Shown: piece after piece, positions 1 through 64,000 of the stretch
Numbering within the stretch: the first letter of the stretch is position 1
Layout: every line of letters begins with the position of its first letter
Source: Phenylobacterium sp. J367
GTDB taxonomy: Bacteria; Pseudomonadota; Alphaproteobacteria; Caulobacterales; Caulobacteraceae
NCBI RefSeq assembly: GCF_024699985.1
Contig: NZ_JAJONA010000001.1
Coordinates: forward strand, 248,001-312,000
DNA: 64,000 nucleotides
Reading direction: 5' to 3'
Made by a program: the position numbers and the translations under genes
The notes under the pieces: model-generated
Told to the model about the DNA's origin: nothing
Database searches by the model: none
Seen by the model: the letters and a program-made list of their open reading frames with translations, nothing else

Positions 1-1433
1 CCAACATCGACCGCCTCGCCAGGGAAGGAATGCTGTTCACCGACAGCTACGGCGAGCAGTCCTGCACGGCGGGCCGGTCCAGCTTCATTACCGGTCAAAG
101 CGTCTATCGGACGGGGCTGTCGAAGGTGGGCCTGCCTGCGGCGCCGATCGGCATGAACGAGAAGTTGGTCACCATCGCCGCGCTCCTGAAAGAGCAGGGC
201 TACGCCACCGGGCAGTTCGGGAAGAACCACTTGGGCGACCTGAACCACATGCTGCCGACCAACCACGGCTTCGACGAGTTCTTCGGCAACCTCTACCACC
301 TGAACGCCGAGGAGGACCCGGAGCAGGAGAACTATCCGACCGACCCGAAATTCCGCGAGACCTTCGGCCCAAGGGGCGTGATCCACTCCTGGGCCACGGA
401 CACCGACGATTCCACCGAGCAGCCTCGCTGGGGGCGCGTCGGCAAGCAGAGGATCGAGGACACCGGTCCGCTGAACCGCAAGCGGATGGAGACCTGCGAC
501 GACGAGTTCGTGGCGGCCGCCGCCGACTTCATCAAGCGCGCCAACGCGGCCGGCACCCCGTGGTTCGTCTGGCTGAACACGACCCATATGCATTTCGTGA
601 CCCATACGAAGCCGGAGAGTCTGGGCCAGGCAGGTCGGTGGCAGTCGAACTACCACGACACGATGATCGACCATGACCGGAACGTCGGCCAGATCCTCGG
701 CCTGCTGGACGAGCTCGGCATCGCCGACGACACCTTCGTCCAGTACTCGACCGACAACGGGCCCCACTGCAACTCCTGGCCGGACGCCGGCACCACGCCG
801 TTCCGCAGCGAGAAGAACACCAACTGGGAGGGCGCCTTCCGCGTGCCCTTGCTGATCCGCTGGCCCGGCAAGGTGGAGGCCGGCTCGGTGGCCAACGGCA
901 TCGTCCAGCACCACGACTGGCTGCCCACCTTCCTCGAAATGGCCGGCGCCCCAGACGTGATCGGCAAGCTCAAGAGCGGCTACCAGGCCTGCGGCCGGAC
1001 CTACAGGAACCACATCGACGGGTTCAGCCTGCTGGACTACGTGACCGGCAAGTCGAAGGAGAGCCCGCGCAACGCCTTCTTCTACTTCTCGGACGACGGC
1101 GACGTCCTCGGCGTGCGCTACGACAACTGGAAGGTCGTCTTCATGGAGCAGCGGGTCGAAGGAAGCCTGCAGCTCTGGGCGGAGCCGTTCGTCCGCCTGC
1201 GGGCGCCGAAGATCTTCAACCTCCGGACCGATCCCTACGAGTTCGCCGACACCACCTCGAACACCTACTGGGATTGGTACTTCAAGAACGGGTTCTTCAT
1301 CATGGCCGCGCAGGCGATCGTGGCGAAGTTCGTCGAGACCTTCGAGGACTTCCCGCCGGTTCAGCATCCCAACAGCTTCACCATCGACGACGCCCTGGTG
1401 AAGATGGCCGACGCGACGGCCGGAGCGTCCTGA
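1..1433 (+). CDS. Sulfatase (arylsulfatase family), 5' end outside window
   Basis: Hydrolyses sulfate esters; family members act mostly in the periplasm or outside the cell. The reading frame is open from base 3 (N-I-D-R-L-A-R-E-G), so the true start is upstream. The formylglycine signature is C-T-A-G-R at 63-77, the CxAxR variant of CxPxR. Downstream are G-K-N-H-L-G-D (near 220) and D-N-G-P-H (near 760), which carry metal and sulfate ligands in this family, and the usual W-E-G-A-F-R-V-P-L-L-I-R-W-P-G segment. About 477 residues are visible. The residue in the third signature position (Ala) decides which modifying enzyme could act; no FGE-type gene is in the window. Substrate unknown. Confidence 0.9.
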   Translation, partial: NIDRLAREGMLFTDSYGEQSCTAGRSSFITGQSVYRTGLSKVGLPAAPIGMNEKLVTIAALLKEQGYATGQFGKNHLGDLNHMLPTNHGFDEFFGNLYHLNAEEDPEQENYPTDPKFRETFGPRGVIHSWATDTDDSTEQPRWGRVGKQRIEDTGPLNRKRMETCDDEFVAAAADFIKRANAAGTPWFVWLNTTHMHFVTHTKPESLGQAGRWQSNYHDTMIDHDRNVGQILGLLDELGIADDTFVQYSTDNGPHCNSWPDAGTTPFRSEKNTNWEGAFRVPLLIRWPGKVEAGSVANGIVQHHDWLPTFLEMAGAPDVIGKLKSGYQACGRTYRNHIDGFSLLDYVTGKSKESPRNAFFYFSDDGDVLGVRYDNWKVVFMEQRVEGSLQLWAEPFVRLRAPKIFNLRTDPYEFADTTSNTYWDWYFKNGFFIMAAQAIVAKFVETFEDFPPVQHPNSFTIDDALVKMADATAGAS

Positions 1434-1443
1434 CCTGAAGCCC

Positions 1444-1468
1444 GAGGCGCCGTCCCGCCCGGCGCCTC
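1444..1468. terminator. Hairpin after the sulfatase gene
   Basis: A perfect 9-base stem (GAGGCGCCG / CGGCGCCTC) with a 7-base loop lies ten bases after the sulfatase stop. No T-tract follows on either strand, so intrinsic termination is only suggested. Confidence 0.3.
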
Positions 1469-1497
1469 CATCCTCGCGCCCCAGAGGGACCTGGGCC

Positions 1498-2115
1498 ATG
1501 TCGCAGACGTCGTCAAATCGGCCCGAGCGGCTTCCCGAGTTCGAGATTCCGCCGATCCCGAACATGAGCGGCAAGCCGGCGGACGAGGCCTCCACGGGCT
1601 TCTCTCGCTATCGAACCGAGCTCTCGCACCATCGGACCGTGCTTTCGGAGCATCGCACCGGCCTGTCGGAATACCGCACCGACCTCTCCGACCGGCGCAC
1701 GGAACTGTCGATGCGCCGGACGGGCATGTCCTTCCAGCGCAGCCGGATGAGCGCCGACCGCACCCTGATGTCGGTGATCCGCACGTCCCTGTCGCTGATC
1801 GGCTTCGGCTTTACGATCTACCAGGCGTTCTCGAAGCTCCGGGAAGCCGAGGTCATCCGCCACGCTGCGGCTCCCCGCAACTTCGGTGTGATCCTGATCG
1901 CGCTCGGCATACTGATCCTGGCAGGCGGTCTGATTCAGCACCTCCGCTACACCCTCGACCTCCGCCACACGCGGGCGGCGATGGCCGGCGGGGGCCTGAT
2001 CCACGGGAAGAGCCCCTTCCCGATCTCGGTGACCTTCGTGGTGGCGCTGGCCCTGCTGCTGCTTGGCGTCGCCGCCATCGCCAGCATCGTCTTCGGCCTG
2101 CCAGGGCTCGCCTAG
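1498..2115 (+). CDS. DUF202 (YidH-type) inner-membrane protein with a nine-fold heptad repeat
   Basis: A 205-residue protein of unknown function. The C-terminal half matches DUF202: D-R-T-L-M-S-V-I-R-T-S-L-S-L-I-G-F-G-F at the start of the first membrane helix, then helices near residues 130-150 and 180-203. Residues 38-100 consist of nine consecutive heptads of form xRTx(L/M)Sx (YRTELSH, HRTVLSE, and so on). The last two heptads are the DUF202 signature itself, so the N-terminal array looks like an outward amplification of that motif. The arginine-rich array precedes the first helix and should be cytoplasmic. It ends 3 bases before the convergent barrel gene. Function not known. Confidence 0.8.
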   Translation: MSQTSSNRPERLPEFEIPPIPNMSGKPADEASTGFSRYRTELSHHRTVLSEHRTGLSEYRTDLSDRRTELSMRRTGMSFQRSRMSADRTLMSVIRTSLSLIGFGFTIYQAFSKLREAEVIRHAAAPRNFGVILIALGILILAGGLIQHLRYTLDLRHTRAAMAGGGLIHGKSPFPISVTFVVALALLLLGVAAIASIVFGLPGLA

Positions 2116-2118
2116 CCG

Positions 2119-3217
2119 CTAGAACGCCTCGCCGATGGAGACGTAGAAGGCCTCGCTGTCCTTCCCCCAGGCGTAGTCCAGCCGGATGTTCACGCCGTAC
2201 TCCTCCGACGCCTTGAACCGCAGGCCGACGCCGGCGGCCGGCAGCAGGTTGTCGGCGTTCATGTCGCCAAAGCCTGGTCCCACCTCGCCGACGCCCGCGA
2301 ACACCGTCCCGCCGAACCGCCAGAACAGCGGCCGCCGGTACTCGGCCTGGACGGCGAACATCGCCTGGTCGCGGTACTGGCCGTTAACATAGCCGCGCAG
2401 GTCGCTCTGGCTGCCGAAATTGCAGAGGTCGTAGAACGGCGCGCCGGCGCCGACGGAGCAGACCGATCCCCGCCAGGCGAGCGTGGCGTCCCCGCCTAGC
2501 GCCCGATAGCCGTTCAGCGCGAACTCGGCGCGGTGGTAGTCGAAGTCGCCACCCAGGGCCTCGGCCGCCTGCAGCCACATGCCCGTGGCATAGAGGCCGC
2601 GCGTCGGCTGGTATTCGCTGTCGCGCGTATCGTACTCGCCGGCCAGGCCGAGGGCGGAGGTCCTGCTGCGAAGCTCGACGCCAGGGATCTCGAGGTCCTC
2701 GAACGGCAGCTCGTCCAGCTTCACCGTCGTCCGCATGTCGATGATCCGGTACTCGAGGCCGGCGTACATATGCGGCCGGACGCGGATCAGGGCCTCGGCA
2801 AGTCCACCGGCCGCCTTCTGCTCGATGGGGATCGAGCGGCCACGATCCCCTGCGCCCGGGCCGATGCCGTAGAAGTCGACGTTGAAGACTCCGCCTCCGC
2901 CACCCGCGGTGACCCGGAACCGATCGCGGTCGAGGTAGGCCTTCTGGCCGGCGAAGGCCGCCCAGCTCTTGCTGTCGGTGTAGAGGCCGCCGACGCCGGT
3001 GGTCCACGGCCGCTCCGATCCGCGAGGGGAGTAGAGCGCCAGTCCGGCCGCCGCCAAGCCGTTGCCGATCGCCGGGTCCGAGATCGGGATCGGCGCGACC
3101 ACGAAGCTCGGGCGCAGCCCCCCCGCCCCCTGCCGCCCCGGACGCCGCCTCGGCCCCCGCCGCCAGCGGGGCGAGGACGGACGCGAGACCCGCGAGGATC
3201 GGAATCGACAGACGCAT
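2119..3217 (-). CDS. Omp85/BamA-type outer-membrane barrel protein (frameshifted)
   Basis: C-terminal beta-barrel domain of the bacterial surface antigen (Omp85) type without visible POTRA repeats, about 365 residues after repair. The start ATG at 3217 gives the signal peptide MRLSIPILAGLASVLAPLAAG. The frame then shifts at a run of seven G (minus strand; C7 at 3118-3124). Removing one G joins it to R-P-S-F-V-V-A-P-I-P-I-S-D-P-A-I-G-N-G, the usual beginning of such barrels, and continues to a C-terminal V-S-I-G-E-A-F ending in Phe as expected for BAM-dependent insertion. GGAG-like Shine-Dalgarno sequence before the ATG. Probably an outer-membrane pore or assembly-related protein; no partner gene adjacent. 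Confidence 0.75.
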
Positions 3218-3346
3218 CAGGGGCTCTCCGGACCCCCGGATCGTCCGCCAACGGCGGAGCACGGCAATCAGGTGAAACCCCGCCGTGGCGACAGGGGCTT
3301 GGCCGCAGGGCGGGCCCTGTCGTCGTGAGGAGTCAGCCCCGGCGGA

Positions 3347-3658
3347 TCAGGCGTCGTGCATCCGCACGGTGTGGGCCACGTGGAACGAGCCCGAGTGGCT
3401 GAGCACGATCCAGTCGCCGCAATGGGCGATCACCGGGCCTTCCGGGGTGCGCACCTGCACCGCCGAGGCCTCGGCCACCACCTGGGCGTCGTCGCCCAGC
3501 CAGCTCCACAGCATGCGCCAGCTCTTCGCGTCTTGCGGCGGCGGCACACGCAGGGCTGCGCCGTGGTCGAAGGGGGATGGAGCTGAACGACGCGCATGGG
3601 TCCTGACGAGGAGTGTCCGAACGGGGAAGGGCCAGTTCCGAACTGCTTCGGTCACCAA
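3347..3658 (-). CDS. Small protein, possibly PGDYG-like
   Basis: A 103-residue frame starting at TTG 3658, or GTG 3655. It begins 16 bases after the stop of the LprI-like gene on the same strand, so the two may be co-transcribed. The C-terminal half (V-R-T-P-E-G-P-V-I-A-H-C-G-D-W-I-V) resembles small PGDYG-type proteins with a TxEGxMxAxxGDWI pattern. That resemblance is by eye only. The N-terminal third has poor compositional support and the true start may be internal. Function unknown. Confidence 0.4.
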   Translation of the reverse strand: MVTEAVRNWPFPVRTLLVRTHARRSAPSPFDHGAALRVPPPQDAKSWRMLWSWLGDDAQVVAEASAVQVRTPEGPVIAHCGDWIVLSHSGSFHVAHTVRMHDA

Positions 3659-3673
3659 GACCTTAACCGGCTA

Positions 3674-4661
3674 TCATTCACCGGTTCGCGCGTGCGCCTC
3701 GAGTTGTCCGATGCGCAGCTCGTAGGCGCGGGCCATGGCGTCCCGACCGGCGGCGGTCGCGCTCTGGGCCGTCCGCCACTCCGCCTGCTCGCGGTCGAGC
3801 TCCAGCGGATCCACGCCGGCGGCGATCGCGCGCTCATAGGCCTGCTTGAGCCGGCGGTCGGCGGCGCGCAGGTCCGGGTTGGCGCAGATCGCACGCGCCG
3901 CGGCGGTGGGCTCGCGCGCGCAAGGGTTGGCGACGCGGCGGACCGCCGGGCGATTCGCCGGGGGACGGGCGGCGGCCTTCTGGACACGGGCTGGCGCAGG
4001 CGCCGCGGCCTTGGTCGCGGGTGCGGGTGCGGGTGCGGGTGCGGGCGCGGACGCCACCTGGACCGTAGCCGCCGGCGGTGCGACGGCGGGCGGGGCCGCA
4101 GGGGGGCGCGGCCTCGGCGACCTGCACCGGCTCGGAGATGCCGGACGCCAGCCGGGTCAGGCGGCGAACCTCGGCGATCCGGGCAGGCGCGTCGACGCCG
4201 GCCGGCAGGGCGGCCTGAGCCAGTTCCACATGGCGGCCGTCGGCGTCGCCGAACCAGGGCGCGCCCGAGGCGACCGCCCCGGCGAAGGTGTCGAAGGCCA
4301 CGCAGTAGTCGATGATCCGCGGGTCGCGCGCCAGCGCCTGCGCGCAGCTCCTGGAGAACGCCTCGAGGCCCTCCACGCCGAGATCGGCATAGGTCACCTG
4401 GAACTGCTCGTAGGCGCGGCGGACCTGGGCGGGGTCGGCCGACGCCGAGGCGGTCTGGATCAGGTCTGGGCGCGGGGTCCCGGCCTGGGCGACCTGGGCG
4501 GCGCTGACGCTGCGCGTGACTTCGCCTTCGTCGCCGGCCAACCACCAAGCCAACGTCCCGACGGCGGCGGCCGCGAAGACCCCGGCAAGCAAACCTGCTG
4601 GTCGGATCCGGCTCCGCGGAGCTTCCGGACGGTCCTCATCCAACTCAGGTTGATTCCCCAT
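3674..4661 (-). CDS. Membrane-anchored LprI/DUF1311-like protein (frameshifted)
   Basis: The N-terminus has a short cytoplasmic segment, one membrane helix (A-G-L-L-A-G-V-F-A-A-A-A-V-G) and an extracytoplasmic domain of unknown type containing Cys residues. A Pro/Ala linker then leads to a C-terminal LprI-like (PF07007) domain: C-A-R-E-P..A-I-C-A-N-P-D-L..Y-E-R-A-I. The two halves lie in different frames. Adding one C at the C6 run (minus strand; G6 at 4101-4106) joins E-A-A-P-P to P-A-A-P-P-A-V-A-P-P. ATG 4661 has GGGAG upstream; ATG 4703 and TTG 4739 are alternatives. LprI relatives have been linked to lysozyme inhibition; that role is not shown here. Confidence 0.65.
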
Positions 4662-4841
4662 TCGCCCGGAACTCCCAAGGCGCAGCTCGGTTGCGGAATT
4701 CATCTTTCGGAGAACATCTCGGAGAACGGCGCTTTTCAAATTGGCAATCTGGGCCTTTACTCATTTTGAGCCGAGGCGCGCGACCGATCGCTCAAAAAGA
4801 GTCGCGAACCAACTGACCTCGGCGGGGCTCGGGAGGTTAGA

Positions 4842-5255
4842 TTGGCAGATCCGTCCACAAAGGCGCCGGATCCGATGGACATCGCGCTCGGCGCCGCGGT
4901 TCGCATCCGCAGACGCACGATCGGATTGTCCCAGGAGGCGCTGGCCGAACAGTGCGGCGTGAGTTTCCAGCAGATCCAGAAGTACGAGAACGGCACCAAC
5001 CGGATATCGTTCTCACGGCTCGTGCAGATCGCGCGCGCCTTGCAGTGCCGGGTCGTCGACCTGATGGATGTCCTCGACGCCCCGGACCGGGAAACGCCCG
5101 GCGACCTCGACATGCTCAGCCGCATGCGGACGCCCGGCGCGCTGGAGCTGCTGTCGGCCTACGAGCGATTGCCTCAGGAGGCGCGGAGCACCCTGGTCAG
5201 CTTCCTGCGCTCGATCGCGGCGGAAGCCGCCGACGCCCCGGCTCGGGTCGCCTGA
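4842..5255 (+). CDS. XRE-family transcriptional regulator
   Basis: A 137-residue DNA-binding protein starting at TTG. Residues 15-70 form a Cro/CI-type helix-turn-helix (L-S-Q-E-A-L-A-E-Q-C-G-V-S-F-Q-Q-I-Q-K-Y-E-N-G). A helical C-terminal part of about 65 residues follows, as in the short alphaproteobacterial regulators of this type. It is divergent from the LprI-like gene with about 180 bases between starts and converges on tlpA with a 4-base gap. Target unknown. Confidence 0.85.
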   Translation: MADPSTKAPDPMDIALGAAVRIRRRTIGLSQEALAEQCGVSFQQIQKYENGTNRISFSRLVQIARALQCRVVDLMDVLDAPDRETPGDLDMLSRMRTPGALELLSAYERLPQEARSTLVSFLRSIAAEAADAPARVA

Positions 5256-5259
5256 GGCC

Positions 5260-5878
5260 TCAGTCGCCGGCGAGCACGCGGTCGATGACGGCCCGGGCGT
5301 CGGGGCCGGCCCAGTCCGCCTCGCCGGAGACCCGCGCCTTCTCGAGGCCGTCGGCGCCATAGATCACGGTGGTCGGCATGCCGGCGGCCGCAGGCTTGAG
5401 CGCGAAGGGCAGCTTCATTGAGCGGTCATGGTAGAACTTCAGCGGCGGATGCTTGCCGATGAACAGCTTCGCCTTTTCGGCCGAGTCCTCGCTGTCGATG
5501 CTGATGGTCACCACCTCGACAGGCTTGCCCGCATAGGCGGCCTGCAGGTTGGCTAGTGTTGGCATCTCGATGACGCAGGGACCGCACCAGGTCGCCCAGA
5601 CGTTCATCACCACGACCTTGCCCTTGAAGTCCGCGAGCCGGACCTCCCCGCCCTCAGGAATCGTAGAAGACGTTGGTGGGCGCGGCGGTGGGTTCCTCGG
5701 GCACGACGAGCTTCGCCATCTCGCCCTTGGCCGCCGAAGCGAGCCCGCCCTGCTGCTGAGGTTTGAATGTCGACTGGGCGATGATGTAGAGAACCGCCGC
5801 GACGCCGATGAGGGCGGCGCCCCAGAGCGCCCCCTTCAGGATACCGCCTCTGGCCTTCGCCGCGGACTGATCGCTCAT
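5260..5878 (-). CDS. tlpA: TlpA-family thiol:disulfide interchange protein (frameshifted)
   Basis: Membrane-anchored thioredoxin-fold protein, probably acting in periplasmic thiol reduction or cytochrome c maturation. ATG 5878 begins M-S-D-Q-S-A-A-K, with one helix ([14 protein letters not shown]). The catalytic motif is W-A-T-W-C-G-P-C and the cis-Pro loop is G-M-P-T-T. The frame breaks near 5655-5659: removing one base turns Y-D-S-stop into [19 protein letters not shown], the usual approach to the active site. The start codon touches the argH start on the other strand. Confidence 0.85.
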
Positions 5879-5881
5879 ATG
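5876..5881. other. Back-to-back start codons of tlpA and argH (CATATG)
   Basis: The palindrome CATATG holds the ATG of tlpA on the minus strand (5878-5876) and the ATG of argH on the plus strand (5879-5881) with no base between. If both starts are right, neither mRNA has room for an upstream ribosome binding site outside the other gene. Leaderless messages or overlapping promoters would be needed. An argH start at ATG 5921 is possible. Confidence 0.6.
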
Positions 5882-7288
5882 ACTGACTCTTCCTCCGACA
5901 CTCACAAGACGGGCCAAGCTATGTGGGGCGGCCGCTTCTCCGACAAGCCCGCCGAGCTGATGCAGGCGATCAACGTCTCCATCGGCTTCGACAAGCGGCT
6001 GGCGGCCCAGGACCTGGCCGGGTCCCGCGCGCACGCCGCGATGTTGCGCAAGGCCGGCGTCATTTCAAGCGAGGACGAGGCCGCGATCCAGGGCGGCCTC
6101 CAGACCATCGGTGACGAGATCGACGCCGGGACCTTCCAGTTCCGCGAGGAGTACGAGGACATCCACATGAATGTGGAGGCCCGGCTGCGCGAGCTGATCG
6201 GCCCGGCGGCCGGCCGTTTGCATACCGCCCGTTCACGGAACGACCAGGTGGCGCTCGATTTCCGGATGTGGGTGCGCGACGCCTGCGACCGCACGGGCGT
6301 CCAGATCCGTGCGCTGCAGGCCGCGCTGCTGGCCAAGGCCGAGCCGCACGCCGGCGCCATCATGCCGGGCTTCACCCACCTGCAGCCGGCCCAGCCGGTG
6401 ACGTTCGGCCACCACCTGATGGCCTATGTGGAGATGTTCGGGCGCGACGCCTCGCGCTTCGCCGACGCCCGGGCGCGGATGAACGAGAGCCCGCTGGGCG
6501 CCGCGGCCCTGGCGGGGTCCCCCTTCCCCATCGACCGGCACATGACCGCCCAGGCGCTGGGCTTCGACCGGCCGACGGCCAATTCGCTGGATAGCGTCGC
6601 CGATCGAGACTTCGCCCTGGAAGCCCTCGCCGCGGCCACCATCTGCGCCACGCATCTCTCGCGGCTCGCGGAGGAGATCGTCATCTGGATGACGCCGCAG
6701 TTCGGCTTCATCCGCCTGTCGGACGCCTTCACCACCGGCTCCTCGATCATGCCGCAGAAGAAGAATCCCGACGCGGCCGAGCTGATCCGCGCCAAGGTCG
6801 GCCGGCTGCTGGGCTCGTTCACCCAGCTCGCCGTGGTCATGAAGGGCCTGCCGCTGACCTATTCGAAGGACATGCAGGAGGACAAGGTCCCGACCTTCGA
6901 GGCGTTCGACGCGCTTGAGCTCTCGCTGCGCGCCATGGCCGGCATGGTGGCCGACCTGGAGCCCAACACGGATCGGATGGCCGCGGCGGCCGGCGCGGGG
7001 TTCTCCACCGCCACGGACCTCGCCGACTGGCTGGTGCGGGAGCTGAACCTGCCGTTCCGCGACGCCCACCACGTGACCGGGGCGGCCGTGAAGCGCGCCG
7101 AGCAGCTGGGTGTCGACCTGCCGAACCTGCCGCTCGCCGAGCTTCAGGCTCTGGACCCGCGCATCACCGCGGGTGTTTATGAGGTGCTGACGCCGCAGGC
7201 TTCGGCGGCCAGCCGCAAGAGCTATGGCGGCACGGCTCCGGACCAGGTGCGCGCGCAGATTCAGCGTTGGAAGGAACTTCTGGGATGA
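5879..7288 (+). CDS. argH: Argininosuccinate lyase
   Basis: Last step of arginine biosynthesis: argininosuccinate to arginine and fumarate. 469 residues, normal family length. The fumarase/aspartase superfamily signature [11 protein letters not shown] lies near 6748-6780. H-T-A-R-S-R-N-D-Q and T-H-L-Q-P-A-Q-P are also present. The start M-T-D-S-S-S-D-T-H is at 5879; many homologues begin at the M-W-G-G-R-F segment (ATG 5921), a possible alternative. The stop overlaps the next gene by ATGA, so argH, the lipoprotein and lysA are probably one operon. Confidence 0.95.
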
Positions 7289-7596
7289 CCATCCGCACGC
7301 CTGCGCTGATCGCGCTTCTCGGGACCGCGGCCCTGCTGGCCGGTTGCGGCAAGATGGGCGCGCTCGAGCGGCCCGGCCCGCTCTACGGAAACGAGGGCTC
7401 CACGACCAAGCGCGCCGACGAGGCCGAGCGCCAGGCGCAGGACCCGAGCCGGCCGGTGAACACCATCGACCCGCGCGACCGCGTCTCCGATCCGGCGCCC
7501 GAACGGACCATCCCGATCCAGGGCCAGGCGCCGAACCCGATCGCGCCCGGGCCGCAGGGCGCGCTGCCGGACCCGTACGCCAACCCTCGCCGATGA
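7285..7596 (+). CDS. LptM-like small lipoprotein
   Basis: A 103-residue lipoprotein. The signal peptide ends in lipobox L-L-A-G-C with the lipidated Cys near residue 15. [15 protein letters not shown] follows, resembling the CGxKGPL motif of LptM (YifL), which assists LptD oxidation. The rest is a Pro-rich, low-complexity tail. It sits between argH and lysA, the usual place in alphaproteobacteria, and overlaps both by 4 bases. The start at 7285 is set by the ATGA overlap. Confidence 0.8.
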
Positions 7597-8861
7597 ATCA
7601 CTTCGAGCTCCGCGGGGGCGAGCTCCACTGCGAGGACGTGAACCTGGCCCGCATCGCCGACGAGGTGGGCACGCCGGTCTATGTCTATTCCTCGGCGACC
7701 CTGGAGCGGCACTACACGGTGCTGCGCGACAGCCTGGTCGGGGCGGGCCTCAAGGACCCGCTGATCGCCTTTGCGGTGAAGGCCAACTCGAACGTGGCGG
7801 TCCTGCGCACGCTCGGCCGGCTCGGCGCCGGCGCCGACGTCGTCTCCGAGGGAGAGATCCGCCGGGCGCTGGCCGCCGGCATCCCGGGCGAGCGGATCGT
7901 CTTCTCGGGCGTCGGCAAGACGGAGGCGGAGATCGCCTTCGCGCTGGAAGTCGACGTGGCCGAAATCAACGTCGAGTCCGAACCCGAGCTTCACCTCGTG
8001 AACACGGTCGCCCAGCGGCTGGGCAAACGCGCCCGCGCCGCCATCCGGGTCAATCCGGACGTGGAGGCCGGCGGTCACGCCAAAATCGCCACCGGCAAGG
8101 CGGAGAACAAGTTCGGCGTCTCCTTCGCCGAGGCCGAGCGGCTCTACGCCAACGCCTCGAACATGGCCGGCGTGACCCCGGTGGGCGTCGCCTGCCACAT
8201 CGGCAGCCAGATCACCGACCTGGCCCCCATGGAGGCCGCCTTCCGCAAGATGCGCGGCCTCGTCGAGCGCCTGCGCGCCGAGGGCCTTTCGGTGGAGCGG
8301 CTGGACCTCGGCGGCGGCCTGGGCGTCCCCTACTTCAACCAGCCCGAACCGCCCTCGCCCGCCGACTACGCCCAGATGATCGGCCGCGCCCTGCAGGGCC
8401 TCGACGTCCAGCTCGCCTTCGAGCCCGGCCGGATGATCGCCGCCAACGCCGGTGTCCTGCTGGCCCGGGTGCTCCACGTCAACCGCCGGCCCGAGGGCCG
8501 GAATTTCCTGGTGCTGGACGCGGCCATGAACGACCTGCTGCGACCGGCCATGTACGACGCCTATCACGACATCCGGCCGCTGCGCCCGCGCGACGGGGCG
8601 CCCGAGACCTATGACGTGGTCGGTCCGGTCTGTGAGACCGGCGACACCTTCACCCGCGACCGGCAGCTTCCCCCGCTGGAGGCCGGCGACCTCATCGCCT
8701 TCATGAGCGCCGGCGCCTACGGGGCGGCGATGTCCAGCGAGTACAACAGCCGCCTGCTGGCGCCGGAGGTGCTGGTGCGGGGGGCGGACTTTGCCGTGGT
8801 CCGTCCGCGGCCGACCTACCAGGACATGCTGGACCGCGAGCAGCCCGCGCCCTGGCTCTAG
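7593..8861 (+). CDS. lysA: Diaminopimelate decarboxylase
   Basis: Converts meso-diaminopimelate to lysine, a PLP-dependent fold-III enzyme of 422 residues. F-A-V-K-A-N-S-N carries the PLP lysine, H-I-G-S-Q lines the PLP site, L-D-L-G-G-G-L-G binds phosphate, and G-P-V-C-E-T-G-D contains the conserved active-site Cys of the partner subunit. G-A-Y-G-A-A-M-S is near the C-terminus. The ATG overlaps the preceding stop (ATGA). It converges on the MerR/ATPase gene. Confidence 0.95.
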   Translation: MNHFELRGGELHCEDVNLARIADEVGTPVYVYSSATLERHYTVLRDSLVGAGLKDPLIAFAVKANSNVAVLRTLGRLGAGADVVSEGEIRRALAAGIPGERIVFSGVGKTEAEIAFALEVDVAEINVESEPELHLVNTVAQRLGKRARAAIRVNPDVEAGGHAKIATGKAENKFGVSFAEAERLYANASNMAGVTPVGVACHIGSQITDLAPMEAAFRKMRGLVERLRAEGLSVERLDLGGGLGVPYFNQPEPPSPADYAQMIGRALQGLDVQLAFEPGRMIAANAGVLLARVLHVNRRPEGRNFLVLDAAMNDLLRPAMYDAYHDIRPLRPRDGAPETYDVVGPVCETGDTFTRDRQLPPLEAGDLIAFMSAGAYGAAMSSEYNSRLLAPEVLVRGADFAVVRPRPTYQDMLDREQPAPWL

Positions 8862-8865
8862 GGGT

Positions 8866-9837
8866 CTAGGCCATCACCACGATCATGCCGGCGGTCCGGG
8901 CCCGCGCATCGGGCGCCGCCAGGCAGGTCGCCACCGCCTCGTAGCCGGGTGAGCCGGGCCACGGACGCACCCACATCGACGGGCTGTGGTTGGCGGGGCA
9001 ATAGAGGATCGCCTCGTCGGAGCCGACGGCGCTGAGGTCGAGGATCGCGGTCGAGCGGGTCATCAGGATCAGCGGCCGGGCGGCCGGTCCGCGCCGGCGC
9101 AGGTGGGCGATCAGCGCCTCCTGGGTGGGTTCGTCGAGGCCGTCCTCGACAAGATCGGCGACGACCGCCGACGCCGGCTGCTCCAGACCGGCCAGCAAGC
9201 GCCGCAGGGCCTCGGTATCCGTCGCCCCGTCGGCGACAAGGGCGGCGAGTGTCGCGGGATCGGCGTCGCCCCCGACCTTCCGGTCGAGGTCCAGGAAGAC
9301 CGCGCCGGCGATCGCCTCCGCCAACTTCAGGCAGAGCCGCGTCTTGCCGCTGCCGAGCGGGCCGGTGACGTAGGTTAGGGCGGGCGCGTCACGGAATTCG
9401 AACCGCTCGCCGCCCCAGGGCCAGGGCAGGTCGAAGGCGGCGGCTAGGCCGGAGCCTGGGGACGCCAGCGAAGCCAGTTCGGCAAGGCTGGGCGCCTCGC
9501 CCGCCGCGAGCCGCCGCCGCAGGCCGCGGACGGCCTCCACCGCGCCCGAGAGTTCCGCGAGCCGCACCTCCAGCGCCGTTTGGTGCGCGGCAAGCGCCGG
9601 CTCCAGGCCGGACGCGTCGCCCTTCAGCACCCGGGCGACCTGGGCGAGGCTGAACCCCAGGGCCCGGAGCGCCGCGATCTCGCGCGCTCGGGCCATGTCA
9701 TCAGGCCCGTAGGCGCGCCAGCCGGCGGCGGTCCTGAGCGGCGCGAGCAGGCCGCGCGCCTCGTAGAGCCGCAGCGCCTTCGCCGAGACGCCCAGCCGGC
9801 GGGCGGCCTCGGCGGGGTTGAGGAATTCGGCGGCCAT
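8866..9837 (-). CDS. MerR-type regulator fused to a P-loop ATPase domain
   Basis: A 323-residue protein. Residues 5-72 are a MerR winged helix (A-A-R-R-L-G-V-S-A-K-A-L-R-L-Y-E), followed by a helical dimerisation stretch to about residue 120. The second half carries a Walker A motif G-P-L-G-S-G-K-T near residue 167 and plausible Walker B-like segments (A-V-F-L-D-L-D; A-V-V-A-D-L-V-E-D). MerR regulators normally end in an effector pocket, so the ATPase half is unusual. ATG 9837 is preceded by GGGAG. Function and target unknown; it lies downstream of hpt on the same strand. Confidence 0.75.
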   Translation of the reverse strand: MAAEFLNPAEAARRLGVSAKALRLYEARGLLAPLRTAAGWRAYGPDDMARAREIAALRALGFSLAQVARVLKGDASGLEPALAAHQTALEVRLAELSGAVEAVRGLRRRLAAGEAPSLAELASLASPGSGLAAAFDLPWPWGGERFEFRDAPALTYVTGPLGSGKTRLCLKLAEAIAGAVFLDLDRKVGGDADPATLAALVADGATDTEALRRLLAGLEQPASAVVADLVEDGLDEPTQEALIAHLRRRGPAARPLILMTRSTAILDLSAVGSDEAILYCPANHSPSMWVRPWPGSPGYEAVATCLAAPDARARTAGMIVVMA

Positions 9838-9915
9838 GTGATTCGGGCTCCCTTGCGGTGATCCCGGGATCAGTGGGCGCGGCCCCAGGGGCCGGGTCAA
9901 GCGGCCGGCCCGCCC

Positions 9916-10443
9916 CTAGTCCATCGCCCCGATATACGGCAGGCCGCGATACTGGCCGGCGACGTCCATGCCGTAGCCGACGAGGAAGCGGCCAGGGGCC
10001 TCCCAGGCCACGAAGTCGGGCTTTAGCCCCCGCTCGGTGGGCCAGGGCTTGGAGGCGAAGACCGCGGTCAGCACCTCGCTGGCGCCCGCGTCGCGGACAA
10101 GCCGGGCGGCCTCGGTCAGCGAGAGGCCCGTGTCGAACACGTCGTCGACGATCAGCGCCTTCTGGCCTACCAGCGGCCGTTGCAGGTCGGCGCGCACCTC
10201 GCACCGGCCCGTCGAAACCCGCTGATCCTTGTAGGAGGCGAGCCACAGCGCATCGAAGCGCACGTGCCGGCCGTGGCGGGCGAGCGCCCGCATCAGGTCG
10301 GCGCAGAACCACAGCCCGCCGGTGAGCAGGCAGACCGCCACCGTATCGTCGTCCAGCCGGGGCGCCACGCGGGCCGCCAGCGCCTCCACCCGCTCCGAGA
10401 CCTCGGCCTCGGTGAGCAGGATCTCTTTGATCTCGTCAGCCAT
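9916..10443 (-). CDS. hpt: Hypoxanthine phosphoribosyltransferase
   Basis: Purine salvage: hypoxanthine or guanine plus PRPP to IMP or GMP, in the cytosol. 175 residues. The PRPP-binding motif is A-L-I-V-D-D-V-F-D-T-G-L-S-L. The N-terminal V-C-L-L-T-G-G-L-W-F and C-terminal V-G-Y-G-M-D segments fit the family. The start at 10443 overlaps the end of the DUF3426 gene by 8 bases, so translation is probably coupled. Confidence 0.88.
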   Translation of the reverse strand: MADEIKEILLTEAEVSERVEALAARVAPRLDDDTVAVCLLTGGLWFCADLMRALARHGRHVRFDALWLASYKDQRVSTGRCEVRADLQRPLVGQKALIVDDVFDTGLSLTEAARLVRDAGASEVLTAVFASKPWPTERGLKPDFVAWEAPGRFLVGYGMDVAGQYRGLPYIGAMD

Positions 10444-11311
10444 GGTGGTCCGATAGCGCGTCCGGGGCATCGGCGGGAAGCGGCTTCGCCTCCTCCGGCT
10501 GGGCGCCATGGCCGCCGTCGCCGTGGGCTGGAGCGCCGTGGCTGTCGGCCGCCGCGTGCACCGGCGCGGGTCCGGCTTGTCCGGCGCGCGCCTCGAACGC
10601 GAGCGCGAGCTCGGCGATGGCCAAGGGCGGGTCGGCGATGGCCACGGCGAAGTGGCGCTTCGATCCGCCGGGCACATGAGGGTCGATCGGTCGGACGACC
10701 TTGGCCGCCAGCGGCTGGCCGGTGCGACTCAGCATATCGATACGGATGGCCGGGGCCTGGGCGGCGTCCTCCCGCAGGTTGCGGATTTGGCCGGTCACCG
10801 CGAGCACCGGACGCCCACCCTGGAAGGTGGGCCTGGCCACCACCTCCTCGATGACCAGCCCGAGGCTGTTCACCGGCACGCCAAGCCCGGCATAGGCGCC
10901 GGAGGTCTGAGGCGCGAGGCGGACGATGGCGTCCCGGAAGATGAGGGCCGCGGCCACCAGCAGCACGGCCACGGCGGCGACCGATCCCCAGGCGATGATG
11001 GCGCCGACCGGCTTCTTCGGGGGCGGCGGCCGCGGCGCGGCGCGCGGACGCGGCCGTTCGGCGGGATCGGGCCCGCTGACCTCGAGGTCGTCCTGCGGAG
11101 CGGCGGCGACGGGCGCCTCGGGCTCCGGCGCGGCCTCGGCGGCCACGTCCTCGAAGAGCTCGCGGTCTTCCGGATCGACGACGGGCTCGGCCTCCCGGGC
11201 CGTGTGCCAGCGGGCGCCGCAACCGGTGCATTTGACCGTCCGGCCGCCCTCGGGGATGCGCGAGTCATCCACGAAATAGCTGGTGGCGCACTCTGGACAG
11301 GTCAGTATCAT
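10436..11311 (-). CDS. DUF3426 zinc-ribbon membrane protein
   Basis: A 291-residue protein. The N-terminal MJ0042-type zinc ribbon has C-P-E-C at residues 5-8 and C-T-G-C near residue 28. An acidic, Pro-rich linker and one membrane helix (A-I-I-A-W-G-S-V-A-A-V-A-V-L-L-V-A-A) follow, then an extracytoplasmic DUF3426 domain. The His-rich end (H-G-A-P-A-H-G-D-G-G-H-G) may bind metal. ATG 11311 is divergent from ftsE with 57 bases between starts. This pairing beside ftsE is common in related bacteria. Function not established. Confidence 0.85.
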   Translation of the reverse strand: MILTCPECATSYFVDDSRIPEGGRTVKCTGCGARWHTAREAEPVVDPEDRELFEDVAAEAAPEPEAPVAAAPQDDLEVSGPDPAERPRPRAAPRPPPPKKPVGAIIAWGSVAAVAVLLVAAALIFRDAIVRLAPQTSGAYAGLGVPVNSLGLVIEEVVARPTFQGGRPVLAVTGQIRNLREDAAQAPAIRIDMLSRTGQPLAAKVVRPIDPHVPGGSKRHFAVAIADPPLAIAELALAFEARAGQAGPAPVHAAADSHGAPAHGDGGHGAQPEEAKPLPADAPDALSDHHG

Positions 11312-11368
11312 GACGGCCGAATCGCGACGCTCCAGCAACCCCCTCCGAGGTCGCCGATTTCCGGCTCT

Positions 11369-12106
11369 ATGTCCAGAAACCCCAACGTCGCTGCGGCGAC
11401 AGACGCCGCCGACGAGGTCGTCCGATTCGACGACGTTTCCATGCGCTACGGCCGCGGGCCGGAAGTGCTGAGCGACCTCAACTTCGGCCTGGCGCCGGGC
11501 AGCTTCCATTTCATCACCGGCCCTTCCGGGGCGGGGAAGAGTTCGCTCCTCAAGCTCATCTACCTGGCGGCGCGCCCATCGAAGGGCCTGATCCATCTGT
11601 TCGGGCATGACGTGGCCCACGAGACCGCGCGGACCCGGCCGCACCTGCGCCGCCGGATCGGGGTGGTCTTCCAGGACCTTCTGCTGCTGGAGCACCTGTC
11701 GGCGTTCGACAACGCCGCCATTCCGTTGCGCATCTCGGGCGCGAAGCCCGGCGACTATCGCAACGACGTGGCCGAGCTGCTCTCGTGGGTCGGGCTCGGC
11801 CAGCGGATGCACGCCATGCCCGCCACGCTGGCTGGCGGCGAGAAGCAGCGCCTCGCCATCGCCCGCGCGGTGGTCAATCGGCCCGAGATCCTGTTGGCCG
11901 ACGAGCCGACGGCCAACGTCGACCACGACATGGCGCTGCGGATCTTCCGACTGTTCGTGGAGCTGAACCGGCTGGGCACGACCATCGTCATCGCCACCCA
12001 CGACCAGGATCTGGTCGCCCGGTCCGGCCGGCCGGTCCTGCACCTCGAGAACGGCCGGCTGACCCCGCGCGGGCCGCAGGGCCCGACCAGCGGGGCCGCG
12101 CCATGA
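11369..12106 (+). CDS. ftsE: Cell-division ABC transporter ATPase FtsE
   Basis: ATPase that with FtsX controls peptidoglycan hydrolases at the division site. 245 residues. Walker A G-P-S-G-A-G-K-S, Q-loop F-Q-D, signature L-A-G-G-E-K-Q-R (the common form is LSGGQQQR), Walker B I-L-L-A-D-E-P and switch His T-H-D. It has an N-terminal extension of about 20 residues before the ABC domain. The stop overlaps the ftsX start by ATGA. Confidence 0.93.
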   Translation: MSRNPNVAAATDAADEVVRFDDVSMRYGRGPEVLSDLNFGLAPGSFHFITGPSGAGKSSLLKLIYLAARPSKGLIHLFGHDVAHETARTRPHLRRRIGVVFQDLLLLEHLSAFDNAAIPLRISGAKPGDYRNDVAELLSWVGLGQRMHAMPATLAGGEKQRLAIARAVVNRPEILLADEPTANVDHDMALRIFRLFVELNRLGTTIVIATHDQDLVARSGRPVLHLENGRLTPRGPQGPTSGAAP

Positions 12107-13000
12107 GCCAGCCGCTGTTCGATCCGGCCCGCTGGCGGCCTGCCCCCTTCCTGCCGGAGAGCGACGCCCGCGACGGGGCGCTGATCTTCGTGGTCGCCGT
12201 GCTGTGCTTCCTGGCCTGCCTGACGGCCCTGGGCGTGCTGGCGGCCGACCGCGCCGCCCACGGCTGGAGCGGCCAGCTTGCCGGCGAGGCCACGGTCATC
12301 GTTCGCGCCCGTGGCGGCGAGACGCCGGACGCCGCGGCAGCCCGGGCCGCCGAGACGCTGGCCGGCGTCTCGGGCGTCAGCGAGGCCCGCGCCCTCGAGC
12401 GCGAGAAGGCCTACGAGTTGATCAAGCCCTGGCTCGGCGACGTCGCCGACCTCGAGGACCTGCCCGTGCCCAGGCTCGTGGCCGTAACGCTCGACCCCGA
12501 CCAGCCCGCGAGCGGCCGCGCCCCTCGACCGGGCGTTGAAGGCCCAGGGCATCGACGCCGTCGTCGACGACCACAGCGTCTGGATCGACGATATCCGCAA
12601 TGCCGCGGGCGTGGTCCGTGGCGCGGGCGCCGCGGTCTTCCTGCTGATCGCCGGCGCGGCGGCGGCCGTCGTCGCGTTCGCGACGCGCGCAGGCCTCGCG
12701 GCGCGCAAGGAAGTGGTCGAGGTGCTGCATCTCTCGGGCGCGGAGGACGCCTTCATCGCCCGCCTGTTCCAGCTGCGCTTCGCGCGCGTGGCCGGCCTCG
12801 CGGGTCTGCTGGGCGCGGCGGCGGCGGCGGCGGCCGGCGCCATGGCCAGGCTGGCGGGCGGCGGTGCGGGCCTGACGCCGGCCCTGCCGATCGCCTGGAT
12901 CGACCTGCTGGCGGTGCTACCCTGTCCCATCCTGGCCGCGCTCGTCGCGGCGCTGGCGGCCCGGCTGACGGCGGGGGCGCTGATCCGGGAGATGCAATGA
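12103..13000 (+). CDS. ftsX: Cell-division protein FtsX (frameshifted)
   Basis: Inner-membrane partner of FtsE, with four helices expected: near residues 25-48, then three in the C-terminal half (A-A-V-F-L-L-I-A-G-A-A-A-A-V-V and others). The extracytoplasmic domain before the break contains G-E-A-T-V-I-V-R-A. The frame breaks at C4 12521-12524: removing one C joins A-S-G-R-A to L-D-R-A-L-K-A-Q-G-I-D-A-V-V. ftsX is normally needed for division, so an error in the sequence is more likely than loss. The stop overlaps ydcF. Confidence 0.85.
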
Positions 13001-13626
13001 AGTCCGTCGCGACCTTCCTGGTCCTGGCGCTGATCTGGACGGCGGGCCTGTTCGCCTTCGCCCACCGCGTGCAGCAGTCGACGCCGGCGCCCCTGCCCGC
13101 GCCGGCGGACGGGATCGTGACCCTCACCGGCGCGAACTCGAACCAGCGGATCGCCGCCGCCATCGCGCTCCTGGAACGCGATCTCGGCAACCGCGTGCTG
13201 GTCTCAGGCGTGAACCGAGAGGCGAGCCGGGAGGACATCCGCACCGTCTCCCGCGCCGTGCGCCGCCTCTACGACTGCTGCGTGGACCTCGGGTTCACCG
13301 CCGCCGACACCGTCGGCAACGCCCGCGAAACCGCTGAGTGGGCGCAGGCCATGCGCTACCGCTCGCTGATCGTGGTCACCGCCGACTACCACATGCCCCG
13401 CGCCATGCTGGAGCTGCGCGCGGTCCTGCGCGAGCCGGAGGTGTCGCTGCACCCCTACCCCGTGCCGACGCCGTCGCTGAAGGCCAGGGGCTGGTGGCGC
13501 AGCCCGAGGGCGGCGCGCTTGATGGTGGTGGAGTACTCCAAGTATCTGGCGATCCTCGGCCGCGAGGCGGTGCTGGGCCTGGGCCCGCGCGACCGCGACC
13601 CGGCGCAACAGAAGGCCCCGACGTGA
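12997..13626 (+). CDS. YdcF family (DUF218) protein
   Basis: A 209-residue protein with one N-terminal membrane helix (F-L-V-L-A-L-I-W-T-A-G-L-F-A-F-A) and an extracytoplasmic DUF218 domain. The family motifs are G-I-V-T-L-T-G, an N-A-R-E-T segment and T-A-D-Y-H-M-P-R-A. Related proteins (SanA, ElyC) act in envelope or peptidoglycan-precursor metabolism. It overlaps ftsX upstream (ATGA) and plsC downstream (GTGA), so all four genes are probably translationally coupled. Confidence 0.85.
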   Translation: MKSVATFLVLALIWTAGLFAFAHRVQQSTPAPLPAPADGIVTLTGANSNQRIAAAIALLERDLGNRVLVSGVNREASREDIRTVSRAVRRLYDCCVDLGFTAADTVGNARETAEWAQAMRYRSLIVVTADYHMPRAMLELRAVLREPEVSLHPYPVPTPSLKARGWWRSPRAARLMVVEYSKYLAILGREAVLGLGPRDRDPAQQKAPT

Positions 13627-14324
13627 CCGCCATCCGCTCGCTCCTCTTCCACGTGACGTTCTATCTCTGGACGGCGCTGGTCGCGGTGCTCTGCTCGCCG
13701 ATCCTGCTGGGCCCCACGCGCTGGACCCTGGCCATGTTCCACGCCTGGGGCCGCGGCAACGTCCTTCTGCTCTGGCTGATCTGTGGCATCCGGGTCGAGG
13801 TCCGCGGCCGTCAGTACATTCCGACGGGCCCGGCGCTGGTCGCGCCCAAGCACCAGTGCATGTTCGACGTCTTCGCCCAGTTCACCTGGCTGCCGGGCTC
13901 GGTCTTCGTGATGAAGAAGGAACTGGCCTGGATCCCGTGGTTCGGTTGGTACGCCGCCAAGGTCGGCACCATCGACATCGACCGCTCCGGCCACTCGACG
14001 GCGCTGCGCAACATGGTCCGCCGCGCCAAGGTGCTCTTCGAGAAGAACCGTCAGGTGGTGATCTTTCCCGAGGGGACCCGCGGCAAGCCGGGCGCGAAGA
14101 CCGACTACAAGCCCGGCATCGCCGCCCTTTACCGCGAGCTCGACGTGCCGGTGATCCCGGTGGCGACCAATTCCGGGGTCCACTGGCAGAGCTTCCTGCG
14201 GGTTCCGGGCACCATCGTCTTCGAATACCTGGAGCCGATCCCGCCGGGCCTGAAGCGCGCCGAGTTCATGCGCACGCTCGAAGAGCGGATCGAAACCGCC
14301 TCGGCGAAGCTCCTGGCGCTCTAG
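13623..14324 (+). CDS. plsC: 1-acyl-sn-glycerol-3-phosphate acyltransferase
   Basis: Makes phosphatidic acid from lysophosphatidic acid at the inner membrane. 233 residues starting at GTG 13623, which overlaps the ydcF stop. A membrane helix lies near residues 8-32. Acyltransferase motif I is H-Q-C-M-F-D (HX4D) and motif III is F-P-E-G-T-R. The stop TAG shares the palindrome CTAG (14321-14324) with the stop of the convergent chaC gene. Confidence 0.92.
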   Translation: MTAIRSLLFHVTFYLWTALVAVLCSPILLGPTRWTLAMFHAWGRGNVLLLWLICGIRVEVRGRQYIPTGPALVAPKHQCMFDVFAQFTWLPGSVFVMKKELAWIPWFGWYAAKVGTIDIDRSGHSTALRNMVRRAKVLFEKNRQVVIFPEGTRGKPGAKTDYKPGIAALYRELDVPVIPVATNSGVHWQSFLRVPGTIVFEYLEPIPPGLKRAEFMRTLEERIETASAKLLAL

Positions 14325-14859
14325 CCTGCGCCCAGTTCCCGCTGCTCGACGAGGCTCAGCAGGGTTTCCATGGCGTGGTCGCGCACCCCTCCTCGCGGAG
14401 GTGTTCGACCAGGTCGCGGAGGTAGTCGACGTTGCGGCCGGAGAGGCCCTTCGCGCCGGCGATCAGCTCGGCCTGGCGGACGAGGCCGAGCGCGCCGGCC
14501 CACTGCGGATGGCGCACGTCGGAGAGAAACACGAGCGCTTCCGCCCGTCGGCCGTCGGCCAGCCGCACGTGCCGGCGGGCCTCGACGTAGGTCTCGGTCG
14601 GCTGCTCCCGCTCCACGAGGTAGGCGTACACCTCGGGCCAGATCGCCTCGGCGATCCGGTAGGCCATGCCCCGCGTGGTCCCGCCCGGCGCGAGGCCCAG
14701 CACCAGCCCCGGCCTTTCGTACGTGCCGCGATGGTGGACGGAATAGATGCAGAAGGCCCGGCGGCGGCCGTGCAGGGTGGCGGGCGTCCGCTCGAGGAAG
14801 TCGAAGCCCGGCCGCCACATCAGCGAGCCATAGCCGAAGACCCAACGCTCGCCCGACAT
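14321..14859 (-). CDS. chaC: Gamma-glutamylcyclotransferase, ChaC type (frameshifted)
   Basis: Degrades glutathione or gamma-glutamyl peptides to 5-oxoproline. About 179 residues. The substrate loop is V-F-G-Y-G-S-L-M-W (the YGSL motif) near the N-terminus. ATG 14859 follows a G-rich Shine-Dalgarno sequence. The last 16 codons are in another frame: adding one G at 14386-14389 gives H-L-R-E-E-G-V-R-D-H-A-M-E-T-L-L-S-L. The repaired stop overlaps the plsC stop through CTAG. It is divergent from the DUF2125 gene with 19 bases between starts. Confidence 0.85.
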
Positions 14860-14878
14860 CCCGCCCCGCGCTAAACCG

Positions 14879-15928
14879 ATGGCCATGTCTCTGCACGATC
14901 TGCCGCCGCCCCGCAAACGGAGCCGCCTCGGGCTCTATCTTCCCTTCGCCATCGCCCTGGTGGTGGTCATCGGCTGGAGCGTCCTGTGGCTCTGGGCCCG
15001 CGGCGAGGCCCGGGCGCGGATGGACGCCTCCGTCGCCCAGCTGAAGGCGGCCGGCTATGACGTCAGCTGGAAGGAGCGCGGCATCGGCGGCTACCCGCTG
15101 CGCCTCAACATCACCCTGACCGAGGCCCGGGTTCGCGAACCCTCGGGCTGGGGTCTGGAGGCGCCGGTGCTGGAGGGTCAGGCCTATATGCACGCCCCGA
15201 CGCACTGGATGCTGGCTGCGCCGCAGGGCCTGACCTTCGTGCGACCGATCGGTGGGCCGGTCGTGGTGAAGGGCGAGGTGATCCGCGCGAGCCTGAAGGA
15301 CCTCGACAAGCGGCCGCCCAGCTTCTCGCTCCAGGGCGCCAAGCTCATCTTCCAGCCGACGGCCGGCGCCCAGCCCTTCGGCCTGGAGGCCGCCGAGCTG
15401 GTGGAGCTCCACCTCCGTCCAGGCCCCGACGACGAGGGCCTGCTGGCCGCCGAGGTGAAGAACGGCAAGGCGCGTCTGTCGGGACTGCTCGGCCGCATCG
15501 CCGCCGACAAGCCCGTGCAGATCATCTGGAATTCGCGGCTCACGAAGATGAGCAGCTTCGAGGGCTCGGACTGGCCGACTGCGGTCCGTCGCTGGTCCGA
15601 CGCTGGCGGACAGATGCGTGTGGTCCAGGCCGGCGTCACCGCCGGCGACGCCCTGCTGGGCTCGAACTCGGGCCTGCTGAACGTCGGGACCGACGGCCGG
15701 CTGCGCGGAATGCTCGACGTGACGCTGAAGCAGGCGCCGCGGGCGCTGGGGGCGATGAGCCAGACCGGCGTGATCCAGCCCGAAGCCGCCGGCGCCGCCG
15801 CTGCGGTGGCCGAGGCGCGCGAAGGCGCCGGCGACGTGGCGCGGGTGACGATCAACTTCCAGGCGGGCCAGACGACGCTTGGTCCCGTGGCGGTGGGCCC
15901 CGCGCCGAAGGTGTACGAGGTCCGCTAG
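14879..15928 (+). CDS. DUF2125 family membrane-anchored protein
   Basis: About 349 residues from ATG 14879 (ATG 14885 also possible). One N-terminal membrane helix (L-P-F-A-I-A-L-V-V-V-I-G-W-S-V-L-W-L-W) precedes a long periplasmic domain of the DUF2125 type, common in alphaproteobacteria and of unknown function. Family features include G-Y-P-L-R-L near residue 78. The stop TAG overlaps the stop of the convergent BON gene through CTAG (15925-15928). Confidence 0.85.
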   Translation: MAMSLHDLPPPRKRSRLGLYLPFAIALVVVIGWSVLWLWARGEARARMDASVAQLKAAGYDVSWKERGIGGYPLRLNITLTEARVREPSGWGLEAPVLEGQAYMHAPTHWMLAAPQGLTFVRPIGGPVVVKGEVIRASLKDLDKRPPSFSLQGAKLIFQPTAGAQPFGLEAAELVELHLRPGPDDEGLLAAEVKNGKARLSGLLGRIAADKPVQIIWNSRLTKMSSFEGSDWPTAVRRWSDAGGQMRVVQAGVTAGDALLGSNSGLLNVGTDGRLRGMLDVTLKQAPRALGAMSQTGVIQPEAAGAAAAVAEAREGAGDVARVTINFQAGQTTLGPVAVGPAPKVYEVR

Positions 15929-16194
15929 AGCTCGAGGCCCGCGACGGCCGCCGTCGGCCGCGTGCGAACCTGCAACTGATTGCGGATGCGGCGGACGCCC
16001 TCGACGGCGCCGGCCACGTGCTCGGCCCGACGGAAGGCGTCGGAGGACCAGACCACGCCGGTGAGCCGGACTTCGCCGCGCTCGACCTTCACCGTCACGT
16101 CGGCGGTATCGAGGCCGTGGGCATGCCAGAGCCGGTCCTGCACCTCGACCCGGATCCTGAGGTCCGAAATCGGATAGGTTTTCAGATCGGCCAT
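15925..16194 (-). CDS. BON-domain protein
   Basis: An 89-residue protein. Residues 10-75 form a BON domain, with I-R-V-E-V-Q-D-R-L-W near the start, V-E-R-G-E-V-R-L-T-G-V-V in the middle and V-E-G-V-R-R-I-R-N-Q-L at the end. BON domains bind membranes or phospholipids. No signal peptide is visible. ATG 16194 has GGGAGGTG upstream. It shares CTAG stops with DUF2125. Confidence 0.8.
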   Translation of the reverse strand: MADLKTYPISDLRIRVEVQDRLWHAHGLDTADVTVKVERGEVRLTGVVWSSDAFRRAEHVAGAVEGVRRIRNQLQVRTRPTAAVAGLEL

Positions 16195-16324
16195 CGTCGC
16201 ACCTCCCGCGCGTCCCCCGGCTGCACGGTTCAACTCTACGCCGCTGGCGCGCGCCGTCCGCTCACAGGTTCGCGATGGCAATCCGCGCTCGGGCGGGCGA
16301 AGCTCGGCCTTCGGGGAGGACGAC

Positions 16325-16947
16325 ATGGCATCGCTCTACGACCGCTTCATTCTGCCGAAGCTCCTGACGTGCGCCTGCTCGTCGCCGCCGATCATGAAGC
16401 AGCGGGCCAAGGTCGTGCCGCGCGCGGAAGGCCGGGTGCTGGAGCTGGGCATCGGCATGGGCCTGAACCTGCCGTTCTACGATCCCGGCAAGGTCCGCGA
16501 GGTGCTGGGCGTCGATCCGGCGGCGGAACTGCGCGCCCGGGCCGAGGCCGCGGAGCGCCCCCGGGGCTGGCCGTGCGCGTGGAGGACGGGACCGCCGAAG
16601 CCCTGCCCTTCGAGGACGGCAGCTTCGACACCGTGGTCTGCACCTTCACCCTCTGCTCGGTCTGCACGCCGATGGCGGCGCTCGCCGAGGCGCGCCGGGT
16701 GCTGAAGCCGGGCGGCCGGTTCCTGTTCTGTGAGCATGGCCTCGCGCCGGACCCTGACGTGGTGAAATGGCAGCGGCGGATCGAGCCGGTGTGGAAGCGC
16801 ATCGCGGGCGGCTGCCATCTCTCGCGGCCGGTCTCGAAGGCGATCGCCGCGGCCGGCTTCCGGCTTGAGGGCGTCGAGACCATGTACCTGCCGAAGACCC
16901 CGCGCTGGGCCGGCTGGAACGAGTGGGGCGCAGCGACGCCCGCCTGA
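16325..16947 (+). CDS. SAM-dependent methyltransferase, class I (frameshifted)
   Basis: About 207 residues. The SAM-binding motif is V-L-E-L-G-I-G-M-G-L-N near residue 40. D-G-T-A-E-A-L-P-F and F-C-E-H-G-L fit the UbiE/phosphatidylethanolamine N-methyltransferase-like group. A Cys-rich N-terminus (L-L-T-C-A-C-S-S-P-P-I) is seen in that group. The frame breaks at 16558-16566 (C5G4), where one base appears missing. ATG 16325 has GGGGAGG before it. Substrate unknown. Confidence 0.8.
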
Positions 16948-16950
16948 GCG

Positions 16951-17804
16951 TCAGGGGACGGCGGGCAGCCGCATCACCACGACTTCGCGGTTCGGTCGGC
17001 TGATGCCGAACACAACCCCGGGCTGGCTCTTGTCGAAGGCGATGGCCTGGCCCTCGATCGCGACCTCGATGGTGGCCAGGTGGTCGAGCTTCGAGCCCCC
17101 GCCGGCAGGGCCAGGACGTAGAGCTCGGGATGGTCGTGGCCGGTGATGTAGAGCCGGCCGTCTGGCCCCCAGCCGCCGCCCGACGAACTCATCGGCCGAA
17201 AGCGTTCCAGGACCGTCTCGGGGAACGACCAGCCCTGCATCCTCCGCCACTGGTCGTCGAACTGCACGAACTGGGTGTAGACGCTGCCGCGGCCCGGTTC
17301 GCCGCGGCCTGGCTGCCCGTCGGGACGCGGCTCGTAGTTGGCGAAGGTCGCCCACCAGACACCGTCCTTGCGGTCGACCCAGGTGAGGGAGCCGATCTGC
17401 TGGCCCAGCGAGACGGTGCGCAGATGGACCATCTTTCCCGGGTCGAAGATCTCCACCGAGCTCGACATCGGGACCTGCGGGTAGTTGGACGCCGCACAGA
17501 CGAGCTCTTTCCCGATCACCTCGCAGGAATTGATGTGCGGGAAGCGCGCACGCTCGCCCGCCCACTCGCCGACCTTCTCGCCGGTCGCCTTGTCGTACTT
17601 GGCGATGCGCGAGTTCGCGACGGCGTAGAAGTGCTTCGCGTCCACCGCCACGCCCTGGGTGGCTTCGGGCGCCTTGTAGCGGCGGATGACCTCGGACTGC
17701 AGGACCGGCAGAGCTGGCGGCGGCGTCTGGGCCTGGGCGGCCCCGGCGAGGGCCGCGAAGAGCGCAAGCAACGCCTTACGCACGCTGAACGCCCGCCTTG
17801 CCAT
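16951..17804 (-). CDS. Secreted beta-propeller-like protein (frameshifted)
   Basis: About 284 residues with a signal peptide (A-L-L-A-L-F-A-A-L-A-G-A-A-Q-A). Repeated beta-strand blocks suggest a propeller (A-V-D-A-K-H-F-Y-A-V; G-P-D-G-R-L-Y-I-T-G). The frame breaks at C5 17096-17100: one extra base would join A-L-P-A-G to G-S-K-L-D-H-L-A-T-I-E-V. The start is uncertain (ATG 17804, ATG 17813 or GTG 17783), and all overlap the end of the phoD gene. It is the third gene of a receptor-phosphatase-propeller operon. Function not recognised. Confidence 0.65.
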
Positions 17805-19311
17805 CCTCGACATGGAAGCGGACGACGTCCGCCACGGCGCTCTCCGGCACAAGGGCGTTCTCCACGCCGCGGAAGCGGATGTCCGCCCCCTTCGGCGTGA
17901 TCTCCACCAGGCCGTAGCCGCGGCGCTCGCCGTCGGCGAACTTCAGGTTGGGATTCACGGTCATCAGGGCCTGGAGGTCCTTGTTCGGCGTGCCGAGCGA
18001 GCTGATCGAACCGCCGACGAACTCGGTGGCTATCGTCCTGCCGGGCTCCAGCCCAAGGTCGCCGGCGATGAAACTGTGGATGTCGCCGCCCAGCACCACC
18101 GGATTCGACACCTTGGCGTCGCGCCAGCGCTCCACCACGCGCCGGCGCGTCTGGGCGTATCCGCCCCAGCCATCATTGGAGTAACGGATGCCGGCCGGCA
18201 TAGGGCGCATCACCTCGCCCATCACATATTGCTGGGCGAGCAGGTTCCAGCGGGCGCGGCTTGCGCCCAACGTCTCGAGGAGCCAGCGCTCCTGGACGTC
18301 GCCGAGCAGGGAGCGGCCCTCGGCCGAGCGCTCCGGGCAGTCCGGTATCCACTTGGCGTCGGCCAGCGCATCGCAGGTCCGGAGCGGCCGGTCCTGCCGC
18401 GTGTCCAGCACCTGGATCTGGGCGAGGTTCCCCCAGTCGAGGCTGCGGTAGAGCAGCATGTCCGGCCCCACCGGCTTCGAGCGGCGGCGCAGGGGCATGT
18501 GCTCGTAATAGGCTTGGTAGGCGGCGGCCCGTCTACGGATGAAGGCCGCGCGGTCGTTGTCCGGCCGGTCCTGCTCGCCGCTGTAGTCGTTGACCACCTC
18601 GTGGTCGTCCCAGGTCACGATCCAGGGCGCGGCGGCGTGCGCCTTCTGCAGCTTCGGGTCGGCCTTGTAGGAGGCGTGGCGCACCCGGTAGCCGGCGAGG
18701 TCCTTCGGCTCCGGATTGGCGTGGCGGCGCACGCCCGGTCGGTCGGCGACTGCTCGTAGATGTAGTCGCCGAGGAAGAGGATCAGGTCGGGATCGTCCTC
18801 GACCATCTGGTCGTAGGCGGTCCAGAATCCGGCCTCATACTTCTGGCAGGACCCGTAGGCGATCCGGAGCCTGCCGACGTCCGCTCCGGCCAGCGGCGCT
18901 GTGCGCGTGCGGCCCACCGGGCTGCGGTGGCCGCCGGCGGTGAAGCGGTACCAGTAGCCGCGGTCGGGCCGCAGGCCCTCGACCTCCACATGCACCGAAT
19001 GCCCGGCCTCGGAGACCGCCAGGGCCTCGCCCGACCGCACGATCCGGCGGAAGCCCTCGTCCTCGGCGACCTCCCAGCGGACAGCGACCGGGGCCGGCGC
19101 GAGACCGCCGTCGGCCTGCAGCGGCCTCGGCGCGAGCCGGGTCCACAGGACCACGCCATCCGGCATTGGATCGCCCGAGGCCACGCCGAGCGTGAACGGG
19201 TCCTCGGCGAGCCGCGCCTGGGCAAGCGCGGGCGTCCAGGCTCCGGGCAGGAGCGCGGGCGCCGGCAAGGCCGGCGGCGCGGACGAGGAGCTGGCGGCGG
19301 ATCAGGCTCAT
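17776..19311 (-). CDS. PhoD-type alkaline phosphatase/phosphodiesterase (two frameshifts)
   Basis: Exported metallo-phosphoesterase of the PhoD family (PF09423), about 510 residues. ATG 19311 begins M-S-L-I-R-R-Q-L-L-V-R-A-A-G, a twin-arginine signal. Family motifs are I-A-Y-G-S-C-Q, L-F-L-G-D-Y-I-Y-E, T-W-D-D-H-E-V-V-N-D and V-V-L-G-G-D-I-H-S-F. Breaks lie near 19255-19262 (after G-L-A-G) and near 18727-18733, where one added G gives S-P-T-D-R-G-V-R-R-H-A-N. It starts 4 bases after the TonB receptor stop. It could release phosphate from a phosphodiester taken up by that receptor; this is an inference from position. Confidence 0.85.
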
Positions 19312-19315
19312 GCGC

Positions 19316-21881
19316 CTACCATCGCGCAGCGACGCCCAGGTAGTAAGTCCGGCCGTAGTGCTCGTAGTTGGTCAGCCAGTCGCGGCGCCCGCCCTGGTAC
19401 TCGCGCAGCACCTCGTCGTTGAGGTTCTGCAGGTCGATGAAGACCTCGAGGTTCTCGGTGAGCTGGTAGCTCGCCTTGGCGTCCAGGCGCTCGTAGTCGT
19501 CGTCGAAGGTGTCGGCGTCGGCGTTGGCCCCGAGCCCCTGCACCGCCTTGCCCGTGTGGTGCCAGGAGAGCGCGGCCTCCAGCCGGCCGGCCTGGTAGAA
19601 GACCTGGCCGCCGTAGAGCAGGTTGGACTGGGCCGGGAACGGCAGCTCGCCGCGCCCCGGCACGGTCAGGCTGGAGTCGGTGAAGGTGGCGTTGGCCGAG
19701 ACGCCGAAGCCGCTCCAGAAGCCCGGCAGGAAGGTGAACTGCTGCTGGTACTGCAGCTCGATCCCCTTGATCTCGCCCTCCTCGGCGTTGCGCGGCTGGG
19801 TGTACTCGAGCCGCGAGTAGGTGCGGCCGTCGATGACCACGCCGGTCAGGGTGTCCTCGAAGCTGAAGATCGGATCCTGGATCTTCTTCCAGAAGGCCCC
19901 CCGCCGCCAGCAGGCCGCCCGGCGCGAAGTACCACTCCGCCGTCAGGTCGAAGTTGTCCGACAGGTAGGGCTTGAGGTCGACGTTGCCTTCGCCCAGTTC
20001 GCCTTCGAACGTGCCGTTGTCGAGGGGGGTGGAGACCAGCGCGCCGCCCGGCTTCATCTGCGGATACTGGGGGCGACCGAGGGTCCGCGTGTAGGCCGCG
20101 CGCAGGATCGTGTCCTCCCGCGGCTCGAACCTGAGGTGCAGGTTGGGCAAGAAGGTGGTGTAGGTGCTCTCCCGGCCCACCGGCGTGACCGTCGAGCCGC
20201 TGAGGCGGAAGCCGTCGACCTCGGTCCTGGTGTGCTCCACCCGCCAGCCGCCGATCAGCCGCCAGCCGCCGAAGTCCACGTCGGCCATGACGTAGCCGGC
20301 GCTGACCCGTTCCTTCAGGTCGTAGTCGTTGAGCGTGTCGTTGGAGAGACTGGTGGCGGTGTTGCGGACGAACCGCGGCCCGTTGATGTTGGCGGCGGTG
20401 AACTCGCGGATCGCATCGGCGTCGATCGTGTAGCGGTTGAAGTAGACGTAGTCGCCGGTGTCCACCTCCATGACCGGCCCCTGCAGGCCGAAGTCGGCGA
20501 GCGTGAACCGGTTCGGCCCGGCGCCGGCGCGATCGTACTGGTCGGTCCGGCCGTCGAAGGCCTTGTCGGTGTCGCGGACCTTCACACCTAACTTCAGGTA
20601 GCTGCCGACGCCGACATCGAGCTCGCGGCGCAGATCGAGGCGCCCGGCGATGTTGGTCTCCTCGCCGCTCTCGTCCTGGCGGGTGTGCTGGCGGAAGCCG
20701 AGGCCGGCCGGCGAGGCGTTGCGCGCCTCCGCCGTGTAAAGCAGCGGCCGCATGTCGAAGTCGACGATCAGGTTCGCCGTGGTCTGGCGGAACTGCCAGA
20801 GCTCGTTCGGCTCCACGAGCTTGTTGTAGCCGTAGGAGAGGTCGTACTCCGCCGACCACGGGCCGCGTTCGTGCACCCCGCCGAGCGAGTACGAGGAGAT
20901 GCTCTTCTCCTTGTACTCCAGCCGCAGGTCCTGGCGGGCGTCCACGTTGCGCGCGACGCCGGTCGCCCCGTCCGAATTGAGCGTCACGTTCGCGAGGTTG
21001 GCCGCGAAGTCGAGGCGCCAGCGCTGGCGGTACTCGTCCTCGGTGAACCTCGAATAGAGGCCGCGCAGGTACAGGCGGTCGTCGTCGGTCGGACGGAACT
21101 CCAACGTCCCGGCGGCCCCGATCCGCTCACGCTTCAGGCGGTAGTTGGTGTATTTGATATTGGTCGGCAGGCCGCCCCGCGCGACCCCGGGGACGGTGCG
21201 CCAGTCGTCGGGGTAGAGCCCGTCCGAGCGGTAGTCCCGCGACGAGCCGTTGATCCCGAAGAGCACGCCGAAGCGGCCCTCGCCGAACACCGCCCCGACG
21301 GTGGCGTCGCCCTGGATCGGCGTCTTGTCGTTGAATTCCTGGTAGCCGACCTGCAGCGTAGCGCGGGCGATCCGGTCCTTGCCGAAGTCGAAGGGCGACT
21401 GACTGACCAGGTTGATGGTGCCGCCGATCCCCTGGGCGTCGTAGTCGGGCGTGACCGCCTTCACCACCTCGACCCGGCCGAGGAGCTGACCCGAGACCAC
21501 GTCGAGCGGCAGGGCGCGGCTGTCGCCGTCGGGGTTGCCGACCTCCACGTGGTTGAGGGTCACGTTGTTCAGGGCCGACGGCGTACCGCGGATCGAGACG
21601 TAGCGCCCCTCCCCCTGGTCGTAGGCCAGGCCCACGCCCGGCAGGCGCTCCACGTTCTCGGCGACGTTCTTGTCGGCCAGGCGGCCGATCTCGTCGGCGG
21701 AGATGGCGTCCACCACCGTCACCGCTTCGCGCTTGGTCTCGATGGCCCGCTGCTGGGACAGGCGCTGGCCCGTGACCACCAGCTCCTCAACCGCGCCGTC
21801 CGTCTGGGCCGCGGCCGCGGTTCCCCAGGCCATGGCGATGGCCAGCGCCAGCGGACTGGCCGCCTTACGATCGATTCTCAT
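19316..21881 (-). CDS. TonB-dependent outer-membrane receptor (frameshifted)
   Basis: About 855 residues. After the signal peptide (A-M-A-W-G-T-A-A-A-A-Q), the region V-E-E-L-V-V-T-G acts as TonB box. The plug has L-P-G-V-G-L-A-Y and Y-V-S-I-R-G-T; a 22-stranded barrel follows, ending in A-A-R-W. The frame breaks at C6 19897-19902: removing one base gives L-L-A-A-G-A-F-W-K-K-I-Q-D-P-I. It is the first gene of an operon with phoD and the propeller gene, suggesting uptake linked to a phosphorylated compound. Substrate not known. Confidence 0.88.
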
Positions 21882-22045
21882 TGGACCCCCGTCTCGTTGT
21901 CGGGAGGGTCCTTAGGTTGGCCGCATGTCAACGGCGTCACGGCTTCGCGACGTCCAGATGACGGTTGCGCCGCCATCCCATTCCTCCCTGCAAGGAAGAT
22001 TGAGCGCCTTTTCGGCTTTGCGCCAGCCCTGCCGGTCGCGGCGCG

Positions 22046-22837
22046 TTAGCCGGCCGCCCGGACCTTACGCTCGGCGACGAGATCGCTGCGCGACAGCCGC
22101 CGGATCGAAGCCTCGAGCCGGCGTTCGGCCTCGTAGATTTCCCGCTGGGTCTGCATGGCGGTGGTCATGTGGGTGCGCGCCGCATCCCGCGCCCGCTCGG
22201 GATCGCGGTCCATGATCGCCTCGAAGATTGCCCGGTGCTCGCTGAGCTGGGATTCCTTCATCGGCCGGTGCTCGAACAGGTTCTTGCGGTTGAGGTAGAC
22301 ATTCGAGCGGAGGAAGCCCTCCAGGCTGCGCATGAAGTGCAGCATCATCAGGTTGTGGCTGGCCTCGTAGATGGCCAGGTGGAACTCGGCGTCGGTTTTG
22401 GCGATGCTGTCGACGTCGCCCTCGTCGTGTGCCGCGACCATCGCCTTGAAGCGCTCGGTGATCACCTCGCGATCGACCTCGGACGCCCGCTCGGCGGCGA
22501 AACCGGCGGCGGCGGCCTCCATGATGGAGCGCAGCTCCAGCACGTCGAAGCGCGCCTCGGGCGTGTCCATGAGCTGGACCAGCGGATCGCGCAGGCTGCG
22601 CCCCACGTTCTCGCTGACGTGCGCCACCCCCTGGGCGTTGGTGGTCAGCAGTCCCTGGTCGATGAGCTTGTCGAGGGCCTCGCGCAGCGAGGGCCGTGAG
22701 ACGTCGAGCTTCGCCGACAGCTCCCGCTCGGACAGGAGCCGCTCGCCAGGCTGCAGCAGACCTTCGAGGATCATCTGCTGGATATGGTCGGCGATGGCGT
22801 CCGCCAGCTTGGCGGGGCGGATCGAGGAGGTGCTCAT
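22046..22837 (-). CDS. FadR-subfamily GntR transcriptional regulator
   Basis: A 263-residue regulator. Residues 10-75 hold the winged helix (E-R-L-L-S-E-R-E-L-S-A-K-L-D-V-S-R-P-S-L). The C-terminal all-helical FCD effector domain has metal-ligand-type residues (D-A-E-F-H-L-A-I and S-E-H-R-A-I). FCD regulators respond to small organic acids. It lies at the downstream end of the glycerate island on the same strand as the glycosidase gene, so it is the likely local regulator, perhaps through the TGG-N13-CCA sites. That link is inferred. Confidence 0.88.
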   Translation of the reverse strand: MSTSSIRPAKLADAIADHIQQMILEGLLQPGERLLSERELSAKLDVSRPSLREALDKLIDQGLLTTNAQGVAHVSENVGRSLRDPLVQLMDTPEARFDVLELRSIMEAAAAGFAAERASEVDREVITERFKAMVAAHDEGDVDSIAKTDAEFHLAIYEASHNLMMLHFMRSLEGFLRSNVYLNRKNLFEHRPMKESQLSEHRAIFEAIMDRDPERARDAARTHMTTAMQTQREIYEAERRLEASIRRLSRSDLVAERKVRAAG

Positions 22838-22961
22838 CGGGTGCGGAATCTGTCGTGTGGGGTCACGGGGGCGTCGCGCAGCTTAGCGCATCCCACGGCC
22901 CGCGAGCGAGTCTGCTGGACCAGCTCGCGGGCATGGAAAGGACTTCTGACCGCGCGCAGCC

Positions 22962-25120
22962 CTACGCCTGGAGAAGGATCGCATCGAACGCGCCCAGCGG
23001 CGGCAGGGCGATCCAGGTGCGCCCGCCATCCCCCCGGCGCTGCCTGCAGCGCCTGGCCGCTGACCAGCGACCGCGCGCTCCCGAAGCCGCCCTTCACCCC
23101 GATCTTCAGCCCGTGCAGATCCGGCGGGGTATCGTAGCGGCCGTTCCGCTGGCCGGCGTAGTTGATCACGTGCAGGAGGACGTTGCGGTCGCCGCTCCTG
23201 AGCGATGTGAGCTCCACCGGGCCGCGGCCGCTCAGGACATAGGGTTGGGCCGGAGCGTACTTCTCGATCAGCGCCGCGATCAGCTGCTGGTGCATCGGCA
23301 TGGTGTCGCGATTGTATTGCCATTCGTTCAGCCAGGGGATGTGCACCGCGTGGCCCTTGCCATGCGCGCGGACGGCGACGCCGGGGATGGTCAGCGGCTT
23401 GGTCCCCGGGATCACGTAGCTGAACTCCGGCGGACCCCAGCGCTGGTCCGGTGCGAAGGGCGCGAGGTCGGTGACGTCGGCGCGCAGTCGGCCGCCGAAG
23501 TAGTAGGCGTCGATCGGCACGCGGTTGGTGGTGAAATTGAACGGTCCGCGCGAGGGGTCGAGCGTCCAGCCCTCGGCCTTCTGCGGCTCGCCATAGGCCT
23601 CGAGCGGGAAGGACGCGAGCGGCACGGTGGCGCGCGGCCGGCCGACCGGATCGAAGCCGGCCGTCATCCCGGACGCGATCAGCAGGCCGCCCTCGGACAC
23701 GAACCTGTCCAGCGCCGCCGCTTCGGCGTCGGAGATGCACAGGGCGTGCGGCGCCAGGATGACGTCGAAATCCGAGAGCTTCGTCACGCCCTCCGTCACC
23801 CGCTCGCCATTCACCGAACGGAACGGGATCCTGGTGTCGATCAGGGCCGCGTAGGCGCCCCGGATCGAACCGGCGCGGTAACTGCCCCAGGGCGTCGCTG
23901 CGGAGAACTTCTGGGCGGCTTCCGTATCCCAGAGACCGATGCGGGCGTTGGGCGCGGTCTTCTCGTAGTGGGCGGTGTTCGCCGCCTCCCACTTGAAGAG
24001 GTTCGAGACCGGCGTGAGGTAGGTCCGCTCGTTCTGATCCGCCAGCGTCCCCATGCAGTAGAGGTCGAGCCGCGCGCCGTTGCCGAGCTGCTGGGCGAAG
24101 CGGAGGATGTGGTAGTCGGCGGTCTCCTTCACCTGCCGCCAGGGGTAGTCCATGTGCGCCGTCGAGGTGGAGGAGAACGGCTTGCCGGGATTGCGGGCCA
24201 GGGCGCTGCGCGCCTGCTCGCCCCCCCTGGTAGGGCCACTCCGGCGCCGGACGGCGCACGCGCCGCTGCAGCTCGCTGCGGCCGACATAGGTGTAGTCGT
24301 CGCCCCGGAAGATCGGCACGCCGGGGATCAGTTCGTCGGCGAGCGCATACATGCGCTTGTAGATGTCGCCCACCACGCGCTCCTGGAATTCCAGGTACTG
24401 GCGCCAGCTGGGGTCGGCGAAGCCCTCCACCTTCGGGAGCTCCAGGCCGTACATCTCGCGGAAGCGGGTCTTGCAGTTGTTGCAGACACAGCTGCCGAGA
24501 TTGCGGCCCCAGTAGTCGTTCTGGCCGAAGCCCACGCCGTTGAAGAAGACCCCGTCGGGCTTGTAGACGGTCAGCGCCTCGCGCAGCATCTTCAGCGCAT
24601 AGTCCTGCAGCCACGGGCCGCTCGGGCAGGCCTGGTAGGTGCCGGCGTATTCCGTCGGGCCGCCGGTGCGGTTGACGACGAACCAATCCGGATGGGCGTC
24701 ATAGACCGGCTTGAGCGCCTTCGAGGTGTCGAAGCGGCCGAGATAGACCAGGCCCTCGGCGTGGGCGGCCTTGATGCTTTCGGCGACGAAGTCGTTCTTC
24801 AGGTAGGGGTTCTTGTACTGGTACTCGAGCTTCGTCGGATAGAAGGCCACGATGCCGCCGATGTTCGAGACGATGGCGGTCCCCCCGAACGCCTTTACGT
24901 CGCGCGAGATCTGCCTCGGATCCTGCAGGACGTCGATCTCGCGAAGGTTGGTCTGGACGATCCGGTAATCCTTCTCCCACCAGCGGTTCACCGGTGCGCC
25001 GCTCCTGCGCCGGCGCTGCGCCGACGCCGCCGACGGCAGGGTCATCACGAGGCCCGCGGCCGAGATCGCCTGCAGCATGCCGCGCCGCGTCGCCGATCCG
25101 TTCGTCTCCTGGTCGCTCAC
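22962..25120 (-). CDS. Exported glycoside hydrolase-like protein, GHL6 plus trimerisation domain (two frameshifts)
   Basis: About 718 residues. A twin-arginine-like signal (T-R-R-G-M-L-Q..S-A-A-S-A-Q) comes first. The N-terminal barrel is of the hypothetical glycosyl hydrolase 6 type (V-F-F-N-G-V-G-F-G and C-V-C-N-N-C-K-T-R-F). A beta-galactosidase trimerisation/amidotransferase-like domain follows (D-V-I-L-A-P-H-A-L-C). The breaks are C7 24221-24227 (one extra) and C6 23030-23035 (one extra). Repair gives the end R-T-W-I-A-L-P-P-L-G-A-F-D-A-I-L-L-Q-A and stop at 22962. It lies 37 bases after garR. Substrate unknown. Confidence 0.7.
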
Positions 25121-25157
25121 CCCTGCTCCTCCTCTTTTCAGTTATGATTGGCCCGCC

Positions 25158-26051
25158 TCAGGCGGCCGGGCTGGCGATTTCCGTGTCGGCCAGCGCCTCG
25201 AGGGCGCGGACCATGGCCGAATGATCCCAGTCCTGGCCGCCCCGCGCCACGCAGGCGCTGAACAGCTGCTGGGCCATGGCGGTGTTGGGCAGGGCGAGGC
25301 CGAGCGCCTTCGCGCTGCCCAGCGCCAGGCCGAGATCCTTCTGGTGCAGCCCGATCCGGAAGCCCGGATTGAAGGTGCGCCTGATCATCCGCTCACCGTG
25401 CACCTCCAGCACCCGCGACGCGGCGAAGCCGCCCATCAGCGCCTCGCGCACCTTGGCGGGATCGGCGCCGGCCTTGGCGGCGAAGACCAGCGCCTCCGCC
25501 ACCGCCTCGATGTTGAGGGCGACGATGATCTGGTTGGCGACCTTGGCCACTTGGCCTGCGCCCACCTCGCCGACGCGCGTGATGTTCTTGCCCATCAGCT
25601 CGAACAGCGGACGCACGCGCTCGAAGGCGGCCTCCGACGCGCCGCACATGATGGTGAGGCTGGCGGCCTTGGCGCCCACCTCGCCCCCGGACACCGGCGC
25701 GTCCACGTAGTCGCAGCCCAGCGCCTGCACCTTCCCGGCGAAGGCGCGGGTCTCGATCGGATCGATCGAACTCATGTCGACGACGGTGGTCCCGGGCTTC
25801 AGGCCCGCCGCCACCCCGTCCGGTCCGAAGAGCGCAGACTCCACGTCGGGCGTGTCCGGCAGCATCAGGATCACGATGTCGGACCCCGCCGCCAGGTCCG
25901 TCCGCGAGCCGCAGACCGTCGCCCCCGCCGACACCAGCTCCTCGGGGGCCGGGGATCGGTGGGTGACAAGCAGCAGTTCGTGGCCCCCCGCCTGCAGATG
26001 GCCGGCCATTGGGCGTCCCATGATGCCCGTTCCGACGAAGCCGACCTTCAT
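25158..26051 (-). CDS. garR: Tartronate semialdehyde reductase / 3-hydroxyisobutyrate dehydrogenase family
   Basis: NAD(P)-dependent beta-hydroxyacid dehydrogenase of about 297 residues, most like GarR/GlxR (2-hydroxy-3-oxopropionate to glycerate). The Rossmann motif is V-G-F-V-G-T-G-I-M-G-R-P-M. The substrate motif is D-A-P-V-S-G-G-E-V-G-A and the catalytic Lys lies in G-Q-V-A-K-V-A-N-Q. ATG 26051 has GGAG at good spacing. The pairing with glycerate kinase and pyruvate kinase nearby supports the tartronate assignment over 3-hydroxyisobutyrate. Confidence 0.83.
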   Translation of the reverse strand: MKVGFVGTGIMGRPMAGHLQAGGHELLLVTHRSPAPEELVSAGATVCGSRTDLAAGSDIVILMLPDTPDVESALFGPDGVAAGLKPGTTVVDMSSIDPIETRAFAGKVQALGCDYVDAPVSGGEVGAKAASLTIMCGASEAAFERVRPLFELMGKNITRVGEVGAGQVAKVANQIIVALNIEAVAEALVFAAKAGADPAKVREALMGGFAASRVLEVHGERMIRRTFNPGFRIGLHQKDLGLALGSAKALGLALPNTAMAQQLFSACVARGGQDWDHSAMVRALEALADTEIASPAA

Positions 26052-26074
26052 CTCAAACTCCACGCGCGCGACGT

Positions 26075-26108
26075 AAAAAGTCGGGCGGCGGCCGCGGGGC
26101 CGCCGCCC
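26075..26108 (-). terminator. Intrinsic terminator after the second TonB receptor
   Basis: On the minus strand an 11-base perfect stem (GGGCGGCGGCC at 26098-26108 / complement at 26083-26093) with a 4-base loop is followed by GACTTTTT. It lies just after the receptor stop and before garR, so garR needs read-through or its own promoter. Confidence 0.8.
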
Positions 26109-26120
26109 ATTCCGGGGGAA

Positions 26121-28872
26121 CTACCAGCGGTAACGGACGCCGAAGCCGAAGAAGCGGCCCCGAAGGTCGTAGAAGTTCGAGCCCGACGACGAGGCGATGG
26201 TGATCGTCCCGTTGGCGATCAGCGGCGGGTCCTTGTCGAACAGGTTCTCGACCTTGGCGTAGACCTGGGTGCTCTCCGTGACGTCGTACTGAGCCGTGAG
26301 GTCGGTATAGAGGTACGCCGGATAGTCGTTCTTGCTGATGTCAAGCGGACCGTAGTTGTTGTCGTACTTGCCCGAGCCCACGTAGTTGAACAGGGCGCGG
26401 AGATTGAGCGGGCCGTTCGCGTACATGATCGTGCCGACGCCGCGCCAATGCGGGGTGGCGAAACCGCCCTGCAACTGGCCGGCTGTATCCACGGTGGTCT
26501 CGCCGGTGGAGGTCAGCAGGCGGTCGACATAGGTGGCCACGACCCGGAACGTCAGGTCGCCGCCCCAGGTGTCCTGGAAGCTGTCCAGCGGCAGGCTGTA
26601 GGAGCCTTCGAAATCGAACCCGCGGGTCTTCAGGACCTGGGTGTTGAACGACGTCACCTGCACCTGGGTGATCTGGCCCGAGGCGTCGCGCGTGACGCCG
26701 GCGCAGAAGGTCTGGTCGCCGGCGAAGCAGCGGTCCACCACCTGCTGGGCGCTCGGAACCGTGATGGCGTCCTTCAGCTCGATGTCGAAATAGTCCGCCG
26801 AGAACTGCAGTCGGGGCGCGAACGACGGCTGGAGGACGACGCCGGCGGTGAAGGTGTGGGCCACCTCCGGTTTCAGGTCCGGGTTGCCGCCGGCAAGCGT
26901 GTTGATGTTCGCCGTCCGGTTGGTGGTCGGATCGATGACCGTGGTCCCGGCGCGCAGGGAGGAGGCCGAGAACAGGTCGTCCAGCTTCGGCGCGCGGAAG
27001 TCCTTGGAGTAGGTGCTGCGCAGACGGACGTGGCGGTTGAACGCCCAGTTCAGGCCGGCCTTCCACACGTCCGTGGACCCGCTGGTCGAATAGTCCACGA
27101 ACCGCGCCGCGAGATCCAGGTCGATGCTCTCGGCAAAGGCCGCGTCGCGCGCCAATGGCAGGCTCGCCTCGCCGTAGACTTCCCAGACCTTCACCTCGCC
27201 GCGGTAGGACGCGAACGTCCCCTGTCGCCAGCCGTTGATGTCGGAGATCGGGTCCGACTTCTGGTTCGTGCTGTCCTTCCGGAACTCCACGCCGCTGGCG
27301 ACCTTGATCGGTCCGGCCCAGGTGGCGCCGAGCTCGCCGGTGACGTTGGCGTTGACGTTGATGCTGCGCGAGAAGGCCCGCTGGAACGAGGTGCCGGTCA
27401 CATAGTCGACCACCGCCTGGGAGAGCGCGCCCTCGCCGAAGATGTTGGCGGGCTGGCAGCCGTTGTTCGGGTTGGTCAGCGTCGAGCGGCAGACGATGCG
27501 CCCGTCCGGCGCGCGCACGGGGTCGAGGGCCAGCGCCCAGTTGGCCTGGATGCGGTTGTCCTCGCCGTAGTTCTCGGCCAGCGCATAGGTGTAGTTGGCG
27601 CCGACGTCCCAGGTCCAGCCGTCCAGGAACGAGCCCGTAAGGCCGCCGGCCAGGCGGTAGTAGTGGTTCTTGGAGGTGTTGTAGTTGATCCCCGTCTCGG
27701 GGTTCAGGCGGCCGACGCTGATGGTCTGCAGGTTGTTGGCGACCATCAGGGCCAGGATGTTTGCCGGCAGGTAGGCGTTGTCGCGCCGGACGGTGATGTC
27801 GCCGTTGTTATAGTTGAAGTTGTTCGTCGATTCCCCGCGCGACCGGGACGCCAGCAGGTCGATCCGCGCCTCGATGTCCGGGGTGATGTCGTAGGTCACC
27901 CGGCCGAACGCGCTCTGCTGGCTGACCGAGGGGATGATCACGCCGAAGTCGGGCTGGGTCATCAGGCCCGCGCCGCCCTGCATCCAGACGGTGCCCACGT
28001 TGGTCCCCTGCTGGAACAGGCTCTGCTGGCCGTTGGGGCCGAACTGGATGTTGCGGACCGCCGGGTTGGTGGTGGTGATCACCCCGCCCATGGTCATCCG
28101 CGACAGGGTCACGCCCGGCACGATGAGTTGCCGGTACTGGCCGTTGGTGGCCGTGTAGGCGGCGTTGGGGATCAGGGTGACGCCGTCGTCGCCCCACCCA
28201 CGGGGCGCCCTGGTAGAGGATCTCCGGCCGGTCGGTGTAGGAGGCCGCGAACAGGAAGCGGCCGCGGTCCTCGTGGAAGGTGTCGCCCAGCGCGAGGCTG
28301 GCGGTCACCGTCTCCTGGTCGCCGCGCGAGGAAATGCCGTACTGGAACTCCGCTTTCCCGCCGTCGAGGTTGTTCGAGAGGATGACGTTGACGACGCCCG
28401 TGACGGCGTCCGAGCCGTAGACCGAGGAGGCGCCGGCGGTCACGATCTCGACGCGCGAGATCAGCGGCGCGGGGATCACGTTGACGTCGAAGCCGCCCAC
28501 CGGGCTGGTGTCCATCAACCGCTGGCCGTCGAGGAGGACCAGCGTCCGTGAGGCGCCCAGTGAACGCATGTTGAAATTGCTGACGCCGATGCTGCGCCCG
28601 CCGCCCTGGATCTGGTTCGGCCGCAGGGCCGGGACGTCCCGCAGCAGTTCGACGACCGTCGAGGCGGCCTTCGCTTCGAGTTGCTGTTCGGTGACGGCCG
28701 TGACCGGCGTCGGCGTCTCGAAGGTGGTGCGCGCAATGCGGCTGCCGGTGACGACGACCTCCTCGACGGCAGCCTCTGCGGCAGGATCCGCAGCTTGAGC
28801 GAAGGCCGGCGCGGCCAGAGCCGCAAGGCTGGCGCCCGACATGAGTGCGATGATCTTTGACCGGTACCCCAT
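26121..28872 (-). CDS. TonB-dependent outer-membrane receptor of the catabolic island (frameshifted)
   Basis: About 917 residues. Signal peptide [13 protein letters not shown], TonB box region [10 protein letters not shown], plug motifs V-L-L-D-G-Q-R and [14 protein letters not shown]. The barrel ends G-F-G-V-R-Y-R-W. The frame breaks at C4 28192-28195: one base fewer gives [17 protein letters not shown] 28872 has AGGGGAGG before it. A candidate operator lies 55-73 bases upstream and an intrinsic terminator follows. It probably imports the oligomer or acid metabolised by the neighbouring genes. Confidence 0.9.
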
Positions 28873-28926
28873 GATCCTCCCCTAATGCATTGTTCGCCAC
28901 CCCGAACTCGCGCCGGGTCTGACGTT

Positions 28927-28945
28927 TGGATAAACGTTTTTACCA
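28927..28945. promoter_or_regulatory. Candidate operator TGG-N13-CCA upstream of the TonB receptor
   Basis: Imperfect dyad, read in the direction of the receptor as TGGTAAAAACGTTTATCCA. Same length, ends and A-tract as the site at 32375-32393. It is placed 55-73 bases before the receptor ATG. The regulator is not proven; the FadR-type protein of the island is the nearest candidate. The rest of 28873-29145 shows no gene. Confidence 0.45.
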
Positions 28946-29145
28946 GACCTTACAATGGTTATAGTTTGTGCCCGCCCGCCATGCTGTAGCGGGGGCTAGC
29001 GACCTCTCGCCCAGCGTAGAAGCCACATCTCTTCCGAAGGGGCTTTTCCTTTTTGGCGACGATCGGCCGCGACGCCGCACGCCCCAAACGCGATCCTCCA
29101 CCCCCACGATGGCGCATTCTGTTTACCAGCACGGATTCGGTCCTG

Positions 29146-30558
29146 TCATCGGCGCTGCGCGTATACGATGCGGAGGTAGTTGACGGCGCCCGGCGACCCC
29201 ATCGGCACGCCCGCCGCGACCAGCAGCGTCTGGCCCGGCTTGGCCAGGCCGCTCCGCAACGCCTCCTCGACGGCCAGGTCCGGCATGGCGTCCAGGTCGC
29301 GGATGTCCGGCACGACGCGGGTCTCGATCCCCCAGCCCAGCGCCAGCCGCCGCGCGGTGGCGAGTCGCGGGCTCAGCGCCACCATCCGGGTCAGCGACCG
29401 TTCGCGCGCCAGGCGCAGCGCGGTCTGGCCGGTGGCCGTGAAGGCGGCGATGCAGGCGGCCGAAGAGGCCTCCGCCGCCCGTACGGCGGCGACGATCAAG
29501 GCGTCGCTCTCCTCCACACGGTGCTCGGCGCGCATCAGTTCCGGCCAGCGCGGGTCGCGCTCCACCCGGGCGATGATCCGGTCCATCACCGCCACGGCCT
29601 CGGCGGCATAGGCGCCGACCGCAGTCTCGGCCGACAGCATGACCGCGTCGACGCCCTCATAGACCGCGTTGGCCACATCGGTGGCCTCCGCGCGGGTCGG
29701 GCTGGGCGAGGCGATCATCGATTCCAGCATCTGCGTCGCGACGATGACCGGAATGCCGCGTTCGCGGGCCGCGCGGATCAGGTCCTTCTGGACGACCGGC
29801 ACATCCTCGGGACTCAGCTCCACGCCGAGATCGCCGCGGGCGACCATGACGCCCTGGCAGAGGTCGAGGATCTCGTCCAGTCGGTCGAGGGCGGCAGGCT
29901 TCTCGATCTTGGCGAGCACCGCGGCGCGGCCGTCCACCAGCTTGCGCAGCTCGGCCATGTCGGCCGCGGTCTGGACGAAGGACAGCGCCACCCAGTCGAC
30001 GCCCTGCGTCAGGGCGAAGGCCAGGTCGCGGCGATCCTTGGCGGTCAGGGCCGGGATCGGGATGGTCGCCGTCGGCAGGTTGACACCCTTGCGGTCGGAC
30101 AGCTTCACGCCGGCCTCGACGATCGTATCGGCGTAGTCGGGTCCATGGCGCACGACCCGCAGCCGGACGCGCCCGTCATCGAGCAGGATAGGCTCGCCAT
30201 CCCGAAGGCAGGCGAAGATCTCCGGGTGCGGAATCTGCACCCGCGCCGCATCGCCGGGCGCGGCGTCGAGATCGACGCGGAAGCTAGCGCCGGCCGTAAG
30301 GTCGATGGAGCCCTCGGCGAACCGGCCAAGTCGGAGCTTCGGCCCCTGGAGATCGGCCAGCACGGCCACGGGCCGGCCCAGCTCGGCCTCAGCCTGGCGC
30401 ACGGTGCGGATCGCGTCGGCGTGCGCCGCGTGCTCACCGTGACTGAAGTTCACCCTGACGACGTCGACGCCCGCGACGATCAGCGCTCGCACGCGCTCCA
30501 GAGATGACGACGCCGGGCCCAGGGTCGCAACGATGCGGGTGCGCCGGTCGCGGATCAC
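29146..30558 (-). CDS. pyk: Pyruvate kinase
   Basis: PEP plus ADP to pyruvate plus ATP. 470 residues. N-terminal T-L-G-P-A-S and V-N-F-S-H-G, active-site I-E-K-P-A-A with the catalytic Lys, then M-V-A-R-G-D-L-G-V-E-L, and T-Q-M-L-E-S-M-I. The ATG overlaps the stop of the small XRE gene by ATGA, so it is co-transcribed with ttuD. A pathway copy (ttuE-like) next to glycerate kinase would pull 2-phosphoglycerate towards pyruvate; whether the genome has another copy cannot be told here. Confidence 0.93.
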   Translation of the reverse strand: MIRDRRTRIVATLGPASSSLERVRALIVAGVDVVRVNFSHGEHAAHADAIRTVRQAEAELGRPVAVLADLQGPKLRLGRFAEGSIDLTAGASFRVDLDAAPGDAARVQIPHPEIFACLRDGEPILLDDGRVRLRVVRHGPDYADTIVEAGVKLSDRKGVNLPTATIPIPALTAKDRRDLAFALTQGVDWVALSFVQTAADMAELRKLVDGRAAVLAKIEKPAALDRLDEILDLCQGVMVARGDLGVELSPEDVPVVQKDLIRAARERGIPVIVATQMLESMIASPSPTRAEATDVANAVYEGVDAVMLSAETAVGAYAAEAVAVMDRIIARVERDPRWPELMRAEHRVEESDALIVAAVRAAEASSAACIAAFTATGQTALRLARERSLTRMVALSPRLATARRLALGWGIETRVVPDIRDLDAMPDLAVEEALRSGLAKPGQTLLVAAGVPMGSPGAVNYLRIVYAQRR

Positions 30559-30851
30559 GCTTCGGCCCCGCTCTCGGAGATCGCATCAGATCGGCCGGCG
30601 ATCTGCCGGAAGAGAGCTTCGGGCGCGACCTCGACGGCCTTGGCGATCCGGTAGAGGTCCAGCACGTCGACCCGGCGTTGGCCCGACTCGATCTTGGAGA
30701 TGTGCGAGGCATGCTTGCCGATCCGGCGGGCCAGGGAGCGGTGGCTGAGCCCCGCGGCCACGCGGGCGGCCTTCAGCACCTCGCGCAGTTCGGCGTATTC
30801 GTCGCCGAAGACCGGGTTGGGCCGGCGGGACCAGGCGAGCGGGACGCCCAC
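30555..30851 (-). CDS. Small XRE-family regulator
   Basis: A 98-residue protein with a Cro/CI helix-turn-helix at residues 22-75 (L-S-H-R-S-L-A-R-R-I-G-K-H-A-S-H-I-S-K-I-E-S). The start is GTG 30851, one base after the ttuD stop, and the stop overlaps the pyk start. A regulator placed between two catabolic genes in one operon suggests feedback on this pathway, but no target site is identified. Confidence 0.8.
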   Translation of the reverse strand: MGVPLAWSRRPNPVFGDEYAELREVLKAARVAAGLSHRSLARRIGKHASHISKIESGQRRVDVLDLYRIAKAVEVAPEALFRQIAGRSDAISESGAEA

Positions 30852-30852
30852 C

Positions 30853-32130
30853 TCAGACGTCCCTGGGCGTCACGAGGATCGCCCGGAAGTCGTTCACATT
30901 GGTGCAGGTCGGGCCGGTGACCAGCAGGTCGTCGAGGGCGGCGAAGAAGCCGCCGCTGTCGTGGCCCTCGAGATGGACGCCGCCGCTCAGCCCCGCGGCC
31001 TTGGCCCTCGCGAGCGTGTCCGGGGCGATCACCGCGCCGGCGGAGCCGCCGCTCGCGCCGTCCTCGCCGTCGGTGTCGGCCGCCAGCGCCCAGACGCCGG
31101 CCGAGCCCTGCAGGGCCAGGGCGAGGGAGAGCGCGAACTCCGTGTTGCGGCCGCCCCGCCCAGCCTTCTTGCCGGCCAGCGTCACGGTGGTCTCGCCGCC
31201 GGAGAGCAGGACCTGCGGCCGGGACACTGGCCTGCGCGCGCAGGCGGCCATCAGGACGCCGAGCGCGCGGCTCTCGCCTTCGAGGTCGTCGCCCAGGATC
31301 TCCACCTCGATGCCCTCGGCCCGGGCCACGGCCGCCGCCGCCTCCAGGCAGCCGCCGGGCGTGGCCAGCAGGCGGACGTCCACCGCCGGCGACGGCGGCG
31401 CGGGGACGGCCGGCGCGCGCAGCCGCTCGTAGGCGGCGGCCGGCAGACGGTCCTTCAGCAGGTCGGCGAATTCGCTGAGGTCACGGCCGGCCTCCGGGTC
31501 CGGGATGGTCGGCCCCGAGGCGATGGCGGAGACGTCGTCGCCGGGGATGTCGCTGATGCACAGCGTCACGACACGCGCCGGCGACGCGGCGGCGGCCAGC
31601 TTGCCGCCCTTGATCGCGGACAGCCGGCGGCGGATGGCGTTCATCGTGCGGATGTCGAGGCCGGAGGCGAGCAGCGCCCGGTTCACCGCCTGCTTGTCGG
31701 CCAGCGTCAGACCATCGGCCGGCAGGGCCATGACCGCCGAGCCGCCGCCGGAGATCAGCGACAGCACCAGATCGTCGGACGTCAGGCCCTGGACTAGGCG
31801 CATCATCTCGCGCGCCGCCATCTCGCTGTTGGCGTCGGGGACGGGGTGTGCGGCCTCCAGCACGCGGATGCGCGGGGCGGGGCGGCCATAGCCGTAGGGC
31901 GCGACGACGGCGCCTTCGAGATCGACCTCCGGCCACGCGGCGTCGACGGCTGCGGCCATGGCGCCGGCCGCCTTGCCGGCGCCGACCACCACGCAGCGGC
32001 CTTTCGGCGGCGGCGGCAGATGGCCGGCGAGAATCCTGGCCGGATCCGCCGCGCCCACGGCGGCGTCGAACATCCGCCGTAGCAGGTCGCGCGCTCTGGC
32101 GTCGCTCCAGGCCAGGGCGGAGGGGATCAT
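30853..32130 (-). CDS. ttuD: Glycerate 2-kinase (MOFRL family, TtuD type)
   Basis: Phosphorylates glycerate to 2-phosphoglycerate; older annotations call it hydroxypyruvate reductase. 425 residues. The N-terminal domain has V-V-V-G-A-G-K-A-A and L-I-S-G-G-G-S-A (phosphate loop). The C-terminal MOFRL domain has L-L-S-G-G-E-T-T-V-T and D-T-D-G-E-D-G. GGAG precedes ATG 32130. With garR and pyk it forms the tartronate semialdehyde to pyruvate route. Confidence 0.9.
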   Translation of the reverse strand: MIPSALAWSDARARDLLRRMFDAAVGAADPARILAGHLPPPPKGRCVVVGAGKAAGAMAAAVDAAWPEVDLEGAVVAPYGYGRPAPRIRVLEAAHPVPDANSEMAAREMMRLVQGLTSDDLVLSLISGGGSAVMALPADGLTLADKQAVNRALLASGLDIRTMNAIRRRLSAIKGGKLAAAASPARVVTLCISDIPGDDVSAIASGPTIPDPEAGRDLSEFADLLKDRLPAAAYERLRAPAVPAPPSPAVDVRLLATPGGCLEAAAAVARAEGIEVEILGDDLEGESRALGVLMAACARRPVSRPQVLLSGGETTVTLAGKKAGRGGRNTEFALSLALALQGSAGVWALAADTDGEDGASGGSAGAVIAPDTLARAKAAGLSGGVHLEGHDSGGFFAALDDLLVTGPTCTNVNDFRAILVTPRDV

Positions 32131-32155
32131 GCGTAAGCTCCGGGAAACAACATGC

Positions 32156-32332
32156 TCAGGCGGCGACGGACAGACGGGGGCCTTCGGCCAGCCAGCGGCC
32201 CGCGCCCCGGATGGCGGGGGTCAGCCGCTCGTCGCGGCCGCGCGCACCGCGCGCCGCCGCGCTGGAGACGCTGACCGCGCCGCATGAACAGCCGGCCTGC
32301 ACGGCTTCTTCTCGGCTCGTTGAGCTCGCCAT
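32156..32332 (-). CDS. Putative small leader protein before ttuD
   Basis: A 58-codon frame, M-A-S-S-T-S-R-E-E-A-V-Q-A-G-C-S-C-G-A-V. Its ATG 32332 follows a very strong Shine-Dalgarno sequence (GGGGGGAG, about 4 bases away). It lies between the candidate operator and ttuD and ends 25 bases before ttuD. No family is recognised. It may be a real small protein, a leader, or the remnant of a frameshifted gene. Confidence 0.3.
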   Translation of the reverse strand: MASSTSREEAVQAGCSCGAVSVSSAAARGARGRDERLTPAIRGAGRWLAEGPRLSVAA

Positions 32333-32374
32333 CACGCTCCCCCCAAATGACGCCGTTTGGCGCTCGCCGTCTTC

Positions 32375-32393
32375 TGGCTATTATTTTTTGCCA
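32375..32393. promoter_or_regulatory. Candidate operator TGG-N13-CCA between ttuD and lctP units
   Basis: Minus-strand reading TGGCAAAAAATAATAGCCA shares 13 of 19 positions, including both ends and the A-tract, with the site at 28927-28945. It lies 43-61 bases upstream of the small ORF before ttuD and in the divergent gap to the permease, so it could act on both. The remaining gap to 32605 holds only a weak ATATCC-N10-GGATAT dyad at 32538-32559. Confidence 0.45.
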
Positions 32394-32605
32394 TGATGCA
32401 CAATGGCGATTTTCTGTAGCCACATCGACCATATGGGCGATGCGACGTTTGGGACCCAGAGCAGGAAGCCCCAACGCTTTGGAGAAGACCTTGAGACGCC
32501 ATCAACTAGAGTTCGGCAAGAAGTTTTGACCAGTTGAATATCCTGGCCCCTTCGGATATCCACGTGGGCAAGCAGAGCCGGCGCAGTCGGCGGATACGGG
32601 GGAGC

Positions 32606-34238
32606 ATGTTCCATCAGCTGGTCACGCCGGTCGCCGGCAACCTCGCGGCGTCGTTCCTGGTGGCGTCGGTGCCGATCGCCGTCGTTCTGGTGCTGCTCGG
32701 GCTGCTTCGGCGCCCTGCCTGGCAGGCCTCGACCGCCGGACTCGTGGTCGCCCTTATCCTCGCCTGCACCGTCTGGGGCCTGCCTGCCGGCCTGGCGCTG
32801 AGCAGCATCGCCGCCGGGGCGACCTTCGCGGCCTGGCCGGTGATGTGGATCGTGCTGAACGCCCTGCTGCTCTACAACATCGCCGTCGTCTCGGGACGGT
32901 TCGACGCCTTCCGCGCCTGGATGGTCGAGCACCTTCCCAACGACCGCCGCGTCGTCCTGGTGGTCATCGGCTTCTCCTTCGGCTGCCTGCTCGAAGGCAT
33001 CTCCGGCTTCGGCACGCCGATCGCCATCACCAGCGCCCTGCTGATCGCGCTCGGCTTCCGGGCGATCGACGCCATCGTCTTCACCCTGATGTTCAACACC
33101 GCGCCGGTGGCCTTCGGGGCGCTGGAGCCCCGATCACCACCCTGGGCGCAGTGACACAGCTTTCGGACGTGACATTGGGCGCCATGGTCGGTCGCCAGCT
33201 GCCGTTCATCGCCCTGCTGCTGCCCTTCTACGTCATCGCCGTCTACGGCGGGCTGAAGGCGATCAAGGGCGTCTGGCCGGTGCTGCTGGTCTCCGGCGGC
33301 TCCTTCGCGATCATGCAGTTCATCTCCTCGAACTACCTCGGCTACGCGCTCACCGACGTCCTCTCATCGCTCGCCTCCCTGGGCGCCACCCTGCTCTTCG
33401 TGAAGATGTGGAAGATGGCCCCCAGCCGGAATACGCGCTCCGCGCCGACACCGCCGGCGGCTCCGGCGCGACCCTTGCCGCAGCACCTGCGGCGCTTCCC
33501 GTCGGGCGCGGCGCCGGCTGGAGCGGATGGATGCCCTGGCTGATCCTGTCCGTCACCGTGATCGTCTGGGTGCACTTCAAAGTGAACGCCATCGGCGAGA
33601 TCAAGGTCGAATGGCCGGGCCTGCACAACGCGGTGTTCATCACCACCTACGGCAAGCCCTACGCCGCGATCTGGACCTTCCAGCCGCTGGCCACCGGCAC
33701 CGCCATCCTGGTCGCGACCCTGATCTTCGCAGCCTTGGTGCGCCTGTCGCCGGACCAGCTGATGAGGGCCCTCGCCGGAACGCTGAAGCAGATCCGCCTG
33801 CCGCTGATCACCACCATGATCATCGTCGGCCTGGCCTACCTGATGAACTACTCGGGAATGGCCTACACCCTGGGCGTCGGCGTGGCTTCGGCCGGCTTCC
33901 TCTTCCCGCTGCTCTCGGCCTTCCTGGGCTGGCTGGCCGTGTTCCTCTCGGGCAGCGACACCTCCGGCAACGCGCTCTTCGGCAACCTTCAGGTCGTGGC
34001 CGCGCGTGAGCTGGGCCTCAGCCCCGTTCTCATGGCGGCGACCAACGCCTCGGGCGGTGTGCTAGGCAAGATGATCTCGCCGCAGAACATTGTCACTGGC
34101 ACCGCCACCACCGAGCTGAAGGGCCGCGAGGGCGAGGTGCTGGCCATCACCTTCAAGCACAGCATCTTCCTGGCCTTCCTGCTTGGCCTGATTGTCATGG
34201 CCCAGCAGTACCTGATCCCCTGGATCATCCCGACGTGA
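32606..34238 (+). CDS. lctP: L-lactate/glycolate permease family transporter (two frameshifts)
   Basis: Inner-membrane carrier of the LctP/GlcA family for 2-hydroxy acids, about 544 residues with many helices. ATG 32606 follows GGGGGAG. Family segments include F-G-C-L-L-E-G-I-S-G-F-G-T-P-I-A-I, G-S-D-T-S-G-N-A-L-F-G-N-L-Q and A-A-T-N-A-S-G-G-V-L-G-K-M-I-S-P-Q. One base is missing near 33124 (repair gives F-G-A-L-G-A-P-I-T-T-L-G) and one near 33427 (M-A-P-S-P-E-Y-A-L-R). It probably imports the small hydroxy acid used by the island. The stop overlaps the next gene. Confidence 0.87.
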
Positions 34239-35086
34239 GCCGGGTCCTGTTCCCGGCCCTAGCCGCGGCGTTCGGCCTTTCCGCCTGCGCCACGGCGGGA
34301 CCGCCGCCCGCCGATCCCTACCTCGATGCCTATGTGGCCGCCGAGGCCGCGGCGACGCCCTTCGCCCCGATCACCGACACCCGGCCCGACGTCACCCTCG
34401 CCGACGCCTACCGCCTGCAGGACGGGCTGATCGCGCGGCGGCGCGCGGCCGGCGACCGGGTGGCCGGCTACCGCGGCGGGCTCATGTCCCAGGCGTCGAT
34501 GAAGGGCCGCGGCGTCACCGCCCCGCTGGTCGGCGTGCTCTTCGCTTCGGGCCGTACGGAAAGCGGCCAGCGCTTCGACCTCTGCAGCTACCGCCGGCCC
34601 ATCGTGGAGCTGAAACTCGGCTTCGTGTTCGGCAAGCGGCTCACCGCCGCCCCCGCCGACCTAGACGCGATCAAGGCGGCCGTGGGCGAAGTGGTCCCCG
34701 TGGTCGATCTGCCGGATATCGCCTACCGCGACCCCGACAAGTACGGCGCCGCCGACATGATCGCCGCCAACATCACCGCCGCCCGCTGGGTGCGCGGAAA
34801 GGGCCACGCGCCGGATCTGGATCTCGACGCCCTGAAGGTCTCAATCACCCACAACGACCAGCCCGTGGCGGCGGGCGTCGGCCGGGACTCCTTCGACGGC
34901 CAATGGCAAGGCCTCCTGGAGGTGGTCCGCCAGATCGTCGCGCAAGGGCGCACGATCTCGCCGGGCGATGTGGTCCTGACCGGCCGGATGGGACCCCGCC
35001 CCTGGCTGCCGCCGGGCGCCTACCTGGCCAACTACGGCCCGCTCGGGACCGTCGCCTTCCAGGTGGACGCGTGCCCGACGCGCTGA
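34235..35086 (+). CDS. Lipoprotein of the 2-keto-4-pentenoate hydratase (FAH) superfamily
   Basis: A 283-residue protein starting at GTG 34235, which overlaps the permease stop. The N-terminal signal ends in lipobox L-S-A-C, so it should be a lipid-anchored periplasmic protein. The body (V-A-G-Y-R-G-G-L.., P-G-D-V-V-L-T-G and the C-terminal strand pattern) matches the MhpD/hydratase group. The metal-binding pattern looks altered: the usual E-x-E reads E-L-K (P-I-V-E-L-K-L-G-F) and the third Glu appears as Asp (V-V-D-L-P-D). It may be a non-catalytic binding protein or have changed chemistry. Confidence 0.75.
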   Translation: MSRVLFPALAAAFGLSACATAGPPPADPYLDAYVAAEAAATPFAPITDTRPDVTLADAYRLQDGLIARRRAAGDRVAGYRGGLMSQASMKGRGVTAPLVGVLFASGRTESGQRFDLCSYRRPIVELKLGFVFGKRLTAAPADLDAIKAAVGEVVPVVDLPDIAYRDPDKYGAADMIAANITAARWVRGKGHAPDLDLDALKVSITHNDQPVAAGVGRDSFDGQWQGLLEVVRQIVAQGRTISPGDVVLTGRMGPRPWLPPGAYLANYGPLGTVAFQVDACPTR

Positions 35087-35334
35087 TCCTGGCTTAGGCC
35101 GACCGCAGAGCGCCACCCCGGAGGACCGGGTGACGGCCAGCGCCCTGAGCCGGGCGGCGCGGTATCATCCGCCTGCGCACGGAACCCCCGGTACCTGTCT
35201 TGGGCGCCCAACGAACAGGCTCCAGGCCCGATGCCGCGCCCCGATCCGCGCCGGCCGGAGCGCGGGTCCCGGCCCGCGGCTAAGGTGGCAGGCGGTGGCC
35301 GATCAAGGTGTTCGCCCCCACAAAGGATGCGTTG

Positions 35335-35880
35335 ATGCCCCTTACCGACCGTCGTCGCGCGCTGGCCATGAGCCTCGGCCTCCTGGCGATCCCGCCGAGA
35401 GCGTGGGCGGCCGATCTGGACCCCGAGGCCCGGCTCGCCGCCGCGGGCGTCACCCTGCCGACCCTGGGAGCCCCGCTGGGGGCTTATGCGCCGTTCGCCA
35501 TCGATGGCCGCCTGCTGTTCATCGCCGGTCAACTCCCCCTCAAGGACGGCGCGCTCACCGCCACCGGACCTGTGCCGTCCCGCACGGACATTGCGGCGGC
35601 CCAGGCCGCCGCGCGCCAGTGCGCGGTCAACATCCTCGCGGCGGCGAAGCTGGGTCTCGGCGGCGACCTGAGGCGCATCCGCGCCTGCCTCAAGCTTACC
35701 GGATATGTGGCGGCGGACGCCGGCTTCAGCGATCACCCCAGGGTCGTGAACGGAGCCTCGGAACTGATCGGTCTCGCCCTCGGCGATCGCGGACGCCATG
35801 CCCGCGCGGCGGTCGGCGTGACATCCTTGCCCCTGTCAGCGCCGGTGGAGGTGGACGCCGTGTTCGCCATCGAGGCCTGA
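35335..35880 (+). CDS. Exported RidA/YjgF-family protein
   Basis: A 181-residue protein. An Arg-rich signal (T-D-R-R-R-A-L-A-M-S-L-G-L-L..A-W-A-A) precedes a RidA fold: F-I-A-G-Q-L-P-L, A-A-R-Q-C-A-V-N-I-L and an Arg aligned with the catalytic Arg of RidA (R-A-A-V-G-V-T-S-L-P). Classical RidA hydrolyses reactive enamines in the cytosol; an exported member must act on something else or in the periplasm. The 248 bases before it hold no gene I can see. ATG 35335 chosen at the signal peptide. Confidence 0.75.
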   Translation: MPLTDRRRALAMSLGLLAIPPRAWAADLDPEARLAAAGVTLPTLGAPLGAYAPFAIDGRLLFIAGQLPLKDGALTATGPVPSRTDIAAAQAAARQCAVNILAAAKLGLGGDLRRIRACLKLTGYVAADAGFSDHPRVVNGASELIGLALGDRGRHARAAVGVTSLPLSAPVEVDAVFAIEA

Positions 35881-35954
35881 TCATCACGCCACGCGCTCGG
35901 GAGCGCGCCGATGAGACCCAAATCACTATTCGGAGAACGCTCGGTCTTCACGAG

Positions 35955-36031
35955 TGGTAGCTGGGGGCGGGATCGAACCGCCGACCTGTGGGTTATGAAT
36001 CCACCGCTCTAACCATCTGAGCTACCCAGCC
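35955..36031 (-). tRNA. tRNA-Met (anticodon CAU)
   Basis: A 77-base cloverleaf on the minus strand. The acceptor GGCTGGG pairs with CCCAGCT, the D-arm region is TAGCTCAGATGGTTAGAGC, the anticodon loop is TTCATAA and the T-arm is GGCGGTTCGATCCCGCC, ending in encoded CCA. CAU could also be tRNA-Ile2 after lysidine modification; the first pair (G-U) is not the mismatch of initiator tRNA, which favours elongator Met. Confidence 0.93.
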
Positions 36032-36125
36032 ACGGGTCTCGCGAGAGGCGCGGGTTATAGGCACTGATTTTCGTTGCTTCAAGCGGCTTGGGATCGCGGC
36101 GTCTAGCCGCTAGGGTCCGCGGCCG

Positions 36126-37155
36126 ATGAGCGTGCTTCATCTCCTGGGGACGGCGGGCGAAGGCGGGGCCGAGACCTACTTCGTCGACCTGGTCGCGGCG
36201 TTGCAGCGCGCGGGCGTCGCCCAGGCCTGCGCCATCCGGCCGAACGCCGGGCGCGAGGCGGCGCTGACGGCGGCGGGCGTCCATGTGAAGACGCTGTCGT
36301 TCGGCGGTCCGCTCGATCTTCTGACCCGGCGCAAGGCCGCGGCCTTCGCGAAGGCCGAGGACGCGAAGGTGGCGCTCGCCTGGATGAACCGGGCGGCGCG
36401 ACATACGCCGAAGGGCCCCTGGGCGCGGATCGGCCGCCTCGGCGGCTACTACAATCTCAAGTACTACCGCGGCTTCGACCACCTGGTGGCCAACACCGAG
36501 GACATCGCCGAGTGGATCGTCGGCCAGGGCTGGCCGGCCGGCCGGGTCAGCTGCATCCCGAACTTCGCCGCCGTCCCCGACGAGGCCGCGCCGCTCGACC
36601 GGACTACCCTGGACACGCCGGAGGACGCGCCCCTGCTGCTGGCCATGGGTCGGCTGCACGAGGCCAAGGCCCATGACGTCAGCCTGCAGGCGCTGACCGA
36701 ACTGCCGGGCGCCTGGCTGTGGATCGCCGGCGTGGGCGCCCAGGAGGGCAAGCTGAAGAGCCTCGCCCAGGCGCTGGGCGTGGCCGAGCGCGTGCGGTTC
36801 CTGGGCTGGCGGCGCGACGCCTCGGCGCTCTATCGGGCGGCGGACGTCTGTGTCTTCCCCCTCGAGGTACGAGCCGCTCGGCAATGTGGTCATCCAGAGC
36901 TGGGCGCACGGGCTTCCCGTCGTCGCGGCCGAGAGCCAGGGGCCGAAGGCGCTGATCCGGTCCGGCGAGGATGGCCTGCTGGTCCCGATCGACGACCCGG
37001 CGGCGCTGGCCGCCGCCGTCCGCCGCCTGATGGACGAGCCGCTGCTGAAGGTCCGGCTGGCCCAGCGGGGGCTGGCGCGGGTGGAGGCCGAGTTCTCGGA
37101 GGCCGCCGTGGTCGCCGCCTGGAAGACCCTCTTCGCCGACTACGGGGCCGCCTGA
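36126..37155 (+). CDS. Glycosyltransferase, GT4-like (frameshifted)
   Basis: About 343 residues. N-terminal G-T-A-G-E-G-G-A-E-T-Y-F and C-terminal donor-site segments (L-L-L-A-M-G-R-L-H-E-A-K; R-V-R-F-L-G-W-R) show a GT-B retaining enzyme. The frame breaks at C5 36857-36861: one C fewer gives V-C-V-F-P-S-R-Y-E-P-L-G-N-V-V-I-Q-S-W, the conserved acceptor/donor loop. The stop is directly followed by the asnB ATG. It probably makes a surface or secreted glycan; acceptor unknown. Confidence 0.83.
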
Positions 37156-38934
37156 ATGTGCGGCATCGCGGGCGTGCTGGGCACCGGAGCCTCGGCCGGG
37201 GCCATGATCGCCGCCCTCACCCACCGCGGTCCGGACGGCGTGCGGGTCGAGGACCTGCCGGGCGCCAGCCTGGCCCATGCCCGGCTCTCGATCATCGACC
37301 TGGAGGGCGGCTGGCAGCCGCTGCACGCGGCGGGCGCGACGGTCATCGGCAACGGCGAGATCTACAACTATGTGGAGCTCGCCGAGGAGCACCAGCTCGC
37401 GGGCCAGCTCGCCACCGGCTCGGATTTCGAGCCGCTGCTGCACCTCTATGCGAAGGAAGGCCCGGCGGCCTTCGCCCGGCTGCGCGGCATGTACGCGCTC
37501 TGCCTGATCGGCGGCGACGGTCGGACCTGGCTGGCGCGCGACCCGTTCGGGATCAAGCCGCTCTACCTGCTGGAGCTCGACGGCGGCCTCGCCTTCGCCT
37601 CCGAGCCGCGGGCGTTCGTCACGGCGGGGCTGCTGAGGCCCGAGCTGGACGAGGCGCGGGCCGCCGAACTGCTGGGCTTCAACTACACGCTGGGCGAGGC
37701 CGCGATCTTCAAGGGGGTGCGCAAGCTCGCGCCCGGCGAGGTCGTGGAGGTGAAGGACGGGCGGGTGGCCTACAGCAAACGCGTCCCTCCCTTAATGGGG
37801 AGGGACAGATCGCCGAAGGCGATCAGGGTGGGGAGGGCCGCCATGAGCACAGAGCCCGGCCTACACATCCCCACCCCGACGGCTGCGCCGTCTGCCCCTC
37901 CCCATAAAGGGGAGGGAGAGCTCATCGCCCAGCTCGACGCCGTGCTGGAGGACAGCGTGCGGGTTCACCAGCGGTCCGACGTGCCCTACGGCCTGTTCCT
38001 CTCGGGCGGCATCGACTCGGCGGCGATCGCCACCCTGATGGCGCGGCTCAACGAGCGGCCGGTGACCGCCTTCACCTGCGGCTTCGACGCCCCCGGCGCG
38101 AAGGACGAGCGGGCCCAGGCCGAGAAGGTGGCCACGGCCCTGAACCTCGACTGGCGGGAGACCAGCTTCGGCGAAGCCGACTTCTGGCGGATCCTGCCGG
38201 AGGTCGCCTGGGCGCTGGACGATCCGACCGCCGACTACGCGACGCTGCCCACCTGGAAGCTGGCCGAGGCCGCCAAGGGGACCCTGTCCGTCGTCCTCAC
38301 CGGCGAGGGCGGCGACGAGCTGTTCGGCGGCTACGGCCGCTATCGCCGGGCGCTCCGCCCCGCCTGGCTGGGCGGCCGGCCGGCGGAGCCGCGGCCCGGC
38401 GACCCGGCGGTGCTGGCGCGCTGGCGCGAGGCGGCCCGGGCTCCGAAGGGGCTCACCCGGCTGCAGCAGGCCCAGTGGAGCGACGTCGCCACCTGGCTGC
38501 CCAACGACCTGCTGCTGAAGCTCGACCGCTGCCTGATGGCGCATGGCCTGGAAGGCCGCACGCCCTTCCTCGACCCGGAGGTGGCGGCCTTCGCCTTTCC
38601 GCTGGCCGACCGTTTCAAGGTGCGCGGGCGTTACGGCAAGTGGCTGCTGCGCAAGTGGCTGGGGCGGACCTGCCCGGCGGCCGAGCCGTGGGCGCGCAAG
38701 CAGGGGTTCACCGTGCCGGTGGAGGCCTGGATCGCGCCGCGCGCCGCCGACATCGCGCCGCGGCTCAGCCGGGTCGAGGCCGTGCGCCGCGTCCGGCCCG
38801 ACGCCGAAGCCATCTTCGCCGCCGGCGGGGAGGGACAGCGCTGGCCGCTGCTGTTCTTCGCCGTCTGGGCCTTGATCCACCTGCAGGGCGCCTCACGTAC
38901 AGAGGCGCTGGAAGCCATAGCCGGGAGACCCTGA
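37156..38934 (+). CDS. asnB: Asparagine synthase (glutamine-hydrolysing) with an in-frame repeat insertion
   Basis: Amidates aspartate or a related acid in an ATP-dependent reaction. 592 residues. Catalytic Cys2 (M-C-G-I-A-G-V), glutaminase loops (G-N-G-E-I-Y-N-Y), then the PP-loop S-G-G-I-D-S and G-E-G-G-D-E-L-F of the synthetase domain. Residues about 210-254 (V-P-P-L-M-G..H-K-G-E-G) are encoded by a palindromic repeat inserted in the linker between the two domains, without breaking the frame. Without it the length would be about 547, normal for the family. The neighbouring glycosyltransferase suggests a role in an envelope polymer. The stop overlaps the next start by one base. Confidence 0.88.
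37784..37917. repeat. Palindromic repeat element inserted in asnB
   Basis: 134 bases bounded by two hairpins: TCCCTCCC/GGGAGGGA (37784-37805) and CCCTCCCC/GGGGAGGG (37896-37916). Inside are a GATCGCC-GAA-GGCGATC hairpin (37808-37824), a GACGGC/GCCGTC hairpin near 37878-37892, and a long-range pair GGGTGGGGA/TCCCCACCC. The same plan occurs at 46013-46180 and 57801-57938 between genes. It resembles the way Rickettsia palindromic elements enter coding sequence. Confidence 0.85.
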
Positions 38935-40175
38935 TGACGAAGCTCTTCGTGACCGCCGCCGCCGCCGCCCTGCTCGCCGCGTGCGGCGGGACCGACGGAC
39001 AGGCGCAGACGCCCGCCGCCGCCCCGGCCGGCGGCGCGCCGGTGGCCACTGCGCCCCCGAACGCGCCGGACCAGAAGCCCGCCTTCGCCGGCCAGACGCG
39101 GACGCCGGAGGTGAAGTCGAACGTCGCCCTGCAGGTCAGCGACTACGTCACCGGCGTCCAGAAGCCCTGGGGCCTGGCCTTCCTGCCGGACGGCGGCCTG
39201 CTGATCAGTGAGAAGCCGGGCCGGCTGCGGGTCTTCAAGGACGGCAAGCTGTCCGAGCCGGTGGCCGGCCTGCCGACCATCGACACCCGCGGCCAGGGCG
39301 GGCTGCTGGGCCTCGCGATCGATCCCGACTACGCGAGGAACGGCCTGATCTACTGGAGCTACGCCGAGGGTCAGGCCGACGGGAAGACCAACACCGCCGT
39401 CGCCCGCGGCCGGCTCGTCGCCCAGGGCGGGCAGCCGAAGCTGGAGGCCGTGCAGGTGATCTGGCGGCAGACCCCGTCGTGGGAATCGACGATGCACTAC
39501 GGCTCCCGGCTGGTGTTCGCGCGGGACGGGACGCTCTATGTGACGACCGGCGAGCGCTCGGTGGTCAGCGGCCGGATGGAGGCGCGGAACCTCGACAAGG
39601 CGCTCGGCAAGATCATCCGGATCAATGCCGACGGCTCGATCCCGAAGGACAATCCCTTCGTCGGCCGGCAGGGCGCGCTGCCGGAAATCTACGCCAGCGG
39701 CATCCGCAACAGCCAGTCGGCGGCCCTCAATCCCGCGACCGGCGAGCTCTGGGAGATCGAGCACGGCACCAAGGGCGGCGACGAGCTGAACATCATCCGC
39801 AAGGGCAAGGACTACGGCTGGCCGCACGCCGCCTACGGCATCGAGTACCGGGGCGCCCCGATCCTCGAGGGCAAGACGCAACTGCCCGGGACCGAGCAGC
39901 CGGCCTACTACTGGGACCCGGTGATCGCGCCGTCCGGCATGGCCTTCTACCAGGCGAACCTGTTCCCGGCCTGGAAGGGCAACGTGTTCGTCGGCGGCCT
40001 GGGGACCAAGTCCCTGGTCCGGCTGGTGGTCGACGGCGACAAGGTGGTCGGCGAGGAGCGGCTGCTGACCGACCAGAACGAGCGCATCCGCGACGTGGTC
40101 GTGGGTCCGGACGGCGCGCTCTATGTGGCGACCGACAACGACAACGGCCGCGTGCTGCGGGTCGCGCCGAGATAG
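38934..40175 (+). CDS. PQQ-dependent aldose sugar dehydrogenase family lipoprotein
   Basis: A 413-residue beta-propeller of the GSDH/YliI family, oxidising aldoses in the periplasm with PQQ. The signal ends in lipobox L-L-A-A-C, followed by an Ala/Pro linker. Motifs include [31 protein letters not shown] and Y-A-S-G-I-R-N-S-Q. The start overlaps the asnB stop (TGATG). Substrate specificity cannot be read from sequence. Confidence 0.88.
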
Positions 40176-40562
40176 TCAGCGGGCCAGCGCCACCCGCAGG
40201 CTCGCCAGGAACAGGACGATCGCCACGGGCGCCCAGACCAGGCGCTCCCCGCCGCTGGGCGTGATCAGGTTGAGGATCACGCCCAGAGCGGTGAAGGCGA
40301 CGACGCCCCAGGCCAGTGGGCGCGCCGCCCGGCGCCAGCGCGGCAGCGCCACGCCGGCGCGGGCCAGGATCACGGCGGCGATCAGCGCCAGGACGCCGAT
40401 CTGGACCAGGGCCGCGACCCGCATGGCCGGCGGATAGACGCCCGGAAAGGCCCCGCCCATGGCGTAGGCGCCCCAGGGCGCGCCGAGCGCGAGCGCGAGC
40501 TGGAAGGCCGCCACCAGCGCGATCAGGGCCGCGAAGACCAGGGCGGCGAGCCGGGCGCTCAT
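40176..40562 (-). CDS. Small four-helix membrane protein
   Basis: A 128-residue hydrophobic protein with about four helices (L-V-F-A-A-L-I-A-L-V-A-A-F; V-A-A-L-V-Q-I-G-V-L-A-L-I-A-A-V; W-G-V-V-A-F-T-A-L; V-W-A-P-V-A-I-V-L-F-L). ATG 40562 overlaps the nitronate monooxygenase stop by ATGA, so it is translated in the same unit. No family recognised. Confidence 0.75.
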   Translation of the reverse strand: MSARLAALVFAALIALVAAFQLALALGAPWGAYAMGGAFPGVYPPAMRVAALVQIGVLALIAAVILARAGVALPRWRRAARPLAWGVVAFTALGVILNLITPSGGERLVWAPVAIVLFLASLRVALAR

Positions 40563-41509
40563 GCGGGCTCGGCCGCGCGGACGTAGCGCCGGCTCATCTC
40601 CGCCATGACGGTCTCGAACTCGCGCACCGTCTCCTGAAGGATCTCGGCCACCGGCTTCACGCTGTCGATGCGGCCGGCGACCTGGCCGCAGAGCGCGATG
40701 GACGCCTCCATGTCGCCGCCGAAGTAGAGCGCCAGCGCATTGCCGAACTCGGCCATGATGTTGGCCGGCGGCTCGAGCTCGAAGCGGCTGGTCTTCTCGG
40801 TGCGCAGCGCCCGCAGCGCCGGTCCCGGCCCCTGCCGGTTGAGGAAGACGGTGTCCGTCTCCTTCGCGCCCACGATCCTGTCCTTCCAGTTCCGGTGCAC
40901 CGGGCTCTCGGCGGCGGAGACCATGCGGGTGCCCATCTGCACGCCCTCGGCGCCCAGGCAGAAGGCCGCCGCCATGGTCCGGCCGTCGGTGATGCCGCCC
41001 GCGGCGATGATCGGCAGATCCGTCTTCGAGGCCACCAGCGGCAGCAGCACCATGGAGGCGACGTCGCGGCTGTTCTTGAAGCCGCCGCCCTCCCCGCCCT
41101 CGACCACCAGGCCGTCGACGCCGGCGGCGATCGCCTTCTCCGCGGCGGCCAGGGACGGGACCACGTGGAACACCGTCAGGCCCTTGGCCTTCAGCGCCTC
41201 GCAGTAGCGGTTCGGGTCGCCGGCCGAGGTGGTGACGAACCGGACGCCCTGGTCGGCCACGAAGCTGACGATGTCCGGGTCGCGGACGAAGGCCTGGGCG
41301 ACGTTGATCCCCCACGGCTTGTCCGTGAGGGTCTTCATCGCCTTCACCTCCTCGCGCACCTCGTCGAGGCGGCCGGAGGAGGTCTCGATGATCCCCAGTC
41401 CGCCGGCGTTGGAGACCGCGCTGGCGAGCTGGGCCCGGGCGATCCAGCCCATCGGCGCCTGGACGATCGGATAGGTCACGCCGAGCAGATCGGTGATGCG
41501 GTTCTTCAT
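40559..41509 (-). CDS. Nitronate monooxygenase family (FMN-dependent)
   Basis: A 316-residue TIM-barrel flavoprotein of the 2-nitropropane dioxygenase family, oxidising nitronates such as propionate 3-nitronate. N-terminal Y-P-I-V-Q-A-P-M-G-W, central V-E-G-G-E-G-G-G-F and phosphate-binding A-A-G-G-I-T-D-G-R followed by Q-M-G-T-R. ATG 41509 is preceded by GGGAGAG. The family also includes enoyl-ACP reductase FabK-like members; the assignment rests on general similarity. Confidence 0.82.
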   Translation of the reverse strand: MKNRITDLLGVTYPIVQAPMGWIARAQLASAVSNAGGLGIIETSSGRLDEVREEVKAMKTLTDKPWGINVAQAFVRDPDIVSFVADQGVRFVTTSAGDPNRYCEALKAKGLTVFHVVPSLAAAEKAIAAGVDGLVVEGGEGGGFKNSRDVASMVLLPLVASKTDLPIIAAGGITDGRTMAAAFCLGAEGVQMGTRMVSAAESPVHRNWKDRIVGAKETDTVFLNRQGPGPALRALRTEKTSRFELEPPANIMAEFGNALALYFGGDMEASIALCGQVAGRIDSVKPVAEILQETVREFETVMAEMSRRYVRAAEPA

Positions 41510-41625
41510 GGCGTCTCTCCCTTGGCGGGAGATTGGGCCAACTTCCATCCCGGCACAAAGCCTCCTGCGGGCGGGGACGCTGGGCGTCACGGGCGGGCTC
41601 GGACACGACCTTGATCCGCCCCTTC

Positions 41626-41941
41626 TCCGCTCATCCCGGCGAAAGCCGGGATCCAGGCTGAGTCGGTTTGGAACACTGGATTTCGCGGGTTCTGGCCGGC
41701 GGGCTCGGTGCGGTCCGGGGTTGGAACCACAGAAACACACAGAAGCACACAGAAGGGGCTGAGCGGGCGGAGGACGGTGAGATGGCGGGCGTGGCTCGCG
41801 CGCCTGGAAGGCGCGCATGGTGATGGAGGCGCCAAGCCATCCGGTGGCCCGCCTTCTGTGTGGTTCTGTGTGGTTCTGTGGTTCGCGCGCAGCGCGGTCG
41901 CTGAGTCAGCTTGGATCCCGGCTTTCGCCGGGATGAGCGGA
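41626..41941. repeat. 316-base nested inverted-repeat element
   Basis: Fills most of the only non-coding gap over 300 bases (41510-41947). The outer arms of 36 bases (41626-41661 and 41906-41941) match as inverted repeats at 35 positions and each contains its own hairpin CCCGGC-GAAA-GCCGGG. The inner arms of 33 bases (41724-41756 and 41852-41884) match at 31 positions and are made of roughly 10-base CACACAGAA units. No transposase frame is inside. It looks like a non-autonomous element or fold-back repeat. Confidence 0.8.
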
Positions 41942-41947
41942 GGGGGG

Positions 41948-42565
41948 TTAGCTGGAGTCGGCGGTTGCGGGCTCGAGCTCGGCCCGGTCCCTGCCTCGGA
42001 TGTCGTAGATGAGGGTGGGGTCGGCGCCGATGGCGTCGCAGGCTTCGATGACCAGGAGGTCGAAGTCGCGGGTGAGGAAGTCGGGCTTGGCTTCCTCAGC
42101 GTCGAGGAAGGCCTCGAGCCTGTCCCACATGGGGTCTTCGGGCGGCGGGCGGTCGGGTCTCTCGATCCCGTCGTCGGGCAGGTTCCAGTCGGCGCCTTCG
42201 TGCTCGGTCCAGAAGCAGTCGCCGACCTGTTCCCAGACATCCTTCCGGCGCTGGTCGACGGCGAGTTCGCGGGTCTCGGCTTCGGCCTTCGCCCGGGCTT
42301 CGGCGAGGTCGGCCTTGGCCTTGGCCTTGGCCTTCTCGGCCACCTCGTCCTTGTAACGGACGAGCTTGAGTTCGAGGGCGAGCGTCTGGCGCAGGCCGCG
42401 GCTGACCCGGTGGAAGGCGGTGGCGAGGCGGACGGCGTCCTCGGGGCTCTCGGCGTTCAGCGCCCGCTGCTGCAGGTCGCGGCAGAGTTCGAGGCTCATC
42501 CCCGCGAGCGCGCGGAGCGTCACGGTGTGACGGTCTTCGGCCATGTGCTCAGGATCGACGGGCAT
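41948..42565 (-). CDS. Hypothetical protein with a LexA-type box at its start
   Basis: A 205-residue protein, M-P-V-D-P-E-H-M-A-E-D-R (ATG 42565; ATG 42544 possible). The N-terminal half is helical (L-A-T-A-F-H-R-V-S-R-G-L-R-Q-T-L-A-L-E), followed by an A/K/E coiled coil (E-K-A-K-A-K-A-K-A-D-L-A-E-A-R-A) and an acidic C-terminal part rich in Trp and Asp. No family recognised. A GTTC-N7-GTTC box lies 2 bases before the ATG, so it is probably repressed by LexA and induced by DNA damage. Confidence 0.7.
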   Translation of the reverse strand: MPVDPEHMAEDRHTVTLRALAGMSLELCRDLQQRALNAESPEDAVRLATAFHRVSRGLRQTLALELKLVRYKDEVAEKAKAKAKADLAEARAKAEAETRELAVDQRRKDVWEQVGDCFWTEHEGADWNLPDDGIERPDRPPPEDPMWDRLEAFLDAEEAKPDFLTRDFDLLVIEACDAIGADPTLIYDIRGRDRAELEPATADSS

Positions 42566-42567
42566 GA

Positions 42568-42582
42568 GAACGAAACGAGAAC
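42568..42582 (-). promoter_or_regulatory. LexA/SOS box GTTC-N7-GTTC
   Basis: GTTCTCGTTTCGTTC on the minus strand, matching the direct-repeat LexA site known from Caulobacter. A TTGACT -35-like hexamer lies at 42603-42598. The box ends 2 bases before the ATG of the hypothetical gene, so LexA would block initiation. About one such 8-base match is expected by chance in a window of this size and GC content; position makes it credible. Confidence 0.6.
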
Positions 42583-42619
42583 ATACCAGGCGCGACAAGT
42601 CAAGGTTTTTCGCACCGCA

Positions 42620-42739
42620 GGCCCTCACCCTGCCCTCTCCCTCCCCGCTTCGCGGGGGAGAGGAGGTGACGGCTTTGACTCTCAGCTCCACTCCTCTCCC
42701 CGGGCGAAGCCCGAGAGGGAGAGGGTAGGGGAGAGGGCC
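42620..42739. repeat. Inverted-repeat element rich in CCCTCTCCC
   Basis: The left end GGCCCTCACCCTGCCCTCTC and the right end (complement GGCCCTCTCCCCTACCCTCT) form imperfect terminal inverted repeats around two inner hairpins (CCCCGC-TTC-GCGGGG; CGGGC-GAA-GCCCG). Its family differs from the copies at 37784, 46013 and 57801. It ends at the stop of the L-2-hydroxyglutarate oxidase gene and could act as its terminator. Confidence 0.65.
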
Positions 42740-43852
42740 TCAGAGCCCCAGGCGCTCGGCGGCGGTTTCGCCGATGGCGAGGGACGAGGTCAGGCCGGGG
42801 CTTTCGATGCCGAACAGGGTGACGAGGCCGGGGATCGCGTGGGCCTCCGGGCCGTCGATGCGGAAGTCGCCCTGCGGGTCGTCCGGCCCGTGGATCTTCG
42901 GGCGGACCCCGGCGTAGTCGGGCGAGAGGCTGTCGTCGGGCAGGCCCGGCCAGAACTTGCGGATGTAGCGGTAGAAGCCGGGCGCGGCGTCCGGATCGAC
43001 CGTGTAGTCCGGCGCGTCCACATAGGTGAGGTCCGGGCCGAACACCGCCTGGCCGCCGAGGTCGCGGCGGTAGTGGGTGCCGAGCGCCCCGGGGATCGGC
43101 GGCGGATAGATCAGCCGGGCGAACGGCGCCTTGCCCATCAGCCGGAAGTACATGCCCTTGCCGTAGAAGGCCTTCGGGATCAGGTCCTTCGGGAAGCCGT
43201 CGATTTGGCCGGCCACGTCCTGGGCCGAGAGGCCCGGCGCCGTCACCAGAAAGCGGCAGGTGAGCACCGTCGGCTCGGCCCCGCCGGCGCGGACCTCGAA
43301 GCCGCCGCCGTCCAGAGGGGTCGCGCCCTCGAACGGCGTGGAGAGCACGACGGCGCCGCCGGCCTGCTCGATCTCGCCCTGCATCGCCAGCATGTAGCCG
43401 TGGCTGTCGAAGACCCCGCTCTCGGGCGACAGCAGCGCCGCCTCGCAGAAGAGTTCGGGCTCCAGGGCGAGGGCCTCGGCCTTGGTCAGCCGGGCCATCC
43501 CCTCGACGTCGTTGGTCATGGCCTGGTCGTAGATGGCGTCGAGGCGGGCGATCTCGTCGGGCGTGGTGGCTACCACCAGCTTGCCGCAGCGGTCGTAGTC
43601 CACGTGGTGGGCGTCGAGGAAGGCGTAGAGCCGCCGGCGGCCCTGCACGCAGAGCCGGGCCTTCAGCGAGCCGGTCGGATAGTAGAGCCCGCCATGGATC
43701 ACCTCGGAATTGCGGGAGGAGACGCCCTGGCCGATGGCCGCGTCCTGCTCCAGGACCGCCACCGTCAGCCCGCGGTGCGCAAGGGCGTAGCCGCAGGCCA
43801 GCCCCACGGCGCCTGCCCCCACGACCACGGCGTCGAAATCGAAGTCGGCCAT
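42740..43852 (-). CDS. lhgO: L-2-hydroxyglutarate dehydrogenase/oxidase (FAD)
   Basis: A 370-residue FAD enzyme that reoxidises L-2-hydroxyglutarate to 2-oxoglutarate. FAD motif V-V-V-G-A-G-A-V-G-L-A near residue 10 and E-Q near residue 36. S-S-R-N-S-E-V-I-H-G-G-L-Y-Y-P is typical of the family. The C-terminal G-I-E-S-P-G-L-T-S-S-L-A-I-G closes the FAD site. It starts 52 bases after the TetR gene stop on the same strand; the two may be co-transcribed. Confidence 0.88.
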   Translation of the reverse strand: MADFDFDAVVVGAGAVGLACGYALAHRGLTVAVLEQDAAIGQGVSSRNSEVIHGGLYYPTGSLKARLCVQGRRRLYAFLDAHHVDYDRCGKLVVATTPDEIARLDAIYDQAMTNDVEGMARLTKAEALALEPELFCEAALLSPESGVFDSHGYMLAMQGEIEQAGGAVVLSTPFEGATPLDGGGFEVRAGGAEPTVLTCRFLVTAPGLSAQDVAGQIDGFPKDLIPKAFYGKGMYFRLMGKAPFARLIYPPPIPGALGTHYRRDLGGQAVFGPDLTYVDAPDYTVDPDAAPGFYRYIRKFWPGLPDDSLSPDYAGVRPKIHGPDDPQGDFRIDGPEAHAIPGLVTLFGIESPGLTSSLAIGETAAERLGL

Positions 43853-43904
43853 CGACCCTGGCTAACGCGCATTGCGGCGATTGGGAACCAAGCTTGGCGG
43901 GATC

Positions 43905-44564
43905 TCAGCCCAGGAAGTGCAGGCGCACCGTCTCGCGGAACATCAGGGCCTGGCGGGCGATGGCGCTGTTGTCCTGCAGGGCCTTGGCCAGGGTCATGCC
44001 GCCATAGGTGAAGGCGAGGATGGCGTCGGCCAGGTCGGCCAGCTCGGCCTTGCCCTTCGGCGGATAGACCTCGGCGATCTCCTCCAGCCAGGCGAGGAAC
44101 CGCCCGCGCCAGTCGAGGACGTTGTCGACGGTCATGCGGCGCGTGGCGTGGTCCCAGCTCATGTCCTGGAAGGTCACCGTCGCCACGAGGCAGCCCGGAT
44201 GGGTGTCGGCCATCTCGGCCATGGCCTCCGCATAGAGCTTCAGGAAGATCAGGAAGCTGTGCAGCGGGTCGTCGGAGAGCTCGCGCGCCCGGGCCGACAT
44301 GTCGTCGAGGAAGCTGCGGTTTTCGTCGGCGTAGCGTTCGATGAGCTGGCGGGCGAGGTCGGTCTTGTCCTTGAAGTGGTAGAAGAAGCCGCTCTTGGTG
44401 ATGCCCGCGGCCTCCACGATCTCCTCGATGGAGGTGGAGGCGAACCCCTTCCGGATGACGCTGTCGTAGGTCAGGTCGAGGATGCGTTCGCGCGTGCGCT
44501 CGCCCTTGGAACGCGGTTCCGACTGCACCGCAGGTACAGTTTTTACTGTTTCCCGGCCGGCCAT
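43905..44564 (-). CDS. TetR-family transcriptional regulator
   Basis: A 219-residue regulator. The helix-turn-helix is at residues about 25-72 (I-L-D-L-T-Y-D-S-V-I-R-K-G-F-A; G-I-T-K-S-G-F-F-Y-H-F-K-D-K) and a helical ligand domain follows with a Cys-containing H-P-G-C-L. GAGG precedes ATG 44564. A palindrome ACAGT-TTTT-ACTGT sits inside its first codons and could serve autoregulation. Confidence 0.87.
   Translation of the reverse strand: MAGRETVKTVPAVQSEPRSKGERTRERILDLTYDSVIRKGFASTSIEEIVEAAGITKSGFFYHFKDKTDLARQLIERYADENRSFLDDMSARARELSDDPLHSFLIFLKLYAEAMAEMADTHPGCLVATVTFQDMSWDHATRRMTVDNVLDWRGRFLAWLEEIAEVYPPKGKAELADLADAILAFTYGGMTLAKALQDNSAIARQALMFRETVRLHFLG
44536..44549. promoter_or_regulatory. 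Palindrome ACAGT-TTTT-ACTGT in the 5' end of the TetR gene
   Basis: Perfect 5-base arms around TTTT, 15 to 28 bases inside the TetR coding region. It is AT-rich against a GC-rich background, as TetR operators often are. Autoregulation is an inference. Confidence 0.3.
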
Positions 44565-44705
44565 GGGGCGGCCTCCTTGTCTCGATCGGCGCCAGCATAC
44601 TGAAAAAGACGACCGAATTTCACCGTTCGGCGAACCGACCGCGCAGCCGCTAGAGCCAATGGCTGGAACGATTTACCCCTCCCCGCCCCACCGAGGAGAA
44701 GAACG

Positions 44706-46005
44706 ATGTCAGTCAAAGACCATCACGGGCTCAGCCTGTCAGGCGCCAGTCCGGCCGCCGCGGAGAATTACCGCGCGGCGTTGCACGCATACCACTGCTA
44801 TGCGGGCGACGCGCCGGGGTTCGTGGCGGCGGCGATCGAGGACAGCCCGGGCTTCGTCATGGCCCATGTGCTGAAGGCCTGGATGAACCTGCTGGGCGGC
44901 AATGTGCAGATGGCGATGGAGGGCGCGGCCGCCTTCCAGGCGGCGAAGGGGCTCGCCGCCAACCACCGGGAGGCGGGCCACCTGGCGGCGCTCGACCGCT
45001 ATCTGGCGGGCGAGATCCGCGGGGCGGCGCGGGTGATGGAGGACGTCGCCATCGCCTATCCGACGGATGTGCTGGCCCTGCAGGCCGGTCAGACGCTCGA
45101 CTTCCTGCTGGGGGACAGCCGCATGCTGCGCGACCGGATCGGCCGGGCGCTGCCGGCCTGGTCCAGCGGGATGCCGGACTACCATGCCGTGCTCGGCATG
45201 CTGGCGTTCGGGCTGGAGGAGTGCGGCCACTACGACCGCGCCGAGTCCGCCGGGCGCGAGGCCATCGACCTGGAGCCGCGCAACAACTGGGCGCAGCACG
45301 CGGTCGCCCACGTTCTGGAGATGCAGGACCGCCGGCGCGAGGGCGTCGCCTGGATGCTGCAGGACGGCGCGCCCTGGGCGCACGAGAGCTTCTTCGCCAT
45401 CCACAACTGGTGGCACCTGGCGCTCTTCCACCTGGGGCTGGGCGAGATCAACGAGGTCTACGACCTGCTGGACGGCCCGGTGTTCGGGCCCCGGTCGGAC
45501 GCGGCCTTCGACATGGTCGACGCCGCCGCCCTGCTCTGGCGGCTGCACCTGCGCGGGCTGGACACCGGCGGGCGCTGGCACGCGCTCGCCGACCTCTACG
45601 CCACCCAGCCGCGCGGGCTCTACGCCTTCGACGACACCCACGCCATGCTGGCGCTGGTGGGCGCCGGACGGATGGCCGAGGCGGAGGCGCTGATCGGCCT
45701 GCAGGCCCAGGTGATCGAGGGCCCGGGCGACAACGCCGGCTTCACCGCCGAGGTGGGTCTGCCGGTCATGCAGGCGGTCTATGCCTACGGGCGCGGCGAC
45801 TACGCCCGGACGGTGGACCTGCTCCGGACGGTGCGGAACCGCTCCGCCCGCTTCGGCGGCAGCCACGCCCAGCGCGACCTGATCGACCTGACGCTGATCG
45901 CGGCGGCGGGGGAAGAGCGGCGACGTCAGCCTGGAGCAGGCGCTCCTGGCCGAACGCGCCGCGGCCAAGCCGCTGGTGAAGGACGTGTGGCGGTTGGCGG
46001 CGTGA
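44706..46005 (+). CDS. TTC38/StaR-like tetratricopeptide protein (frameshifted near the end)
   Basis: About 433 residues of helical repeats resembling the TTC38 group: A-L-H-A-Y-H-C-Y-A-G-D near the start, A-V-L-G-M-L-A-F-G-L-E-E-C-G, N-N-W-A-Q-H-A-V-A-H-V, and F-F-A-I-H-N-W-W-H-L-A-L-F-H-L-G. No signal peptide. The frame breaks at G5 45908-45912: one G fewer gives the end G-D-V-S-L-E-Q-A-L-L-A-E-R-A-A-A-K-P-L and stop at 46005. Presumed scaffold or unknown enzyme; function not established. Confidence 0.8.
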
Positions 46006-46012
46006 GCGACCA

Positions 46013-46180
46013 TCCCTCCCCTTCAGGGGAGGGACAAGCCACGCCGGCGGCCAGGGTGGGGAGGTGACGACCAGACCCCGCTCGAGCCGGTGAGGCGCCT
46101 TTCCGGCCGCCGCCGCGCCTGAACGTGACTCCCCACCCGGCGGCGCGGCGCGCCGTCCGCCCTCCCCTGAAGGGGAGGGA
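46013..46180. repeat. Palindromic repeat element, intergenic copy
   Basis: 168 bases between two genes, bounded by hairpins TCCCTCCCC-TTCA-GGGGAGGGA (46013-46034) and CCCTCCCC-TGAA-GGGGAGGG (46160-46179), with GGGTGGGGAGG near 46054 and CTCCCCACCC near 46129 as a long-range pair. Same plan as the copy inside asnB. Low-complexity filler between the ends differs. Confidence 0.8.
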
Positions 46181-46236
46181 TTGGAGGCCATGCGCTCCAC
46201 CCGCTACAGTCCCCCGCAACAACGAGGGGGAAATCC

Positions 46237-47405
46237 ATGCGCAAGGTCCTGATCGCCGCCGCCGTGGGCGTGCTGGCCGCCACCGGGGCCCAGGCCCAGT
46301 CGCCGCTGAAGCCGGGGTTGCCGTCGATCCTGACGTGGACGCCGCAGCAGCAGCGCGACTGGTATCCGGCGATCGAGAGCGTCTACCGGGTGCGCACCAT
46401 CGCGCGCGGCGACCGTGTCCATCCGCTGCCAAAGGCGGCGACGACGATCGCGCCCACCTGGACGCACGCGGGCAAGGCGTGGACGGTCGAGAGCTACATG
46501 GACGCCTACAACGTGTCCGGCGTGCTGGTGCTGAAGGACGGCAAGATCCTGCTGGAGCGCTATGGCCTCGGCCGCAAGCCGGAGGACCGCTGGACCTCGT
46601 TCTCGGTGGCCAAGTCGGTGACCTCGACCCTGGTCGGCGCGGCGATCCAGGACGGCAAGATCAAGTCGATCCATGCGCCGGTCACCGACTACATCCCCGA
46701 GCTGAAGGGCTCCGGCTACGACGGGGTCACCGTCCGCCAGCTCCTGATGATGAGCTCCGGAGTCCGCTGGAACGAGGACTACACGGACCCGAACTCCGAC
46801 GTGGCGCGCGCCGGCGCGACGATGCCGGAGCCGGGCGTGAACCCGTTGGTCAGCTACATGCGCAAGCTGCCCCGGGCCCACGAGCCCGGGACCATGTTCA
46901 CCTACAACACCGGCGAGACCGACCTGGTGGGCGTGCTGGTCTCCAACGCGGTCGGCAAGCCGATCTCGGAATATGCCTCGGAGAAGCTCTGGAAGCCCTA
47001 CGGCATGGAGCGCGACGCGATCTGGGCCACCGACCTGGGCGGTCACGAGCGCGGCGGCTGCTGCATATCCATGACGCTGCGCGACTACGGTCGGGTCGGC
47101 CAGTTCATCCTCGACGGCGGCAACGCCGGCGGCAGGCAGGTGCTACCCGACTGGTGGGTCGGCCAGGCGACCACGCCGCAGATTACCAACGGGCGCCGCA
47201 GCGCGGCTATGGCTACTTCTGGTGGATGCGCGACAACGGCAGCTACGACGCCTCCGGCATCTTCGGCCAGGCGATCGTCACGTTCCGGGAGGACGGGCTG
47301 ATCATCGTGCTCAACTCCGCCTGGCCCCGGGCCACCGGCCAGGACCTGGCGCTGGCGCGCACGGCCTTCGTCGAGGCGGTGCGGGCGGCGGCGAAGGGGC
47401 CCTAG
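46237..47405 (+). CDS. Beta-lactamase-family serine hydrolase (frameshifted)
   Basis: Exported class C beta-lactamase/esterase-like enzyme, about 389 residues. Signal peptide V-L-I-A-A-A-V-G-V-L-A-A-T-G-A-Q-A. Nucleophile motif S-V-A-K and Y-N-T tyrosine motif (F-T-Y-N-T-G-E-T). The C-terminal part is shifted: adding one G at 47191-47193 gives I-T-N-G-A-P-Q-R-G-Y-G-Y-F-W-W-M. GGGGG precedes the ATG. The stop overlaps the AraC stop through CTAG. Substrate unknown. Confidence 0.85.
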
Positions 47406-48442
47406 GCGGCGTCGGGCTTGCGGGCGCGGAACTCGCTGGGGCTCGCGCCCGTCCAGCGCTTGAAGGCCCGCGAGAAGGCGGCCGGTTCGGAGAAGCCCAC
47501 GAGGTAGGCGGTCTCGTTCACCGAGACCTTGGGGTTCGCCAGATAGTGCAGCGCGAGCCGGTGGCGCAGGTCGTCGAACACCTTCTCGAAGGTGACGCCT
47601 TCGGCCTTCAGCTTGCGGAACAGGGTCTGGCGGCTGACGCCCAGGTGGCCGGCGACGGCGTCCATGCTGGCCTCGCCGCGGTGGAGCACCGGCATCAGCA
47701 GGGCCTCGACCCGGCCGCGGATGGTGTCGGAGGTCTCCAGCCGGCTGAGCAGGGCCTGGGCCCGCTCCGACAGCACGCCGAACACATAGACCGGCATGGC
47801 GCGCACCGGATGGTGCTCGAAGGCGGGGTTGAGGCGCAGCGCATTGCGCGGCGCGTCGAACGTGACCGGCGCGCCGAAGATCTCCTGGTAGACCTCGGGA
47901 TAGCCGGGGTCGGGATGGGTGACCTGCACCGCCTGAACGAAGCCGGTGACGCCGAACTGGCGCGGGCCCCAGGCCATGCGGCCGAAGGTGGTCTCGGTGA
48001 GCTCGGGGAAGAGGTTCGGGTTCTGCCGCTGGTCGATCAGCCAGGAGCCGTCGGCCTCGCGCCGCAGCACGAAGCGGTCGGCGGCCGGGCCGACGCCGTC
48101 CACCTCCACGGCGATGCGGCCGTAGCGGTTCATCTGGGCGAGCGCCTCGGTCATGTCGCGCGAGGCGTTGGCGAGCAGGCCGACCACCGAGATCTCGGAG
48201 AAGTCCACGTGCTGGGCGTAGCGCAGCGCGAGGGCCGGGTCGCCGGTCAGCCGCTTGGCCGCATGCATCAGCCTGACGTAGTCGCCGAAGGGGACGCGGC
48301 GGTCGGGGTCCTCGAGGTCGGCGGGGTCGATCCCGGAGGCCTCGGCGAGCGCCGCCTGGCTCGCGCCGCGGCTGACCGCGAACTTGAGCAGGCCGCGAAC
48401 GATGCCGGCCTCATAGGTCCGTTGCGACAACCCTGCCTCCAC
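47402..48442 (-). CDS. AraC-family transcriptional regulator
   Basis: A 346-residue regulator starting at GTG 48442. The N-terminal domain is of the arabinose-binding-like type 2 (V-P-F-G-D-Y-V-R-L-M) and the C-terminal double helix-turn-helix is about residues 250-340 (A-G-H-L-G-V-S-R-Q-T-L-F-R-K-L-K; V-G-F-S-E-P-A-A-F-S-R-A-F-K-R-W). Such regulators often control fatty-acid or lipid genes; the convergent serine hydrolase is a possible but unproven target. Confidence 0.9.
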   Translation of the reverse strand: MEAGLSQRTYEAGIVRGLLKFAVSRGASQAALAEASGIDPADLEDPDRRVPFGDYVRLMHAAKRLTGDPALALRYAQHVDFSEISVVGLLANASRDMTEALAQMNRYGRIAVEVDGVGPAADRFVLRREADGSWLIDQRQNPNLFPELTETTFGRMAWGPRQFGVTGFVQAVQVTHPDPGYPEVYQEIFGAPVTFDAPRNALRLNPAFEHHPVRAMPVYVFGVLSERAQALLSRLETSDTIRGRVEALLMPVLHRGEASMDAVAGHLGVSRQTLFRKLKAEGVTFEKVFDDLRHRLALHYLANPKVSVNETAYLVGFSEPAAFSRAFKRWTGASPSEFRARKPDAA

Positions 48443-48500
48443 CTCTCAGAACCTTAGAGGCCGTGGCAGGCGGATTTGGATGCAGGCGCCGTCGCCCGGA

Positions 48501-48920
48501 TCAGGCGATCTTCGTCCAGACCTGGCTCTTGCAGAAGAAGCCGCCGATCACGCAGCCCTTGGCGCGGAGCTTGCCGGCGTCCACCGGCTCGGCGGTGCCG
48601 GAGAAGCTGCGGCGCAGCTCGGGCACGAAGACCTTGCCGCGCCAGACGCCGTTGTCGTCCAGCTCCAGGTTGCGGAACACCTGGGTGCCGATCAGGTTGG
48701 CGGTGCCGGCGTCGCGGGCCTTGGCCTGGGCCTTGGGCGAGGCCCAGACGATGGTGCCGCAGGCGCCGTCGCCGCACGGGCGGATCTCGACCCGGACGTT
48801 GTCCTTGGGATTGCGCCACACGCCGAAGGTTTCGGCGGGCGGGGTCTGGGCGCCGGCGGCGGCCGCAGACATCACAAACGCCGTGGCGGCCACGGCGGCG
48901 GCGAGAACTCGACGATGCAT
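48501..48920 (-). CDS. DUF2147 exported protein
   Basis: A 139-residue protein with a signal peptide (V-M-S-A-A-A-A-G-A-Q). DUF2147 features are G-V-W-R-N-P-K-D, V-E-I-R-P-C-G, L-I-G-T-Q-V-F and a C-terminal G-C-V-I-G-G-F-F-C-K-S-Q-V-W. Cys residues could form disulfides. Family function unknown; members are often induced by envelope stress. Starts 59 bases upstream of the AraC start region on the same strand. Confidence 0.85.
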   Translation of the reverse strand: MHRRVLAAAVAATAFVMSAAAAGAQTPPAETFGVWRNPKDNVRVEIRPCGDGACGTIVWASPKAQAKARDAGTANLIGTQVFRNLELDDNGVWRGKVFVPELRRSFSGTAEPVDAGKLRAKGCVIGGFFCKSQVWTKIA

Positions 48921-49065
48921 AACGCCGATTTAAGCGCAGCGGCGGTTGACGCAAGATGACCGGACGTCGCGCGTGGCCCAGTGTGGGCGAAACGCAACAG
49001 CGGGCGGCGGCGGACCGTCCGCCTGCCGCCCATTCCGGCCGCGCCTTCCGGCCGCTCGCCGGGGC

Positions 49066-50190
49066 CTAGTCGGAGGCCTTGCCGCCCTTGGCGCCCTTGG
49101 CCGAGGCCTTGGCCGCCGCCGCGGCTTCCGCCGCCAGCTTCTCCTCGTGGCGGGCGCCGCCCAGGATGCCCTCCAGCGCGTAGTTGCCCTCGTGACAGGC
49201 GTATTCGTAGATCACGCCGTTCAGCGGGCTCATCTCGTACTCGCCGCCCCAGGGCTTGTCCCAGAGCGTCGGATCTTCGACCTGGAAGGCGTAGTGCAGC
49301 CGGTCCTTGGCGACGCGGGTGAACCGCTCGGTGACCTTGAGGTTCTCCCACGAGCCCATGAACGCCTGGCGCTGCGGGATGTGGGTGGTCTCGACGACCA
49401 GGGTGTCGCCGTCCCACCAGCCGATGGAGTCCCCGAAGTAGGGGCGGATGTTGTCGGTGCGGTGCTTGCCGTTCAGGGCGATGGTGCGGACGTCGTGGTT
49501 CATCTCGACGAGGATGGAGATGGCGTCCGGCGTCTGCACGATCTGGTAGTTGTTATTGTAGAAGCCGTTGGAGAACATCGGCGGGCCGGCGTTGCGGCCG
49601 AAGCCGATGATGCAGCGCTCGCCCAGCGAACGGTTCTCCGGATTGTCGAAGGCGCCGCCGCCGCCGCCGCCGCCCCGGCCGAAGCCGGGCCCGGCCGGGG
49701 CGCCGGCCTTGCGCGGCGGGATCTGGCCGTTCGGCGTGGTGATCAGGGAGGTGCGCGGCTCGCCGCGGACCCGCATCACCAGGTGGCCGGGATCGAGCCA
49801 GCCGCGGTTGTAGCCGCCCACGTCGCCGCCGGCGGCGGCGAATTCGGGACGCACGTTGCCGGTGACCTTGGGCGCCTCGGCCGGGGCGTTCGGGTCGGTC
49901 GGCTTGTTGCCTTCCTCCACCTCTTCGACGACGGCCTGCTCCAGGGCCTTCACCTCGTCCTCGGTGTGGACGGCGCGATCGCCATATTTGGCGGGCCGGA
50001 CCATCGGGGTGATCGAGGAGTTCGACCAGTAGCCGGAGATGTCCGGCTGGCCGAAGGCGGTCTTCGGCGCCTTGTAGGCGGACTTGGCGGCGGCAGGAGC
50101 CTTGGCCTCGGCGGCGGCGGCCGAGGTGGCGGCCAGCGCCAGCGGCGCGGCGCAGAGGGCGGTGGCGACGAAGAAGACGGCGCGGTTCAC
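49066..50190 (-). CDS. Exported protein of unknown function with a WWDGDTLVVETT motif
   Basis: A 374-residue protein from GTG 50190, with GGGGAG 7 bases upstream and a signal peptide (V-A-T-A-L-C-A-A-P-L-A-L-A). Conserved-looking segments are Q-P-D-I-S-G-Y-W-S-N, I-G-W-W-D-G-D-T-L-V-V-E-T-T and V-E-D-P-T-L-W. A G-R-G-G-G-G-G-G-G stretch interrupts the middle. The C-terminal tail is Ala/Lys-rich. Similar proteins occur in large exported families of Caulobacterales and Acidobacteria; no function is known to me. Confidence 0.75.
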   Translation of the reverse strand: MNRAVFFVATALCAAPLALAATSAAAAEAKAPAAAKSAYKAPKTAFGQPDISGYWSNSSITPMVRPAKYGDRAVHTEDEVKALEQAVVEEVEEGNKPTDPNAPAEAPKVTGNVRPEFAAAGGDVGGYNRGWLDPGHLVMRVRGEPRTSLITTPNGQIPPRKAGAPAGPGFGRGGGGGGGAFDNPENRSLGERCIIGFGRNAGPPMFSNGFYNNNYQIVQTPDAISILVEMNHDVRTIALNGKHRTDNIRPYFGDSIGWWDGDTLVVETTHIPQRQAFMGSWENLKVTERFTRVAKDRLHYAFQVEDPTLWDKPWGGEYEMSPLNGVIYEYACHEGNYALEGILGGARHEEKLAAEAAAAAKASAKGAKGGKASD

Positions 50191-50366
50191 GTGTGTGGCT
50201 CCCCAATGACTTTTCGCCGACTCCAGGCCGACGTTCATACCGAACTTACGAATAATGGGCGCGTCCGGCAATGGCCTGGCCACTGAGGAACGCCCTGCCC
50301 CGTGCGGGCGTCAATTGAGCCTTTTGTGAGCGGCGGTCGTTTCGCACGCATGACCGAGCCGCAACA

Positions 50367-51236
50367 TTGAGCCCGCCGCCCCGCCGCGCGCTCCTGATCC
50401 GCAACGAAGCCAAGGGCGCCGACTGGCTCGCCGCCGTCCGAGACCGGCTCGGCGAGGCCGGCATAACGGTCATCGACACGCCCACCGGCGACGTCGAGGC
50501 GGCCTGCGCCGCCATCGCCGAGACGTCGGCGGACCTCATCCTGGTGGCCGGCGGGGACGGGACCCTGAACGGCGTCGCGCCCGCCCTGCTGGAGGCCGGC
50601 AAGCCGGTCGGCGTCCTGCCGCTCGGCACGGCCAACGACCTGGCGCGCACCCTGGGCCTGCCGACCGGGATCGAGGCGGCCGCGGAGGTGATCGCCGCCG
50701 GGCGGACGCGGCGGATCGACGTCGGCCTGGCCAACGGCCGGCCGTTCTTCAACGTCGCCAGCATCGGCCTGGCGGCGAAGCTGGCCCAGACCCTCGGCGA
50801 GGGCGCCAAGCACCGGTTCGGGCGGCTGTCCTATGCGCTCGCGGCGCTCAGGGTGCTGCTGGGCGCCGAGACCTTCCGCGCCGCGATCGCCGCCGACGGC
50901 CAGGCGCTGCGGACCCGCAGCTACCAGGTCGCGGTCGGCAACGGCCGCTACCACGGCGGCGGGGCGGCGGTGACCGACGAGGCGGAGATCGATAGCGGGC
51001 GACTGGCGCTCTACAGCCTGGAGCCGGGCAGCCTCTGGAAGCTGGTGCTGCTGGCCCCGCTGTTCCGCCGCGGCCGGCATGTGCGCTGGCGCGAGGTCCG
51101 CACCGCCAGCGCCCGCGAGGTGGAGATCCGCACGCCCTCGCCCATGCCGGTCAACCTGGACGGCGAACTGGCCACGGAGACGCCGCTCGCCTTGACGATC
51201 CGGCCCGGGGCGTTGGAGGTGTTCGCCCCCACCTGA
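50367..51236 (+). CDS. Diacylglycerol/lipid kinase, YegS-like
   Basis: A 289-residue lipid kinase starting at TTG 50367. The nucleotide motif is A-G-G-D-G-T-L-N, followed by L-P-L-G-T-A-N-D-L-A and the substrate loop R-R-I-D-V-G-L-A-N-G. It probably phosphorylates a lipid alcohol at the inner face of the membrane. It ends 11 bases before the YkgJ-type gene. Confidence 0.88.
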   Translation: MSPPPRRALLIRNEAKGADWLAAVRDRLGEAGITVIDTPTGDVEAACAAIAETSADLILVAGGDGTLNGVAPALLEAGKPVGVLPLGTANDLARTLGLPTGIEAAAEVIAAGRTRRIDVGLANGRPFFNVASIGLAAKLAQTLGEGAKHRFGRLSYALAALRVLLGAETFRAAIAADGQALRTRSYQVAVGNGRYHGGGAAVTDEAEIDSGRLALYSLEPGSLWKLVLLAPLFRRGRHVRWREVRTASAREVEIRTPSPMPVNLDGELATETPLALTIRPGALEVFAPT

Positions 51237-51247
51237 GACGGAGCGTC

Positions 51248-51739
51248 ATGGCCGAGCGGGAGAAGAGCTGCGGCCCCTGCACGATGTGCTGCAAGGTGAT
51301 GCGCGTCGACGAGCTCTCGAAGCCCGGCGGGACGATGTGCGCCCACGCGCGTCCAGGCCGCGGCTGCGGGATCTACGAGACCCGGCCGGCGAGCTGCCGC
51401 AGCTTCGCCTGCCTCTGGCTGCTCGACGCCGACATGCCGCACCGCTTCCGGCCGGACCAGACGAAGGTGGTGCTCGACCAGGACCACGACGGCCGCCGCC
51501 TGATCGCCCGCTGCGACCCGGCCAACCCGCTGGCCTGGCGCCGCGCGCCCATCCATGCGGCGCTGAAGGGCTACGCCCAGGACCACTGGGGGACCGGCAA
51601 GGTGGTGATGGCCGTCGCCGGCCGCCGGGCCTGGCTGATCACCCCGAAGGAAGAGATCGACCTCGGCGAGATCGACCCGGCGGCGCGGATCGAGGTCGCG
51701 GAGGACGCGGAGGGGCGAGTGAGCGTCAGGATGAAATAA
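51248..51739 (+). CDS. YkgJ-family Cys-cluster protein
   Basis: A 163-residue protein. The N-terminal Cys pattern C-G-P-C-T-M-C-C, then M-C, G-C-G-I-Y-E-T-R-P-A-S-C and F-A-C, matches the YkgJ family, which is thought to bind zinc or iron-sulfur. No signal peptide. Close behind the lipid kinase gene, likely the same operon. Function unknown. Confidence 0.82.
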   Translation: MAEREKSCGPCTMCCKVMRVDELSKPGGTMCAHARPGRGCGIYETRPASCRSFACLWLLDADMPHRFRPDQTKVVLDQDHDGRRLIARCDPANPLAWRRAPIHAALKGYAQDHWGTGKVVMAVAGRRAWLITPKEEIDLGEIDPAARIEVAEDAEGRVSVRMK

Positions 51740-51750
51740 CGCAGCGCTTT

Positions 51751-51765
51751 GTTCGCTTTTTGTTC
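51751..51765 (+). promoter_or_regulatory. LexA/SOS-type box GTTC-N7-GTTC
   Basis: GTTCGCTTTTTGTTC, 57 bases before the GTG with the best Shine-Dalgarno sequence for the DUF1963 gene. It shares GTTCnCnTTTnGTTC with the box at 42568-42582. It may place the DUF1963 gene under LexA; chance occurrence is possible. Confidence 0.5.
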
Positions 51766-51901
51766 GAATATTTCGTAAATCCGTGAGATACCCTCGTTTG
51801 GCGAACCAAGCGGGAGAATGAGTGGTGGCGACCTATGAGCCCAATACGCGCGGCGAAAAGCCTGGGCTGGTCCCCGACAAAGGCAGGAAGGCGCGCCGGC
51901 C

Positions 51902-52789
51902 TTGATCGGCGCAACTGTCGCCTTCGTCATCGTGATGGCCGCCCTTGGGCTGTGGCTTGTACGCCGCCTCAGCGCGCCGAGTGCGGAAGAGAGGGAAGCG
52001 CTTGCGGCCTCGCGGGCGGAATACACCCGGAAAGTGATCGGGGACATGCAGCGCCTCGCCCAGCCGGCGCTGACCCTCGTTCCAGCGGAGCCGGCCGGCT
52101 TCTCGAAACTCGGCGGTGAACCTGATCTGCCGCCTGACGTGGAGTGGCCACGCGCCGAGGGCCGCGCACTGGCGTTCCTGGCGCAGCTCGACCTCGAGGA
52201 GGTTCGCAGCGCCGGAGGACCGGACTGGCTTCCCGGCGAAGGCAGACTCTGGGCGTTCAACGACGATGACCGCTACGGGATGGCCGATCACGTGCGCATC
52301 GTGCACGCGGCATCCGATGCAGCCACCGTCCGACATGCGTTTCCCGACGATCTGCGGAAGCGTCATCGTTTCGGCGAGCAGCGGGTCGGTTTTCGCCTGG
52401 ACATCGTCGGACCCAGCCTGGAGTGGCTCGGCGTGGATTCGCGAGAGTTGGACATCAGCCGTCTGAGCGAGAGCGAACTTGCGGCTGCGCCGCAGGGACC
52501 TCACCACGACGAGCGCCAGCACCGCATCGGCGGCTATCCGTCTGAGATCCAGGACGAGCGGATGTCGATCACGGCGGAGCTGCTGGCCAGGGGATTGCCT
52601 GCGAGCGCCGAGGTTTCAGCTGAAATCGAGGACGCCGCCCGCGACTGGCGGCTCCTGCTGCAGATCGACTCCGATCCGGCGCTCGGGATGAACTTCGGCG
52701 ACGCCGGCCGGCTCTATGTGTTCATCAAGGAGACGCACGCCCGGGCGGGCGACTTCTCGAAGACGGTCGCGAACTGGCAGACCTATTGA
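51902..52789 (+). CDS. Membrane-anchored DUF1963 (YwqG-like) protein
   Basis: From TTG 51902 the protein has 295 residues: one membrane helix (A-T-V-A-F-V-I-V-M-A-A-L-G-L-W-L-V) and a DUF1963 domain (F-S-K-L-G-G-E-P-D-L-P; L-A-F-L-A-Q-L-D-L). The real start may be GTG 51822 or 51825, where GGGAG sits 8 bases upstream. That frame reads V-A-T-Y-E-P-N-T-R-G-E-K-P-G and meets this one if a base is missing near 51893-51901. A LexA-type box lies upstream. The role is unknown. Confidence 0.78.
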   Translation: MIGATVAFVIVMAALGLWLVRRLSAPSAEEREALAASRAEYTRKVIGDMQRLAQPALTLVPAEPAGFSKLGGEPDLPPDVEWPRAEGRALAFLAQLDLEEVRSAGGPDWLPGEGRLWAFNDDDRYGMADHVRIVHAASDAATVRHAFPDDLRKRHRFGEQRVGFRLDIVGPSLEWLGVDSRELDISRLSESELAAAPQGPHHDERQHRIGGYPSEIQDERMSITAELLARGLPASAEVSAEIEDAARDWRLLLQIDSDPALGMNFGDAGRLYVFIKETHARAGDFSKTVANWQTY

Positions 52790-52895
52790 GCGGCTAGCCC
52801 CCTTCCCTCGCTGCCGCTAATCAGTCTGCTGAGCGTCCAGCGAACAGGGATTCGCCAAACGGACGCCTGCGGGCAACGCCGGGGGGCGCTGGGGA

Positions 52896-53702
52896 ATGAA
52901 GGACTTTCTGATGTCGCTCCCGTTCTGGGGGCTGGCGGCGCTCGTCATGGGAGCGTCGCTGGTGATCTGCGTGGGCGGCCACCAGTTCGCCCGGTGGGTG
53001 CTTCCGAAGCGGGCAAAGGAAGGCGAGGACGCGACCGAACTCGCCACCGCGATCATGCAGGTGGTGGCCGCCTTCATCGGCATCATGCTGGCCTTCGCGG
53101 CGGTCGAGGTCTGGCAGGACTACCAGACGGCCGACGATGCGGTGGCCCACGAAGCGGCGGCGACCGCCGAGCTCTACCGCGACCTCACCACCTACGGCCC
53201 GGAGACCATCCCGGCGCGGGCCAAGGTGCGGGCCTATGTGAATTCGGTCCTGCACGACGAATGGCCGAACCTCACCCATGGCGCGGCCAGCCCGAAGACC
53301 GCCGCCGCGCTGGCCGAGATTTTCAGGGAGTTCGGCCGCATCGAGCCGGAGACCAACCGCCAGACGGCGATCTACGCCGAGGCTTTCGGCAAGCTGAACG
53401 AGGTGGTGGGGCTCAGGCGCGAGCGGCTGATCACCAGCCGCTCGGAGCTGCCGCCGATGTTCTGGGGGGTGATCCTGATGGGGACCATGGTGATGGTCGG
53501 CTACACCTTCGTCTTCAAGCCGACGATCCCCAACTCGATCATCATCGCGGGCCTGTCCGTGTCGCTCGGGCTGATCTTCCTTTTCATCCTGTCGGTCGAG
53601 CGGCCCTACGCCGGCCAGTTCAGCGTCGACTCCGAGGAGATCCGGGGCCTGCTGGAGCTGTTCGACAGCCTGGCGAAGCTGGAAACGCCGCCGACAAGCT
53701 AG
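52896..53702 (+). CDS. DUF4239 (bestrophin-like) membrane protein
   Basis: A 268-residue protein. Helices near residues 8-28, 50-68, 190-210 and 215-235; a helical soluble region lies between (A-V-A-H-E-A-A-A-T-A-E-L-Y-R-D-L). The end L-S-V-E-R-P-Y-A-G-Q-F-S-V matches the DUF4239 family. Possible anion channel by analogy to bestrophins; not established. The 3' end of the window carries another member. Confidence 0.8.
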   Translation: MKDFLMSLPFWGLAALVMGASLVICVGGHQFARWVLPKRAKEGEDATELATAIMQVVAAFIGIMLAFAAVEVWQDYQTADDAVAHEAAATAELYRDLTTYGPETIPARAKVRAYVNSVLHDEWPNLTHGAASPKTAAALAEIFREFGRIEPETNRQTAIYAEAFGKLNEVVGLRRERLITSRSELPPMFWGVILMGTMVMVGYTFVFKPTIPNSIIIAGLSVSLGLIFLFILSVERPYAGQFSVDSEEIRGLLELFDSLAKLETPPTS

Positions 53703-53705
53703 GGC

Positions 53706-53727
53706 GGCGGAGGCCTAAGCCTCCGCC
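53706..53727. terminator. Hairpin between convergent genes
   Basis: Perfect 9-base stem GGCGGAGGC-CTAA-GCCTCCGCC overlapping the last codons of the indolepyruvate oxidoreductase gene. No T-tract on either side, so it may act as a weak two-way terminator. Confidence 0.35.
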
Positions 53728-56700
53728 ATCGCCGGCTGACCCGCCTTCTCCCACTCCGCCCACAGGCGCTTCTCCTCGGCCTTGGCGGGGCCGAGGCTGG
53801 CTTCCTTGACGTGGCCGAAGCCGCGGATCTGCTGCGGGACGGCGGCGATCTTCACCGCCGTCGGCAGATGGGCCGCATCCAGCCTGCCGAGCAGGCGGTC
53901 GACGCCGGCCTCGTAGTCGGTGACCAGGCCGCGCTCCATCTTGCGCTCGGCCGTGTAGCCGAAGAGGTCGAGGGGCGTGCCGCGCAGACCCTTCATCTTC
54001 GCCATCATCGGGAAGGCCAGCTCGCGCATCCACGGGCCGAAGGCCATCTTGGTCGGGCGGCCGTTCCGGTCCTTCGGCGACAGGATCGGCGGGGCCAGCC
54101 ACAGCTTCTCCTTGCCGCCCTTGAAGACCGAGTTGCGGTACTCGCGCCAGCGCGGATCGGTGTGCAGGCGGGCGACCTCGTACTCGTCCTTGTAGGCCAT
54201 CAGCTTGTAGAGGTTGATCGCGACGGCGCGGGTCAGGCGGTCGGAGCCAAGCGCGCTCTCGGCCTCCTGCACGCGGCGGACGCGGTCGAGGAAGCGCTGG
54301 GCGTAGGCGCGGTCCTGGTAGGCCTCGAGCTCCTTGGCGCGCGCGGTGATCAACTCGTCCACCGGCATGGTCTCCGGCGTCGGCACGTCGTCCTCGCGCA
54401 GGCCCCGGCTCGACGGGTCGTGGGCGGCCTTGCGGCCCAGCTCGAAGGCCTGGAGGTTGGCCTCCGCGTCCACGCCGTTCAGCCGGATGGCGCGGTAGAG
54501 CGCGCGGCTGGAGACCGGGATCACGCCCTTCTGCCAGGCGAAGCCCAGCATCATCATGTTCGAGTAGATGGCGTCGCCGAGGCTGGTCACCGCCAGGTGC
54601 TGGGCCGGCATGGCGTCGTAGGACTTCACGGCCGCGGCGATGCGGCGGGCCTGGGCGTCGGCGTCGAAGCGGACGTCGCGATCGGTGACGAAGTCGGCGG
54701 TGGGCGAGAAGTCGGCGTTGCCGACCGCCACCGTGCGGTCCTTGGCGTAGAGCGCCAGCGCATCCGCGCCCGCCGCCACCAGGAGGTCGCAGGCGATGAG
54801 GACGTTGGCCGAGGCGGCCGGCACGCGGCCGCCCACCAGGCTGTCCTCGGTCTCGCCGATGCGGACGTGGCTGAAGACGGCGCCGCCCTTCTGGGCGAGG
54901 CCGGTCATGTCGACCACGCTGCCCGCGCGGCCGTCCACGTGGGCGGCCATGGCGAGGATCGAGGCGACGGTCGTGACGCCGGTGCCGCCGACGCCGGTGA
55001 AGACGATGTTCTGGGTCCCGGTGAAGGCCTCGAAGGTCGGCAGGGGCGTCGAGTCCACCGTCAGGGCCGGCATGGCCTCCTTGTGCGGGTTTTCCGCGCC
55101 TTCCAGGGTGATGAAGGACGGGCAGAAGCCTTCCAGGCAGGTGTAGTCCTGGTTGCAGCTCGACTGGTTGATCCTCCGCTTGCGGCCGAACTCGGTGTTC
55201 AGCGGCTCGACCGAGACGCAGTTCGAGGTCTTCGAGCAGTCGCCGCAGCCTTCGCAGACCAGCGGGTTGATCATCACGCGCTTGGGCGCGGCGGCCATCT
55301 TGCCGCGCTTGCGCCTCCGGCGCTTCTCGGTGGCGCAGACCTGGTCGTAGATCAGGACGGTGACGCCGGGGGTCTCGCGCAGGCTCCGCTGGACCTGCAT
55401 CAGCTCGGCGCGGGGCTTCACCTCGACGCCAGGGGCCAGGTCGGTGACCGTCTCGTAGCGCTCGGGCTCGGCGGCCACGACGACGACCTTCTTCACCCCT
55501 TCCGAGGCGAGCTGGCGGGTGATCTGGGGCACGGTGAAGCCGCTCTCGGCCGTCTGGCCGCCGGTCATGGCGACCGCGTCGTTGAACAGCAGCTTGTAGG
55601 TCATGTTCGCCCCGGCCGCGATGGCGGCGCGGATGGCGAGCGAGCCCGAGTGGTTGTAGGTGCCGTCGCCCAGGTTGACGAAGACGTGCTTCTCCTCGGT
55701 GAACGGCGAGGAGCCGACCCAGGAGAGACCCTCGCCGCCCATGTGGCTGTTCAGGTCGGTGGAGGGGTCGTTGAAGCTGGCCATGTAGTGGCAGCCGATG
55801 CCGGCCAGCGCGCGGCTGCCTTCCGGCAGACGGGTGGACGAATTGTGCGGGCAGCCCGAGCAGAAGAAGGGCTTGCGCTGCTGGTCGGCGGAGAGCGTCA
55901 CCGCGGCCATGGAGGCCGCCGACACGCGGTTCAGGTAGTCATAGACCCGCTCCATGTGCGGGCCGGGCGGCAGGCGGTCGGCGATGGCGAGCGCGATCTC
56001 GGCCACCGACAGGGAGCCCAGCTCCGACAGCAGCGGATGGCCCTGTTCGTCCACCTTGCCGATGATCTTCGGCCGGGCGTGCGCCGGCAGGTCGTAGAGG
56101 GCGGCCCGGGCCTGGGTCTCGATCAGCGGGCGCTTGTGCTCGATGACCATCATGGTCTCGAGCCCGGCGGCGAAGCTGCGGATGCCGGTCGGCTCCAGCG
56201 GCCAGGGCATGCCCACCTTGTAGATGGCGACGCCGAGGTCGGCGGCCTGGGCCGAGCTGATGCCCATGGCGGTGAGCGCTTCCAGCACGTCCTTGTAGGC
56301 CTGGCCCTGGCAGACGATGCCGAGCCGCGGGCGGTGCGAACCCAGCGCGATGCGGTCGATCTTGTTGGCCCGGGCGAAGGCCAGCGCGGCCGGCAGCTTC
56401 TGGGTGCGGAGGCGCCGCTCCTTGTCGAGCGGCTGGTCCTTCAGCCGGATGCCGAGCCCGCCCGGGGGCAGGCGGAAATTGTCCGGGGTGACGAACCTGT
56501 GGCGGTCCAGGCTGACGTCGATGGTGACGCCGCTATCCATGGTGTCGGCCACGGCGATCAGGCCGACCCAGAGGCCGGAGAACCGGCTCATGGCGTAGCC
56601 CATCAGGCCGTAGTCCAGCACCTCCTGGACGTCGGCCGGGGCGAGCACCGGCATCTCGAAGTCCTGGAAGGCGTATTCGGACTGCGAGGGCAGCGTCGAG

Positions 56701-57154
56701 GACTTGCAGTTGTGGTCGTCGCCGGCCACGGCGAGCACGCCGCCCTTGGGCCAGACGCCGGCGAAGTTGGCGTGCTTGAAGGCGTCGCCAGTGCGATCGA
56801 CGCCAGGAGCCTTGCCGTACCACATGCCGTAAACGCCGTCGTAGCGGGGCCCGGGAACAGATCGCCTGCTGGGAGCCCCAGACGGCGGTGGCGGCGAGGT
56901 CCTCGTTCAGGCCCTCCCTTGAACACCACCTCGGCGGCCTTCAGGTGCTTGGCGGCGCGGCCGGCCTGCTGGTCGAGACCGCCGAGCGGCGAGCCGCGGT
57001 AGCCGGAGACGAAGCCGGCGGTGTTCAGCCCCGCCGCCTGGTCCAGCCGGTGCTGGTCGAGCAGCACACGCAGGAGCGCCTGGACCCCGGTGATGAAAAC
57101 CCGGCCCTCGGTGAGGAGAAATTTGTCGTCGAGCGTCACTTCCTGGTGCCGCAT
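53715..57154 (-). CDS. Indolepyruvate ferredoxin oxidoreductase, fused alpha-beta type (frameshifted 5' end)
   Basis: Oxidative decarboxylation of aryl or branched 2-oxo acids to acyl-CoA. About 1146 residues. ATG 57154 gives M-R-H-Q-E-V-T-L-D-D-K-F-L-L and G-F-V-S-G-Y-R-G-S-P-L-G-G. TPP motif G-D-G-T-Y-N-H-S-G, Fe-S motif C-E-G-C-G-D-C-S-K-T-S-N-C, and C-terminal gamma-type domain T-G-V-G-G-T-G-V-T-T. Between 56829 and 56930 two to three indels break the frame; repair gives V-F-K-E-G-L-N-E-D-L-A-A-T-A-V-W-G-S-Q-Q. Divergent from an Lrp regulator. Confidence 0.87.
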
Positions 57155-57210
57155 TGCAATTTTTATCCTTCGAGGGCTCCCTAAGGGCTTAGAAGATCAT
57201 ATAAGATCGC

Positions 57211-57220
57211 AGCAATTGCT
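57211..57220. promoter_or_regulatory. Palindrome AGCAATTGCT in the oxidoreductase-Lrp gap
   Basis: Perfect 10-base palindrome in the AT-rich 141-base gap between the divergent starts, set in GCAGCAATTGCTTGC. A plausible binding site for the adjacent Lrp-type protein, not demonstrated. Confidence 0.35.
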
Positions 57221-57295
57221 TGCCAAAAGCGTGCCCCTGCCCTGCGGTTCCGGGGCAAGAAAGACGCCGGCAAGGCCCGAGAGAAGGAGGAAAAG

Positions 57296-57793
57296 TTGTC
57301 CGAGGTGCTCGACGCCGTCGATGCCAAGATCCTGGATCTGATCCAGCACGACGCCGGCCTGTCCGTCGCCGAGATCGCAGAACGCGTCGGCCTGTCCTCG
57401 AGCCCCTGCTGGCGGCGCATCAAGCGCCTGGAGGACGCCGGCGTCATCCAGCGGCGCGTGACCATCCTCGACCGCGAACGGCTGGGGCTGGGTTTCGAGG
57501 TCTATTGCACCGTCAAGCTGTCGCTGCCGACCAAGGACAACCTCGACGCCTTCGGATCCGCGATCGGCCGGCTGCCGGAGGTGGTGCAGTGCGCCACGGT
57601 CACCGGCGCGGCCGACTACGAGCTGCGGATCGTCACCCGCGACATGCACGCCTTCGACGACTTCCTGCGCGAGAAGATCCTCGGCCTCGGGCTGGTCTCC
57701 AACATCGAGAGCCGGATCGTCATCCGCTCCGTGAAGCACACCACCGCCGCCCCGCTGGGCCTCGTCAGCCCCTATGTGAGCGCGCAGGGGTAG
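57296..57793 (+). CDS. Lrp/AsnC-family transcriptional regulator
   Basis: A 165-residue regulator starting at TTG 57296, with GGAGG about 5 bases upstream. The N-terminal helix-turn-helix is V-A-E-I-A-E-R-V-G-L-S-S-S-P-C-W-R-R-I-K. The C-terminal RAM domain is G-A-A-D-Y-E-L-R-I-V. Divergent from the oxidoreductase gene, which fits a regulator sensing an amino acid and controlling its breakdown. Confidence 0.9.
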   Translation: MSEVLDAVDAKILDLIQHDAGLSVAEIAERVGLSSSPCWRRIKRLEDAGVIQRRVTILDRERLGLGFEVYCTVKLSLPTKDNLDAFGSAIGRLPEVVQCATVTGAADYELRIVTRDMHAFDDFLREKILGLGLVSNIESRIVIRSVKHTTAAPLGLVSPYVSAQG

Positions 57794-57800
57794 GTGCAAT

Positions 57801-57938
57801 CCCTCCCCCTCAGGGGAGGGGCAGCTCGCGTCGCGAGCGGCGTGGGGAATCGCGCCCTGCACTTCGTCGCGGAACTTGAACCTGACATCCCCACCCGGCG
57901 GCGCTGGCGCGCCGTCCGCCCTCCCTGGAGGGGAGGGA
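57801..57938. repeat. Palindromic repeat element, intergenic copy
   Basis: 138 bases between the Lrp gene and the convergent peptidase gene. Bounded by CCCTCCCC-CTCA-GGGGAGGG (57801-57820) and CCCTCCC..GGGGAGGG (57919-57937), with an inner GCTCGCG-T-CGCGAGC hairpin (57823-57837) and a GTGGGGA/TCCCCAC long-range pair. Same family as 37784-37917 and 46013-46180. Confidence 0.8.
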
Positions 57939-57950
57939 TCGAGCGCCCGC

Positions 57951-59870
57951 CTATTTCGCCATCCCGAACTTCGCCTCCAGGAAGGCCGCCACCTGGCGCC
58001 ACATGTGGACGCGGTTGGCGAGGTTGGTCACCGAGTGGCCCTCGTCCGGGAAGCGCAGATAGACGACCTCGGTCCCGGTCTTGCGCAGCTCGGTGACGAA
58101 GCGGTCGGACCTCGGCGACGGGGTCGCGCGGGTCGTTGGCGCCATGCTGGACCAGGAGCGGCGTGCGGATCCTGGCCACATTGTTGATCGGCGAGATCGA
58201 GGCGAAGAACGCCCGGTCGGACGGATTGTCGATGTCGCCGTACTCCTGGCGGTCCGAGGCCTTCAGCGCCGGCGAGGCGCCCTCGAGCGCCTTCACCCAG
58301 TCGCTGACGCCGACGAAGGACGCCCCGGCCACGAAGAGGTCGGGATAGGCGCCGACCGCCGCATTGGTCAGGTAGCCGCCGTAGGAGCCGCCCATCACCG
58401 CGGCCTTGGCCGGATCGACCCGGCCGGTGGACCGCATCCAGGCCACGGCGTCGGCCACGTCGCCGAGCTCGTTCACCCGCAGGCGCTTGTCGTTGAGCCG
58501 GGCGAAGGCCTTCCCGAAGCCGGTGGAGCCCCGGTAGTTGAGGTCGAGCACGGCCATGCCGCGGGCGGCGAAATACTGCAGGTGCGGTGAGAAGCCGGGG
58601 ACGGCGTGGACGCTGGGACCGCCGTGCAGGTGGAGCACCAGCGGCGGCTTCGGCGCGCCGGGCGCGAGCTTCGGGGCGTAGAACAGGCCGTGCAGGGTGA
58701 CCCCCGTCGCGCGCCTTGAAGGTCACCGCCTCGGGCGTGACCATCGACGCCGGGTCGAGGCCGGCCCAGCTCGCCGCCACCGGCCTGGCCAGGGCGCCGC
58801 TCGAAAGGTCCCAGGTGAAGACCTCGCCCGCCGACTGCGCCCCGCGGACCATGATCCCCAGCACCGGCGCCTTCTTCGCGAAGGAGATGCCGTAGACCCC
58901 CGCCGGCAGGTCCGGGGCGGGCAGCTTCCGGCCCGTGGTGCGGTCGAGGACGGTGAGGCGGCTGTAGCCTTCCACCTCGGTCACCCAGGCGAGGTAGCGG
59001 CCGTCGCCGGTGAGCGAGACGCCGGTGACGTCGTGCGGCTCGGTGGCCTCGAACCGCAGCTTGCGGGTCTTCAGGTCGTAGAAGGCGAGGTTCGAGAACT
59101 CGCGGTCGAGGTTGGTGGCGACATAGAAGCCCGAGCCGTCGGGCAGCCACTCGATCCCGTCGAAGGCGGCGGCGACCTTCGGCTTGAAGAGGGTCTCCAG
59201 CTTGCCGCTCTCGACGTTCAGCAGGTGGAGGTCGTTGGCGTCCTCGCCGCGGGTCTCGGCGACCACCACCAGCGGGCCGCCCGGCTGCCAGGCGACCGGG
59301 AAGAAGCCGAACGCGCCCTGATAGACCAGCTTCGAGGCGCCAGTGGCCAGGTCGGCCACGTGGATGTCGAAGTCGCGGCCGTTGCGCTCGGTGGAGGCAT
59401 AGACCACCCGGCCGTCGGTGGAGACGTCGCCGATCTCGCGGAACGCCTCGGACTTGGCGATCAGCAGCCGCTCGCGGCGGCCGTCCGGCGAGAGGACATA
59501 GTAGCCCTGGCGCTCGTCGCCGGCGCTGTCGGCGCCATAGAGCACCGAGCCGTCCGGCAGGGTGCGGCTGGAATCGACGCCGGAGCCGAAGGTGAGCTGC
59601 GTCGCCCAGCCGCCCGCGGCGGGCGCGCTCCAGACCTGCGGGTCGCCGGTGACGTTCGACTGATAGACCAGGGTCCGGCCGTCGGGCGAAAGATCGAAGC
59701 TGCTCGCGCCGCGGACCAGCAGGTAGCGGGTGATGTCCACGTCGGCGCCCGGCCAGGCCCAGGGCGACGGGCGCGGGCTTCGGCACGTCGGCGGCGATCG
59801 GCCAGTCGGCGGCCGCCTGGGCGGCGGTGGCCAGGGCGAGCGCCCCGGCGGCGATGATGATCGTCCGCAT
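57951..59870 (-). CDS. Exported S9-family prolyl oligopeptidase-like peptidase (three frameshifts)
   Basis: About 640 residues. Signal peptide from ATG 59870 (M-R-T-I-I-I-A-A-G-A-L-A-L-A-T-A-A-Q-A-A-A reduced to its core A-L-A-L-A-T-A-A-Q-A). N-terminal propeller blades (L-S-P-D-G-R-T-L-V-Y) then an alpha/beta-hydrolase with H-G-G-P, nucleophile G-G-S-Y-G-G-Y, Asp in H-G-A-N-D-P-R-D and His in D-E-G-H-S. Breaks near 59757 (one base missing), C5 58701-58705 (one extra) and 58108-58112 (one extra). Cleaves peptides or acylated peptides in the periplasm. Confidence 0.85.
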
Positions 59871-59986
59871 ACGATAATTCCCCTGGCGAGGCGCCACGAT
59901 AGACCGGTGCGCCCGGCCGTCAAACGACCGTCGCCATCGGCGGCGAGGCTCGCCATATTGCACGGACCTGAACGCGGAGACCCACC

Positions 59987-60880
59987 ATGATCGAGCTCGT
60001 TATCGACCAGCGGCGCAAGGATCTCGGGGGCTTCGAGGTGGGCCGCGTCCTGCCCTATGCGCCCCGGCGCATGGTCGGGCCCTTCATCTTCTTCGACCAC
60101 ATGGGCCCGGCCGAGTTCAAGCCGGGCTTCGGGCGGGAGGTCGACGTGCGCCCGCATCCGCACATCGGCCTGTCCACCCTCTCCTACCTGTTCGAGGGCT
60201 CGATCACCCACCGCGACAGCGTCGGCGCGCACCAGGACATCTGGCCGGGCGAGGTGAACTGGATGACCGCCGGCCGCGGCATCACCCATTCGGAGCGGTT
60301 CGAGCACCTGCGGGCCCACGGCGGGAAGATGAACGGCATCCAGTGCTGGATCGCCCTGCCGGTCGAGGACGAGGAGACCGATCCCGCCTTCTTCCATCAC
60401 GCCCAGGACGAGCTGCCGACCTATGAAGCGAACGGCATGTGGGCCCGGCTGATCGCCGGCGAGGCGTTCGGGGCGAAGTCGCCGGTGCAGGTCCACTCGC
60501 CGCTGTTCTACGTCCACTGGCGGCTGGACGCCGGCGGCCAGGCCGCGCTCCCGGCCGAATATCCCGAGCGGGCGGCCTATGTGGCCCAGGGCGTCGTCGA
60601 GGTGGACGGCCGGCAGTTCCACGAGGGCCAGATGCTGGTCTTCGAGCCCGGCCAGCCGGTGCTGTTCACCGCCGTGACCCCGGCCATCGTCATGCTGCTG
60701 GGCGGCGAGCCGGTCGGACCCCGGCTGATCGAATGGAACTTCGTCTCCTCCTCGAAGGACCGGCTGGAGCAGGCCAAGGCCGACTGGCGGGCCGGACGGA
60801 TGAAGCTGCCCGACGCCGACGACCAGGAGTTCATCCCGCTGCCAGGCGATCCGCCGCCGCCGGCCAACCCGATGAGCTAG
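59987..60880 (+). CDS. Pirin family protein
   Basis: A 297-residue bicupin. Metal ligands lie in R-P-H-P-H-I-G-L-S-T-L and W-M-T-A-G-R-G-I-T-H-S-E (His and Glu), as in pirin/quercetinase-type proteins. N-terminal R-M-V-G-P-F-I-F-F-D-H-M-G-P is typical. Members include quercetinases and redox regulators; the role here is unknown. Confidence 0.9.
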   Translation: MIELVIDQRRKDLGGFEVGRVLPYAPRRMVGPFIFFDHMGPAEFKPGFGREVDVRPHPHIGLSTLSYLFEGSITHRDSVGAHQDIWPGEVNWMTAGRGITHSERFEHLRAHGGKMNGIQCWIALPVEDEETDPAFFHHAQDELPTYEANGMWARLIAGEAFGAKSPVQVHSPLFYVHWRLDAGGQAALPAEYPERAAYVAQGVVEVDGRQFHEGQMLVFEPGQPVLFTAVTPAIVMLLGGEPVGPRLIEWNFVSSSKDRLEQAKADWRAGRMKLPDADDQEFIPLPGDPPPPANPMS

Positions 60881-60888
60881 CCGCCGCT

Positions 60889-60918
60889 CGTCATTCCCGG
60901 CCTGTGCCGGGAATGACG
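60889..60918. repeat. REP-like hairpin after the pirin gene
   Basis: Perfect 13-base stem CGTCATTCCCGGC / GCCGGGAATGACG with a CTGT loop, directly after the pirin stop. The type is common as interspersed hairpins in alphaproteobacterial genomes. No T-tract follows, but it could aid termination or mRNA stability. Confidence 0.6.
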
Positions 60919-60997
60919 AAGAGGGGGAGGCAGGAATCAGGTGCGGCGTCGGCCCACCGAGGTTGAACATGCCCCCGATCGGGCGCTTATGGGGCCG

Positions 60998-62368
<1,371 letters not shown>

Positions 62369-62429
62369 TGTCGGGAAGGCGCGTCGCGTCACGTCCTTGA
62401 GGTACGGACCCTAAGGAAAGGAGCCCCGG

Positions 62430-62870
62430 ATGCGCTACCTGATGATCGTCAAGGCGACCGAGATGTCCGAGCGCGGCGAGTTCCCGCCGGACGCCGAGAA
62501 GCTGTTCGCCGAGATGGCCGAGTTCAACAACGAGATGATCGCCGCCGGGATCATGCTGGACGGCGCGGGCCTGCAGCCCAGCTCGGCCGGCAAGCGGATC
62601 GCCTTTAAGGGCCGCGGGAACACCACGGTCACCGACGGCCCCTTCGCCGAGACCAAGGAGCTGATCTCCGGCTTCTGGGTGATCGAGTGCAAGGACATGG
62701 ACGAGGCGCTGTCCTGGGCCCGGCGCGTGCCGTTCGAGGACGGCGAGGTCGAGCTGCGCCCCTACCACGAGCCGGAAGCCTTCGAGGGCCTGGTCTCCGA
62801 CGAGGTCATGGCCCAGGAGAAGGAATGGCGCGACGCCCAGCGGGAGCGCGCGCCGAAGGCCGAAGCCTAG
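62430..62870 (+). CDS. YCII-related (DGPF) domain protein
   Basis: A 146-residue protein: M-R-Y-L-M-I-V-K-A at the start, V-T-D-G-P-F-A-E-T-K-E-L at the centre and G-F-W-V-I-E-C-K-D-M-D-E-A after it. This DGPF family is small, cytoplasmic and often paired with ECF sigma factors, though none is adjacent here. GGAG precedes the ATG. Function unknown. Confidence 0.88.
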   Translation: MRYLMIVKATEMSERGEFPPDAEKLFAEMAEFNNEMIAAGIMLDGAGLQPSSAGKRIAFKGRGNTTVTDGPFAETKELISGFWVIECKDMDEALSWARRVPFEDGEVELRPYHEPEAFEGLVSDEVMAQEKEWRDAQRERAPKAEA

Positions 62871-62874
62871 CGGC

Positions 62875-63496
62875 CTACTCCGCCAGCGCCTTGCGGGTCT
62901 GCTCCCAGTACTGAGCGCCGGTGATCAGGGTGACGACCGCGGCGATCCAGAACAGCGTGTGGGCGCCGATGGCGAAGCCCGAGCGGATGCCGGCGGCCTC
63001 CGGCAGGCTGAAGGCGCCCCAGGCGGCCACGATCAGCTCCAGCGCCAGGGCGGTGAGCTGGAGCGTCGTCTTCCACTTGGCGAGCAGGGTGACCGGCAGC
63101 TTCACGCCCCCTGCCGGCGCCCACTTCGCGCAGGGCGCTGACCGTGAACTCGCGGAACAGGATCAGGCCGGCGGGCACGACCACCATCGGCTGCGGGCCC
63201 ATGGACAGCAGGCCGAGGATCGCGCCGCAGACCAGCACCTTGTCGCCGATCGGGTCGAGGATCGCGCCCCAGACGCTCTCGGCGTTGAACCTGCGGGCCA
63301 GCCAGCCGTCGAAGAAGTCGGTCACCGCGGCGATCACGAAGGCGTAGACCGCCCAGCGCTGCAGGGCGAACTGGGCCAGCGGATCGAGGCGTTCCGAGAC
63401 GTAGGGGATCGCCCCCGCCGCGGCGGCCAGCGCCAGGAACATGAACAGCGCCATGACCAGGCGCAGCGACGTCAGGATGTTCGGCAGGGACTTCAT
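62875..63496 (-). CDS. pgsA: CDP-diacylglycerol-glycerol-3-phosphate 3-phosphatidyltransferase (frameshifted)
   Basis: First step of phosphatidylglycerol and cardiolipin synthesis at the inner membrane, about 207 residues. The catalytic CDP-alcohol motif is D-G-W-L-A-R-R-x7-G-A-I-L-D-P-I-G-D (DGx2ARx8Gx3Dx3D). N-terminal L-P-N-I-L-T-S-L-R. The frame breaks at C5 63107-63111: one base fewer gives G-A-G-R-G-V-K-L-P-V-T-L-L-A-K-W-K-T-T. The enzyme is normally needed for growth, so the break is most likely a sequence error. Confidence 0.9.
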
Positions 63497-63530
63497 GGAG
63501 GATCGAGCGCTCTCTGCTGCGCTTCGTTCC

Positions 63531-64000
63531 TTACAGGTCCGGGCGCGGCGGCGCTATGTGGGCTGAGCTCATGTTGTTGCGAAGCAGGCGCATGGGCGTC
63601 TGGCTCTCGTTCACGAGACCCGCGGTCGGCTGGTCGATGTCCACCACGAGCAGCAGCGCCAGCGCGAAGAGGCCGAGGAGCGCGCCGCCGGCCGGCCTGA
63701 GCGTTGGTCCCATCACATAGCCCATCAGTCCGGCCGTGGCGGCGAAGTAGATGTAGAGGATCAGGAAGACGCCGCCCGGCACGCGGGCCAGCCGCGCGGC
63801 CTTGCGGTCCATGTCGAGGTCGATCAGCCGGTTCATGGTGTCGAGCCAGGTCGACGAGAAGTCGAGATGCTGCACGGCCGGGAACGCCGCGGCGGTCGCG
63901 CGCCAGATGTCGGCGACCAGCCGGTCGTTGGCGGCCAGGAGCTCGGCGTTGCGACCGGGGCGGGCGGTCGCCAGCACCAGGCGGTTGTCCGTATAGGCGA
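63531..64000 (-). CDS. DUF4239-like membrane protein, 5' end outside window
   Basis: The frame is open to the window edge (A-Y-T-D-N-R-L-V-L-A-T-A-R-P-G). Two C-terminal helices (V-F-L-I-L-Y-I-Y-F-A-A-T-A-G; L-L-G-L-F-A-L-A-L-L-L-V-V) are followed by D-I-D-Q-P-T-A-G-L-V-N-E-S-Q, typical of DUF4239/bestrophin-like proteins. The start is not visible. Function unknown. Confidence 0.7.
   Translation of the reverse strand, partial: AYTDNRLVLATARPGRNAELLAANDRLVADIWRATAAAFPAVQHLDFSSTWLDTMNRLIDLDMDRKAARLARVPGGVFLILYIYFAATAGLMGYVMGPTLRPAGGALLGLFALALLLVVDIDQPTAGLVNESQTPMRLLRNNMSSAHIAPPRPDL

Follow-up and report, generated by a model that had tools for sequence, protein, structure and literature searches.

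How does a palindromic DNA repeat come to be read as part of a conserved enzyme, and is such an event at one gene an isolated case or one of many? The question is raised by a stretch of 64,000 nt from Phenylobacterium sp. J367 (here called the window), in which the gene of asparagine synthase carries a repeat between its two domains. The closest named relatives of the host genome belong to Phenylobacterium (Caulobacteraceae).

The element inside asnB

The asnB gene is located at 37156..38934 on the forward strand and encodes a glutamine-hydrolysing asparagine synthase of 592 amino acids, as indicated by an open reading frame, the Pfam domains Asn_synthase and GATase_7, and a structure-model match. 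The first-pass annotation had suggested that a copy of a repeat forms the interdomain linker and leaves the frame and both active sites intact. The frame is indeed open, and a strong coding signal in one and the same frame is present on both flanks of the element (GC by codon position.73/.47/.97 and.71/.47/.98). The GATase_7 glutaminase domain (residues 41-155) and the synthase domain (260-531) lie on either side of the insert, and the PP-loop residues S283-S288, which show little or no variation among 43 relatives, are present.

The element itself, a member of what we call family A, is 137 nt long (37783..37919, forward strand), has no stop codon in the frame of the gene and provides linker residues ~210-255. 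All of its parts lie on the forward strand, with the inverted repeats nested within each other. The terminal hairpins, recognised from the sequence, are CCCTCCCTTAATGGGGAGGG on the left (37785..37804) and CCCTCCCCATAAAGGGGAGGG on the right (37896..37916); the inner hairpins, supported also by the RNA fold, are GATCGCC-GAA-GGCGATC (37808..37824) and GACGGC-TGC-GCCGTC (37878..37892). Between them, a central stem is formed by the arms GGGTGGGGA (37826..37834) and TCCCCACCC (37868..37876), likewise seen in both sequence and fold. The predicted RNA fold has an energy of -92.2 kcal/mol (z -7.7), none of 200 shuffled sequences folded equally well, and in this fold the two inverted hairpin ends pair into a larger hairpin. 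No Rfam family covers the element at the gathering threshold, the sole match in the window being a tRNA.

The AlphaFold model of AsnB is of moderate confidence (mean pLDDT 74.5) and resembles TsnB9 (7ylz) and E. coli AsnB (1ct9). Between a strand (203-209) and a helix (253-271), pLDDT falls below 50 over linker residues 213-248. The insert is thus predicted to be a disordered loop between the two domains, and the expectation that the insertion point would be a loop agrees with the model.

The six proteins closest to AsnB outside the linker (P0003, P0006, P0004, P0008, P0009 and P0007; 86-87% identity) are all 562 amino acids long, with short linkers and no insert, as had been anticipated for close orthologues. 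The claim of an insert of about 45 residues has to be divided: the element does span residues ~210-255, but compared with these insert-free relatives the net gain is 30 residues (592 vs 562 in the protein, 55 vs 25 in the linker), because ~15 residues of the ancestral linker are gone. In other words, the element replaced ~15 residues and added 30 net.

Besides itself, the element matches at least 39 further places in the host genome, of which the top ones reach 75-77% along almost the whole element (E 6.7e-19); this is a lower bound, obtained by merging 79 two-strand matches and scoring 40 of 104 candidates. The element is therefore not a product of chance. Five other genomes contain 38-66 two-strand family-A matches each (the query being the copy at locus L032). 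Two other families found in asnB linkers, B and C, are also repeated in genomes; for example, one genome (G054) has, besides the C element in its AsnB, a further copy with 93% identity to it.

Almost all other copies lie outside genes. A scan of the window gave three sites, and asnB alone was flagged as lying within a coding frame; a second family-A copy of 137 nt at 57801..57937 (genome position 305801), found by its ends, was not flagged. The placement control covered 370,954 host bases around part of the A, B and C copies and contained 109 elementary or 95 composite sites. Five of the 95 were flagged by a two-sided coding signal, and two are in frame and stop-free within genes, i.e. the asnB element and a short C piece in a 5-oxoprolinase gene, the one further in-frame copy that the genome check disclosed. 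The A copy in the same 5-oxoprolinase, a third site within a gene, is out of frame with two stops, and the remaining two flagged sites are also out of frame and have stops. We note that the 5-oxoprolinase locus (G000:C1:2215179-2215903) contains two elements of different families and that its frame is broken at the A copy. The linker of asnB is thus confirmed as a copy of a genomic repeat.

The window also contains a composite of 328 nt at 41620-41947 in which family-B ends surround another inverted repeat (of the ACCACAGAAACACACAGAAG type), so that it looks like one repeat nested within the ends of another family. Comparable pairs of B ends, with a spacing of ~310 nt, are found at other places in the host genome.

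Insert families in relatives and in other enzymes

Among 194 classified AsnB proteins, 108 have an in-frame insert belonging to one of eight motif families and 86 have none, a frequency of inserts that is inflated because the relatives were chosen by similarity to an inserted query. The segment is accordingly not common to all orthologues, and it does resemble repeats outside genes. The family names are peptide-motif labels of this analysis: DNA matches underlie A, B and C; five further motifs, D-H, were seen among the closest AsnB proteins and have no source name, D, E and H being assigned by peptide matches in several genomes and F and G weakly. In a peptide search of 13 genomes (E up to 0.01), D was found in 12, E in six and H in five, with stops at some of the places, and F and G gave weak matches in two genomes each. 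Besides A, the connector is occupied in relatives by in-frame repeats of four or more kinds, or by none. No match to E, F, G or H was found in the host genome.

The linker DNA was compared within the genus in a sample of 70 loci (30 best matches and 40 others, among 99 genomes with a match), 68 of which could be parsed. Eight of these carry A, three B and nine C; 44 linkers are short and four are long without a match. Two loci outside the 68 have a C-like linker peptide (L050) and a short C-like piece (L056). As to the long linkers without an A, B or C match, L057 and L168 are anchor misreads and L052 resembles a decayed C. The asnB of L043/L071 encodes a protein of 595 amino acids whose long linker gives no match to families A-C and may be an insert that has decayed completely.

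Family C occurs in the asnB linker in all three reading phases. Beyond the genus, B was found in Caulobacter sp. (L131) and in a member of the Caulobacterales (L100), and C in Caulobacter segnis FS (L101), Brevundimonas aveniformis DSM 17977 (L107) and L105. Inserts are present in the AsnB of named isolates, i.e. C. segnis FS, B. aveniformis DSM 17977 and P. aquaticum (P0061).

The recurrence of the pattern over many independent assemblies, isolates included, makes it extremely improbable that the insert is an artefact of assembly or sequencing, and the asnB frame is intact. What could be held in favour of an artefact is the completeness estimate of 83%, low for a genome of two contigs, and the state of the neighbouring gene: the glycosyltransferase upstream of asnB (36126-37155) seems to be frame-shifted near 36850, requiring two frames. 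That shift may be a genuine lesion or an indel introduced by assembly, and it fits the low completeness estimate.

The same pattern is seen in a second enzyme. Among the 120 closest 5-oxoprolinase proteins, examined by peptide motifs rather than DNA, a family signature was found in the HyuA-HyuB linker of 81 of 105 parsable sequences (A 24, B 18, D 13, H 12, a further motif I 12, F 1 and G 1). Of 118 sequences, 31 are long at a second loop. 5-Oxoprolinase thus repeats the AsnB pattern at two sites. A third case is an Lhr-type helicase (L220, genome G030) with an in-frame C element at 1499-1626, between the Pfam domains DEAD and Helicase_C.

Further loci were scanned for elements inside genes. 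Loci L181-L239 come from nine genomes including the host and were the best matches to asnB elements, so that the sample is not a fair one; their 53 sites gave 12 flags on 11 sites, namely five in asnB, three in oxoprolinase (L183, and L225 twice), the one in the helicase, and three out-of-frame ones (one in L209 and one on each strand of L235), of which two contain stops. Twelve further A loci with 14 sites yielded asnB and, in one locus (L325), three flags that fit no gene frame; the two flagged A loci there were rejected as decorated genes, as they have no consistent gene frame. In the named asnB loci (19 sites), all 11 flags fell within the asnB linker. Finally, 14 of the 16 loci from the family D and E searches, examined for ORFs of at least 120 amino acids with a motif match, contained no decorated gene with a two-sided coding signal.

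Turnover of the linker and its explanation

The history of the linker was followed on a tree of 212 AsnB sequences from which the linker columns had been removed; 18 of these have no state, their linkers being degenerate, half or unclear. Thirteen of the 225 unique proteins were excluded: 11 were partial or distant sequences, and in P0043 and P0066 the linker was unparsed. At least 45 changes of family are needed among the 108 inserted tips (60-66 in 20 shuffles), and at least 32 changes between insert and none over the 108 inserted and 86 uninserted tips (58-74 in shuffles). With the five best-supported families, A-E, only (102 tips) there are 40 changes (50-56 in 10 shuffles), and with A-C only (80 tips) 27 (31-41 in shuffles). 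When branches with support below 95 are collapsed, approximately 32 family and 20 insert/none changes are left, and 20 independent insert/none pairs are located on supported branches. Since the labels fit the tree better than shuffled ones, many inserts must be inherited rather than new, yet the linkers do turn over.

Close pairs illustrate this turnover. P0030 (B) and P0085 (no insert) are 97.8% identical outside the linker, P0005 (A) and P0079 (C) 96.3%, and P0034 (D) and P0057 (C) 95.1%. Judged from sequence, the P0085 linker seems to be the joined ends of a B element, i.e. an apparent excision. Partial forms also occur: L084 and L130 retain one hairpin and L154 half an element, and their relatives carry whole elements.

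It is conceivable that few insertions took place and that homologous recombination between species then exchanged linkers together with flanking asnB sequence, as the gene is conserved enough for this. In two of 13 close pairs, differences beside the linker are in excess of expectation (P0030/P0085, 6 vs 1.8; P0005/P0079, 6 vs 3.0), and in these an asnB segment has perhaps been exchanged. When the 13 pairs are summed, however, there is no excess (53 seen vs 53.7 expected), which argues for insertion and replacement over the import of long segments, with the two pairs as possible exceptions. Several unrelated families are present; C is found in three phases, although internal indels could shift the phase as well; B and C reach Caulobacter, Brevundimonas and other Caulobacterales at 61-66% AsnB identity; and 5-oxoprolinase has the same pattern at two sites. 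We therefore consider recombination an unlikely explanation of the pattern as a whole, and it would in any case still require several independent insertions.

We think it probable that the AsnB linker is one of many independent palindrome insertions at a connector which tolerates almost any peptide. It is very likely that selfish-looking DNA has been inserted, lost and replaced many times at this linker. According to the mechanism we propose, small non-autonomous palindromic elements would insert genome-wide and nearly all intragenic copies would be purged, those in the flexible glutaminase-synthetase linker being able to survive. The surviving copies would then decay, lose their middle and be overwritten by the next element.

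Of the 186 frames of the 31 full-length A copies, 73 are open, and 26 of the 186 combine an open frame with a length that is a multiple of three; about one in seven in-gene placements of family A would thus be expected to come out in frame and free of stops. Adaptation of family-A elements to in-frame reading was considered and rejected: the 30 copies outside asnB have 71 of 180 frames open, the shuffle mean being 98.7 (sd 5.7), and all of 200 shuffles had as many open frames or more. As the open frames are fewer than in shuffles, survival at permissive linkers after indiscriminate insertion would suffice.

The inserts could alternatively be selected, either since the mRNA hairpin slows translation between the domains or since the peptide tunes domain movement. 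The mRNA fold is very stable, and the AsnB site lies between two folding domains, as do those in oxoprolinase and the Lhr-type helicase. On the other hand, in 44 of the 68 loci from the genus the linker is short and gives no match, and degenerate, half and apparently excised forms exist. The families moreover differ in sequence and phase, so that a shared peptide is not kept. Selection is in our opinion quite unlikely. The peptide contributed by the insert is most probably no more than a neutral, disordered spacer.

The ends of the 31 full-length family-A copies in the host genome, located by terminal hairpins of the kind described above, bear on the manner of insertion. T and A stand directly outside the ends in 30 of the 31. 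Adjoining direct repeats of at least 3 bp, as expected of a target duplication, were found in none; repeats of 3-4 bp appear in three copies when offsets up to 2 are allowed. Two bp are shared at the ends in 15 copies, which is due at least in part to complementary outermost bases (20 copies). It could be argued that elements enter certain DNA sites, for instance existing palindromes, and that asnB has such a site. It is conspicuous that different families share the same few places, and the composite at 41620-41947 would agree with entry into an existing repeat. Nevertheless, the insertion point varies by several codons among relatives, and the lack of adjoining duplications in the A copies also speaks against targeting, to which we give little chance. 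Mobilisation by a RAYT transposase is weakened as an explanation, as no match to the Y1 transposase domain PF01797 was found in the host genome (completeness estimate 83%); the domain was found in three of 13 genomes.

Going beyond insertion and tolerance, one could speculate that the linkers of a few enzymes are safe harbours which unrelated palindromes enter preferentially and overwrite, and which keep creating protein sequence that differs between near-identical strains. We regard this stronger version as possible but doubtful.

Since the Rickettsia elements, it has been debated whether selfish palindromes supply new sequence on which protein evolution can work. The present case provides many pairs of closely related alleles of a single assayable enzyme, which differ in whether they carry an element or in which one they carry, as well as two more sites in a second enzyme. 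The case shows that one linker can be rewritten many times within a genus, which calls for caution before such linkers are called conserved or functional. The reuse of the site by several unrelated families across the genus is absent from the first-pass annotation.

Relation to known palindromic elements

The first-pass annotation compared the insert with Rickettsia palindromic elements (RPE), which are described as palindromes of ~150 bp that sit in frame in genes unrelated to each other; 44 gene insertions are reported for R. conorii, and of 12 homologues in other places 11 lie inside ORFs (PMC10969869). The likeness, which is one of description, holds for the element itself: a palindrome in the range of ~100-150 bp (here 137 nt) that is in frame, stop-free and within a conserved ORF. 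It does not extend to the genomic distribution, since a large share of RPE copies is described as lying in ORFs whereas here two of 95 composite sites sit in frame within a gene, nor to the use of a single site by several families.

Intragenic GTAG/CGTC REPs offer a further comparison. They are reported to occur in ORFs, many as dimers or groups, to add 20-30 amino acids and to be possibly neutral in flexible linkers or loops; in recB of X. campestris and X. oryzae different REPs occupy about the same site (PMC3733652). That example as described concerns one pair of species, whereas here we see dozens of changes and several families at one linker, genus-wide. Caulobacter does not occur in the main text of that article. 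REPINs are reported to be mobilised by RAYT transposases, their two inverted ends forming a hairpin, with excision of doublets and with REP doublets described as spreading extragenically (PMC3116915). The hairpin of two inverted ends is common to both systems, but the Y1 transposase match is lacking in our host genome.

Family-A copies have terminal inverted repeats like those of IS-derived MITEs and differ from them by the absence of an adjoining target site duplication of at least 3 bp. Enterobacterial RU-type MITEs are described as MITE-like intergenic repeats with open frames that are also found inside genes (PMC2759123); the genes reported there are scattered over several species, in contrast to the serial reuse of one linker here. 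A related genus provides the Caulobacter CIR, an intergenic repeat. GANTC sites were found in 19 of the 31 full-length A copies (a raw count), and together with the complementary outer bases they make a link of family A to the CcrM-associated repeats of Caulobacter possible. CIR is reported as strictly intergenic, whereas the copy in asnB is intragenic and has no GANTC.

We found no literature report of such repeats in asparagine synthase or in Phenylobacterium linkers, and no precedent for several families occupying the same linkers one after another throughout a genus, in a search covering few subscription papers. In comparison with the systems described, palindromes read in frame are thus known from RPE and intragenic REPs, and what is new is the genus-wide, serial occupancy of the same linkers by many families.
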